A DNA stretch of 40,523 nucleotides from Bacteroidales bacterium (lineage in GTDB: Bacteria > Bacteroidota > Bacteroidia > Bacteroidales > WRLA01). Below the pieces are notes generated by a model. The model did not search any database, was not told the DNA's origin, and saw nothing but the letters and a program-made list of their open reading frames with translations. The DNA lies in the NCBI GenBank assembly GCA_031254805.1, contig JAIRTP010000042.1, positions 1 to 40,523 of the forward strand, given 5' to 3'. Of the stretch, positions 1 through 40,523 are shown one piece after another (position 1 is the first letter of the stretch; each line of letters opens with the position of its first letter). The translations under genes were made by a program, and so were the position numbers.

Positions 1-129
1 TATTTGGGTTTTCCATAAAAGCGATGAAGTCAATGTAGTACATCAGCGTCTGCCTATTAGTTGACGTGTTATCAACTTTAACAGTTGATTAAACACCGGC
101 TGTCCGGTGAAATTTGTACCTTTGCTCAT
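1..129 (-). pseudogene. IS4-type (DUF4372-like) transposase, N-terminal remnant
   Basis: Reading leftwards from an ATG at 127-129, the first 28 codons give a peptide beginning MSKGTNFTGQPVFNQLLKLI. From memory this resembles the conserved start of Bacteroidota IS4-type transposases with a DUF4372 N-terminus (pattern FTGQPxFNQLL). An in-frame TGA at 43-45 ends it and the other frames do not continue the family convincingly, so the copy looks broken. The rest lies outside the window. A -7 element (TAACTTTG on the minus strand, 151-158) sits 22 nt before the ATG, as if the original promoter survived. The family assignment rests on about 20 residues. Confidence 0.5.
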
Positions 130-132
130 TGG

Positions 133-600
133 TTATTTTTTTTGACAATACAAAGTTAACCAAAAAGGGCTGACTTCCATTATCGGAAATCGGCGTTGAT
201 TTTGTGCTCCCTCCAAAAAATGTTTACCGGACAGTAATATTTCCAAATACTTCTGCGTTAAATCTTGCATTATATCAGCAAGGACTTTCTTGTAATCGTA
301 AAATTCGCATCCAATTCCTCGTTGCGGTTCAAGGTTAAAGCTTTAAATTCTTCTCGGTTCACATGCCTGTTTTTTAGAGTTCTATGCAAATTCATTTTTT
401 TTGCTAAATACGACAATTTGAAATGCATACCCCGCATGCCTTTTGTCAAAAGTAATGGATAAACCTTTTTCCAAATGTGCCTTCGATGACAAAACGCGAT
501 CTGTTTTTTTGACTTCGCCGTGATTTTATTGGTTTTAGCATTTTATCAAACACTTTTAAATTTTCATGCAGATAGGGCAAGTTTACTGCAAAAAAAAAGC
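133..600. other. intergenic stretch without a convincing gene
   Basis: About 470 nt between the IS remnant and the metK promoter. On the minus strand there are two small open frames, 270-437 (55 codons, starts MRGMHFKLSYL) and 133-270 (45 codons, starts MQDLTQKYLEI), joined by a TAATG stop/start overlap. Neither resembles a family I know. A plus-strand frame at 265-462 lies across them and has no better claim. This may be old mobile-element debris. No tRNA or clear terminator was seen. Confidence 0.4.
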
Positions 601-601
601 A

Positions 602-609
602 TACCTTTG
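602..609 (+). promoter_or_regulatory. -7 promoter element of metK
   Basis: TACCTTTG matches the Bacteroidota -7 consensus TAnnTTTG. A transcription start a few bases downstream (about 614-618) would place the SAM-II-like aptamer at the very 5' end of the metK transcript. No clear -33 TTTG lies at the usual 19-21 nt distance. Confidence 0.6.
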
Positions 610-618
610 CATTTGATT

Positions 619-672
619 TTTAGTGGAGAAATTTGATTGATTGCAACCACGCAAAAAAAATGCTAAAACAAT
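619..672 (+). promoter_or_regulatory. SAM-II-like riboswitch upstream of metK
   Basis: The 5' leader of metK has the layout of the SAM-II (metA-type) aptamer. P1 is GTGG (623-626) pairing with CCAC (647-650). The loop begins with ATTT (631-634) and ends with the conserved TTGCAA (641-646). After P1 comes AAAT (658-661), able to pair with ATTT to form the pseudoknot, followed directly by GCTAAAA (662-668), the conserved 3' block. SAM-II is a small H-type pseudoknot known from proteobacterial and some Bacteroidota methionine/SAM genes. The downstream gene makes SAM, so feedback control fits. The 3' block is about 70 nt from the metK start, so the mode of control is not obvious from position alone. 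Confidence 0.72.
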
Positions 673-739
673 GGTTTTTTGTCTTCAATCGTCTTTTTCC
701 TCATTGAATTTATTTATTAATATTAAAGAATGAAATGTC

Positions 740-2032
740 ATGGGTTATTATTTCACATCAGAATCAGTTTCGGAAGGCCATCCCGATAAAGTAGCCGATC
801 AAATTTCGGATGCGTTATTAGACGCATTTTTAGCTTATGATCCTAAATCTAAGGTTGCTTGCGAAACATTGGTAACCACGGGTCAGGTTATCGTCGCGGG
901 AGAGGTTAAGTCGGATACTTACGTGGATATTCACGACATCGTACGTCGCGTGATCAATCGTATAGGTTATACAAAGAGCGAATATCGATTTGATGGAGAT
1001 TCTTGCGGGATATTTTCCGCCATTCACGAGCAGTCGGGCGATATCAATCGCGGCGTTGAACGCGAAGGCGACGTCATGCAACAAGGAGCCGGAGACCAAG
1101 GAATGATGTTTGGATATGCTTGTTGCGAAACGGATGAATATATGCCATTGACTTTGGAACTGTCGCATCTTTTATTGCAAGAACTGGCTAAAATCCGCAG
1201 GGAAGGCAAAGAGATGACTTATTTGCGTCCCGACAGCAAATCGCAAGTTACGCTTGAATATGAAGACGATCATCAGCCGAAACGTATTCATACCATTGTT
1301 ATCTCTACGCAACACGATGATTTTATCAAGCCGAAAGACAATTCTTTTGACGCGGAATTTGAAGCCGACGCCGCAATGCTTAAGAAGATCCGCGAGGATG
1401 TAAAAAATATCTTGTTGCCGCGTATCATGAAGCAATTACCTAAACGTTTACACGATCTTTTTGACGATCAAATGATTCTTCATGTCAATCCGACCGGTAA
1501 ATTTGTGATTGGCGGTCCTCACGGCGATACAGGATTGACGGGGCGCAAGATCATCGTCGATACTTACGGCGGTAAGGGAGCGCACGGCGGCGGCGCTTTT
1601 TCAGGAAAAGATCCTTCAAAAGTAGACCGTTCGGCGGCTTATGCGGCGCGTCATATTGCCAAGAATCTTGTAGCTGCAGGCGTAGCGGACGAAGTGTTGT
1701 TGCAATTATCCTATGCGATCGGAGTAGCCGAACCTATCGGAATATTTGTCGATACTTATGGAACGGCAAAAGTGAATATGACGGATGCTCAAATAGCAAA
1801 AAAAATTATGAATATATTTGATTTAAGACCAAAAGCAATCGAAGATCGTTTCAATCTTCGCGCTCCCATCTATGAAGAGACTGCTTCTTATGGTCATATG
1901 GGACGAGCGCCTCGGAAAGTGACGAAAGTATTCATTTCTCGTTACGAAGGGGTGAAAGAGATGGAAGTTGAATTGTTCACTTGGGAAAAATTGGATTATA
2001 TCGAACCGGTCAAAGCGGCGTTTAATTTATAG
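740..2032 (+). CDS. metK: S-adenosylmethionine synthetase
   Basis: Makes S-adenosylmethionine from methionine and ATP, the main methyl donor of the cell. The 430-residue product is of family length and carries the expected signatures: GHPDK at residues 13-17 (metal/ATP binding, N-terminal domain), [12 protein letters not shown] near 116-127, [13 protein letters not shown] near 258-270, and a glycine-rich segment followed by [12 protein letters not shown] near 290-301. The ATG at 740 begins directly before the conserved N-terminus ([17 protein letters not shown]), so the start is secure. It stands alone, with its own promoter and riboswitch-like leader upstream and a strong hairpin terminator downstream. 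Confidence 0.97.
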
Positions 2033-2105
2033 GAACTTGATTTTAAAGCATTTAAAGTCAAAATATTAAAACTATAATATATCGTAATTATTTTTAGGTT
2101 TTAAT

Positions 2106-2146
2106 AAAAAGCGGAAGCAGGATTTATCTATTGCTTCCGCTTTTTT
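2106..2146 (+). terminator. intrinsic terminator after metK
   Basis: A perfect stem (AAAAAGCGGAAGCA pairing with TGCTTCCGCTTTTT), a 12-nt loop and a run of six T. It lies about 75 nt after the metK stop and closes that transcription unit. Confidence 0.88.
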
Positions 2147-2207
2147 GCGTCAACCAGTTTCATGGCAGAACGCTTTTTTTTATTCCCATTTTAAAAACTT
2201 AGCCGTT

Positions 2208-2255
2208 TTGTAACATTCTTGATATTTATTCTGTAATATTGCCAAAATACCTTTG
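2208..2255 (+). promoter_or_regulatory. Pho-box-like operator and -7 promoter of the porin gene
   Basis: TTGTAAC (2208-2214), 17 nt, TGTAATATT (2232-2240), 7 nt, then the -7 element TACCTTTG (2248-2255). The same three elements with the same two spacings occur in front of pstS (3548-3595). There is no -33 TTTG at the usual distance; the repeats occupy that position, as expected for an activator-dependent promoter. PhoB is the likely activator by function of the two target genes; that is inference. Confidence 0.65.
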
Positions 2256-2282
2256 CGCCGTAATTAAAAATTAGAAATAAGT

Positions 2283-3542
2283 ATGAAAAAAATGGTATTT
2301 TTATTTTGCGGCTTATGTCTTTGTGTTACAGGTTTTTCACAACACAGTGAACAAAATGCAACCAACGATTTGGAACAGAGAACCCAAAAGCTTGAAAAAG
2401 CTTTGCAAGCGTTACAAAAGTTGAAAGTTTCCGGCTATATTCAAGCGCAATATCAATGGGGCGAACAAGACGCTTCGTTGAAGGTAGGCGCGCCGAACGA
2501 AAATCCGGACAAGGCGTTTCAACGTATTGGCATTCGACGCGGGCGTATTAAATTTACGTACGGCGAGCGTGTTGCATCCGGAGTCTTTCAATTGGATATA
2601 ACGGAGAAAGGAGTGGGAATAAAAGACGCTTATTTAAACCTGCAAGATCCTTGGATCGGTTTTGCAGGATTGAAAGCCGGCGTTTTTGACAGGCCGTTCG
2701 GTAATGAAATAAGCTATTCATCGTCAAAACGAGAATCTCCCGAACGTTCAACGATTTTTCAAACGCTTTTTCCGGAAGAAAGAGATTTGGGCGTTATGCT
2801 GTACTTGCAAGCTCCAAAAAGCTCATCGTGGCATTTTTTGAAGCTTGAAGCGGGATTATTTGCCGGAAATGGGATTAAACAGGATACCGATAACAAAAAA
2901 GATTTTATCGGTCATTTGTCGGCAGACGGCAAAATAGGAAAACATGTAGAACTTGGCGGCGGAGTTTCATATTATTACGGGAACGTATATCAAGGAACCG
3001 AAAATGTCTATAAAATGGACGGCGTCGCGTTTGTGCTTAATGATAATCCTGACAATAAAGGAAAATTTGCTAAACGCGAATATATAGGATTTGATGTGCA
3101 ATTCGGTTTAAAAAGTATTTTAGGCGCCACGCAATTACGGGGAGAGTATCTCTTTGGACGACAACCCGGCGGCGCGTCAAACAGCAAAAGCCCCAACTCA
3201 TCTTCTTTACCTGCAACGGATACATATATTCGCGATTTTCTCGGAGGATATGTAATATTTGTTCAAGGAATAGGAAAATTGCCTTTATCGATAGTTTTAA
3301 AATATGATTGGTATAATCCCAACACGAAAGTTGCAAAAAACGAGACAGGATTGAATAATACCGGCGCCTCGGATGTAACGAGAAATACATTTGGCTTTGG
3401 AGCTTTGTGGCAAATCAATAAGGATATTTATCTACAAGCTTTTTATGAAATAAATAAGAATGAGATCTCGCAAAATCTTGACGGTTATACAAGCGACCGT
3501 AGAGACGATCTTTTTACCTTAAGATTACAATATAAATTTTAA
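2283..3542 (+). CDS. OprO/OprP-type phosphate-selective porin
   Basis: Outer-membrane channel of the porin O/P family, 419 residues. The N-terminus is a typical signal peptide (MKKMVFLFCGLCLCVTGFSQ). Residues about 25-50 form a short amphipathic helix (NDLEQRTQKLEKALQALQKL), as in the trimer-forming coiled coil of these porins. The rest is beta-strand-like, with the family features SGYIQAQYQWG, GIRRGRIKFTY and VFDRPFGNEISYSS, and the chain ends in LRLQYKF with a terminal Phe as expected for an outer-membrane barrel. It sits directly before pstS and shares an upstream control element with it, which supports phosphate as the substrate. Substrate selectivity itself cannot be read from the sequence. 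Confidence 0.88.
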   Translation: MKKMVFLFCGLCLCVTGFSQHSEQNATNDLEQRTQKLEKALQALQKLKVSGYIQAQYQWGEQDASLKVGAPNENPDKAFQRIGIRRGRIKFTYGERVASGVFQLDITEKGVGIKDAYLNLQDPWIGFAGLKAGVFDRPFGNEISYSSSKRESPERSTIFQTLFPEERDLGVMLYLQAPKSSSWHFLKLEAGLFAGNGIKQDTDNKKDFIGHLSADGKIGKHVELGGGVSYYYGNVYQGTENVYKMDGVAFVLNDNPDNKGKFAKREYIGFDVQFGLKSILGATQLRGEYLFGRQPGGASNSKSPNSSSLPATDTYIRDFLGGYVIFVQGIGKLPLSIVLKYDWYNPNTKVAKNETGLNNTGASDVTRNTFGFGALWQINKDIYLQAFYEINKNEISQNLDGYTSDRRDDLFTLRLQYKF

Positions 3543-3547
3543 CTGAA

Positions 3548-3595
3548 TTGTAACGACTTTGTCTTCTGTTTTGTAATATTACGCTTATATTTTTG
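3548..3595 (+). promoter_or_regulatory. Pho-box-like operator and -7 promoter of the pst genes
   Basis: TTGTAAC (3548-3554), 17 nt, TGTAATATT (3572-3580), 7 nt, then TATTTTTG (3588-3595), a TAnnTTTG -7 element. The geometry is identical to the element before the porin gene. The -7 box ends 5 nt before the upstream ATG at 3600, so transcripts should start at or after that codon. This favours the ATG at 3627 as the pstS start. Confidence 0.68.
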
Positions 3596-3626
3596 CATCA
3601 TGATCATTAAAAATAAAATCAGAAAA

Positions 3627-4442
3627 ATGAAAAAAACAATTTTAACTGCGATCATTTTAACGACTATCGCATTAGGCGCGCAAGCGCAACGAATCAAAGG
3701 ATCCGACACCATGTTGCCGTTATCCCAAAAAGAAGCTGAAGAATTTATGAACGTTAATCCCTCGCAGACCGTCACTGTAACCGGAGGCGGTAGCGGCGTG
3801 GGAATATCGGCGTTGCTTGAAGGAACGACCGATTTAGCGCAACTTTCCCGTAAAATAAAATTTGATGAAAAACAAAAATTCCAGTCGAACGGCAAATCAG
3901 TAAAAGAAGTAATTGCCGCTTACGATGCATTAGCCATTGTGACGCATCCTTCCAATAAAGTAAAAAATCTTACCCGCGAACAATTGGAAGATATTTTTAC
4001 CGGAAAAATTAAGAACTGGAAAGAAGTGGGCGGCGACGATTTGGCGATTGTTCCGTACGCTCGTGAAACATCTTCCGGAACATATGAATTTTTTAAAGAA
4101 AGCGTGCTGAAGAATAAAAATTATATGACGGGAATTATGAGCATGCCGGCGACGGGAGCGATCATTCAATCCATCAGTCAAACAAAAGGCGCTATTGGTT
4201 ATGTAGGATTGGCCTATCTCAATCAAAATGTGAAAGCGATCCATGTATCGTATGATCAAGGAAAAACTTTTGTGGAACCTTCGGTTGCAAATGCCAAAAA
4301 TGAGACCTATCCTATTGTGCGGCCTTTATACTATTATTATGAGTCTGCGTCGGAAAATAAGGTAAAACTGTTTATTGATTTTGTGTTGTCAACAAAAGGA
4401 CAGCAAATTGTATCGGAAATCGGTTTTATATCGGTAAGATAA
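3627..4442 (+). CDS. pstS: phosphate-binding protein of the Pst transporter
   Basis: Periplasmic phosphate receptor that hands phosphate to PstC/PstA. The ATG at 3627 is chosen because it opens a clean signal peptide (MKKTILTAIILTTIALGAQAQ); the ATG 27 nt upstream would add a charged stretch and probably lies upstream of the transcript start. The 271-residue product has the family hallmarks: IKGSDTMLPL after the signal peptide, GGGSGVGI, the segment LTREQLEDIFTGKIKNWKEV, and ARETSSGTYEFF, which contribute the phosphate-binding Ser/Thr/Arg residues. It is a short PstS, as is common outside the Proteobacteria. pstC follows 40 nt downstream on the same strand. Confidence 0.94.
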   Translation: MKKTILTAIILTTIALGAQAQRIKGSDTMLPLSQKEAEEFMNVNPSQTVTVTGGGSGVGISALLEGTTDLAQLSRKIKFDEKQKFQSNGKSVKEVIAAYDALAIVTHPSNKVKNLTREQLEDIFTGKIKNWKEVGGDDLAIVPYARETSSGTYEFFKESVLKNKNYMTGIMSMPATGAIIQSISQTKGAIGYVGLAYLNQNVKAIHVSYDQGKTFVEPSVANAKNETYPIVRPLYYYYESASENKVKLFIDFVLSTKGQQIVSEIGFISVR

Positions 4443-4482
4443 ATATAAAAAAGGACAAAAAGTCACAGGCTTCATTTACGAC

Positions 4483-5691
4483 ATGAAAAAACTCCGGAAG
4501 ATTACCGAACAAATTGTCAAGCTATTATTAACTGTCAATGGCGGAGTCACAAGCCTCGCCATTTTACTTATTATTGTTTTTCTGTTTAAGGAAGGATTGG
4601 GATTATTCAAAAATCCTTCCGTTGAAAAAGGATACGTCCTTTGCGTAAATTCGGCTAATAACGTAGAACGACTCTCTTCGTATGAGATCAAGCAAATATT
4701 TGATTGGAAAACAACCGATTGGAACGAAATTGGAGGAAATGCCGGAACAATCGCGCCTTTCAGATTTGAAGAGATATTTTCGCTCTATTCCGATGAAGAG
4801 TTAGGAGAAGATTATTCGCTGCTTCCCGAAAAATTAGGCGAAGTTATCGCAAAGGATATCAATATTATCGCTTATATTCCGCAGGAGTTTTTTCCTCAAA
4901 ATAACAATGCCGTAAAAATATTAACTTCTGAAAATATTCGGTTTTCAGATTTCTTTGGAGGAACGGAATGGCTGCCGACCACTACGCCTTCGCCTCAATT
5001 TGGCGTATTTCCTTTAATATTAGGAACGTTATGGATCAGTCTTTTTGCTATTCTTATAGCCCTTCCGTTGGGCGTGGGCGTAGCCGTTTATCTGTCGGAG
5101 TTGGCAAGCGAACGCGTGCGGAAAATATTGAAACCTGCTATTGAGCTCTTAGCGGGTATTCCTTCTGTGGTTTATGGTTTCTTCGGATTGGTAGTTTTGG
5201 TTCCTTTGGTTCAGAGAACTTTTAATTTGCCGGTTGGAGAGACGGCTTTTACAGGAAGTCTGATATTAGCGATCATGGCGTTGCCCACAATTATTACAAT
5301 TGCCGAGGATGCGATGAGAAATACGCCGAGAGCTATGCGTGAAGCGAGCTTAGCGCTTGGAGCTACCCATTGGCAAACAATCTATAAAGTAATCATTCCA
5401 TACTCTTCATCAGGAATTATGGCGGCTATCGTTTTGGGAATCGGAAGAGCTATTGGAGAGACGATGGCCGTATTGATGGTAACGGGCAACGCAGCCGTAA
5501 TACCTTCTTCTTTATTTCAACCGATAAGAACTATTCCGGCGACTATTGCCGCCGAATTGGGAGAAGCTCCCGTCGGCGGAGCGCATTATCAATCGTTGTT
5601 TTTGCTGGGATCTATTCTTTTTATTATCACAATGATAATCAGCATATCTGCGGAATTCATCTCAAGACGTCGACAAAGTAAAGGTATCTGA
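4483..5691 (+). CDS. pstC: phosphate ABC transporter permease, with PstS-like periplasmic insert
   Basis: Inner-membrane permease subunit. The product is 402 residues, about 80-100 longer than the classic PstC. TM1 lies at about residues 10-35. Residues about 45-165 are not membrane-like and precede the conserved ABC permease core, which starts near LILGTLWISLFAILIALP and includes the EAA loop (REASLALGATHWQTIYKVI). Within the insert, YEIKQIFDWKTTDWNEIGG resembles the PstS segment REQLEDIFTGKIKNWKEVGG encoded just upstream, and INIIAYIPQEFF resembles the PstS segment GAIGYVGLAYL. The insert therefore looks like a shortened PstS-type fold fused into the first periplasmic loop. I recall long PstC proteins in other Bacteroidales, so this may be a lineage feature. 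Confidence 0.92.
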   Translation: MKKLRKITEQIVKLLLTVNGGVTSLAILLIIVFLFKEGLGLFKNPSVEKGYVLCVNSANNVERLSSYEIKQIFDWKTTDWNEIGGNAGTIAPFRFEEIFSLYSDEELGEDYSLLPEKLGEVIAKDINIIAYIPQEFFPQNNNAVKILTSENIRFSDFFGGTEWLPTTTPSPQFGVFPLILGTLWISLFAILIALPLGVGVAVYLSELASERVRKILKPAIELLAGIPSVVYGFFGLVVLVPLVQRTFNLPVGETAFTGSLILAIMALPTIITIAEDAMRNTPRAMREASLALGATHWQTIYKVIIPYSSSGIMAAIVLGIGRAIGETMAVLMVTGNAAVIPSSLFQPIRTIPATIAAELGEAPVGGAHYQSLFLLGSILFIITMIISISAEFISRRRQSKGI

Positions 5692-5693
5692 TC

Positions 5694-6548
5694 ATGCATA
5701 AAAGAATAAAACAAAAAATAGTATTTATCGTATTACGCTTATTAGGAATATTGATTGTCGGAATATTGCTGTGGATATTGGGATTTATAGTATATAACGG
5801 CGCGGAGGTTATTAATTGGACATTTTTGACTACCGCTCCGACAGAAGGCATGACGGCGGGAGGAATATTTCCCGCGATTGTCGGGACGTTTTGCCTGATA
5901 ACAGGAAGCGTCGTTTTTGCCTTTCCTATTGGGGTATTATCTGCCATTTATATGAATGAATATGCCGGAAATACATGGATAGCTAAGTTTATTCGCATTA
6001 TGACCAATAATCTGGGAAGCATTCCGTCTATTGTCTTCGGATTATTTGGCATGGCGTTATTTGTTAATACCTTAGGATTTGGAGATTCTATTATTGCCGG
6101 CTCTTGCACGCTTGGCTTGTTAGTTCTTCCGGTGATCATACGAACTACGGAAGAAGCGTTAAAATCTATCCCCGATACTTATCGTACAGGAAGTTTGGCT
6201 TTGGGCGCTACAAAATTACAGACAATTTGGCGCGTGATATTGCCTATGGCTTTTCCAAATATCATTACGGGGTTGATACTCTCCATCGGAAGAGTTTCGG
6301 GAGAAACCGCTCCTATTTTATTTACCGTAGCCGCTTATTTTCTTCCCAAATTGCCTGACAGTATTTTCGATCAGGTAATGGCTTTACCGTATCATTTATA
6401 TGTCATCGCAACCAGCGGAACCGACATCGAAGCTTCCCGGCCAATCGCTTACGGAACAGCTTTGGTATTGATAATCGTCGTTCTTTTAATAAATCTGTTA
6501 GCGACGTTTTTAAGAAAATATTTTGCGAAGAAGGTGAAAATGAATTGA
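5694..6548 (+). CDS. pstA: phosphate ABC transporter permease PstA
   Basis: Second membrane subunit of the Pst phosphate importer, 284 residues with about six predicted membrane segments. The permease core is typical: MTAGGIFPAIVGTFCLI, MNEYAG before the central helices, and an EAA loop near IPDTYRTGSLALGATKLQTI. It starts 2 nt after the pstC stop, so it is translationally linked. No pstB or phoU follows; the next elements are a terminator hairpin and a tRNA on the other strand. The transporter must use an ATPase encoded elsewhere. Confidence 0.95.
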   Translation: MHKRIKQKIVFIVLRLLGILIVGILLWILGFIVYNGAEVINWTFLTTAPTEGMTAGGIFPAIVGTFCLITGSVVFAFPIGVLSAIYMNEYAGNTWIAKFIRIMTNNLGSIPSIVFGLFGMALFVNTLGFGDSIIAGSCTLGLLVLPVIIRTTEEALKSIPDTYRTGSLALGATKLQTIWRVILPMAFPNIITGLILSIGRVSGETAPILFTVAAYFLPKLPDSIFDQVMALPYHLYVIATSGTDIEASRPIAYGTALVLIIVVLLINLLATFLRKYFAKKVKMN

Positions 6549-6720
6549 GAACAAAAGGCTTATAGCGAAGATTTGCTTTTTTATTTCTCATAATTTTGGA
6601 ATGCCTGAAATATTTGCTGGCGTATTTGGCATATTCTTTCAAGATTATAAAATCCGGACGTCATTAACAAAACCGTTATCAGATTCGCGCCGCCAAGTTT
6701 ATAATCATCCGTGATACGCT

Positions 6721-6760
6721 AAAAAAAGAGGCCGTCGAAAATTCGACAGCCTCTTTTTTT
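6721..6760. terminator. bidirectional hairpin terminator between pstA and tRNA-fMet
   Basis: Nearly perfect inverted repeat: AAAAAAAGAGGC, one C:A mismatch, GTCGAA, a 2-nt loop and the complementary arms ending in seven T. It has an A run on one side and a T run on the other, so it can end the pst transcript from the left and the tRNA transcript from the right. It begins 2 nt beyond the tRNA 3' end. Confidence 0.88.
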
Positions 6761-6762
6761 AG

Positions 6763-6834
<72 letters not shown>

Positions 6835-6848
6835 ATTTATTTGCGCTG

Positions 6849-6877
6849 CAAAGGTAATCATTTTCTTCATAACTTTG
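6849..6877. promoter_or_regulatory. divergent -7 promoter elements for tRNA-fMet and era
   Basis: TACCTTTG on the minus strand (6849-6856) is 14 nt before the tRNA. TAACTTTG on the plus strand (6870-6877) is 25 nt before the era ATG. Both match TAnnTTTG. Because the two sites face apart and are only 13 nt apart, their upstream halves must overlap, so RNA polymerase could probably occupy only one at a time. Confidence 0.6.
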
Positions 6878-6902
6878 CCACAAATTAATTAAATATTTTT
6901 TT

Positions 6903-7778
6903 ATGTCGCATAAATCGGGCTTTGTCAATATCTTAGGAAATCCGAACGCCGGAAAATCCACCTTAATGAACGCTTTAGTCGGCGAGAAACTCTCCATTAT
7001 TACCGCCAAAGCGCAAACGACAAGGCATAGAATTTTGGGAATCGTCAGCGGCGAAGACTTTCAAATTGTCTATTCCGACACGCCCGGATTGCTCAAGCCT
7101 TCCTATAAATTACAAGAACGCATGATGCAATTTGCCGACGCCGCCATTCAGGATGCGGATATTATATTATATGTATGCGAAGTCGGCGAGACGAAGATAC
7201 TGGACGAATATGCCGAGAAAATAAAAAGGAGCGGAATCCCCGTCATTGTCGCGATCAACAAAATCGATCTGGCTGATCCTGATTTGGTAGCGGAAAAGGT
7301 CGATTTTTGGCGACAGAAATTTCCCGACGCCGAAATCGTTCCCGTATCGGCGCTCGAAAAGGTCAATTTAGACTATCTCATCAAAAGGGCGACCGATTTA
7401 CTCCCTGAATCGCCTCCTTATTTTTCCAAAGACGAATTGACCGATAAATCGATGCGTTTTTTTGTGTCGGAGATCATCCGCGAAAAAATTTTTCTGTTTT
7501 ATCAAAGAGAAATTCCTTATTCCGTAGAGATCGTCGTCGATAGTTACAAAGAAGAAGAGAAGCTAATTCGCATCTCCGCAGTCATTTACGTAGAGCGAGA
7601 CACGCAAAAGGGAATCATCATCGGCCATCAAGGAAAAGGATTGAAAAAAGTAGGAACAGAAGCTCGTAAAGACATTGAAGCCTTTGTCGGGAAAAAGACG
7701 TTTTTAGAAACCTTCGTCAAAGTGCGCAAAAATTGGCGAGAAAATCCCAAAGATCTCAGAACGTTCGGTTACGAATAG
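6903..7778 (+). CDS. era: GTPase Era
   Basis: Essential small-subunit assembly GTPase that binds the 3' end of 16S rRNA. The 291-residue product has the GTPase motifs in order: G1 GNPNAGKST at residues 12-20, G3 DTPG near 59, G4 NKID near 119 and a G5 VSA near 148. The C-terminal half is the type II KH RNA-binding domain, with the motif GIIIGHQGKGLKKVG. The ATG at 6903 fits the family N-terminus (HKSGFVNILGNPN). The gene appears monocistronic; no terminator is obvious after it. Confidence 0.97.
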   Translation: MSHKSGFVNILGNPNAGKSTLMNALVGEKLSIITAKAQTTRHRILGIVSGEDFQIVYSDTPGLLKPSYKLQERMMQFADAAIQDADIILYVCEVGETKILDEYAEKIKRSGIPVIVAINKIDLADPDLVAEKVDFWRQKFPDAEIVPVSALEKVNLDYLIKRATDLLPESPPYFSKDELTDKSMRFFVSEIIREKIFLFYQREIPYSVEIVVDSYKEEEKLIRISAVIYVERDTQKGIIIGHQGKGLKKVGTEARKDIEAFVGKKTFLETFVKVRKNWRENPKDLRTFGYE

Positions 7779-7816
7779 CCCGCTTCTCCCAATTTCCGCC
7801 TTTCACACCCCCTACA

Positions 7817-7871
7817 ACTTTATGACTTATGGACTTTACAAACTTTATAGACTTTGAGACTTTATAGACTT
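7817..7871. repeat. degenerate tandem repeat of ACTTTATAG-like units
   Basis: Within the 294-nt gap between era and pyrG lie about six consecutive 8-9 nt units of the form ACTTTATG, ACTTATGG, ACTTTACAA, ACTTTATAG, ACTTTGAG, ACTTTATAG. Two related units occur in the opposite orientation at 40067-40093. The remainder of this gap shows no open frame of note; the pyrG promoter is at its right end. Confidence 0.6.
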
Positions 7872-8024
7872 CCCCCATCTCTCATTTCACAATGTCAATC
7901 AAACCGCATATCTGAGGCATGTTCAAAGTATTCTGCGGCGTTTTATCTGCCAAACTCAAATCCCATATACGATAAAAAACATTTTTCATACCGAAACAAT
8001 TTTTGATGCGGTTGGCCTATCTAA

Positions 8025-9695
<1,671 letters not shown>

Positions 9696-9771
9696 AAAAT
9701 CAAATATGCAAAGTCGATTTTCGTTCCATCATCAATAAATCAGTTCATCATAACTCAATAATTATAATAAA

Positions 9772-10350
9772 ATGGTTTTAGTCGGAAAATCCGCCCCCAC
9801 GTTTGAAGCGGACGCAGTAATTAACGGAAACGAGATTGTTGAAAAATTTTCTCTCTCTCAATATGTCAGCAAAAAATATGTGATTTTTTTCTTTTATCCG
9901 TTCGATTTCAGCTTTGTATGCCCAACGGAGCTTCTTGCTTTTCAGGAAAAATTGGAAGAGTTTGAAAAACGCAATTGCGTTGTAGTCGGATGTTCTACCG
10001 ACAGCAAATTTTCGCATTGGACATGGCTGAACGCCGACTCTAAAAGCGGCGGAATAAAAGGCGTAACATATCCTCTGGTCGCAGATACGTCCAAGACAAT
10101 CGCAAGAAATTACGACGTTTTGGCAGGAGAATACGACTATGACGAAGAAGAAGATGAAATTGTCTTCGATGGAATTCCCGCCGCATATCGCGGATTGTTT
10201 CTGATTGACAAACAAGGCATTGTGCGTCATCAAGTAGTCAACGACATGCCTTTAGGGCGCAATATCGACGAAGCGCTTCGCATGGTAGACTCTTTACAAT
10301 TTTTTGAAGAAAACGGTGAAGCTTGTCCCGCTAACTGGCATAAAGGATAA
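9772..10350 (+). CDS. 2-Cys peroxiredoxin (AhpC/Prx1 family)
   Basis: Thiol peroxidase that reduces hydrogen peroxide and organic hydroperoxides. The 192-residue product has the peroxidatic Cys50 in DFSFVCPTELLAF and the resolving Cys185 near the C-terminus (GEACPANWHKG), the pattern of typical 2-Cys enzymes. It lies 76 nt after pyrG on the same strand. No AhpF reductase is adjacent, so the electron donor is unknown. An acidic run, YDYDEEEDEIVFDG near residues 123-136, extends the loop before GIPAAYRGLF. AhpC or Prx are equally good names; I leave the symbol open. Confidence 0.93.
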   Translation: MVLVGKSAPTFEADAVINGNEIVEKFSLSQYVSKKYVIFFFYPFDFSFVCPTELLAFQEKLEEFEKRNCVVVGCSTDSKFSHWTWLNADSKSGGIKGVTYPLVADTSKTIARNYDVLAGEYDYDEEEDEIVFDGIPAAYRGLFLIDKQGIVRHQVVNDMPLGRNIDEALRMVDSLQFFEENGEACPANWHKG

Positions 10351-10495
10351 AAAGTCTTTCAGTAAAATCACGAAAACGTTTCCGATGCTCTAACCAGGAA
10401 ATAAGCGTCGTTTTTCTGCCTTTTTAAACAGATCATCTACGATGAAAAAGGTTCTGGCATAGTTATTGTAACGTATGTTAAGAAGGAGAATAAAT

Positions 10496-10525
10496 ATGTG
10501 TTTTCATGTTTTTCTTTTTAGATAA
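10496..10525 (+). CDS. possible 9-residue leader peptide upstream of guaB
   Basis: An ATG preceded by AGAAGGAG at 7-nt spacing encodes MCFHVFLFR and a stop. A Shine-Dalgarno sequence this good is unusual here, since most starts in the window lack one. An AT-rich hairpin (CTTTTT/AAAAAG) and T run overlap its end, and the repeat array at 10552-10624 follows. It may be coincidence; no family is recognised. Confidence 0.2.
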   Translation: MCFHVFLFR

Positions 10526-10551
10526 AAAGTTTTTTTCATAATGTTGTGGGG

Positions 10552-10624
10552 GACCGGCTTAAACGAGCCGGTCTCTGTTTATAAACAGGTTGTCAAAATC
10601 AAAAAAAGGCGACCGGCTTTTTTT
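10552..10624 (+). promoter_or_regulatory. three-copy mutually exclusive hairpin array before guaB
   Basis: GACCGGCT (10552-10559), its exact complement AGCCGGTC (10566-10573), and a second GACCGGCT (10611-10618) followed directly by T's to 10624. The middle copy can pair with either outer copy: the first pairing makes a small hairpin, the second makes a stem ending in a T run, like a terminator. The 14-nt palindrome CTGTTTATAAACAG (10575-10588) sits inside the second loop. The guaB -7 box starts 2 nt after the T run, so the structure would act on a transcript from further upstream. Confidence 0.5.
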
Positions 10625-10625
10625 A

Positions 10626-10633
10626 TAACTTTG
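10626..10633 (+). promoter_or_regulatory. -7 promoter element of guaB
   Basis: TAACTTTG matches TAnnTTTG and lies 21 nt before the ATG at 10655. It excludes the in-frame ATG at 10541, which would lie upstream of the transcript start and inside the hairpin array. Confidence 0.6.
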
Positions 10634-10654
10634 CACAAAAATCAGATCCATATT

Positions 10655-12157
10655 ATGGCGCATATAATTGACGATATATCAAGAACTTTTAATGAATATT
10701 TGTTAATCCCCGGATTGACTTCCAAAGATTGCGCGCCCGACAAAGCGTCGCTGAAAACATCTTTAGTAAAATTTAATAAAGGCGCAAAATCGGAAATTGA
10801 ATTAAATATTCCTTTTGTCTCTGCAATCATGCAATCTGTTTCCGACGATAAGATGGCCATCGCTTTAGCCAGAAACGGGGGACTTTCTTTCATTTTCGGA
10901 TCGCAATCTATCGAAGACCAAGTTGAAATGGTCCGGAAAGTCAAAAAATATAAAGCCGGATTTGTCGTAAGCGACGCCAACTTGACGCCGGAACATACGT
11001 TGCAAGACGTATTGAAATTGAAAGAAAAAACAGGCTTTTCTACCATAGGAATTACCGACAACGGCGCTTATAACGGCAAACTTTTAGGTTTGGTAACCAG
11101 TCGAGACTATCGCCCAAGCCGCGATCCTTTGGATAAGAAAGTAAGAGATTTTATGACGCCCTTTTCCAAATTGATTGTTGGAAAATTCGGAATCACATTA
11201 GAAGAGGCCAACGACATCATTTGGGATAATAAAATCAATGCCCTTCCTGTTATCGACGACCGTCAACATCTTAGATATTTTGTTTTCCGAAAAGACTATG
11301 ACAACCACAAAGAGAATCCTAACGAACTCTTAGATAAAAATAAAAGTCTGTTGACCGGAGCCGGAATCAATACCAGAGATTATAAAGAACGCATTCCGAA
11401 ACTTATCGAAGCGGGTGTCGATGTTCTATGTATCGATTCCTCCGATGGTTTTTCAGAATGGCAACAGGATACGTTGAAATTTGTGCGGGATCATTACGGC
11501 GATTCCGTCAAGATCGGCGCCGGAAATATTATCGATGCAGAAGGATTTCAATATTTAGCCGACGCCGGCGCGGATTTTATCAAAGTCGGCATTGGCGGCG
11601 GTTCTATCTGTATCACAAGAGAGCAAAAAGGAATCGGCAGAGGACAAGCGACTTCGCTGATAGAAGTCGCTCAAGCGCGCAACGAATATTTTAAACAACA
11701 TGGCGTTTATATTCCGATATGTTCCGACGGCGGCATCGTGCAAGACTATCATATGGTCTTGGCGCTGGCTATGGGAGCCGATTTCTTGATGATGGGACGT
11801 TACTTTGCCCGTTTTGACGAGAGTCCGACAAAAAAATTAATGGTTGGCGGCAATTACGTAAAAGAATATTGGGGCGAAGGTTCCAATCGCGCCAGAAATT
11901 GGCAACGTTACGACATGGGCGGCGGCGACAGCCTCAAATTTGAAGAAGGCGTCGATAGTTACGTGCCTTATGCCGGCAAATTAAAAGACAACCTTGACGT
12001 TACTTTGGGAAAAATAAAATCTACGATGTGCAGTTGCGGCTCGTTAACGCTTAATCAACTGAAAGATACTGCAAAAATCACCTTAGTATCTTCAACGAGC
12101 ATCATCGAAGGCGGCGCGCACGACGTCATCCTCAAAGAGACAAAAAGGAACAATTAA
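10655..12157 (+). CDS. guaB: IMP dehydrogenase, Tritrichomonas-type
   Basis: Oxidises IMP to XMP with NAD+, the committed step of GMP synthesis. The ATG at 10655 gives 500 residues. The catalytic Cys is Cys319 in [15 protein letters not shown], and the mobile flap has Arg418-Tyr419 in NWQRYD. From memory these positions and much of the surrounding sequence match IMP dehydrogenase of the parabasalid Tritrichomonas foetus (catalytic Cys319, Arg418/Tyr419, and text such as [12 protein letters not shown] and [16 protein letters not shown]). Two CBS-like segments lie near residues 130-230. This is a distinct subfamily from the common bacterial enzyme, whose loop usually reads GPGSICTTR. The stop overlaps the next start (TAATG). 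Confidence 0.95.
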
Positions 12158-13497
12158 TGCATAAAACCGTTCTCTTTCTTTCATTGGTTTTCTCTTTTTT
12201 TATCGGGGCAAGCCAGCCGCAAGTTATGTGGCAGGTGTGGCTCGACGGAACTATTGACAGATGGGGATACTCTTGGGGCGACGAATTTTCCGGAGATAGC
12301 GTCGACAATTCCAAATGGCTCGACTCATACCCTTGGGGAAGAAATTATTCGGGAACATGTTATCAGGAATATATGACGCCCGGGCAAAATTATGAATTAG
12401 AAAACGGGATTTTGAAATTAACGGCCAAACGCGGCCATATTTTTGCCAAAGGCGTTCATTATAAATCGGACAGCGCCGTATTATCGGATGGTAAGCCAAA
12501 CTTGAGGGAGTGGAATTACACCTCCGGAATGCTCTATTCCAAAGAATTATTCAAACATGGAATGTTCGAGATACGTTGTAAACTACCCGCCGGAACGGGA
12601 TTCTGGCCTGCTTTTTGGCTGTTTGCAGGAAAACCTAATGAAGAGATCGATATTTTTGAATTTGTCGGAAAAGATCCGAAAAGACTTCATTTTGACATAC
12701 ATTGCCCCGAAAATTGCAAAAAATTCGGAGGAGATATTTTCATCAATACGGATTTCTCCGCCCATTTCAACACTGTTATGGGACAATGGGACGAGGATAT
12801 CGTTTATTGGCATTTGAACGGCGAAAGTTTTGCTTTCTGGAAAGGGAGCATGCAACATGCCGCCGCGCTGATCGCTAATTTGGGCGTTGCCAACAATAAG
12901 CCTTGCCCTTTTTGGCCTGCTCCCGATGAAACGACTCCGTTTCCGGCATATTTTCAGATCGATCATATCAGAGTTTGGAATCGAATCGACGACGATTTTG
13001 CCATTGAAATACCCGATTATTCTACGACGGGCGTCGATCCCGACGCTTTACGCGCTCGCTTAACAAAGTTTATTGAAAAATCATCGGCCGTATCGTGGAA
13101 TATAAATGAGCTGTTCGAAGAACAATCGCCAGATTTTCAGGATAATACGTTGAATGCGACATACGGACATCCTCTTATTACAGAAGGAAGTATGTTTTAT
13201 AACAAAAAAGGAAAACTCAAAAACAGACGAAAGCAGCCTGTAAATAATCCGTCGCAACTATCTGTGCGGATATTTGCTTATCCTGAAACCAGCCGGATCG
13301 TTTTGGAATTTGAAGGAAAAATAAACGCGCCCATTACAATCGCATTGCAAGATCTTCACAAAAATATTATTTTTTCAGCAACCGATATAGTAGAAAATAA
13401 AGTAGAGATTGACCTATCTTCTTTGTCCAAAGGAAGTTACCTTTTAAGGGGAGAATTTGGAGAAAAAAATGTGACGGAACGAATAAATTTATTGTAA
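12157..13497 (+). CDS. secreted GH16 family glycoside hydrolase with sorting-like C-terminus
   Basis: Likely an endo-beta-glucanase or related hydrolase, 446 residues. Signal peptide [20 protein letters not shown]. The GH16 core runs from about residue 30 to 285, with WGDEFSGDSVDNSKW at the start and the catalytic motif E163-I-D-I-F-E168 (nucleophile and acid/base glutamates) in NEEIDIFEFVG. The final 85 residues form a small beta domain ending DLSSLSKGSYLLRGEF...ERINLL, similar to type IX secretion C-terminal sorting domains, so surface export by that route is plausible. Substrate (laminarin, lichenan, other) cannot be told. The ATG overlaps the guaB stop by one base, an odd partner for a housekeeping gene. 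Confidence 0.87.
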   Translation: MHKTVLFLSLVFSFFIGASQPQVMWQVWLDGTIDRWGYSWGDEFSGDSVDNSKWLDSYPWGRNYSGTCYQEYMTPGQNYELENGILKLTAKRGHIFAKGVHYKSDSAVLSDGKPNLREWNYTSGMLYSKELFKHGMFEIRCKLPAGTGFWPAFWLFAGKPNEEIDIFEFVGKDPKRLHFDIHCPENCKKFGGDIFINTDFSAHFNTVMGQWDEDIVYWHLNGESFAFWKGSMQHAAALIANLGVANNKPCPFWPAPDETTPFPAYFQIDHIRVWNRIDDDFAIEIPDYSTTGVDPDALRARLTKFIEKSSAVSWNINELFEEQSPDFQDNTLNATYGHPLITEGSMFYNKKGKLKNRRKQPVNNPSQLSVRIFAYPETSRIVLEFEGKINAPITIALQDLHKNIIFSATDIVENKVEIDLSSLSKGSYLLRGEFGEKNVTERINLL

Positions 13498-13539
13498 AAA
13501 ACTATTCGCTTATTTTGATAAAAACATTATCTTTGTATA

Positions 13540-14127
13540 ATGAATGAAAAAAATCTTTACATCATTTCTGGGTGCAACGGAGCGGGAAAAACGACGGCCT
13601 CCTTTACAATTTTACCTGAAATGCTCAGTTGTAAAGAGTTTGTGAATTCGGATGAGATAGCCAGAGGGCTTTCTCCTTTTCAACCGGAAAAAGTATGGAT
13701 CGAAGCGGGAAGAATAATGTTGAAAAGAATTGACGAGTTATTAGAAAATAATAGTACCTTTGCTTTTGAGACGACGCTTTCAACAAGAAGTTATAAAAGA
13801 AAGATCATCAGAGCGAAAGAAAGAGGATATAATATTATTCTTGTTTTTTTCTGGTTGCAAAACGTCGTTTTGGCAAAAGAAAGAGTACGGATTAGAGTGT
13901 TGGAAGGAGGGCATAATACAAAGCCCGAAGTGATAGAACGACGCTATTATAAAGGAATTAAAAACTTGTTTGATATATATTTGCCGCTTTCCGATCAGGT
14001 TTTGGTATTTGACAACTCCGAAGGAAAGCATGAATTAATTGCCGAAAAACTCCATGAAAGAGCGCTTGGCATAATAAATGTTGATAAGTTTAATAAATTG
14101 AGAGGTTATTATGAATACAATGAATAA
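13540..14127 (+). CDS. zeta-toxin-like P-loop kinase
   Basis: A 195-residue P-loop protein. The Walker A motif GCNGAGKTT is at residues 11-19, followed by FVNSDEIARGLSP near 34-46 and STFAFETTLSTR, the pattern of zeta toxin/UDP-N-acetylglucosamine kinase-type proteins. In characterised zeta toxins this fold phosphorylates UDP-GlcNAc or related sugars and blocks wall synthesis; many chromosomal relatives are uncharacterised. A -7 element TATCTTTG (13528-13535) ends 4 nt before the ATG, so the transcript is leaderless or almost so. The 3' end overlaps the next small gene by 17 nt in another frame. Toxin activity is inference. Confidence 0.82.
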   Translation: MNEKNLYIISGCNGAGKTTASFTILPEMLSCKEFVNSDEIARGLSPFQPEKVWIEAGRIMLKRIDELLENNSTFAFETTLSTRSYKRKIIRAKERGYNIILVFFWLQNVVLAKERVRIRVLEGGHNTKPEVIERRYYKGIKNLFDIYLPLSDQVLVFDNSEGKHELIAEKLHERALGIINVDKFNKLRGYYEYNE

Positions 14128-14257
14128 AATAGAGCAGAAACGCAAAATTTTAACCGGATTGGAAAAATCTTATGAAAGATTGCTGATCTCCAAACGACAA
14201 AAACAAAGCGTACTTGTTGTAATAAAAGACAATAAGATCGTAAAAATAAAACCCTGA
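14111..14257 (+). CDS. small protein overlapping the zeta-like gene, possible antitoxin partner
   Basis: A 48-residue protein, MNTMNKIEQKRKILTGLEKS then a basic helix and a strand-like tail ending VVIKDNKIVKIKP. It overlaps the end of the zeta-like gene by 17 nt, which suggests translational coupling. I have an impression of short proteins with this GLEKSYERL...KDNKIVKIKP layout next to zeta-like kinases in Bacteroidota, but cannot confirm it. A role as antitoxin is by position only. Confidence 0.6.
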   Translation: MNTMNKIEQKRKILTGLEKSYERLLISKRQKQSVLVVIKDNKIVKIKP

Positions 14258-14701
14258 CGTTATATCCTCCCATTTTTTTTCGATAGACATAGACGCAAAC
14301 CGGTAAGGTTTTTCCTATTTGCCCGTTCAACCGGAAACGACGGCTCCGGTAATCCGATGAAATTGACGTAAATAATTTTACGTCGGTAATTTTGTTTTCC
14401 GGATTGATTCTTGCCATCTTTTTAAGATCGCAACATCTATCAATCGACTTAGTAATGCAAGATGAACAAAATATAACAGTTTTCTGAACTCCCGAATGGA
14501 ATGTGATTTTCATAACTGCAGGTCGAGAGGAAAATATTAGCATTGAACTATTTGAAAATCACAATTTTAACTCTGTATGCTTATCCCTTTTCCGCAGTTC
14601 AACGGAATTCGGTTTTTAAAATTCCGCCGTTAACTTCGTCGAATTTTATTTCAGGCAACCCATATATGTTAAAAATTTCGCATCCTTTAAAAAAATTAAG
14701 C
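14258..14701. other. intergenic stretch, no supported gene
   Basis: About 440 nt between the toxin-like pair and the TlpA-like gene. A 60-codon plus-strand frame (14543-14725) and a longer minus-strand frame (14109-14543) have no recognisable content and are probably chance. Short inverted repeats are present (for example around the repeated ACGTAAATAATTTTACGT palindrome at 14367-14384), but no clear terminator follows the toxin pair. Confidence 0.4.
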
Positions 14702-14726
14702 TATTTTTGCCCCAAAAGAGGATAAG

Positions 14727-15929
14727 ATGAAACATTTTCAAAGAAAGCTTGTGTTTTTATGTGTAATTGCCGCTTTATTACTCTTCAACGTACATTGTAA
14801 AAATGGAAATATAAAAAAAGCGGAACCTGCATTGATCGACATCGCAATAGACAACAGCGCGTCGACAAGGATTGTCATCGAACAAATTACAACTACCGAT
14901 ATTGTTGAAATACAACGCGTCGTCACCGACAAAAACGGCAAATTTAAATTGAACTTGCTTCCTAAAGAGGAAGAATTTGTTTTGCTACGATTTGAAGATC
15001 ATCAATTTATTCCTTTGATTATTGATAAAAACAATTCATACAAAGTTACAGCTGATTATAACGATCTTTCCGGAACGTTTCAAGTTTCAGGAAATCCCGA
15101 ATCGGAATATTTAACGCGTTTTTTCAAGAGACTTTTCTCAGATATGGCAAAGACGGATAGCTTAGGGTTAAAAATAAACTCTTATGCTGATACGCAGCAA
15201 TTTGCATCTGTTCGAGAACAAATAATTGCCGATTACCAAGCTATTTATGATGCGCACAGACAGTTTTCCGACCAATTACTTCTTGAACGCCCCGAATATC
15301 TTTCGACGCTTTTGATCTTAAATCAAAATCTTGGACAAAAGAGATTGTACGAGATAAGGCGCGATTCGGCGTTTTATTTCCTTATCGATAAAAAGTTGAC
15401 GGCGCGCATTCCTGAAAATACTCATACGGTAGCTTTTCATAAAACGGTCGCAGATTTTAAAAGAGATTTGGCTTCGCAAAAATTGGCGGCAGAACGATTA
15501 TCGGCCGGAAATCAGGCTCCTGACTTTATGTTGTCCGACGAAAACGGAAAATCTGTTTCATTATCCGATTATCAAGGAAAAATTGTATTACTTGCTTTTT
15601 GGAGCCCCAGAGAAAACGTTACGCCGAATAATCTTGATATGTTAAAAACGATGTATGACGATTATAAAAAATCAGGATTTGAAATCGTCGCCGTATCTAT
15701 CGACAATAACGAGCAAATGTGGAAAAACAGCGTCGCTTCTCAAAATGTTTCATGGATCAACCTTTCCGACTTAAAAGGAAATACCTCTCCGGTCGCCAAA
15801 CTATATAATCTCTCCGAAAAGATTCCTTTTTATTATTTAATTGATAAAAATGGCAAAATATTGGCGCAAGATCCATCCATGATGGAGATCGACGATATTT
15901 TGTACGAATTGCAAAACAGAGATATTTAA
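14727..15929 (+). CDS. TlpA-like lipoprotein lacking the CXXC active site
   Basis: A 400-residue exported protein. The N-terminus is hydrophobic and ends in a Cys (LLLFNVHCKNGN), consistent with a lipoprotein signal, though the lipobox is not classic. Residues about 30-240 resemble the DUF4369-type N-terminal domain of Bacteroidota thiol-disulfide proteins. The C-terminal 140 residues form a TlpA/AhpC-TSA thioredoxin fold (GNQAPDFMLSDENGKSVSLS...GKIVLLAFWSPRENVTPNNL). Where active members have WCxxC, this one has SPRENVT, so redox activity is unlikely. The cis-Pro loop KIPFYYLIDKNGKI remains. A -7 element TATTTTTG at 14702-14709 gives a leader of about 12 nt. Confidence 0.85.
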   Translation: MKHFQRKLVFLCVIAALLLFNVHCKNGNIKKAEPALIDIAIDNSASTRIVIEQITTTDIVEIQRVVTDKNGKFKLNLLPKEEEFVLLRFEDHQFIPLIIDKNNSYKVTADYNDLSGTFQVSGNPESEYLTRFFKRLFSDMAKTDSLGLKINSYADTQQFASVREQIIADYQAIYDAHRQFSDQLLLERPEYLSTLLILNQNLGQKRLYEIRRDSAFYFLIDKKLTARIPENTHTVAFHKTVADFKRDLASQKLAAERLSAGNQAPDFMLSDENGKSVSLSDYQGKIVLLAFWSPRENVTPNNLDMLKTMYDDYKKSGFEIVAVSIDNNEQMWKNSVASQNVSWINLSDLKGNTSPVAKLYNLSEKIPFYYLIDKNGKILAQDPSMMEIDDILYELQNRDI

Positions 15930-15964
15930 TTATGATTGCGGGTCTATAAACTCAATGAATTAAC

Positions 15965-15972
15965 TATATTTG
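15965..15972 (+). promoter_or_regulatory. -7 promoter element of gcvP
   Basis: TATATTTG matches TAnnTTTG. It overlaps the in-frame TTG at 15970, which therefore cannot be the start, and supports the ATG at 16015 with a leader of roughly 35 nt. Confidence 0.55.
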
Positions 15973-16014
15973 CAATTCTTTTATAAAAAATATAATACGT
16001 TAAAGAACAGTAAT

Positions 16015-18885
16015 ATGATAACAAATGATTTTTTAGATCGTCATAACGGGCCGCGTCGGCATGAGCTTGCCAAAATGTGCGAAGTAATTGGCGTAAAATC
16101 TGTTGACCAATTGATCGACGAAACCGTTCCGGCGTCGATCCGTTTAAAAGAGCCGCTCAATCTACCTCAGGGGATTAATGAATTCGAATTGTTGAATCGT
16201 TTGAAAGAATTGGCATCCAAAAACAAAATATACCGCACTTATATCGGCATGGGATATTATTCATCCATTTTGCCCGGCGTCATTCAACGCAATATTTTGG
16301 AAAATCCCGGATGGTACACTTCCTATACGCCTTATCAAGCAGAAATATCGCAAGGGCGTTTGGAAGCGCTCTTAAATTTTCAGACAATGGTATGCGACCT
16401 GACCGGGATGCCGTTGTCTAACAGCTCCCTGTTGGACGAAGGAACTGCGGCGGCCGAAGCGATGATCATGGCTTTCAACGCGCGTTCTCGTCAGGCTGTG
16501 AAAGCGGGCGTGAAGAAATTTTTTGTAGCTGAAAATGTTTTTCCGCAAACAAAAGCGGTGATGGAAACCAGAGCGTTTCCATTGGGAATAGAGATCGTTT
16601 TCGGAGATTCCTCAACGCAAGTATTAGATGAAACTTACTACGGAGCATTATTGCAATATCCCGACGGATTCGGAGGCGTGGAAGATTATCGTGATTTTGT
16701 AAAAAATGCACATGAAAAAGGCATCTTAATAGCCGTCGCCGTCGATTTATTAAGTTTAGCATTGTTAACTCCTCCGGGAGAATGGGGCGCAGACATCGTA
16801 GTAGGCAGTACGCAACGTTTTGGTTTGCCATTAGGATTCGGCGGTCCTCATAATGCATATTTAGCTGCGACAGAAGATTTCAAGCGCTTGATTCCGGGAC
16901 GCATTATCGGCATTTCCGTCGATGCGCAAGGAAATCGCGCGCTACGTATGGCTTTGCAAACGCGCGAACAACATATTAAACGTGAAAAAGCGACTTCAAA
17001 TATCTGTACGGCGCAAGCGCTTATGGCAATTATGTCGGGATTTTGGGCAATTTACCATGGAGCGGAGGGGATTAAACAAATAGCGCGTCATATCAATATC
17101 TTGGCGGGCGTTATTTCGGAAGAAAGCGCAAAATACGGGTATGCAAATCGCAATAAAAACTTCTTTGATACCGTTACGTTGCAATTACCGAACGGTGTTT
17201 CTTCCATAGAGATAAAAAAATTAGCCTTAGCGAGAAAGATCAATTTGCGTTATATCGACGACAAAACCATCGGAATCAGTTGCGATGAAACTACGTCGTT
17301 AAGCGATGTAAACGATGTTTTAGAAGTCTTAGCCGTTGCCGCCGACAAACCGTTCACAACGTTTGTTTGCAATCCCGAAAAATGTCAAAAAATCGAGACT
17401 TTCTCCAAAGAATTTGCACGCACATCAACATATCTAACGCATGAAGTTTTTAATAAATATCATAGCGAAACTGAAATGATGCGTTATATGAAACGATTGG
17501 AGAACAGAGATTTATCGCTCAATCGCGCCATGATTCCATTAGGTTCGTGCACCATGAAATTAAATGCGGCTTCTGAAATGTTTGCGCTCAGTTTTCCTGA
17601 ATTCGGAGCGATCCATCCTTTCGTCCCGCGAGATCAAGCGGCAGGTTATATAGAGATGATACGGGAATTAGAAAAAGATTTAGCCGTTATTACAGGATTT
17701 GAAGCAACTTCTATTCAGCCTAATTCAGGCGCATCGGGAGAATATGCAGGACTCTTGGTTATTCAATCATATCATCGAAGTCGCGGCGAAGGGGGGCGCA
17801 ATATTTGTCTGATACCCGCATCGGCGCATGGAACCAATCCAGCGTCGGCGCATATGGCGGGAATGGAGATCGTCGTGGTCGCTTACGATGCAAACGGAAA
17901 CATTGATATCGCCGACTTGAATGCAAAAGCGAAACAGTATAAAGATAATCTATCCTGTCTGATGATCACTTATCCTTCTACGCACGGCGTATTCGAGGAA
18001 AGCGTTTTGGATATCATGAATATTATCCATGAAAACGGCGGACAAGTTTACATGGACGGCGCTAATATGAATGCACAAGTAGGATTAACAAGTCCGGGAT
18101 TTATCGGAGCCGATGTTTGTCATTTGAATTTACACAAAACATTTGCCAGTCCTCACGGCGGCGGCGGACCGGGAATCGGACCAATATGCGTAGCAAAACA
18201 TCTCGTTCCATTCTTGCCGGGCAATCCCGTTGTGGAATCCGATCGTTCTAACACAGCCGTTTCTTCGGCGCTTTACGGAAGCGCGCTCATCGCAACGATC
18301 GCCTACTCTTATATTAAACTCTTAGGCGGAGAAGGATTGACAGAGGCTACTAAAATGGCTATTTTCAATGCAAATTATCTTCTAAAACGTCTTGAAAAAG
18401 ATTACAACATTCTCTACACGGGAACGCACGGACGTTGCGCTCATGAAATGATCGTAGATTGTAACGAATTTGAGAAAACCGCCGACCTTCCGGTTATCAA
18501 CTTAGCAAAACGTCTGATGGATTACGGATTTCATGCGCCTACAGTAGCTTTTCCCGTACATGGAACTTTGATGGTAGAGCCTACTGAAAGCGAGCCGCTT
18601 TCCGAACTCGATCGTTTTGCAAATGCTATGATTGAAATTCGAAAAGAGATTCGGGATATCGTCGACGGGAAAAGTGATAAAATCAATAATATTATCAAAA
18701 ATGCGCCGCATACGGCGGCTATGCTTTGCGTCGATAAATGGGAATATCCATATACGCGCGAAAATGCCGCTTTCCCTAAAGGCGTCGTTAAAGAAGATAA
18801 ATATTTCCCTGCCGTCACTCGCATCGACGATGCGTTCGGAGATAGAAATCTAATGTGTTCTTGGAATCAAAAATCTGATTTGTAG
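16015..18885 (+). CDS. gcvP: glycine dehydrogenase (decarboxylating), P protein
   Basis: PLP enzyme of the glycine cleavage system: decarboxylates glycine and passes the aminomethyl group to the lipoyl H protein. It is a full-length, single-chain P protein of 956 residues, with the N-terminal half (RHNGPRRHELAKM, MGYYSSILPGVIQRN, YTPYQAEISQGRLE) and the C-terminal half both present. The PLP-binding lysine is K708 in NLHKTFASPHGGGGPG. The ATG at 16015 matches the family start. gcvT and gcvH are not in this window. The gene is followed by a large inverted repeat and convergent dnaN. Confidence 0.97.
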   Translation: MITNDFLDRHNGPRRHELAKMCEVIGVKSVDQLIDETVPASIRLKEPLNLPQGINEFELLNRLKELASKNKIYRTYIGMGYYSSILPGVIQRNILENPGWYTSYTPYQAEISQGRLEALLNFQTMVCDLTGMPLSNSSLLDEGTAAAEAMIMAFNARSRQAVKAGVKKFFVAENVFPQTKAVMETRAFPLGIEIVFGDSSTQVLDETYYGALLQYPDGFGGVEDYRDFVKNAHEKGILIAVAVDLLSLALLTPPGEWGADIVVGSTQRFGLPLGFGGPHNAYLAATEDFKRLIPGRIIGISVDAQGNRALRMALQTREQHIKREKATSNICTAQALMAIMSGFWAIYHGAEGIKQIARHINILAGVISEESAKYGYANRNKNFFDTVTLQLPNGVSSIEIKKLALARKINLRYIDDKTIGISCDETTSLSDVNDVLEVLAVAADKPFTTFVCNPEKCQKIETFSKEFARTSTYLTHEVFNKYHSETEMMRYMKRLENRDLSLNRAMIPLGSCTMKLNAASEMFALSFPEFGAIHPFVPRDQAAGYIEMIRELEKDLAVITGFEATSIQPNSGASGEYAGLLVIQSYHRSRGEGGRNICLIPASAHGTNPASAHMAGMEIVVVAYDANGNIDIADLNAKAKQYKDNLSCLMITYPSTHGVFEESVLDIMNIIHENGGQVYMDGANMNAQVGLTSPGFIGADVCHLNLHKTFASPHGGGGPGIGPICVAKHLVPFLPGNPVVESDRSNTAVSSALYGSALIATIAYSYIKLLGGEGLTEATKMAIFNANYLLKRLEKDYNILYTGTHGRCAHEMIVDCNEFEKTADLPVINLAKRLMDYGFHAPTVAFPVHGTLMVEPTESEPLSELDRFANAMIEIRKEIRDIVDGKSDKINNIIKNAPHTAAMLCVDKWEYPYTRENAAFPKGVVKEDKYFPAVTRIDDAFGDRNLMCSWNQKSDL

Positions 18886-18910
18886 GATCAATATTTCGTG
18901 TACAAAACAT

Positions 18911-18990
18911 GGCGCGTCAAAAGTCGACTATTTTACTTACAATATACTGTAATGTGAGTAATTGCTTAAAAAAATGACTTTTGACGCGCC
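18911..18990. repeat. 15-bp inverted repeat with nested hairpin between gcvP and dnaN
   Basis: GGCGCGTCAAAAGTC (18911-18925) and its exact reverse complement (18976-18990) flank a 50-nt loop. Inside the loop TTACTTACA and TGTGAGTAA form a second 9-bp stem with one G:T pair. The element fills most of the gap between two convergent genes and reads the same on both strands, so a bidirectional terminator is the simplest role, although the T run after it is poor (GTCTTTCTTG). Confidence 0.7.
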
Positions 18991-19018
18991 GTCTTTCTTG
19001 TATTTATCGTTCTCTCTT

Positions 19019-20143
19019 TTAAGAATTAAGCATGATCGGCATAATCAGCATCAAAATATCTTCATCCGATGAAGAAGGTTCGTTAGGGAATATCAATCCC
19101 GCTCGATTTGGTTGCGATAGTTCGATGCGCGCAATTTCACTATCGATATTATTAAGCATCTCTATCAATGATTTTGCGTTGAATCCGATGTCCATATCTT
19201 CTCCGGAATAGTTACATGTCAGACGTTCATATCCGTCGTTGCTATAATCTATATCTTCCGCTACGATGGCAAGTTCTTGCCCTGCTAATTTCAATCGCAC
19301 TTGATGCGTCGATTGGTTTGCAAAAATTGAAATCCTCTGCAAAGTATTGATCAGTTGTGAACGGTCTATTAATAATACGTTGGGATTGTCCGTAGGAATT
19401 ACCGCCGAATAATTAGGAAATTTTCCGATAATTTGTAAACAAGTCAACGTGAAATTGCCAAATACAAAAACTACATGTTTATCGGTATAATTTATCTGAA
19501 CCGTTTCGGCTTTACTTGCGCCTATTACATTTTTCAGCAAATTGAGCGGCTTTTTCGGAAATATAAAACTTATTTCATTTTCGGAATGAGCGTCCATTCT
19601 GGCGTATCGAACTAATTTGTGCGCATCGGTGGCGACAAAAATGATTCTGTCCTCTTTTGCTTCGCATAAAACGCCCGCCATCGCCGGTCTCATCTCGTCG
19701 TTTCCCGTAGCATATAACGTCTTCGAAATAGCTGTTTCCAAAATATTAGAATCTACTACGAACGACGTCACATTATCGATAGTAGGAAGTTGCGGATATT
19801 CATCCGGATTGTATCCCGACAAGTTATATTCGCCTTCTCCCGATGAAATATGAACGCTATAATTTTCATTTACGACAAATGTCACCGGAATATCCGATAA
19901 AGTTTTAAGCCATTCAATCAGCACTTTTGCAGGGACGACGATACGCCCTTTGTCGGAAATTATTTCCGGTTTTACAGAAACGACCATTGTCGTCTCTTGG
20001 TCTGAAGCCGTTACTTTCAACATTTCCCCATCGCTTTCGATAAGGAAATTATCCAGAATAGGTAAAGCGCTGTTGGTTGTCAAAACGCCGCTAATTGCCT
20101 GAAGGCTCTTCAAAAATGTTGTAGCGGAAATGATAAATCTCAT
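19019..20143 (-). CDS. dnaN: DNA polymerase III beta subunit (sliding clamp)
   Basis: Ring-shaped processivity clamp of the replicase. The product is 374 residues, family length, beginning MRFIISATTFLKSLQAISGV and ending in LMLIMPIMLN, the typical C-terminal strand (consensus LxLIMPMRL). Internal features match, including LPILDNFLIE and GEYNLSGYNPDEYPQLP near residues 105-121. It is the last gene of a minus-strand run and lies about 125 nt after plsY, so it probably also has a promoter of its own, though no exact TAnnTTTG was found there. It is not next to dnaA or recF here, which is normal for Bacteroidota. Confidence 0.97.
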   Translation of the reverse strand: MRFIISATTFLKSLQAISGVLTTNSALPILDNFLIESDGEMLKVTASDQETTMVVSVKPEIISDKGRIVVPAKVLIEWLKTLSDIPVTFVVNENYSVHISSGEGEYNLSGYNPDEYPQLPTIDNVTSFVVDSNILETAISKTLYATGNDEMRPAMAGVLCEAKEDRIIFVATDAHKLVRYARMDAHSENEISFIFPKKPLNLLKNVIGASKAETVQINYTDKHVVFVFGNFTLTCLQIIGKFPNYSAVIPTDNPNVLLIDRSQLINTLQRISIFANQSTHQVRLKLAGQELAIVAEDIDYSNDGYERLTCNYSGEDMDIGFNAKSLIEMLNNIDSEIARIELSQPNRAGLIFPNEPSSSDEDILMLIMPIMLNS

Positions 20144-20268
20144 TTTTATCTGTTTTTATTATTGATTTACAATATTTTAAAAAAACTTTCTGAGCACAGA
20201 AAATCAACATGCAATAATACGATTTTTTTTGATTCTTTATCAAGAAAAATAAAAGTCCTTACCGTTTT

Positions 20269-20955
20269 CTATTTACCTCCGAAATCCATTGAACCGTCTT
20301 TATCATTTTTAGAAAAGAGTTTTTTCTCCGTTCCTTTCAGCAATCTTTTTATATTTTTCAAATGCGTAATGGGGATAAAAACGGCTATCAAAAATGCAAA
20401 AAATATTTCAGACCATGCGGCAGGCAACAAAGTGAGGAATATTTTCGGAAGAAAAATAACGATAACGGGAAACAGTATGCCTGCAATGATGGAACTTAAA
20501 CTGACATATCCAGAGAGTAACATTACAATAATAAAAATGACCACGGCCGTTGCTGTTTCCCATGGCAACAACGCGATCATGATTCCCACCAGCGTAGCGA
20601 CTCCTTTCCCTCCTTTGAATCCTGCAAAAATCGGATAAACATGCCCGACAACCGCCAAAGCGGCGCAGATTACTTCGTAATTAATTACCTGTTCGGAAGA
20701 AAAATAATCAGACGTAAAAAGCGAACTTATAAAAACCGCCATCCATCCCTTAAAGACATCAAAAACAAGCACAAAAACGCCTGCTTTCCATCCGAATGTA
20801 CGAAATGTGTTGGTAGCGCCTGCGTTGCCGCTACCATATTGACGAACGTCTTTACCGAAAAATATCCTCCCAATCCATACAGAACTTGGTATTGACCCAA
20901 GCAAATAAGCAATTATTCCTCCACAAATTAGTAACAAAACTTCTACTGTCGTCAT
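20269..20955 (-). CDS. plsY: acyl-phosphate glycerol-3-phosphate acyltransferase
   Basis: Inner-membrane enzyme that moves an acyl group from acyl-phosphate to glycerol 3-phosphate, the first step of phospholipid synthesis. 228 residues with about five membrane segments. The three catalytic motifs are visible: GSIPSSVWIGR near residue 21, GSGNAGATNTFRTFG near 42-56 and GHVYPIFAGFKGGKGVAT near 104-121. It overlaps the upstream prmA stop by 4 nt (ATGA), so the two are translationally coupled. The last residues (GTEKKLFSKNDKDGSMDFGGK) form a short cytoplasmic tail. Confidence 0.95.
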   Translation of the reverse strand: MTTVEVLLLICGGIIAYLLGSIPSSVWIGRIFFGKDVRQYGSGNAGATNTFRTFGWKAGVFVLVFDVFKGWMAVFISSLFTSDYFSSEQVINYEVICAALAVVGHVYPIFAGFKGGKGVATLVGIMIALLPWETATAVVIFIIVMLLSGYVSLSSIIAGILFPVIVIFLPKIFLTLLPAAWSEIFFAFLIAVFIPITHLKNIKRLLKGTEKKLFSKNDKDGSMDFGGK

Positions 20956-21794
20956 AATTCTAATGCTCTATTTTTAGTAAATTTTAGCGCCGACCAATTT
21001 TCTTTTTCAGATGTTTCAGTTAGTTTTAAATGGCATTTTTTCGCCTCTTCAATAATGGCGTCGTTATCTTCGGTATAAAATCCGCTAAAAAAAATAATCC
21101 CATTATCGCACAATACATCGGTATAAGCTTTCATATCCTGCAATAGAATATTCCGGTTGATATTAGCAAAAATGACATTGTATATTTCGTCGCCAAGCGA
21201 CGAAGCGTCGCCCAGTAAAGCTTTCGTTTTATGGATATTGTTCAATTTAAAATTATCCATCGCATTGTTATACGCCCATTCGTCGTTATCGACGGCCGTA
21301 ATCGACTTCGCTCCCAATATTTCCGCCAAAATTGCAATAACTCCTGTTCCGCATCCCATATCAAGGACTTTTTTGCCTTTTACATCTTCTTTCAACAGAT
21401 ATTGCAGCATTTGGAATGTCGTTGCATGATGAGCCGTCCCAAACGCCATGCGAGGTTCAATGATCAGGTCGTAAAGAATATTTTCAGGTTTTTCATGAAA
21501 CGGAGCGCGAACAATACATTGATTTCCAATCCAAACCGGATCAAAATTACGCTCCCAAAGTTCGTTCCAATTTTGATCGGGAATAATGACGACGCTCGTT
21601 TCGATCTTTTCGGAAAGCATGGAAAGTATTTCGTTCAATTCTTTTTCCGAAAAATTATCTTTGGGAATATATGCGCTCAATCCCTCGTCCGTTTCCACAA
21701 AACTCTCAAATCCTATCTCTCCTAAAACGGCGGGAAGGATCTCCTCTCCGGAAAATTTTTCCGGATATGTACATTTTAACTCAATATATTCCAT
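20952..21794 (-). CDS. prmA: ribosomal protein L11 methyltransferase
   Basis: SAM-dependent enzyme that trimethylates ribosomal protein L11. 280 residues: a small N-terminal substrate-recognition domain (about 1-90), then the class I methyltransferase domain with FGTAHHATTFQML, the SAM motif VLDMGCGTGVIAILAEILGA, and AVDNDEWAYNNAMDN. NVIFANINRNIL matches the NPPY-like region. Family members often have FGTGHH where this has FGTAHH; this is a minor change. It begins 22 nt after tpiA and overlaps plsY by 4 nt. Confidence 0.93.
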   Translation of the reverse strand: MEYIELKCTYPEKFSGEEILPAVLGEIGFESFVETDEGLSAYIPKDNFSEKELNEILSMLSEKIETSVVIIPDQNWNELWERNFDPVWIGNQCIVRAPFHEKPENILYDLIIEPRMAFGTAHHATTFQMLQYLLKEDVKGKKVLDMGCGTGVIAILAEILGAKSITAVDNDEWAYNNAMDNFKLNNIHKTKALLGDASSLGDEIYNVIFANINRNILLQDMKAYTDVLCDNGIIFFSGFYTEDNDAIIEEAKKCHLKLTETSEKENWSALKFTKNRALEL

Positions 21795-21816
21795 TTGCTA
21801 CTCAATAAACGCATAA

Positions 21817-22575
21817 TTAAAAAGCGTCTCTAATTGCCAAAAAATCGGCGGCGTTCAAAGAAGCTCCTCCAATCAACCCTCCATCGACGTCAGGCATGGC
21901 AAAAATATTTTTTGCATTTTCAGGATTTACGCTTCCCCCATATAAAATGGAGATATTATTAGCCTCTTCATTGCCATATTTATCCAACAAAAGACGGCGG
22001 ATATAATCATGCATTTCCTGTGCTTGTTCCGGCATGGCGTTTTCTCCCGTACCGATTGCCCAAACAGGTTCATAAGCGATCACAATATTCTCAATCTCCT
22101 CATTGGAGAGGTGAAACAACGCTTCTTCGATCTGATCGGAGACCGTTTCAAGATGTACGCCTTTTTTACGTTGTTCTAACGTTTCTCCACAGCAATAGAT
22201 CGGCGTTATCTCAAAGGAAAGCAATATTTTTATTTTTTCCGCAATAATTTTGTCCGTTTCGCCAAAATATTTTCTTCTTTCAGAATGTCCTACGATACAA
22301 TGTGTTACTCCATCCATTGAAGCGAGCATCGCAGCGGATATTTCCCCTGTATAAGCGCCTTTTACAAATTGGCTGACGTTTTGCGCTCCGACAAAAAGAG
22401 GATACTCTTCCGCATAATCAGACGCTAATTCTAAATAAAGCGCCGGAGGACATACGATAACTTGCACGTCGCCTTCGTAAGAATCCTGTTCTTCCGCTAT
22501 TTGATCCAAAAGTTCTTCCGCTTCCAAAAAACTTTTGTTCATTTTCCAGTTTCCCGCTACGATTTTTTGCCTCAT
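21817..22575 (-). CDS. tpiA: triosephosphate isomerase
   Basis: Glycolytic enzyme interconverting dihydroxyacetone phosphate and glyceraldehyde 3-phosphate. 252 residues with the catalytic set: GNWKMNKS (Lys11), HSERR (His electrophile) and YEPVWAIGTG with the catalytic Glu, plus the phosphate-binding GGSVNPEN. The start at 22575 gives the standard N-terminus MRQKIVAGNWKMN. It sits between the DoxX-type gene (61 nt upstream) and prmA (22 nt downstream). Confidence 0.97.
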   Translation of the reverse strand: MRQKIVAGNWKMNKSFLEAEELLDQIAEEQDSYEGDVQVIVCPPALYLELASDYAEEYPLFVGAQNVSQFVKGAYTGEISAAMLASMDGVTHCIVGHSERRKYFGETDKIIAEKIKILLSFEITPIYCCGETLEQRKKGVHLETVSDQIEEALFHLSNEEIENIVIAYEPVWAIGTGENAMPEQAQEMHDYIRRLLLDKYGNEEANNISILYGGSVNPENAKNIFAMPDVDGGLIGGASLNAADFLAIRDAF

Positions 22576-22636
22576 ATTTTTGATCTTTTATTCTGTTTTT
22601 TTTTGAAAAAATTTCTAATCATAAATCATACAAATT

Positions 22637-23911
22637 TTACTTTGTATGTATTTTTTTAATTAAGTTGTAATCAGGGATATGATGATAATCCCATTTATCT
22701 TGAACTATTTTGTTCTTTAATAATAATAACCCGGGATTGGAACGATTCATCATTTTCACCTCCACATCGTCGGCGGTATAAACAGGAAAATTCAAATCAT
22801 AATTTTCTGCGAACAATTGCGCTTCTTCAGAACTTCCCGCCACCAGCATGATTAGATAATATTCATCATCTTTTTGCAACTCTTCCTGCAACAATTTGAG
22901 TCTCTCCAAAGCTTTTTTATGGCTTTTGTCTATATTGTAAATTGTCGCGATCAGCAATGGATAATCTGCTTCTAATAAAGAAGATGTGATGTCGTGATTG
23001 TAACCGTCCACAATGCGAAGATTGTGTTTGTATTCATTCGGGTCGACGTCTCTGCGCGTTCCCATTTTCCAATTGGCTTGCCATGTGGAATCAACCATAT
23101 CGGCCATTAATGATTTGTCGTATAATCGTTCTATCTTTTCTCCCGTATTTTTATTTTCAACCGTATAATAGAATTGCACAGGGAGACGCTCGTCCTGAAT
23201 CGCTTTTTCACCTACTTTCCAAGGAAGAAAGTCAATGATGGGCATGTTATAATAGGCGTGGATTTCCATTCCTAAGAACAGTACTACAATAAAACCGCCG
23301 ATAGAAAATTGCAGAATATTAGAATTACGCGTTTTCAGCTTACCATAATTGAGTATCAAAACCAATAAGATCGCGTCAATGACTAAGTTTTTATAAAAAG
23401 TTTGCCAATTGCTCATTTTCACAGCATCGCCGAAACAACCGCAATCTGAAACAGGATTGGCAATCGCGTCGACAAAAGTCAAAATCGTAAATCCGACCAT
23501 CATAATGCCGACCCCGATAGTGGTAAGTTTCGGTTTGATGTTGAACAAAGCAAAACATCCCAACGAAAATTCGAGTAAAATCATCACAATAGCGGCCAAC
23601 GGCGCCAAAGAAATCGCCCACTCCGTTCCGTAAGCTCCCATATATTCTTCCATTTTAAAAATGGTTCCCATAGGATCTACGCCTTTTACAAAACCACTGA
23701 AAATGAACAATAATCCTATCAGGATACGACATATTGCCAAAGCATTTCGAGAGAATTGTTTTCGAAACAGCATTACTGCCAATATGTTAATTATCAAGAT
23801 GGATAGGAATATCCATGATAATCCTGTAATAAAATAAACTGCAACAGCCGATGCGATAGACACGGTAAGTATGATCCATCCAAATAGCGCTTTTTGATTT
23901 CTTTTTTCCAT
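22637..23911 (-). CDS. DoxX/MauE-like membrane protein with thioredoxin-like C-terminus
   Basis: A 424-residue membrane protein of a type I recall next to tpiA in Bacteroides (BT_3928-like). The first 60 residues hold two membrane segments; residues about 60-200 form a DoxX/MauE-like four-helix unit, with the motif SDCGCFGDAVKMSNW that also occurs in MauE proteins. The C-terminal 170 residues look like a thioredoxin fold (SLLEADYPLLIATIYN...NPGLLLLKNKIVQDKW), without CxxC. It may take part in redox or quinone-linked membrane chemistry, but no function is established. The fixed neighbourhood with DUF1599 and tpiA suggests co-transcription. Confidence 0.82.
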   Translation of the reverse strand: MEKRNQKALFGWIILTVSIASAVAVYFITGLSWIFLSILIINILAVMLFRKQFSRNALAICRILIGLLFIFSGFVKGVDPMGTIFKMEEYMGAYGTEWAISLAPLAAIVMILLEFSLGCFALFNIKPKLTTIGVGIMMVGFTILTFVDAIANPVSDCGCFGDAVKMSNWQTFYKNLVIDAILLVLILNYGKLKTRNSNILQFSIGGFIVVLFLGMEIHAYYNMPIIDFLPWKVGEKAIQDERLPVQFYYTVENKNTGEKIERLYDKSLMADMVDSTWQANWKMGTRRDVDPNEYKHNLRIVDGYNHDITSSLLEADYPLLIATIYNIDKSHKKALERLKLLQEELQKDDEYYLIMLVAGSSEEAQLFAENYDLNFPVYTADDVEVKMMNRSNPGLLLLKNKIVQDKWDYHHIPDYNLIKKIHTK

Positions 23912-23989
23912 TTTATATAATTTTTTGAGTTAGTTAGGATGAATGAAAATCCAATATTCAATTTTAAAGAAGACAAAAAAGTATGTTTG

Positions 23990-24550
23990 TTATAACTTTT
24001 GAGTTTCGATCTCCGAAAGCCTTATCAAAGCGAAAACGGCGTAATTGATAATGTCAAAATAGTTTGCATCCAATCCTTCGGATGCGATTGTTTTTCCGTC
24101 GTTATCTTCAATTTGCTTAATTCTCAATAATTTCATTAAAATAATATCATCCAGCGAACTAATGCGCATTTGCCGCCATGCTTCGCCGTAATCATGATTC
24201 TTATCCTCCATCAATGCCTTTGCGGCAAGAAAATAGCGCATATAGAGTTTTTCCGTTTTATCGGCCGGCATGGCTGGCTCTTCTTTTGTTCCCAGTTCTA
24301 ATTGAATTAACGCCATAACGGCATAATTTACAATTCCCACAAACTCCGGACGGATTCCTTCGTCGACTTTTTGTGTTCCTTGCATTTGAATGCTGCGAAT
24401 GCGATTAGCTTTGATATAGATTTGATCGGTAAGCGAAGTAGTGCGGAGAATACGCCAAGCGGTTCCGTAATCGCGCATTTTATTTAAAAAAATCGACTTG
24501 CATTCTTCAATTACCGCATCATATTGCTTAAAAGTATCAAAATTCTTCAT
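23990..24550 (-). CDS. DUF1599 protein (two tandem repeats)
   Basis: A 186-residue soluble protein made of two related halves. Each contains a pattern of the type KxxDYGxAWRxxRxxSLxDxIxxKxxRIxxI followed by an FVGIVNYAVMALIQL-like helix: residues about 18-80 (MRDYGTAWRILRTTSL) and about 110-182 (NHDYGEAWRQMRISSL). This is the DUF1599 duplication, related to nucleotide-modification-associated domains; no biochemical role is known to me. It is the first gene of the minus-strand run and has a -7 element at 24590-24597. Confidence 0.88.
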   Translation of the reverse strand: MKNFDTFKQYDAVIEECKSIFLNKMRDYGTAWRILRTTSLTDQIYIKANRIRSIQMQGTQKVDEGIRPEFVGIVNYAVMALIQLELGTKEEPAMPADKTEKLYMRYFLAAKALMEDKNHDYGEAWRQMRISSLDDIILMKLLRIKQIEDNDGKTIASEGLDANYFDIINYAVFALIRLSEIETQKL

Positions 24551-24589
24551 AATTTCGCTACCATTTTTTTAATCAAAATTTTTATTGTG

Positions 24590-24597
24590 CAAAGTTA
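24590..24597 (-). promoter_or_regulatory. -7 promoter element of the DUF1599-DoxX-tpiA run
   Basis: TAACTTTG on the minus strand, 39 nt before the DUF1599 ATG. It abuts the folP start codon on the opposite strand, so the two divergent units share this short gap of 47 nt. No exact TAnnTTTG was found for folP. Confidence 0.55.
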
Positions 24598-25422
24598 ATG
24601 AAGATGATCGAAAAATCAATTTTTATTATGGGTATTTTAAACAATACGCCCAATTCTTTTTACGACGGCGGATTTCATGCCGGAGAAAAAGCATTATTGG
24701 CGAAAGCGGAGAAAATGATCTCGGAAGGAGCCGACATTATTGATATCGGAGGTTTTTCGACCAAGCCGAATTGTGAAATTGTAAGCGAAGCAGAAGAACG
24801 ACATAGAGTTATTCCGCTTGTCCGGACGATAAAAAATCTTTTTCCTGATATAATGATCTCTGTCGATACTTTTCGTTCAAATATAGCAGAAGCGAGCATC
24901 GAAGCAGGAGCAACCATAATCAACGATATTTCAGGCTCTCAATTTGATGAAAAAATCATTGACGTTGTCGCTCGATGTAAACAGGTTCTTTATGTAATGA
25001 TGCATTGCGCCGAGTCTATTGACAAAATGCACAATATGAATCATGAAGGAGAAGACATTACGGAAGTCGTCAAGCGTTTTTTTGAAGAAAAACTATTTTT
25101 ATTTCAATCAAAAGGAATTGAGAATAAACGAATTATACTTGATCCCGGTTTCGGTTTTGGAAAAACAATTCCACAAAATTATCAACTTTTGCGATATTTG
25201 AATACCTTTGCAAAAATGGGCGATACGCTTGCAGGCCTTTCGCGCAAATCAATGATATATAAAACGCTGAAAATAACGCCTCAAGAAGCTTTGCAGGGAA
25301 CTGTTGCGCTTAATATGATAGCGCTCATGAACGGAGCAAAATATCTTCGAGTGCATGATGTTAAAGAAGCGAAAGAAGTTGTAGCGCTCTATTATGCGTA
25401 TGAAAATCGTAATAATGAATAA
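24598..25422 (+). CDS. folP: dihydropteroate synthase
   Basis: Condenses p-aminobenzoate with the dihydropterin pyrophosphate to make dihydropteroate, the sulfonamide-sensitive step of folate synthesis. 274 residues, TIM-barrel, with the conserved loops MGILNNTPNSFYDGG, DIGGFSTKPN, DTFRSNIAEASIEAGATIINDISG, DPGFGFGKT, LAGLSRKSM and RVHDV. The ATG at 24598 is used; a second in-frame ATG lies two codons later. folP is followed after 11 nt by cdaA, and is divergent from the DUF1599 unit. Confidence 0.95.
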   Translation: MKMIEKSIFIMGILNNTPNSFYDGGFHAGEKALLAKAEKMISEGADIIDIGGFSTKPNCEIVSEAEERHRVIPLVRTIKNLFPDIMISVDTFRSNIAEASIEAGATIINDISGSQFDEKIIDVVARCKQVLYVMMHCAESIDKMHNMNHEGEDITEVVKRFFEEKLFLFQSKGIENKRIILDPGFGFGKTIPQNYQLLRYLNTFAKMGDTLAGLSRKSMIYKTLKITPQEALQGTVALNMIALMNGAKYLRVHDVKEAKEVVALYYAYENRNNE

Positions 25423-25433
25423 TTGATCATAGA

Positions 25434-26225
25434 ATGTTACTCTTTTTTATTCAATCAATTCATATTAGTTTTTGGGATATTATTGATATCCTGATCGTCG
25501 CTTTTTTGATTTACGAACTGTATTATTTTATGAGAAATACGGTCGGGGTCAGGATATTGGTTGGATTTGTATTGCTATTTGTCATGTGGCGAACGGCCCA
25601 AACATTGAATATGCTATTGATGTCGCAAATCTTAGGCGCATTTATGGGCGTTGGAGTCATTGCCGTTGTGATTGTGTTTCAGCCTGAAATAAGGCAATTG
25701 TTGCTCATGTTAGGAAATGTGAAATTTCTGAAACGGGTAGAAAAAGGGAAATTTCCTTTTTTCAGGGTAAGTTACGTCAACCAAGATCTCAATATTGACG
25801 CGATTGTCATGGCATGTCAAAAAATGAGCAACGATAAAGTAGGCGCGCTCATCGCAATTACCAAACATAATGAATTGGAGCAAATAATGCAGACGGGAAC
25901 GGCGGTAGACGCGCTCATTAGCGAACAATTGATTGAGAACATCTTTTTTAAAAACAGTCCGCTGCACGATGGGGCGATGATCATTTCTCATAATAAAATT
26001 GCGGCCGTCGGAGCTATTTTACCCGTCTCTTCAAATCCTAATATTCCACAATCTATGGGACTTCGTCATCGCGCGGCAATGGGACTTTCCGAAGCTACCG
26101 ATGCTATTTTGGTTGTCGTTTCAGAAGAAACCGGCAAAATCGCCACTTTCAGCAAAGGAACTTTTACCGATAATATTACTCCCGTAGAACTTAGTAAATA
26201 TTTGAAAGAGAAATTTTCATCGTAA
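25434..26225 (+). CDS. cdaA: diadenylate cyclase
   Basis: Makes the second messenger c-di-AMP from two ATP. 263 residues: three N-terminal membrane helices (to about residue 85) and the DAC domain, with SPLHDGAMII (the DGA motif) and GLRHRAAMGLSEATDA (the RHR motif), the two signatures needed for catalysis. This is the CdaA/DacA type. Usual partner genes (cdaR, glmM) are absent; the gene is paired with folP. c-di-AMP commonly controls potassium uptake, and Trk genes lie about 9 kb further on; a link is only suggestive. Confidence 0.95.
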   Translation: MLLFFIQSIHISFWDIIDILIVAFLIYELYYFMRNTVGVRILVGFVLLFVMWRTAQTLNMLLMSQILGAFMGVGVIAVVIVFQPEIRQLLLMLGNVKFLKRVEKGKFPFFRVSYVNQDLNIDAIVMACQKMSNDKVGALIAITKHNELEQIMQTGTAVDALISEQLIENIFFKNSPLHDGAMIISHNKIAAVGAILPVSSNPNIPQSMGLRHRAAMGLSEATDAILVVVSEETGKIATFSKGTFTDNITPVELSKYLKEKFSS

Positions 26226-26517
26226 ATGCAAAATTAATTTCTAACTTCGCTTAAGTCATCGAGTAGGCTATTCCGATTTTTTTGAACAAGGCGGAAGTTT
26301 TTTGTCATTTCCGACATTTTATATATTTTTTTGATATTTGTCATGTGTATAGACTTGGCGAGTTTGATAATATCTTCAGAAGAATGTTTGGAAAACGATA
26401 CCGACCGATTTCATCAATAATTTGCAAAAAAAAATGAAATAAAAAATGTTTTAGTGTTCAAATAAATCCTTTTCATAAGAAAATTGTTCATATCTTGCAA
26501 GAGTAATCATTCAGGTC
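26226..26517. other. intergenic gap, nothing recognised
   Basis: 292 nt between cdaA and the metallophosphoesterase. AT-rich with no coding frame of note and no strong hairpin. A weak -7-like TATCTTGC lies about 30 nt before the next gene. Confidence 0.35.
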
Positions 26518-27810
26518 ATGAATACGTTTATCAAGAGATATAAGGTTGAATTGATCGTCGTTATCACAACGGCTTTGATGTTCAATATAGCGGCGTTTAT
26601 TTTACCTCCCAATTTTCGGGGGTTATCGTTTTACACGCTTTTTTTCATATTTGACGTTTTTATTTCGGTCATATTTTTTTCCATTTCAAAATGGCAAGGC
26701 GCAAAAAGGATTATTTTTTTGATACTTTTTTGGTCTCCATTTACATTGTTGTGTTTCATTGTTTTATTTGGCATTTTCTTTCCTTTTCCCGACTGGAACA
26801 TATATACGAAAGTTATAGCCGTCGCATTGCTATTTGCGCTGTTGATCGCGCATTTCATTTTAAGTTTATTCTTATTAATAACGCTTGTATTGCGGAGATT
26901 AACGAAAAGCCGTCATTTATCTAATTCATTGATATACGGTGGGATGGTTATTTCCTTATTTGTTTTTACAATATGCGCAATAGCTCCTTTTTATTGGACT
27001 GTTTCACCAAAAATAGTCGCCGTTGATATTAAAACGGAAAAAATTTCCAAAGGATTTGACGGATACAAAATTGTACAACTATCCGACATGCATTTTGATT
27101 TTTTCATTGATGATAAATTATTGCAAGCGACCGTCGATAGTATTGAGAAACTTCAACCCGACGTCATTATGATCACCGGCGACATTGTGACTTATAAAGC
27201 GGATGAATTGAAGCCTTTTCTTAAAACCTTACGACAACTGCAAGCACCTGACGGCGTTTATTTTGTTATGGGGAATCACGATTACGGAAGTTATTATCGT
27301 TGGAAAACGGAACGAGAAAGTTTGAAGAACGACGCTAAATTACTTCAATATTTTGAACGTCTCGGTTGGAAGATATTACGAAATAAATCCGATTATTTAA
27401 TATGCCGTAATGATACTATTGCAGTTGCCGGAACAGAGAATAAATGTTTTCATCAGTCGCATTATCCTTGCGACGGCGATATTGAGCTTGCATTGCGAGA
27501 AGTTCCGGTTTTTTACCCGGTAATTGTCATGACGCACGATCCGGTTTATTGGGAAGAGGAACTACGCTATAATGAACGGCCGCTTTTTTTAACGCTGAGC
27601 GGGCATACGCACGGCATGCAAATTGGATATAGAACAAAAACCAAACAATGGGGACTGTATCGCGTACTTAATAAATACTCGAACGGATTATATTACGAGA
27701 ATGAAAAATATCTCTATATAAACAGCGGTTTGGGAACGGTGGGATTTCCTTTTAGAATCGGATTGAATCCGGAAATAACTTTGCTGACATTAAAACATCC
27801 AGCATCTTAA
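26518..27810 (+). CDS. membrane-anchored calcineurin-like metallophosphoesterase
   Basis: 430 residues. The first 160 contain about four or five membrane helices; the rest is a metallophosphoesterase domain of the YkuE type with all metal-binding motifs: LSDMHFD near 195, GDIV near 222, MGNHDYG near 253 and SGHTHGMQIG near 360. Such proteins hydrolyse phosphodiesters or phosphomonoesters outside or at the membrane, some acting on lipid headgroup precursors; the substrate here cannot be told. The stop overlaps by 4 nt the end of the convergent acyltransferase gene. Confidence 0.88.
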   Translation: MNTFIKRYKVELIVVITTALMFNIAAFILPPNFRGLSFYTLFFIFDVFISVIFFSISKWQGAKRIIFLILFWSPFTLLCFIVLFGIFFPFPDWNIYTKVIAVALLFALLIAHFILSLFLLITLVLRRLTKSRHLSNSLIYGGMVISLFVFTICAIAPFYWTVSPKIVAVDIKTEKISKGFDGYKIVQLSDMHFDFFIDDKLLQATVDSIEKLQPDVIMITGDIVTYKADELKPFLKTLRQLQAPDGVYFVMGNHDYGSYYRWKTERESLKNDAKLLQYFERLGWKILRNKSDYLICRNDTIAVAGTENKCFHQSHYPCDGDIELALREVPVFYPVIVMTHDPVYWEEELRYNERPLFLTLSGHTHGMQIGYRTKTKQWGLYRVLNKYSNGLYYENEKYLYINSGLGTVGFPFRIGLNPEITLLTLKHPAS

Positions 27811-29633
27811 TTCGTTATTTCTTCCTCATCATCCTCCAAAGAATTCAACAGATTCTTAAGATCTTCGGTCTGTTCAAAATCTTTGGTCAGCATCAACAAC
27901 GCCTTTTTTGGTATTTTTTTCATATCCAAATACATCAACGCGTCTAGACAGTTGTTAAAGTGAAAATCAACGTTAAATCCAATGGCGCGGGTATGCAACA
28001 TCGTAGTATATTGGCGCACTAAAATCGGCGTAGAAAATTTAGAATCAATGCTTTGTACAAACGAATCCAACATCGCAAAATCGCCTCTTGTAACCAATTT
28101 AAAAGTATCCTTGTCAAATCTTCTGATCAATTTAAAAGTGGCTTTTTCTTTATTTTTAGTCATAGAAGCGAGTTCATGATCAAAATAGTTGACTTTGATA
28201 AATTCGATGGTCAGCGCTTTTGCCGCTGCAGAAAACTTGCCGGAAATGCTGACGGCGCCAAGTAAATAATTATTTTTCGTTTTGAGCATCATCATCAACA
28301 ATCCTCTCCATAGCGCAAAAAGCGAAGAGTGTTTTTTTTGATATTCGTTGATAATAAAGGAACGTCCCAATTCTAGCGATTGGCTCATCAAATCGTTCAT
28401 TTTAGGATCGAAATCGAAGAGCGAACTGATATAAAAACCATCTGTTCCGCCATGTTTTTTCATGATCTCGGCTCCAACGCCGATTCGATAAGCTCCTACT
28501 ATTTTATGCGCCTCGTTGTCCCAGACAAACAATTGATAAAAGTATTCGTCATAACAATCGGTATCGGCCGATTTATTGGTTCCTTCTCCAACCTTCCTAA
28601 AGGTAATTTCTCGAAGGCGCGCAATGTCGTGCATGATATGAGGCATCTCTTTCGGCTTAGCGCAAAAAACCGTATAATTCGGTAGCGTGATCAGCGTTGT
28701 TTCGGGATTTGCGCGTAATTTTTCTATCTCCGACAAAACCTCTTTTCGTTTTGAAGCCGGAGCGATAACTTCCGGATGAACTACAGGTAATTGAACGGCA
28801 GGTTCCAGTTTCTTATATGAAAGTTGTAACGAATAACTATAAAGCCGTAAAACGCGACTATATGTTTCCAAATCTTCATAACGATCTTGTTCTTTGACCG
28901 GAATTGGAAGTCCGATACGAAGTTTAACCGCTTTATTTTGCTTGTTCAGATATTCGCGCGGCATTCTTACGGTGCGCAACTTCCAATGAATCTTTCCCAG
29001 AAAATGAAAAATCTTACTATTAGATCCATGAATATACGCCGGCAAAATGGGAACTTGCGCTTTTTTGATAAACTTCATGATCGGCTGATTCCACAAGCGA
29101 TCTTCACAATCATAAAGTCCTCTTTGCCAAGTGGAAACTTCGCCGGCAGGGAAAATTAAAAGCGGATGTCCTTCTTCCAAAAATTGATAACAATTTCGTA
29201 AACTTTTCGCGCTATTAAAGAGATTGGGATTTTTCTCATAAGGGTTTACTTCAAACCAATAATCCTTGAGAAGTTCAATTTTACTGAGAAAAAAATTAGC
29301 CAACACCTTCACATCAGGTCGAACGGATGCAATGATATGGGTTAAAATAACGCCCTCAGCCATTCCAAAAGGATGATTCGACACAATAATAAACGGTCCT
29401 TCTTTCGGAATACGTTCAATATCAATGTCTGAACAATCGTATTGCAATTTAGATTCTCTCAACACCTCCGTAAGCGCGTCGTACCCTTTTACATTTTTCG
29501 CTACTACGTTGTCATAAATTTGATTGCATTTATTGACTCCCGTAATAGCAAAAGACAACTTAGTCAGAAGCTTTCCTCCCAAATTTAAAAGATGCTTACT
29601 CTTTATTATATCTTTTGCTTCAATTATTGGCAT
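27807..29633 (-). CDS. fused lipid acyltransferase (OlsF-like: PlsC domain plus N-acyltransferase domain)
   Basis: A 608-residue two-domain protein. Residues about 60-280 are a PlsC/LPLAT acyltransferase: VSNHPFGMAEGV (HX4D-like box with a changed last position), FPAGEVSTW and PILPAYIHG. Residues about 310-560 resemble the GNAT-type N-acyltransferase of ornithine/glycine lipid synthesis (REITFRKVGEGTN, YDEYFYQLFVWD, RIGVGAEI, FYISSLFDFD, LELGRSFI, LFALWRGLLMMM). The pair corresponds to OlsA plus OlsB in one chain, as in OlsF. The likely product is a phosphorus-free aminolipid; ornithine versus glycine cannot be decided. Old annotations would call it hemolysin-like. Such lipids can replace phospholipids under phosphate limitation in other bacteria. 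Confidence 0.82.
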   Translation of the reverse strand: MPIIEAKDIIKSKHLLNLGGKLLTKLSFAITGVNKCNQIYDNVVAKNVKGYDALTEVLRESKLQYDCSDIDIERIPKEGPFIIVSNHPFGMAEGVILTHIIASVRPDVKVLANFFLSKIELLKDYWFEVNPYEKNPNLFNSAKSLRNCYQFLEEGHPLLIFPAGEVSTWQRGLYDCEDRLWNQPIMKFIKKAQVPILPAYIHGSNSKIFHFLGKIHWKLRTVRMPREYLNKQNKAVKLRIGLPIPVKEQDRYEDLETYSRVLRLYSYSLQLSYKKLEPAVQLPVVHPEVIAPASKRKEVLSEIEKLRANPETTLITLPNYTVFCAKPKEMPHIMHDIARLREITFRKVGEGTNKSADTDCYDEYFYQLFVWDNEAHKIVGAYRIGVGAEIMKKHGGTDGFYISSLFDFDPKMNDLMSQSLELGRSFIINEYQKKHSSLFALWRGLLMMMLKTKNNYLLGAVSISGKFSAAAKALTIEFIKVNYFDHELASMTKNKEKATFKLIRRFDKDTFKLVTRGDFAMLDSFVQSIDSKFSTPILVRQYTTMLHTRAIGFNVDFHFNNCLDALMYLDMKKIPKKALLMLTKDFEQTEDLKNLLNSLEDDEEEITN

Positions 29634-29715
29634 ATTTTCATCCCGGATCTATTCTTGCTCGCTAATTAGTCCGCAATATTACGAAAAAGATTGATTAAAA
29701 ATAACGATTGCCTGC

Positions 29716-31614
29716 TCATTCCAACATTTTTATAATTTGCAAAATGGCGTTCTTATCAAACTTGCAATCTTTATATAATTGATTTACAGAACCATGATCG
29801 ATAAAACGGTCGGGAATTCCCAAGCGTATTATTTCTACGGAAAATTGATGTTGAACGGCAAATTCCATAACGGCGCCGCCCAATCCGCCCAAAATAGTTC
29901 CGTCTTCTACGGTAATAATCTTTGTATGATTTCTCAATGCTTCGCGCAATATCTCTTCATCAATAGGTTTTAGAAATCGCATATCATAATGCGTTACCAA
30001 AATGCCTTCCTTTTCTGCCTCTTCGCAAGCTTCGGCGGCAAAATTACCGGGATGTCCTATTGTGATAATCGCAATATTTTTTCCTTCTCTCAATTTTCTT
30101 CCTTTTCCTACGGGAATTTCCTCAAAAGGCAATCTCCACTCTTTCAGTACGCCTCTTCCTCTCGGATATCGAATAGAAAAAGGCCCTTTTCCATCCAATT
30201 GCGCCGTATACATCATATTCCGTAGCTCTAACTCATTCATTGGAGCGGCAATCGTCATGTTAGGAATAGCGCGAAAATAAGCTAAATCAAACGCTCCGTG
30301 ATGCGTCGGCCCGTCTTCTCCTACCAAACCTCCGCGATCTAAGCATAAAACGACAGGGAGTTGTTGCAACGCTATATCGTGAATCACCTGATCATAAGCG
30401 CGTTGCATAAAAGAAGAATAGATATTGCAAAAGGGTATTTTCCCGGCGGCCGCTAATCCGGCCGCAAAAGTAACGGCATGTTGCTCGGCAATTCCGACAT
30501 CAAAAGTTCTTTCGGGCATCGCTTCCATCATCATATTCAAAGAACATCCGGTAGGCATCGCAGGCGTTATTCCTACAATCTTCGGATTTTGTTGCGCTAA
30601 TTCTATGATCGTTTCTCCAAAAACGTCTTGATATTTATCGGGTAAAACCTCCGTTGGCTTTTGTAAAAAGATACCAGTCGATATATCAAACTTTTCCGGC
30701 GCATGATAGGAAACGGGATTTTCTTCCGCTAACGTTAATCCTTTTCCTTTCTTGGTAATTGTGTGCAATATTTTCGGCCCCGGAATCGCCTTCAAAGCAG
30801 TTAGAATTTGGACCATTGAAGCAACGTCATGACCGTCGATAGGCCCAAAATAACGCCAATTCAACGCTTCAAATAGATTACTGAATTCTGTCACCGTCGA
30901 TTTTAATCCGCTTTTTAATTGACGCGTTATAGCGACTTTTCTCGGTGAACGTTTATTTCCGCGGGTCATAAAATTCCAAACGCGATGTTTGAAACGATTG
31001 TAAGTTCGCGAAGAAGATATTGCAAGAAGATACTCTTTCAAAGCGCCCACGCTTTTATCGATAGCGATACCGTTATCATTGAGTACAATCAACATGTTAG
31101 GCTTAATCTCTCCCCCATGATTCATCGCCTCAAACGCCATACCGCCCGTCATGCTGCCGTCGCCTACTACTGCAATATTCTGACGATTCTTATTTCCGTC
31201 CAACTTATCCGAAATTGCCATTCCCAAAGCGGCGCTGATAGCGGTAGAAGAGTGCCCCGTTCCAAAAGCGTCGTAAATGCTCTCGCTCATTTTCGGAAAA
31301 CCGCTAATTCCGCCATATTGTCGATTGGCATGAAAGTCAGATTTTCGTCCGGTAAGGATTTTGTGCGCATAAGCTTGATGGCCGACATCCCAAATAATAC
31401 GATCGTCGGGCGTATTAAAGACATAATGCAAAGCCACTGCAATATCCACCGCCCCCAAACTTGCTCCTAAATGACCCGAATGAATCGACGTCACCTCAAT
31501 AATAAATTTTCTGATATCACAGCATACGTCGATTAGCTGATCGGAAGATAATTTTCGCAAATCATCAGGCGTATCTATTTGATCGAGATATGTATACGTT
31601 TGATTCGAAGTCAT
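29716..31614 (-). CDS. dxs: 1-deoxy-D-xylulose-5-phosphate synthase
   Basis: ThDP enzyme that condenses pyruvate and glyceraldehyde 3-phosphate, the first step of the MEP isoprenoid pathway and a source for thiamine and pyridoxal. 632 residues, family length. Seen: HSGHLGASLGAVDIAVALHY near the N-terminus, the ThDP motif GDGSMTGGMAFEAMNHGG, the pyrimidine domain with DVGIAEQHAVTFAAGLA, and DRGGLVGEDGPTHHGAFD. A -7 element at 31628-31635 gives dxs a short leader of its own, although it also follows sufE and the DUF59 gene on the same strand. Confidence 0.96.
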   Translation of the reverse strand: MTSNQTYTYLDQIDTPDDLRKLSSDQLIDVCCDIRKFIIEVTSIHSGHLGASLGAVDIAVALHYVFNTPDDRIIWDVGHQAYAHKILTGRKSDFHANRQYGGISGFPKMSESIYDAFGTGHSSTAISAALGMAISDKLDGNKNRQNIAVVGDGSMTGGMAFEAMNHGGEIKPNMLIVLNDNGIAIDKSVGALKEYLLAISSSRTYNRFKHRVWNFMTRGNKRSPRKVAITRQLKSGLKSTVTEFSNLFEALNWRYFGPIDGHDVASMVQILTALKAIPGPKILHTITKKGKGLTLAEENPVSYHAPEKFDISTGIFLQKPTEVLPDKYQDVFGETIIELAQQNPKIVGITPAMPTGCSLNMMMEAMPERTFDVGIAEQHAVTFAAGLAAAGKIPFCNIYSSFMQRAYDQVIHDIALQQLPVVLCLDRGGLVGEDGPTHHGAFDLAYFRAIPNMTIAAPMNELELRNMMYTAQLDGKGPFSIRYPRGRGVLKEWRLPFEEIPVGKGRKLREGKNIAIITIGHPGNFAAEACEEAEKEGILVTHYDMRFLKPIDEEILREALRNHTKIITVEDGTILGGLGGAVMEFAVQHQFSVEIIRLGIPDRFIDHGSVNQLYKDCKFDKNAILQIIKMLE

Positions 31615-31627
31615 AATTATAGTTATG

Positions 31628-31635
31628 CAAAGATA
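31628..31635 (-). promoter_or_regulatory. -7 promoter element of dxs
   Basis: TATCTTTG on the minus strand matches TAnnTTTG, 13 nt before the dxs ATG and within the 46-nt gap after the DUF59 gene. Confidence 0.55.
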
Positions 31636-31660
31636 CGACTATTATCGCTGATACAATAGT

Positions 31661-31960
31661 CTACAGTAATCCTAATTCCAAACGAGCCTCGTCTGAAAGT
31701 TTATCGGGCGTCCAGGGTGGCTCAAATGTAAGTTTTACATTAACTTTTCCGATATCAGGAATAGATGCGACGTATTGCCGAACATTTTCAGGCAATTCGT
31801 CGGCAATCGGACAATTCGGAGCGGTAACCGTCATTACGATGGCGACATTATTGGCGTCGTCGATATTTATCTCGTAAATTAACCCCAGATCATAAATATT
31901 AACCGGAATTTCAGGATCGTATACTTTACGTAAAGCGTCGATAATAGCCTTTTTATCCAT
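31661..31960 (-). CDS. DUF59/MIP18-family Fe-S assembly protein
   Basis: A 99-residue single-domain protein with the family core: VYDPEIPVNIYDLGLIYEI, then VMTVTAPNCPIADELPENVR with the conserved Cys, and VKLTFEPPWTPDKLSDEAR. SufT and PaaD-like members help mature iron-sulfur proteins. The gene directly follows sufE, with the stop and start sharing one base, which supports a Fe-S role. dxs follows; the later MEP enzymes IspG and IspH are Fe-S proteins, so the grouping makes sense. Confidence 0.88.
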   Translation of the reverse strand: MDKKAIIDALRKVYDPEIPVNIYDLGLIYEINIDDANNVAIVMTVTAPNCPIADELPENVRQYVASIPDIGKVNVKLTFEPPWTPDKLSDEARLELGLL

Positions 31961-32388
31961 TATGCCTCATTTTTTGCTTTGAACGCCATTGCATAGAGTT
32001 TCATCTGTTTGATCATGGAGACCAAACCGTTGCTTCTGGTCGGTGAAAGATGCTCTTTCAATCCAATACGATCTAAAACGGATAGATCGGCGTCGATAAT
32101 CTCCGAAGGCGTCAAGTCGTTCAACAACCGAATCAATAACGACGCTATACCTTTAGTAATGATCGCATCGCTGTCGGCAGTGTAATATACTTTTCCGTCG
32201 CAAAATTCGGCATATAACCAAACGCGCGATTGACATCCTTCAATCAAATATTGTTGCTGTTTATATTTTTCGTCGATTAAAGGCAACGACCTCCCCAATT
32301 CAATGAGATAGTTGTATTTATCCATCCAATCGTCGAACATGGCAAATTCTTCTTCAATCTGTTGTGCTCGCAATTCAAACTCTGTCAT
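31960..32388 (-). CDS. sufE: SufE-family sulfur acceptor
   Basis: Accepts persulfide sulfur from the cysteine desulfurase SufS and enhances it for Fe-S cluster assembly. 142 residues with the active Cys52 in IEGCQSRVWLYAEF and the family segment DWMDKYNYLIELGRSLP. The remainder, DSDAIITKGIASLLIRLLND, is typical. sufBCDS are not in the window. A -7 element lies upstream at 32414-32421. It is followed without a gap by the DUF59 gene. Confidence 0.93.
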   Translation of the reverse strand: MTEFELRAQQIEEEFAMFDDWMDKYNYLIELGRSLPLIDEKYKQQQYLIEGCQSRVWLYAEFCDGKVYYTADSDAIITKGIASLLIRLLNDLTPSEIIDADLSVLDRIGLKEHLSPTRSNGLVSMIKQMKLYAMAFKAKNEA

Positions 32389-32413
32389 TATTTATCGTTC
32401 CTGTTTTATAGTG

Positions 32414-32421
32414 CAAAAGTA
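32414..32421 (-). promoter_or_regulatory. -7 promoter element of sufE
   Basis: TACTTTTG on the minus strand matches TAnnTTTG, 25 nt before the sufE ATG. Confidence 0.55.
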
Positions 32422-32568
32422 ATGTTTTTCGTCTTTCGGAAATTTGTATTTATTAAATAAAATCAGGACGCCTTTATTCGCGCCGTTTTTTCTCTTTTTC
32501 ATCTCAAACAAAAAATACTTTGTTTCGAGCGGGAAAAATACGATATTTGCATGAAATTTACGTAGCCC

Positions 32569-33918
32569 ATGAAGCTCAATCAAGCAAATATATTAATAGT
32601 AGACGATGATAAAGACGTTCTTACGGCGGTAAGATTGTTACTCAAAAACAGCGTTCGTCAAATTGCAACAGAATCGCGACCCGATAATTTAATGCGGCTT
32701 TTATCGCAACAATCTTTCGACGTATTGATGTTGGATATGAATTTTCGTGGCGCAATCAACACCGGAAATGAAGGGATTTATTGGCTGCGCGAAGTAAAAT
32801 CGAAATATCCGCAAATCCCCGTTGTAATGATTACCGCCTATGCGGATATTGATTTGGCGGTGAAATCTTTGAAAGAGGGCGCCGCGGATTTTGTGGTAAA
32901 ACCTTGGCAGAACGACGCTTTGCTTCACACTTTGTCGGAAGTACTGCAAGAAAAAAAAGATCCGAAATCGAAGCATAAAAATATATCCGGCGACGACGAC
33001 GTCATTATCGGCGAATCGGAAAGCATGCAAGCCCTTTTCTTGCAACTTGAAAAAGCGGCTCCTTCCGACGCCAATATTCTTCTTTTGGGAGAAAACGGAA
33101 CAGGAAAAGATCTAATAGCTAAAGCGATACACAAAAAGTCTGCACGGAAAAATAACCCGTTCATTAAAGTCGATGTTGGCGCCTTAACGGAAACTTTATT
33201 TGAAAGCGAACTTTTCGGACATAAAAAAGGAGCTTTTACTGATGCAAAAGATGATCGTGTCGGTTTGATAAAGGCGGCTAACGGCGGAACATTGTTTTTG
33301 GATGAAATAGGAAATATTTCCCTTCATCAGCAGGCAAAACTGCTGACCGTGCTCCAAAATCGTGAAATCATGAGACTGGGAAGCAATATTCCCATTCCTG
33401 TCGACATTAGATTGATCTCTGCAACCAATCTTCCTCTATCGGAATTGGCTAATGAACAAAAGTTTCGCAAAGATTTGATATATAGAATAAATACCGTTGA
33501 ATTGAATATTCCCCCATTAAGAAAACGCGATGGAGACGTTTTGTTGTTGGCGGAACATTTTCTCCAATTTTATGAAAAGAAATATATGAAGCCAACCATG
33601 CGTTTTTCTGAAAAAGCAAAAGAAAAACTTGTTGGATATCACTATCTTGGCAACGTGCGAGAGTTACAATACGCCATCGAACGCGCTGTGATCATGTCGG
33701 ATGAGTCGATTTTAAAACCGGAGGATATCATCTTTTCACTTATAGAAGGCGTTTCTGATAAGAAAACGATGACTGATAGTTATAATTTGGAGGAGATCGA
33801 AAAACAAACCATTCTGCATGCGCTTGAGAAACATAATGGAAATATTTCCAAAGCGGCGCATGAGTTGGGATTAACAAGAGCCGCTTTATACAGAAGAATG
33901 AGTAAATATGACATATAG
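32569..33918 (+). CDS. NtrC-family sigma-54-type response regulator
   Basis: 449 residues in three domains. The receiver domain (about 1-125) has the acidic pair in VDDDKDV, phospho-acceptor Asp56 in LMLDMNF, and the Lys in VVKPW. The AAA+ domain (about 143-370) has Walker A GENGTGKD, Walker B GGTLFLDEIGN and, at the sigma-54 contact loop, GAFTDA (residues 221-226) in place of GAFTGA. The C-terminus is a Fis-type helix-turn-helix (NGNISKAAHELGLTRAALYRRM). It overlaps the sensor kinase gene by 11 nt, so the two form a pair. The signal and targets are unknown. Confidence 0.93.
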   Translation: MKLNQANILIVDDDKDVLTAVRLLLKNSVRQIATESRPDNLMRLLSQQSFDVLMLDMNFRGAINTGNEGIYWLREVKSKYPQIPVVMITAYADIDLAVKSLKEGAADFVVKPWQNDALLHTLSEVLQEKKDPKSKHKNISGDDDVIIGESESMQALFLQLEKAAPSDANILLLGENGTGKDLIAKAIHKKSARKNNPFIKVDVGALTETLFESELFGHKKGAFTDAKDDRVGLIKAANGGTLFLDEIGNISLHQQAKLLTVLQNREIMRLGSNIPIPVDIRLISATNLPLSELANEQKFRKDLIYRINTVELNIPPLRKRDGDVLLLAEHFLQFYEKKYMKPTMRFSEKAKEKLVGYHYLGNVRELQYAIERAVIMSDESILKPEDIIFSLIEGVSDKKTMTDSYNLEEIEKQTILHALEKHNGNISKAAHELGLTRAALYRRMSKYDI

Positions 33919-35230
33919 AAAGATCAAACTTTTTATTTTATCGCTGATGCTCCTTTTCGGAGCGGGATGCGTCGGAACCGCTTTTCTTTTTTTCAAAGAG
34001 TGGTATCTTTTCGGGATTATTGCTTTGATCGCCTTACTATTGTTTTTTCTGTTCGCATTTAGCCGTATTATGACGGGATACGACGATTTGAGAGATTTTT
34101 CAGAGGCGGTTCAATATCATGATTTTACAGGCGGTTATTCCAAAATGAACGACCTCTTTTTGAAAAATATCAAAAAGATCTTTTTGAACCTGAATATTGA
34201 AAAAGAGACGCAACAACAATATCTGAAATTGATTTTGGAAGTGGTCGACACAGGTATTTTGACATACGACATGGAAACGCAAGACATTTTTCTATCTAAC
34301 GAAGCGTTACAAAAAATTTTACAAATCCCTCGTATTAAGAATCTGCACTGGATCAAAAGCAGAAATAAAGAACTCTACGACAGCCTTGTTTCATTGGAAA
34401 AAGGGAATAATACTGTTTTGACGTTGAACATTAAGAATCAAATTGTTAAAATACTTGTTAACGCCTCTTCGTTTCAAACGATGGACGGCAAGTTCAAATT
34501 GATCGCATTCCAAAATATGAACGCCACTTTCGAAGAGGTAGAAGCGACTGCATGGAAGAGATTGTTGAGCGTTATGACTCATGAAATCATGAACTCTATT
34601 GCGCCCGTCTCTTCATTGGCCGATACCATTAATCACATAATCGTCGATTTTAAAGAAAAAAGAAAAAAACTCGACGTGAACGACTTGGAAGATATTGAAA
34701 CAGGAATAGAAACCATCAAAAATCGTAGCGACGGATTATTACAATTTGCCAAAACATATCGAAATCTTTATAAACCTATCACGCTCAATTTGGAATGGGT
34801 CGATATCGATCGGTTATTTAGAAATATATATCGCTTGATGAGTCCCATGCTGCAACAACAAGAAATTGATTTTGAAATCATCACGGAATCTAAAATTCCT
34901 CCTTTTGAGATGGATTCTTCCTTGATAGAACAAGTTCTTATCAATCTGATCCTAAATGCTTCCGACGCAGTAAAATCAAAAGACAATCCGCATATTATTT
35001 TATCGGCTGGCGTAACGTCGGAATCTAAACTTTATATGACCGTGGTCGATAATGGAGACGGCATTCCCGCCGAACAGATCGACAACATTTTCATCCCGTT
35101 TTTTAGTACTAAAAAGAAAGGCAACGGAATAGGATTAAGCCTTTCCCGTCAAATTGTGAAACTTCACAAAGGAACGATGCAATTACAATCTAAAACGGGA
35201 GAGGGAAGCGCTTTTACGATTCTTTTATAA
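33908..35230 (+). CDS. sensor histidine kinase (NtrY-like)
   Basis: 440 residues. Two closely spaced N-terminal membrane helices (about 7-55) with almost no periplasmic loop, then a PAS-like segment (about 95-205, starting QQYLKLILEVVDTGILTYD), the HisKA domain with phospho-acceptor His225 in VMTHEIMNSIAP, and the ATPase domain with the N box LIEQVLINLILNASDAV, G1 DNGDGIP and G2 KGNGIGLSLS. The tiny external loop suggests sensing inside the cell or in the membrane. It is co-encoded with the NtrC-type regulator and ends 7 nt from convergent trkH. Confidence 0.93.
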   Translation: MTYRKIKLFILSLMLLFGAGCVGTAFLFFKEWYLFGIIALIALLLFFLFAFSRIMTGYDDLRDFSEAVQYHDFTGGYSKMNDLFLKNIKKIFLNLNIEKETQQQYLKLILEVVDTGILTYDMETQDIFLSNEALQKILQIPRIKNLHWIKSRNKELYDSLVSLEKGNNTVLTLNIKNQIVKILVNASSFQTMDGKFKLIAFQNMNATFEEVEATAWKRLLSVMTHEIMNSIAPVSSLADTINHIIVDFKEKRKKLDVNDLEDIETGIETIKNRSDGLLQFAKTYRNLYKPITLNLEWVDIDRLFRNIYRLMSPMLQQQEIDFEIITESKIPPFEMDSSLIEQVLINLILNASDAVKSKDNPHIILSAGVTSESKLYMTVVDNGDGIPAEQIDNIFIPFFSTKKKGNGIGLSLSRQIVKLHKGTMQLQSKTGEGSAFTILL

Positions 35231-35237
35231 TATAACG

Positions 35238-36785
35238 CTATTTTTTCCAAAATTTTGCGGTGAACAATACCAAAACGGTAAATAATTCCAAACGTCCTAA
35301 CAACATCAAGAAACAAAGATACCATTTTCCAATATTCGGAATGGCGGCAAAACTATATTCAGACCCTACTTTTCCAATTCCCGGCCCAATATTGCCGATA
35401 CTTGCAACTACGGAGCCAATACTTGTTTCAAAATCCAAACCTAACAACGACATCACAAAAATGGAGAAAAAACAGATTAAAGCGTACAAGGCGAAAAAAG
35501 ACATGATCTTATAAAGCGTGGAAGTATCTATTATTTTTTTTGAAAAAGTCAACGGTACAATGGCGTTGGGGTGAATCAATCTCTTTAATTCTAAATAACT
35601 GTTTTTCACTAATATAGATTGTCGATAAACTTTAATTCCTCCACTCGTGGAACCAGTCATCCCTCCGATAAACATTAGCATGAATAGAATCATGACCAAC
35701 GCCGCCGGCCAATTCAAATAATTTTGCGCTACAAAACCCGTAGTGGTCAAAATCGACACAACTTGAAACAGGGCATGTCGAAAACTCTCTTCAAAATCTC
35801 TTCCTGATTGCATGAACAATCCGGCGGTAATAATAGCCGTCGCAACCAAAATAATACCAAGATAAGCCCACAATTCATGATTCTCTTTTATCTTTTTAAA
35901 ATTTCTTCTCAGCAAAAAATAGATGATCGTAAAATTTATTCCTCCCAATACCATAAAAACAGTAATAACATATTGAATATACGAGCTGAAATGTTCAATA
36001 CTTGTGGGTTCGGAAGAGAATCCTCCGGTTGATACCGTCGACAAAGAGTGACAAATGGCCTGAAAAGGCGACATATCTCCGAATCGCAACAAAATATATT
36101 GAATAAGAGTCAACGATAGATAGATCAACCACAATCTCTTTACCGTTCCTTTTACTTTCGGATGAATTTTATTTTTCTGAGGACCGGTAGTTTCTGCCGA
36201 AAAAAGTTGAAATCCTGCAATCCCTAATATCGGGACAATGGCCAACGTGAGCATAATAATTCCCATCCCTCCAATCCATTGCGTCATGGAACGCCAAAAA
36301 AGAATACTTTCCGGAACCGATCCCAAATCTTCAATAATTGACGCTCCCGTTGTTGTAAATCCGGACATGCTTTCAAAAAAAGCGTCGGTAATGGTCACGT
36401 AATAAGGAGAGAAAAAATAAGGCAGCGTACCGAATAACGAAATCACGATCCATGTTAATGTAACAATAAGGTATCCTTCACGTTTTGTCAACTCTTCAGT
36501 GATTTTCCCTCGATTAGGCAGCCATGAAAAGAATCCAAAAGTGAAAGTGATGTACGCGCTCGCCGTAAGGGGCCAATGATCGTTTCCGTATATTAATGCA
36601 AACGGAATTCCTAACGCCATAAAAATACCTTCGAGCATCAACAGCGAGCCTAAAATGGCAAAAATGGAACGATACGATATTCTTCTTTGAAACTGGAACT
36701 TTGCTTTTAATAATTCAACTCTTAACAAACGACAATCCTCCCTAATATTATTTATTAAAAAGCTTTTCAACTTTCGAAACGACAT
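35238..36785 (-). CDS. trkH: Trk-type potassium uptake channel subunit
   Basis: Membrane K+ channel subunit, 515 residues with the four pore-loop repeats: TTGASIIED, STGGFSSEP, GMTGSTSGGIKVYR and GNIGPGIG. As drawn, the start overlaps trkA by 38 nt. An alternative TTG start at about 36728, just after the trkA stop and preceded by AGGGAGG, would remove the overlap and give a protein about 19 residues shorter. The residues between (MSFRKLKSFLINNIREDCR) are basic and not conserved to my knowledge, so the start is open. Works with TrkA from the same unit. Confidence 0.94.
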   Translation of the reverse strand: MSFRKLKSFLINNIREDCRLLRVELLKAKFQFQRRISYRSIFAILGSLLMLEGIFMALGIPFALIYGNDHWPLTASAYITFTFGFFSWLPNRGKITEELTKREGYLIVTLTWIVISLFGTLPYFFSPYYVTITDAFFESMSGFTTTGASIIEDLGSVPESILFWRSMTQWIGGMGIIMLTLAIVPILGIAGFQLFSAETTGPQKNKIHPKVKGTVKRLWLIYLSLTLIQYILLRFGDMSPFQAICHSLSTVSTGGFSSEPTSIEHFSSYIQYVITVFMVLGGINFTIIYFLLRRNFKKIKENHELWAYLGIILVATAIITAGLFMQSGRDFEESFRHALFQVVSILTTTGFVAQNYLNWPAALVMILFMLMFIGGMTGSTSGGIKVYRQSILVKNSYLELKRLIHPNAIVPLTFSKKIIDTSTLYKIMSFFALYALICFFSIFVMSLLGLDFETSIGSVVASIGNIGPGIGKVGSEYSFAAIPNIGKWYLCFLMLLGRLELFTVLVLFTAKFWKK

Positions 36786-38091
36786 GAGGCAACGATAAGA
36801 CGACTACTTTGTCGCCTTGCAAAAAAACGGTCTCTCCAATAGCGATATAACCTCTATTTTGTCGGATATAACCGCCGATAATAGCTCCTTCCGGCATACT
36901 TATTTTTCGTAATGGCTTTTTAGTGATAGGCGCGCCTTCTTTTACGATAAATTCTAATGCGTCGGCGTCGATTCCGCTCAAAAAAGTCACAGATTCTACC
37001 TCCACATTCATAGTAAAACGAGCAATATAACTCGCCGTTATCAACTTTTTATTGATAGCCGTTTCAATACCAATATTTTGAGCAATATCAATATAATCAA
37101 TATTTTCAATCAAAGGAATAACCTTTTTGACTCCATAGCGCAGCGCCAATAGACAAGAAAAAATATTAATCTCAGAATCTTGCGTGACGGCGATGAAAGC
37201 ATCCATACGTCCTATTCCTTCGTTTTCAAGTAATTGAACATTATGAGCGTCGCCGTTGATGACCAACGTCTTAGCAAGAAGTGCAGCGGCTTCTTCGCTA
37301 CGTTGTCGATTAATATCAATCAATTTCACATTTTTATGGCCTTGAAGTTCGCGAGCTGTTTTACGTCCGATCCGTCCGGCGCCTACAATCATGACATTGC
37401 TAATAGAAAAACGTTCCCTTCCGCTCAATTCAATAAGAAGCTCCACCGCGTCGGGCTTGGTAATGATGTATAGCAAATCATTAGAAAGAAATCGATCATG
37501 AGCTTTTGGAATAATGGTTTTTCCTTTTCGATGCAACGCTACGGTACGGAAATTCAGATCTGGATACTCTTTGGTCACTTCCAACAATGATTTACCTGTA
37601 ACAGGAGCGTCTTTAGAAAGCCTGATTTGAAGCATTTGCAATTTACCGCCGCTGAAATTGACCACTTCCGTTGCGGCAGTTTGCTTCAAAAGCGAAACGA
37701 TCTCATTAGCGGCAATAACTTCTGGAGCAATCAATTCGTCAATTCCTAACTCTTTGAAAAAGTTCTTATTTCGCTCGGTCAAATATTCGACGCTATTAAT
37801 ACGGGCAATAGTCCTTTTCACGCCCATTTTTTTCCCTAAAATGCAGGTGAGAATGTTGCTTTTCTCTTCATGCAAAACGGAAATAAGAAGGTCTGCTTTC
37901 GCTACATTTGCTTCATCGAGGACCAACAAAGAAGTAGAATCTCCTTTGATTGCCATTACATCCGCTTCCGATTCCAACCGCTTGATAAGATCTTCATTTG
38001 GGTCGATCACAACAATGTTATGATCCCCTTCCGTCAAGATTTTCGCAAGAAAAAAGCCAACTTCGCCGTCTCCGGCAATAACGATATCCAT
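36748..38091 (-). CDS. trkA: Trk system regulatory subunit TrkA
   Basis: Cytoplasmic NAD(H)/nucleotide-binding gate of the Trk channel. 447 residues, two RCK units: the first Rossmann motif is AGDGEVGFFLAKIL at residues 6-19, the second VGAGRIGRKTAREL near 236-249, each followed by a TrkA-C domain. The gene precedes trkH with overlapping reading frames. In some bacteria RCK-C domains bind c-di-AMP; a cdaA gene is in this window, but no binding site can be read from sequence. Promoter element at 38149-38156. Confidence 0.95.
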   Translation of the reverse strand: MDIVIAGDGEVGFFLAKILTEGDHNIVVIDPNEDLIKRLESEADVMAIKGDSTSLLVLDEANVAKADLLISVLHEEKSNILTCILGKKMGVKRTIARINSVEYLTERNKNFFKELGIDELIAPEVIAANEIVSLLKQTAATEVVNFSGGKLQMLQIRLSKDAPVTGKSLLEVTKEYPDLNFRTVALHRKGKTIIPKAHDRFLSNDLLYIITKPDAVELLIELSGRERFSISNVMIVGAGRIGRKTARELQGHKNVKLIDINRQRSEEAAALLAKTLVINGDAHNVQLLENEGIGRMDAFIAVTQDSEINIFSCLLALRYGVKKVIPLIENIDYIDIAQNIGIETAINKKLITASYIARFTMNVEVESVTFLSGIDADALEFIVKEGAPITKKPLRKISMPEGAIIGGYIRQNRGYIAIGETVFLQGDKVVVLSLPHVVSKVEKLFNK

Positions 38092-38148
38092 TCCAATAAT
38101 GCTTTAAACGATTTATTTGTAATAAAATAAAAAAACAAAGCCATCGCG

Positions 38149-38156
38149 CAAATGTA
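38149..38156 (-). promoter_or_regulatory. -7 promoter element of trkA-trkH
   Basis: TACATTTG on the minus strand matches TAnnTTTG and lies 57 nt before the trkA ATG. Confidence 0.55.
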
Positions 38157-38488
38157 GAAAAAATAGAGAGATAAAATGACGAAATACAATCTTTCCGAAT
38201 ATTGAATTCCGGAATGATCAATTTTTCCGTTTAAGCAAGATTTTTCAGGTTGATTCTTTTATTGGGAGCTATGAAAAATATCCGGTTAATCTATAGAGGA
38301 AAAATCTTTGTCCTTCAGTCCATAATTTTGAATAACAAATCATTGTATTTTATCATTTAGCCTTTTCACTTTGGCATTAGTTGCTCCATATCGAAAGCAA
38401 TTGGAAGCGGGCATCCCAGTGACAAAGTCAGGAAACATGGTACAAAAATCAATAGAAAAACAACATTATTGATAATTATTTTAAAACA
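38157..38488. other. intergenic stretch with a small open frame of unknown origin
   Basis: About 330 nt with no recognised gene. A plus-strand frame without ATG runs to a stop at about 38471 and reads LVAPYRKQLEAGIPVTKSGN before its last dozen codons. It lies just before a terminator hairpin, so it may be the 3' end of a lost gene. I cannot name the family. Confidence 0.3.
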
Positions 38489-38526
38489 AAAATCCCTGCA
38501 AATTATTTGTTTACAGGGATTTTCTT
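38489..38526 (+). terminator. hairpin terminator without an intact upstream gene
   Basis: AAAATCCCTG (38489-38498) pairs exactly with CAGGGATTTT (38514-38523), 15-nt loop, short T/C run after. No intact gene precedes it on the plus strand, and the nearest minus-strand frame on its other side is also broken. Confidence 0.65.
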
Positions 38527-38712
38527 GTTATCGACTATCGTTTGTGGTAGCAGATTACATCACCTTCTTAAAAGCATTTACAATTGAAAATCAGTGTTTT
38601 ATAATCCTATGTCTCAAATGTGGTACAAATGTTATAATTTATTTTTGATAAATAATGATAAGAACGAGCGGGAAAGTGTTTTTATTGTTGACATTTAGAG
38701 AGTTTTAAGCGC

Positions 38713-38741
38713 CAAAAAAAGTCGCTTACAGCGACTTTTTT
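38713..38741. terminator. perfect hairpin terminator
   Basis: AAAAAAAGTCGC, loop TTACA, GCGACTTTTTTT: a 12-bp perfect stem with A and T runs on either side, so it works in both directions. It lies 17 nt beyond the stop of the minus-strand frame that ends at 38758. Confidence 0.82.
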
Positions 38742-38757
38742 TCTATCAGAAAGAAAT

Positions 38758-39090
38758 ATTAAAGTGGAAGTTTCTTTTTCAGCTTACGAATGAAATAAAT
38801 GATTGCAAATAGACTAAACACAAGAGTTATTCGCCCACACCACACTTGGAAATTTTGCCATTTTGATAAAGGCTTTTTCATTACAGGGAAGAGCCAATAA
38901 GACTGCATATTTTGATCTGTTTCATGGCGCTTGTTATTTCAAAGCATGTAGAACTGTCAATCGGGAAATCCATTAAAAAGTTCATCACTGAGGCTCGAAT
39001 GCTCAATTTGATAACTAACGAAGAAATTAGAATAAGGACAAGGTTGAGTAAAGAGATGGAGATTTTTTTAACTAAATTGAATTTGTCGCA
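38758..39090 (-). pseudogene. frameshifted minus-strand ORF of unknown family, possibly mobile-element debris
   Basis: Two overlapping minus-strand frames look like one broken gene. The upstream frame is open from 39090 to a TAA at 38882-38884 (includes LMDFPIDSSTCFEITSAMKQ). The downstream frame is open from 38939 to a TAA at 38758-38760 (includes KWQNFQVWCGRITLVFSLFA and a basic end KKKLPL). The join falls at about 38885-38939. A good terminator follows 17 nt later, as for a real 3' end. A plus-strand 60-codon frame (38912-39094) lies opposite and has no better support. The C-terminal hydrophobic/basic style reminds me of transposase ends, but I cannot assign a family. Confidence 0.3.
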
Positions 39091-39104
39091 CTAATTTGGA
39101 CAAG

Positions 39105-39829
39105 TCAGGAATAACTGTTTCGATTACCCATTGTTTTGAGATGCTTTTCGTATTTTTCTAATTTTGGCAAATATTTTTTCCCCAATCTATTAATTTCCTT
39201 TCGCTCGGCTTTTGTACAGTTTTCACGATTGATTTTCGCTATCCGTTTTTTGAGTTCTTCCGGCTTGATGGGCATTGGCGGCTCATTGTCCGGAAGATGA
39301 TTACAGGCAATACCTTACGGATTTTCGCCTCAAGTTTCGCCCTGTTTTTTCGATCGTTTTTCGCCGAACAAAAGTATAGCGGTTTGCCCGCGATTCAATT
39401 TCGGTTCTGTCAACATAAGCCGTTTCCAGGGTCAAGAGCCCCATCTCAACAAGTATCATTTATCTGGGTAAAGATCTCATTGATCGTATTTTTCAAGTTT
39501 TTTGAACGAAAGCGATTTATGGTATTATGGTCGGGTTACTGACTTGCTAAAAGTCACATAAAAGTGATGCGGTCGAGCAGTGATTTTCGATTTTCCGGCA
39601 GGAGTATATATTGCTCGAATAAGCGTAAATTACCACTTTGAGCATCATGCGGGGGCTGTACGAACTTGTACCACCGCCTTTGTACGAGTTAATAATATTG
39701 CTAATATCAAGATTATCAATCGTTTAATTGAAAGGACGAATCGGCGACCCCCTCCGGAATCTTACTGTCCAAACTCGCCAGAAACAGCGTTATTTGCCCT
39801 TGATTGTGTTCCTTGAAAACTGGTCTCAT
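39105..39829 (-). pseudogene. decayed IS1182-family transposase
   Basis: The minus strand, read across frameshifts and stops, gives a chain of family segments in the right order. From the ATG at 39829: FKEHNQGQITLFLASLDSKI; then NLDISNIINSYKGGGTSSYS, PRMMLKVVIYAYSSNIYS and CRKIEN; then YVDRTEIESRANRYTFVRRK (the catalytic-domain DGTKIEANANRYTFVW region in intact copies); then KAERKEINRLGKKYLPKLEK and MGNRNSYS, ending at a TGA at 39105-39107. Intact IS1182 transposases continue KTDPDATFMRMKED; here this half is missing. Several in-frame stops and at least three frame changes show it is long dead. Confidence 0.85.
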
Positions 39830-39923
39830 ATCGTAATCACATCTTTGATTTTCAGATATAAAGATACACAATTAACGGTAAACAACCAACTGTTTTTGAA
39901 AGTATTTGAAAAAGAGCCTGACC

Positions 39924-39939
39924 CTTTTGAGACAACCTC
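39924..39939 (-). repeat. putative terminal inverted repeat of the IS1182-type element
   Basis: On the minus strand GAGGTTGTCTCAAAAG lies about 95 nt upstream of the transposase start. It resembles the GAGGcTGTCTCAAAAg ends I recall for Bacteroidota IS1182 elements. No matching copy was found at the other side, where the element is truncated. A weaker similar string, CAGGCTGTCTCCTC, lies at about 40000-40014. Confidence 0.45.
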
Positions 39940-40066
39940 TGCCAAACTGAAAGCACAAAAGGGGCTTATTTTCCGAAATGCGGAAACACGCTTCCAACTT
40001 CGAGGAGACAGCCTGTTTAGCGGAGTATAATGAGGATTACGAATATCGGGAAGAGTATAACAACTT

Positions 40067-40093
40067 CTATAAAGTCCATAAAGTTTTTAGAGT
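40067..40093 (-). repeat. inverted copy of the ACTTTATAG-type repeat
   Basis: On the minus strand this reads ACTCTAAAAACTTTATGG then ACTTTATAG, the same units that are tandemly repeated at 7817-7871. No gene is seen around it; 39940-40267 is otherwise without recognisable content. Confidence 0.4.
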
Positions 40094-40267
40094 ATTGCAT
40101 TGCGGGAAACAGATGAAAAAAAAATTTGCGCAATTTTCTATTCGTCTTACGGTTTTTATTTCGCTATTTTTCAAACAAAACGCAGTGATTTTTATTCCAT
40201 TTTGTTACTCATTCTTGTATATTGTTGATTATCAAAAAAAATATTTTTTAAAAAATAATAAGTTTTT

Positions 40268-40299
40268 TTTGGTCAGGGGAAAAAAACCTATTACTTTTG
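40268..40299 (+). promoter_or_regulatory. complete Bacteroidota promoter (-33 and -7)
   Basis: TTTG (40268-40271), exactly 20 nt, TACTTTTG (40292-40299). This fits the consensus TTTG-N(19-21)-TAnnTTTG and is the only promoter in the window for which I found both elements at correct spacing. No protein-coding start of any length follows before the window ends, so the transcript may be non-coding or the gene lies outside. Confidence 0.7.
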
Positions 40300-40305
40300 T
40301 AACGA

Positions 40306-40476
40306 AAAAAGGTGAGTTGATTTCCCAATTTTTCTGAAAGTCTTGCCAACTCAAAGAAAGAGCCTTCCTGTTGGCTATAAATGCAAGGGTAGCTACACGC
40401 AATTGATTTATTTCTATGTTATTTTCAGAAATAGAAAAAGTGGGCAAAGTGCAAGAAAAATCAACGGGGAGGGAAT
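40306..40476 (+). ncRNA. candidate structured non-coding RNA
   Basis: Begins about 7 nt after the -7 box. Complementary ends: GTTGATTT (40316-40323) pairs exactly with AAATCAAC (40458-40465). Inside, CTTGC (40342-40346) can pair with GCAAG (40451-40455), and TATTTCT (40409-40415) with AGAAATA (40427-40433) across an 11-nt loop. A competing hairpin GAGTTG/CAACTC (40314-40319 with 40347-40352) exists. Length about 160-170 nt. A 6S-type RNA (about 180 nt with paired ends) is one possibility; a long 5' leader of a gene beyond the window is another. No sequence signature settles it. Confidence 0.35.
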
Positions 40477-40510
40477 GATAACATAAGGGCAGTTAAAAAC
40501 TGCCGTTATC
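40477..40510 (+). other. bulged hairpin near the right edge
   Basis: GATAAC (40477-40482) pairs with GTTATC (40505-40510), and GGCAGTT (40488-40494) with AACTGCC (40498-40504), loop AAA, with a 5-nt bulge ATAAG on the 5' side. No T run follows, so it is not a standard terminator. The triplets ATG ATA ACA TAA after GGGGAGGGA overlap its start, which may be coincidence. Confidence 0.45.
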
Positions 40511-40523
40511 AAACGCTCAAGAG

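Follow-up and report, generated by a model that had tools for sequence, protein, structure and literature searches.

Porin and pstS promoters of a Bacteroidales bacterium share a four-unit repeat that is probably the PHO box of Bacteroidota

The promoters of a porin gene and of pstS in a gut-type Bacteroidales bacterium (assembly GCA_031254805.1, contig JAIRTP010000042.1) carry the same four-unit repeat element, which is very probably the PHO box of Bacteroidota, an operator that PhoB would read and that would replace the -33 promoter element. It would belong to an ordinary class of operator, found here in a phylum not charted before, and is distinguished by a phylum-specific sequence and a rigid promoter geometry. 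PHO boxes were described from E. coli as tandem 11-nt direct repeats with 7 conserved and 4 looser bases (PMC4415409). Both promoters lie in the stretch of 40,523 nucleotides that was analyzed and that we call the window, and the features discussed are collected in Table 1.

An earlier sequence-only reading of the window had claimed that the porin and pst genes share an operator-promoter pattern, TTGTAAC-N17-TGTAATATT-N7-TAnnTTTG, with the same spacings at both promoters and different bases in between. The pattern matches 2208-2255 and 3548-3595 with 0 mismatches and identical spacings, the intervening bases do differ, and the chance expectation determined from 100 shuffles is 0. With up to three mismatches allowed, these two sites were the only matches in the window and the sole matches in the organism's own genome (2.2 Mb), for which the reversed control gave 0. 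Direct reading also agrees that TTTG is missing at the normal -33 distance from both promoters. The same reading had considered a three-unit array with helical phasing possible; the tandem array in 11-bp register is there, but it has four units at each site, the one 11 bp upstream of the others having been missed. TTGTAAC and TGTAATATT represent units 2 and 4 of this element, and the steps from unit to unit are 11, 11, and 12 bp at both sites. The sequence-only reading was correct in essence and underestimated the extent of the element.

Table 1. Predicted Pho units, -7 elements, and genes of the porin-pst region (window positions)
Feature	Positions	Strand	Basis or remark
Porin promoter, Pho unit 1, CTTAGC	2198..2203	+	Counterpart of CTTAAC in the de novo motif; 11 bp before unit 2
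Porin promoter, Pho unit 2, TGTAAC	2209..2214	+	Pattern match, de novo motif, composite scan
Porin promoter, Pho unit 3, TGATAT (weak)	2220..2225	+	11-bp register with unit 2; corresponds to GT of the consensus
Porin promoter, Pho unit 4, TGTAATATT	2232..2240	+	12-bp step after unit 3
Porin promoter, -7 element, TACCTTTG	2248..2255	+	TAnnTTTG consensus (PMC7366714, PMC9723704); 7 nt past unit 4
Outer-membrane porin gene, 419 aa	2283..3542	+	Weak Porin_2 match
pstS promoter, Pho unit 1, TTTAAC	3538..3543	+	Shares bases with the porin stop codon, TAA at 3540-3542
pstS promoter, Pho unit 2, TGTAAC	3549..3554	+	Pattern match, de novo motif, composite scan
pstS promoter, Pho unit 3, TGTCTT	3560..3565	+	11-bp register
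pstS promoter, Pho unit 4, TGTAATATT	3572..3580	+	12-bp step after unit 3
pstS promoter, -7 element, TATTTTTG	3588..3595	+	TAnnTTTG consensus; 7 nt past unit 4
pstS	3600..4442	+	TIGR02136, 246 bits
pstC	4483..5691	+	TIGR02138, above cutoff
pstA	5694..6548	+	TIGR00974, above cutoff

The porin and pst genes have the identities that had been assigned from the sequence. The porin itself has no curated family match, and an ortholog of it precedes pstS in many Bacteroidales. Translation of pstS likely starts at an in-frame ATG at 3627, as transcription is predicted to begin near 3600; the PstS proteins of relatives begin MKKTIL... Downstream of pstA (window 6549-6900) are found tRNA-Met and then era, not pstB-phoU, and the pst run of this genome (G000), which has two intact boxes and pstSCA, stops at pstA.

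For the comparison with relatives, 71 loci encoding PstS relatives were gathered and the DNA before pstS was taken, the window being left out, and unseeded motif discovery was performed on 63 nonredundant pstS upstream regions from other genomes. The de novo motif, ATCTTAACAnAATnGTAACAAnAnnGTAnnnnnnnTGTAAnATT, was detected in approximately 76% of the 63 regions, with a log-likelihood gain of 854 vs. 147 to 154 for shuffled sets. Its consensus is approximately CTTAAC-N5-YGTAACA-N4-GT-N9-YGTAAT and consists of four tandem 11-bp units, in order CTTAAC, (C/T)GTAACA, a weak GT unit, and (C/T)GTAAT. Composite scoring of the window together with the 71 loci identified 99 sites above 16 bits vs. one in reversed sequence. 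In all 93 sites above 20 bits, the gap from unit 4 to TAnnTTTG is 7 nt, and the step from unit 3 to unit 4 is 11 bp in 89 of them and 12 bp in only 4, which are the two window sites and the porin sites of loci L034 and L035. TTTG at gaps of 19 to 21, the -33 spacing, is found at none of the 93 box sites vs. 19 of 271 other promoters from the same loci.

The element is like the E. coli PHO box of pstS and phoA in its 11-nt repeats, its location at the -35/-33 position, and its association with pst and pho genes, and unlike it in its unit (Y(T/G)TAAC(A) vs. CTGTCAT), in having four units as the norm, and in being fixed to the sigma-ABfr -7 box TAnnTTTG where the E. coli promoters have a -10 TATAAT. 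TTAAC-like direct repeats of 11-bp period also form the boxes of Bacillus subtilis PhoP and cyanobacterial PhoB/SphR, which differ in promoter class, repeat number, and placement. The E. coli core TGTCA is not found, the core here being (T/G)TAAC, but since the PHO box consensus differs between species (PMC4415409), this excludes the E. coli type and not the class. Tandem direct repeats of 11-bp period, here four units, and a fixed distance to the promoter, in place of the upstream promoter element, are features that the element shares with the class. The -7 box has been placed at -12 to -5 (PMC9723704); with a transcription start 5 nt past this box, unit 4 would span approximately -28 to -23 and unit 1 approximately -62 to -57, so that an activator bound there could touch the sigma factor.

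A profile (R1) was built from 35 foreign pstS promoters. In the organism's own genome, the two window promoters ranked first and were the only full matches, at 3536-3600 (E = 5.7e-7) and 2198-2260 (E = 9.7e-6). The next matches had E = 0.057 or worse and were partial; examples precede helicase-like and oxidoreductase-like frames, as judged by eye, and these matches were regarded as chance rather than as further boxes. R1 was also used to scan 295 Bacteroidales genomes, some of which may be species used in its training, with 17 candidates scored per genome, and the gene directly downstream of each match was classed by comparison with labeled proteins and by reading. This order-wide scan returned 84 foreign matches at E ≤ 1e-3, from 58 of the 295 genomes. 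Fifty-one matches are located directly before genes for PstS (two families; 21), porins or porin-like proteins preceding pst or Pit (15), Pit (8), PhoB (4), PstC (1), PhoU (1), and a GlpT-like protein (1). Seventeen more precede genes for TonB receptors (8), a small secreted CarboxypepD_reg protein (6), and proteins that by eye are phosphatase-like (3), and the other 16, weak matches that are within coding sequence or lack a clear gene, show no clear phosphate link and were left unassigned. As is characteristic of a PHO box, the element is found before phosphate-acquisition genes and rarely elsewhere: 68 of the 84 matches at E ≤ 1e-3 and all 34 foreign matches at E ≤ 1e-5 fall into the named classes, 31 of the 34 belonging to classes other than pstS, on which R1 had been trained.

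The scans that had been suggested for assessing gene placement thus locate the box before phoB, pst, Pit, porin, GlpT, and TonB genes, which is not random, and conservation before porin and pstS orthologs in relatives was found with both the motif and the composite scan. The box precedes pstS and the porin gene, for example, in Parabacteroides sp. 52 and PF5-9 and in Paludibacter sp. 221. Among genomes of the same genus, G001 has a box before pstCAB-phoU and G002 has one before a Pit transporter gene that adjoins phoBR; upstream of phoB in G002 there is only a partial match (E = 0.02), which we did not count as phoB autoregulation. Where pstS lies directly behind the porin gene, the pstS upstream region usually has no box, and the porin gene mostly has one instead; this arrangement accounts for most of the pstS upstream regions in which the box is missing. 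Several gut-symbiont genomes contain broken-up pst operons, the pieces of which carry their own box; in L043 and L057 it lies upstream of pstC, and in L054 upstream of pstB.

The genes behind the box correspond to those that depend on PhoB (BF1576) in Bacteroides fragilis, the regulon of which includes pstS, pstCAB-phoU, a phosphate permease, and porin O (PMC3547664). Under low phosphate, the B. fragilis phoB mutant exhibits changes of -103-fold for pstS, -353- to -542-fold for pstCAB, and -52-fold for the Pit-type permease BF3715, and with phoB deleted, phoU is lowered and porin O altered (PMC3547664). B. fragilis PhoB binds the pstC promoter in an electrophoretic mobility shift assay (EMSA), but unlike the element described here, its target is known only as a 512-bp fragment within which no box was defined (PMC3547664). 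The Flavobacterium johnsoniae PHO regulon is similar in having a PhoBR cluster and a phosphate-controlled OprP-type porin and TonB transporters, and the part of the text that was searched describes no operator (PMC8115612). The PhoB protein of the sister genome G002 contains VYVNDRTVDVHITRLRK where E. coli PhoB, known from its DNA complex (1gxp), has VYVEDRTVDVHIRRLRK; very few residues of the recognition helix differ, in agreement with an 11-bp direct repeat. Linkage of the box to phoB, the recognition helix, and the B. fragilis genetics and EMSA together point to PhoB as the protein that would bind the element.

We propose that the four 11-bp direct repeats (approximately Y-T/G-TAAC) would present their units in tandem on one face of the helix, with 7 nt between the last of them and the sigma-ABfr -7 element downstream. 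On phosphate starvation, phosphorylated PhoB would bind the units head to tail, and bound PhoB would substitute for the missing -33 contact and recruit RNA polymerase. In the window, the first box would drive porin-(pstSCA) and the second, at the end of the porin gene, would drive pstSCA.

The sequence-only reading had assigned the two promoters to a Pho box read by an activator such as PhoB. The box is supported by conservation and placement; its reading by PhoB draws on relatives and B. fragilis, because no PhoB-clade regulator was detected in the organism's own assembly (96.8% complete) by scores or in a phylogenetic tree. PhoB-clade regulators are found in G001, G002, and most relatives. 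Three full OmpR-type regulators are encoded in the assembly, and all were rejected as PhoB, with scores of at most 170.5 bits vs. 200 to 235 in relatives and by their position in the tree. PstB was likewise not detected in the assembly (best score 154.8 vs. a cutoff of 343), PhoU was represented solely by domains within a 583-residue frame and not by a stand-alone protein, and no Pit was found. We infer that this organism probably has PhoB and that the box would mediate activation.

A possible but doubtful alternative, which concerns this genome only and is compatible with a PHO box origin, is that PhoB, PstB, and PhoU have truly been lost, leaving boxes that are remnants or are read by another OmpR-type regulator. 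In its favor, a nearly complete assembly lacks the PhoB clade, PstB, PhoU, and Pit together, pstA is followed by a tRNA gene and era, and phosphate genes vary among genomes of the same genus. However, neither the two boxes nor the pstS, pstC, and pstA frames look like decaying sequence, all of them being intact, and operon fragments with their own box exist in relatives. Moreover, relatives often have pstB-phoU-phoBR as a single block, so one unassembled contig would explain all four absences. Synteny with G002 did not place the missing region, the neighboring gene of G002 also being absent from this genome. It is unlikely that, after loss of PhoB, PstB, and PhoU, another response regulator took over the boxes and PstSCA operates with a borrowed ATPase.

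Proteins of the OmpR family generally bind direct repeats with a period of approximately 10 to 11 bp, which would suit a different family member with PhoB-like specificity reading the box throughout the order in place of PhoR-PhoB. This is very improbable, since several genomes have the box upstream of phoB itself, pst-phoU-phoBR operons are preceded by it as well, and the same gene set requires PhoB in B. fragilis (PMC3547664). A nonregulatory likeness, whether from recent duplication of one promoter, as the 1.3-kb distance and the uncommon 12-bp step of both sites might suggest, or from a generic Bacteroidota promoter, is already contradicted by the cross-genome placement and is scarcely credible, because the bases between the conserved parts differ and the motif occurs in dozens of families before nonhomologous genes.

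As a PHO box that PhoB would read, the element is apparently a Bacteroidota Pho operator new to the literature. Bacteroidota PhoB has been known genetically since 2013, and its operator was not found in open-licence full texts: our full-text search of such papers detected no Bacteroidota PHO box, although a subscription paper may exist, and no published PhoB binding data with base-level sites, against which the sequence-only reading had proposed a comparison. With a base-level consensus and a fixed promoter distance, phosphate-controlled genes become predictable across this gut and soil phylum, including those for TonB receptors and small secreted proteins, and the consensus supplies defined mutations for probing the way in which activators act together with the unusual sigma factor of Bacteroidota.

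Boxes were observed before genes for TonB receptors of approximately 900 to 940 aa, followed by a conserved secreted partner (L059 1513, L067 1430, L042 4, L051 1710, and L208 5197, the last on the minus strand), and these receptors may import a phosphorus compound across the outer membrane. The region before the TonB receptor gene of L208 (5197-5219, minus strand) contains an overlapping array of PHO units, apparently six. Secreted CarboxypepD_reg proteins of approximately 120 aa are encoded directly behind the box in L202 (8527-8886), L268, L275, L278, L286, and L290; PF13715 was found in the one that was scanned, and the genes are sometimes near those for TonB receptors or phoB. In another phylum, two Fibrimonadales loci (L085 and L086) encode a PstS resembling that of Bacteroidales, and the region upstream of its gene is PHO-box-like (36 bits); this PstS was possibly transferred together with its promoter.
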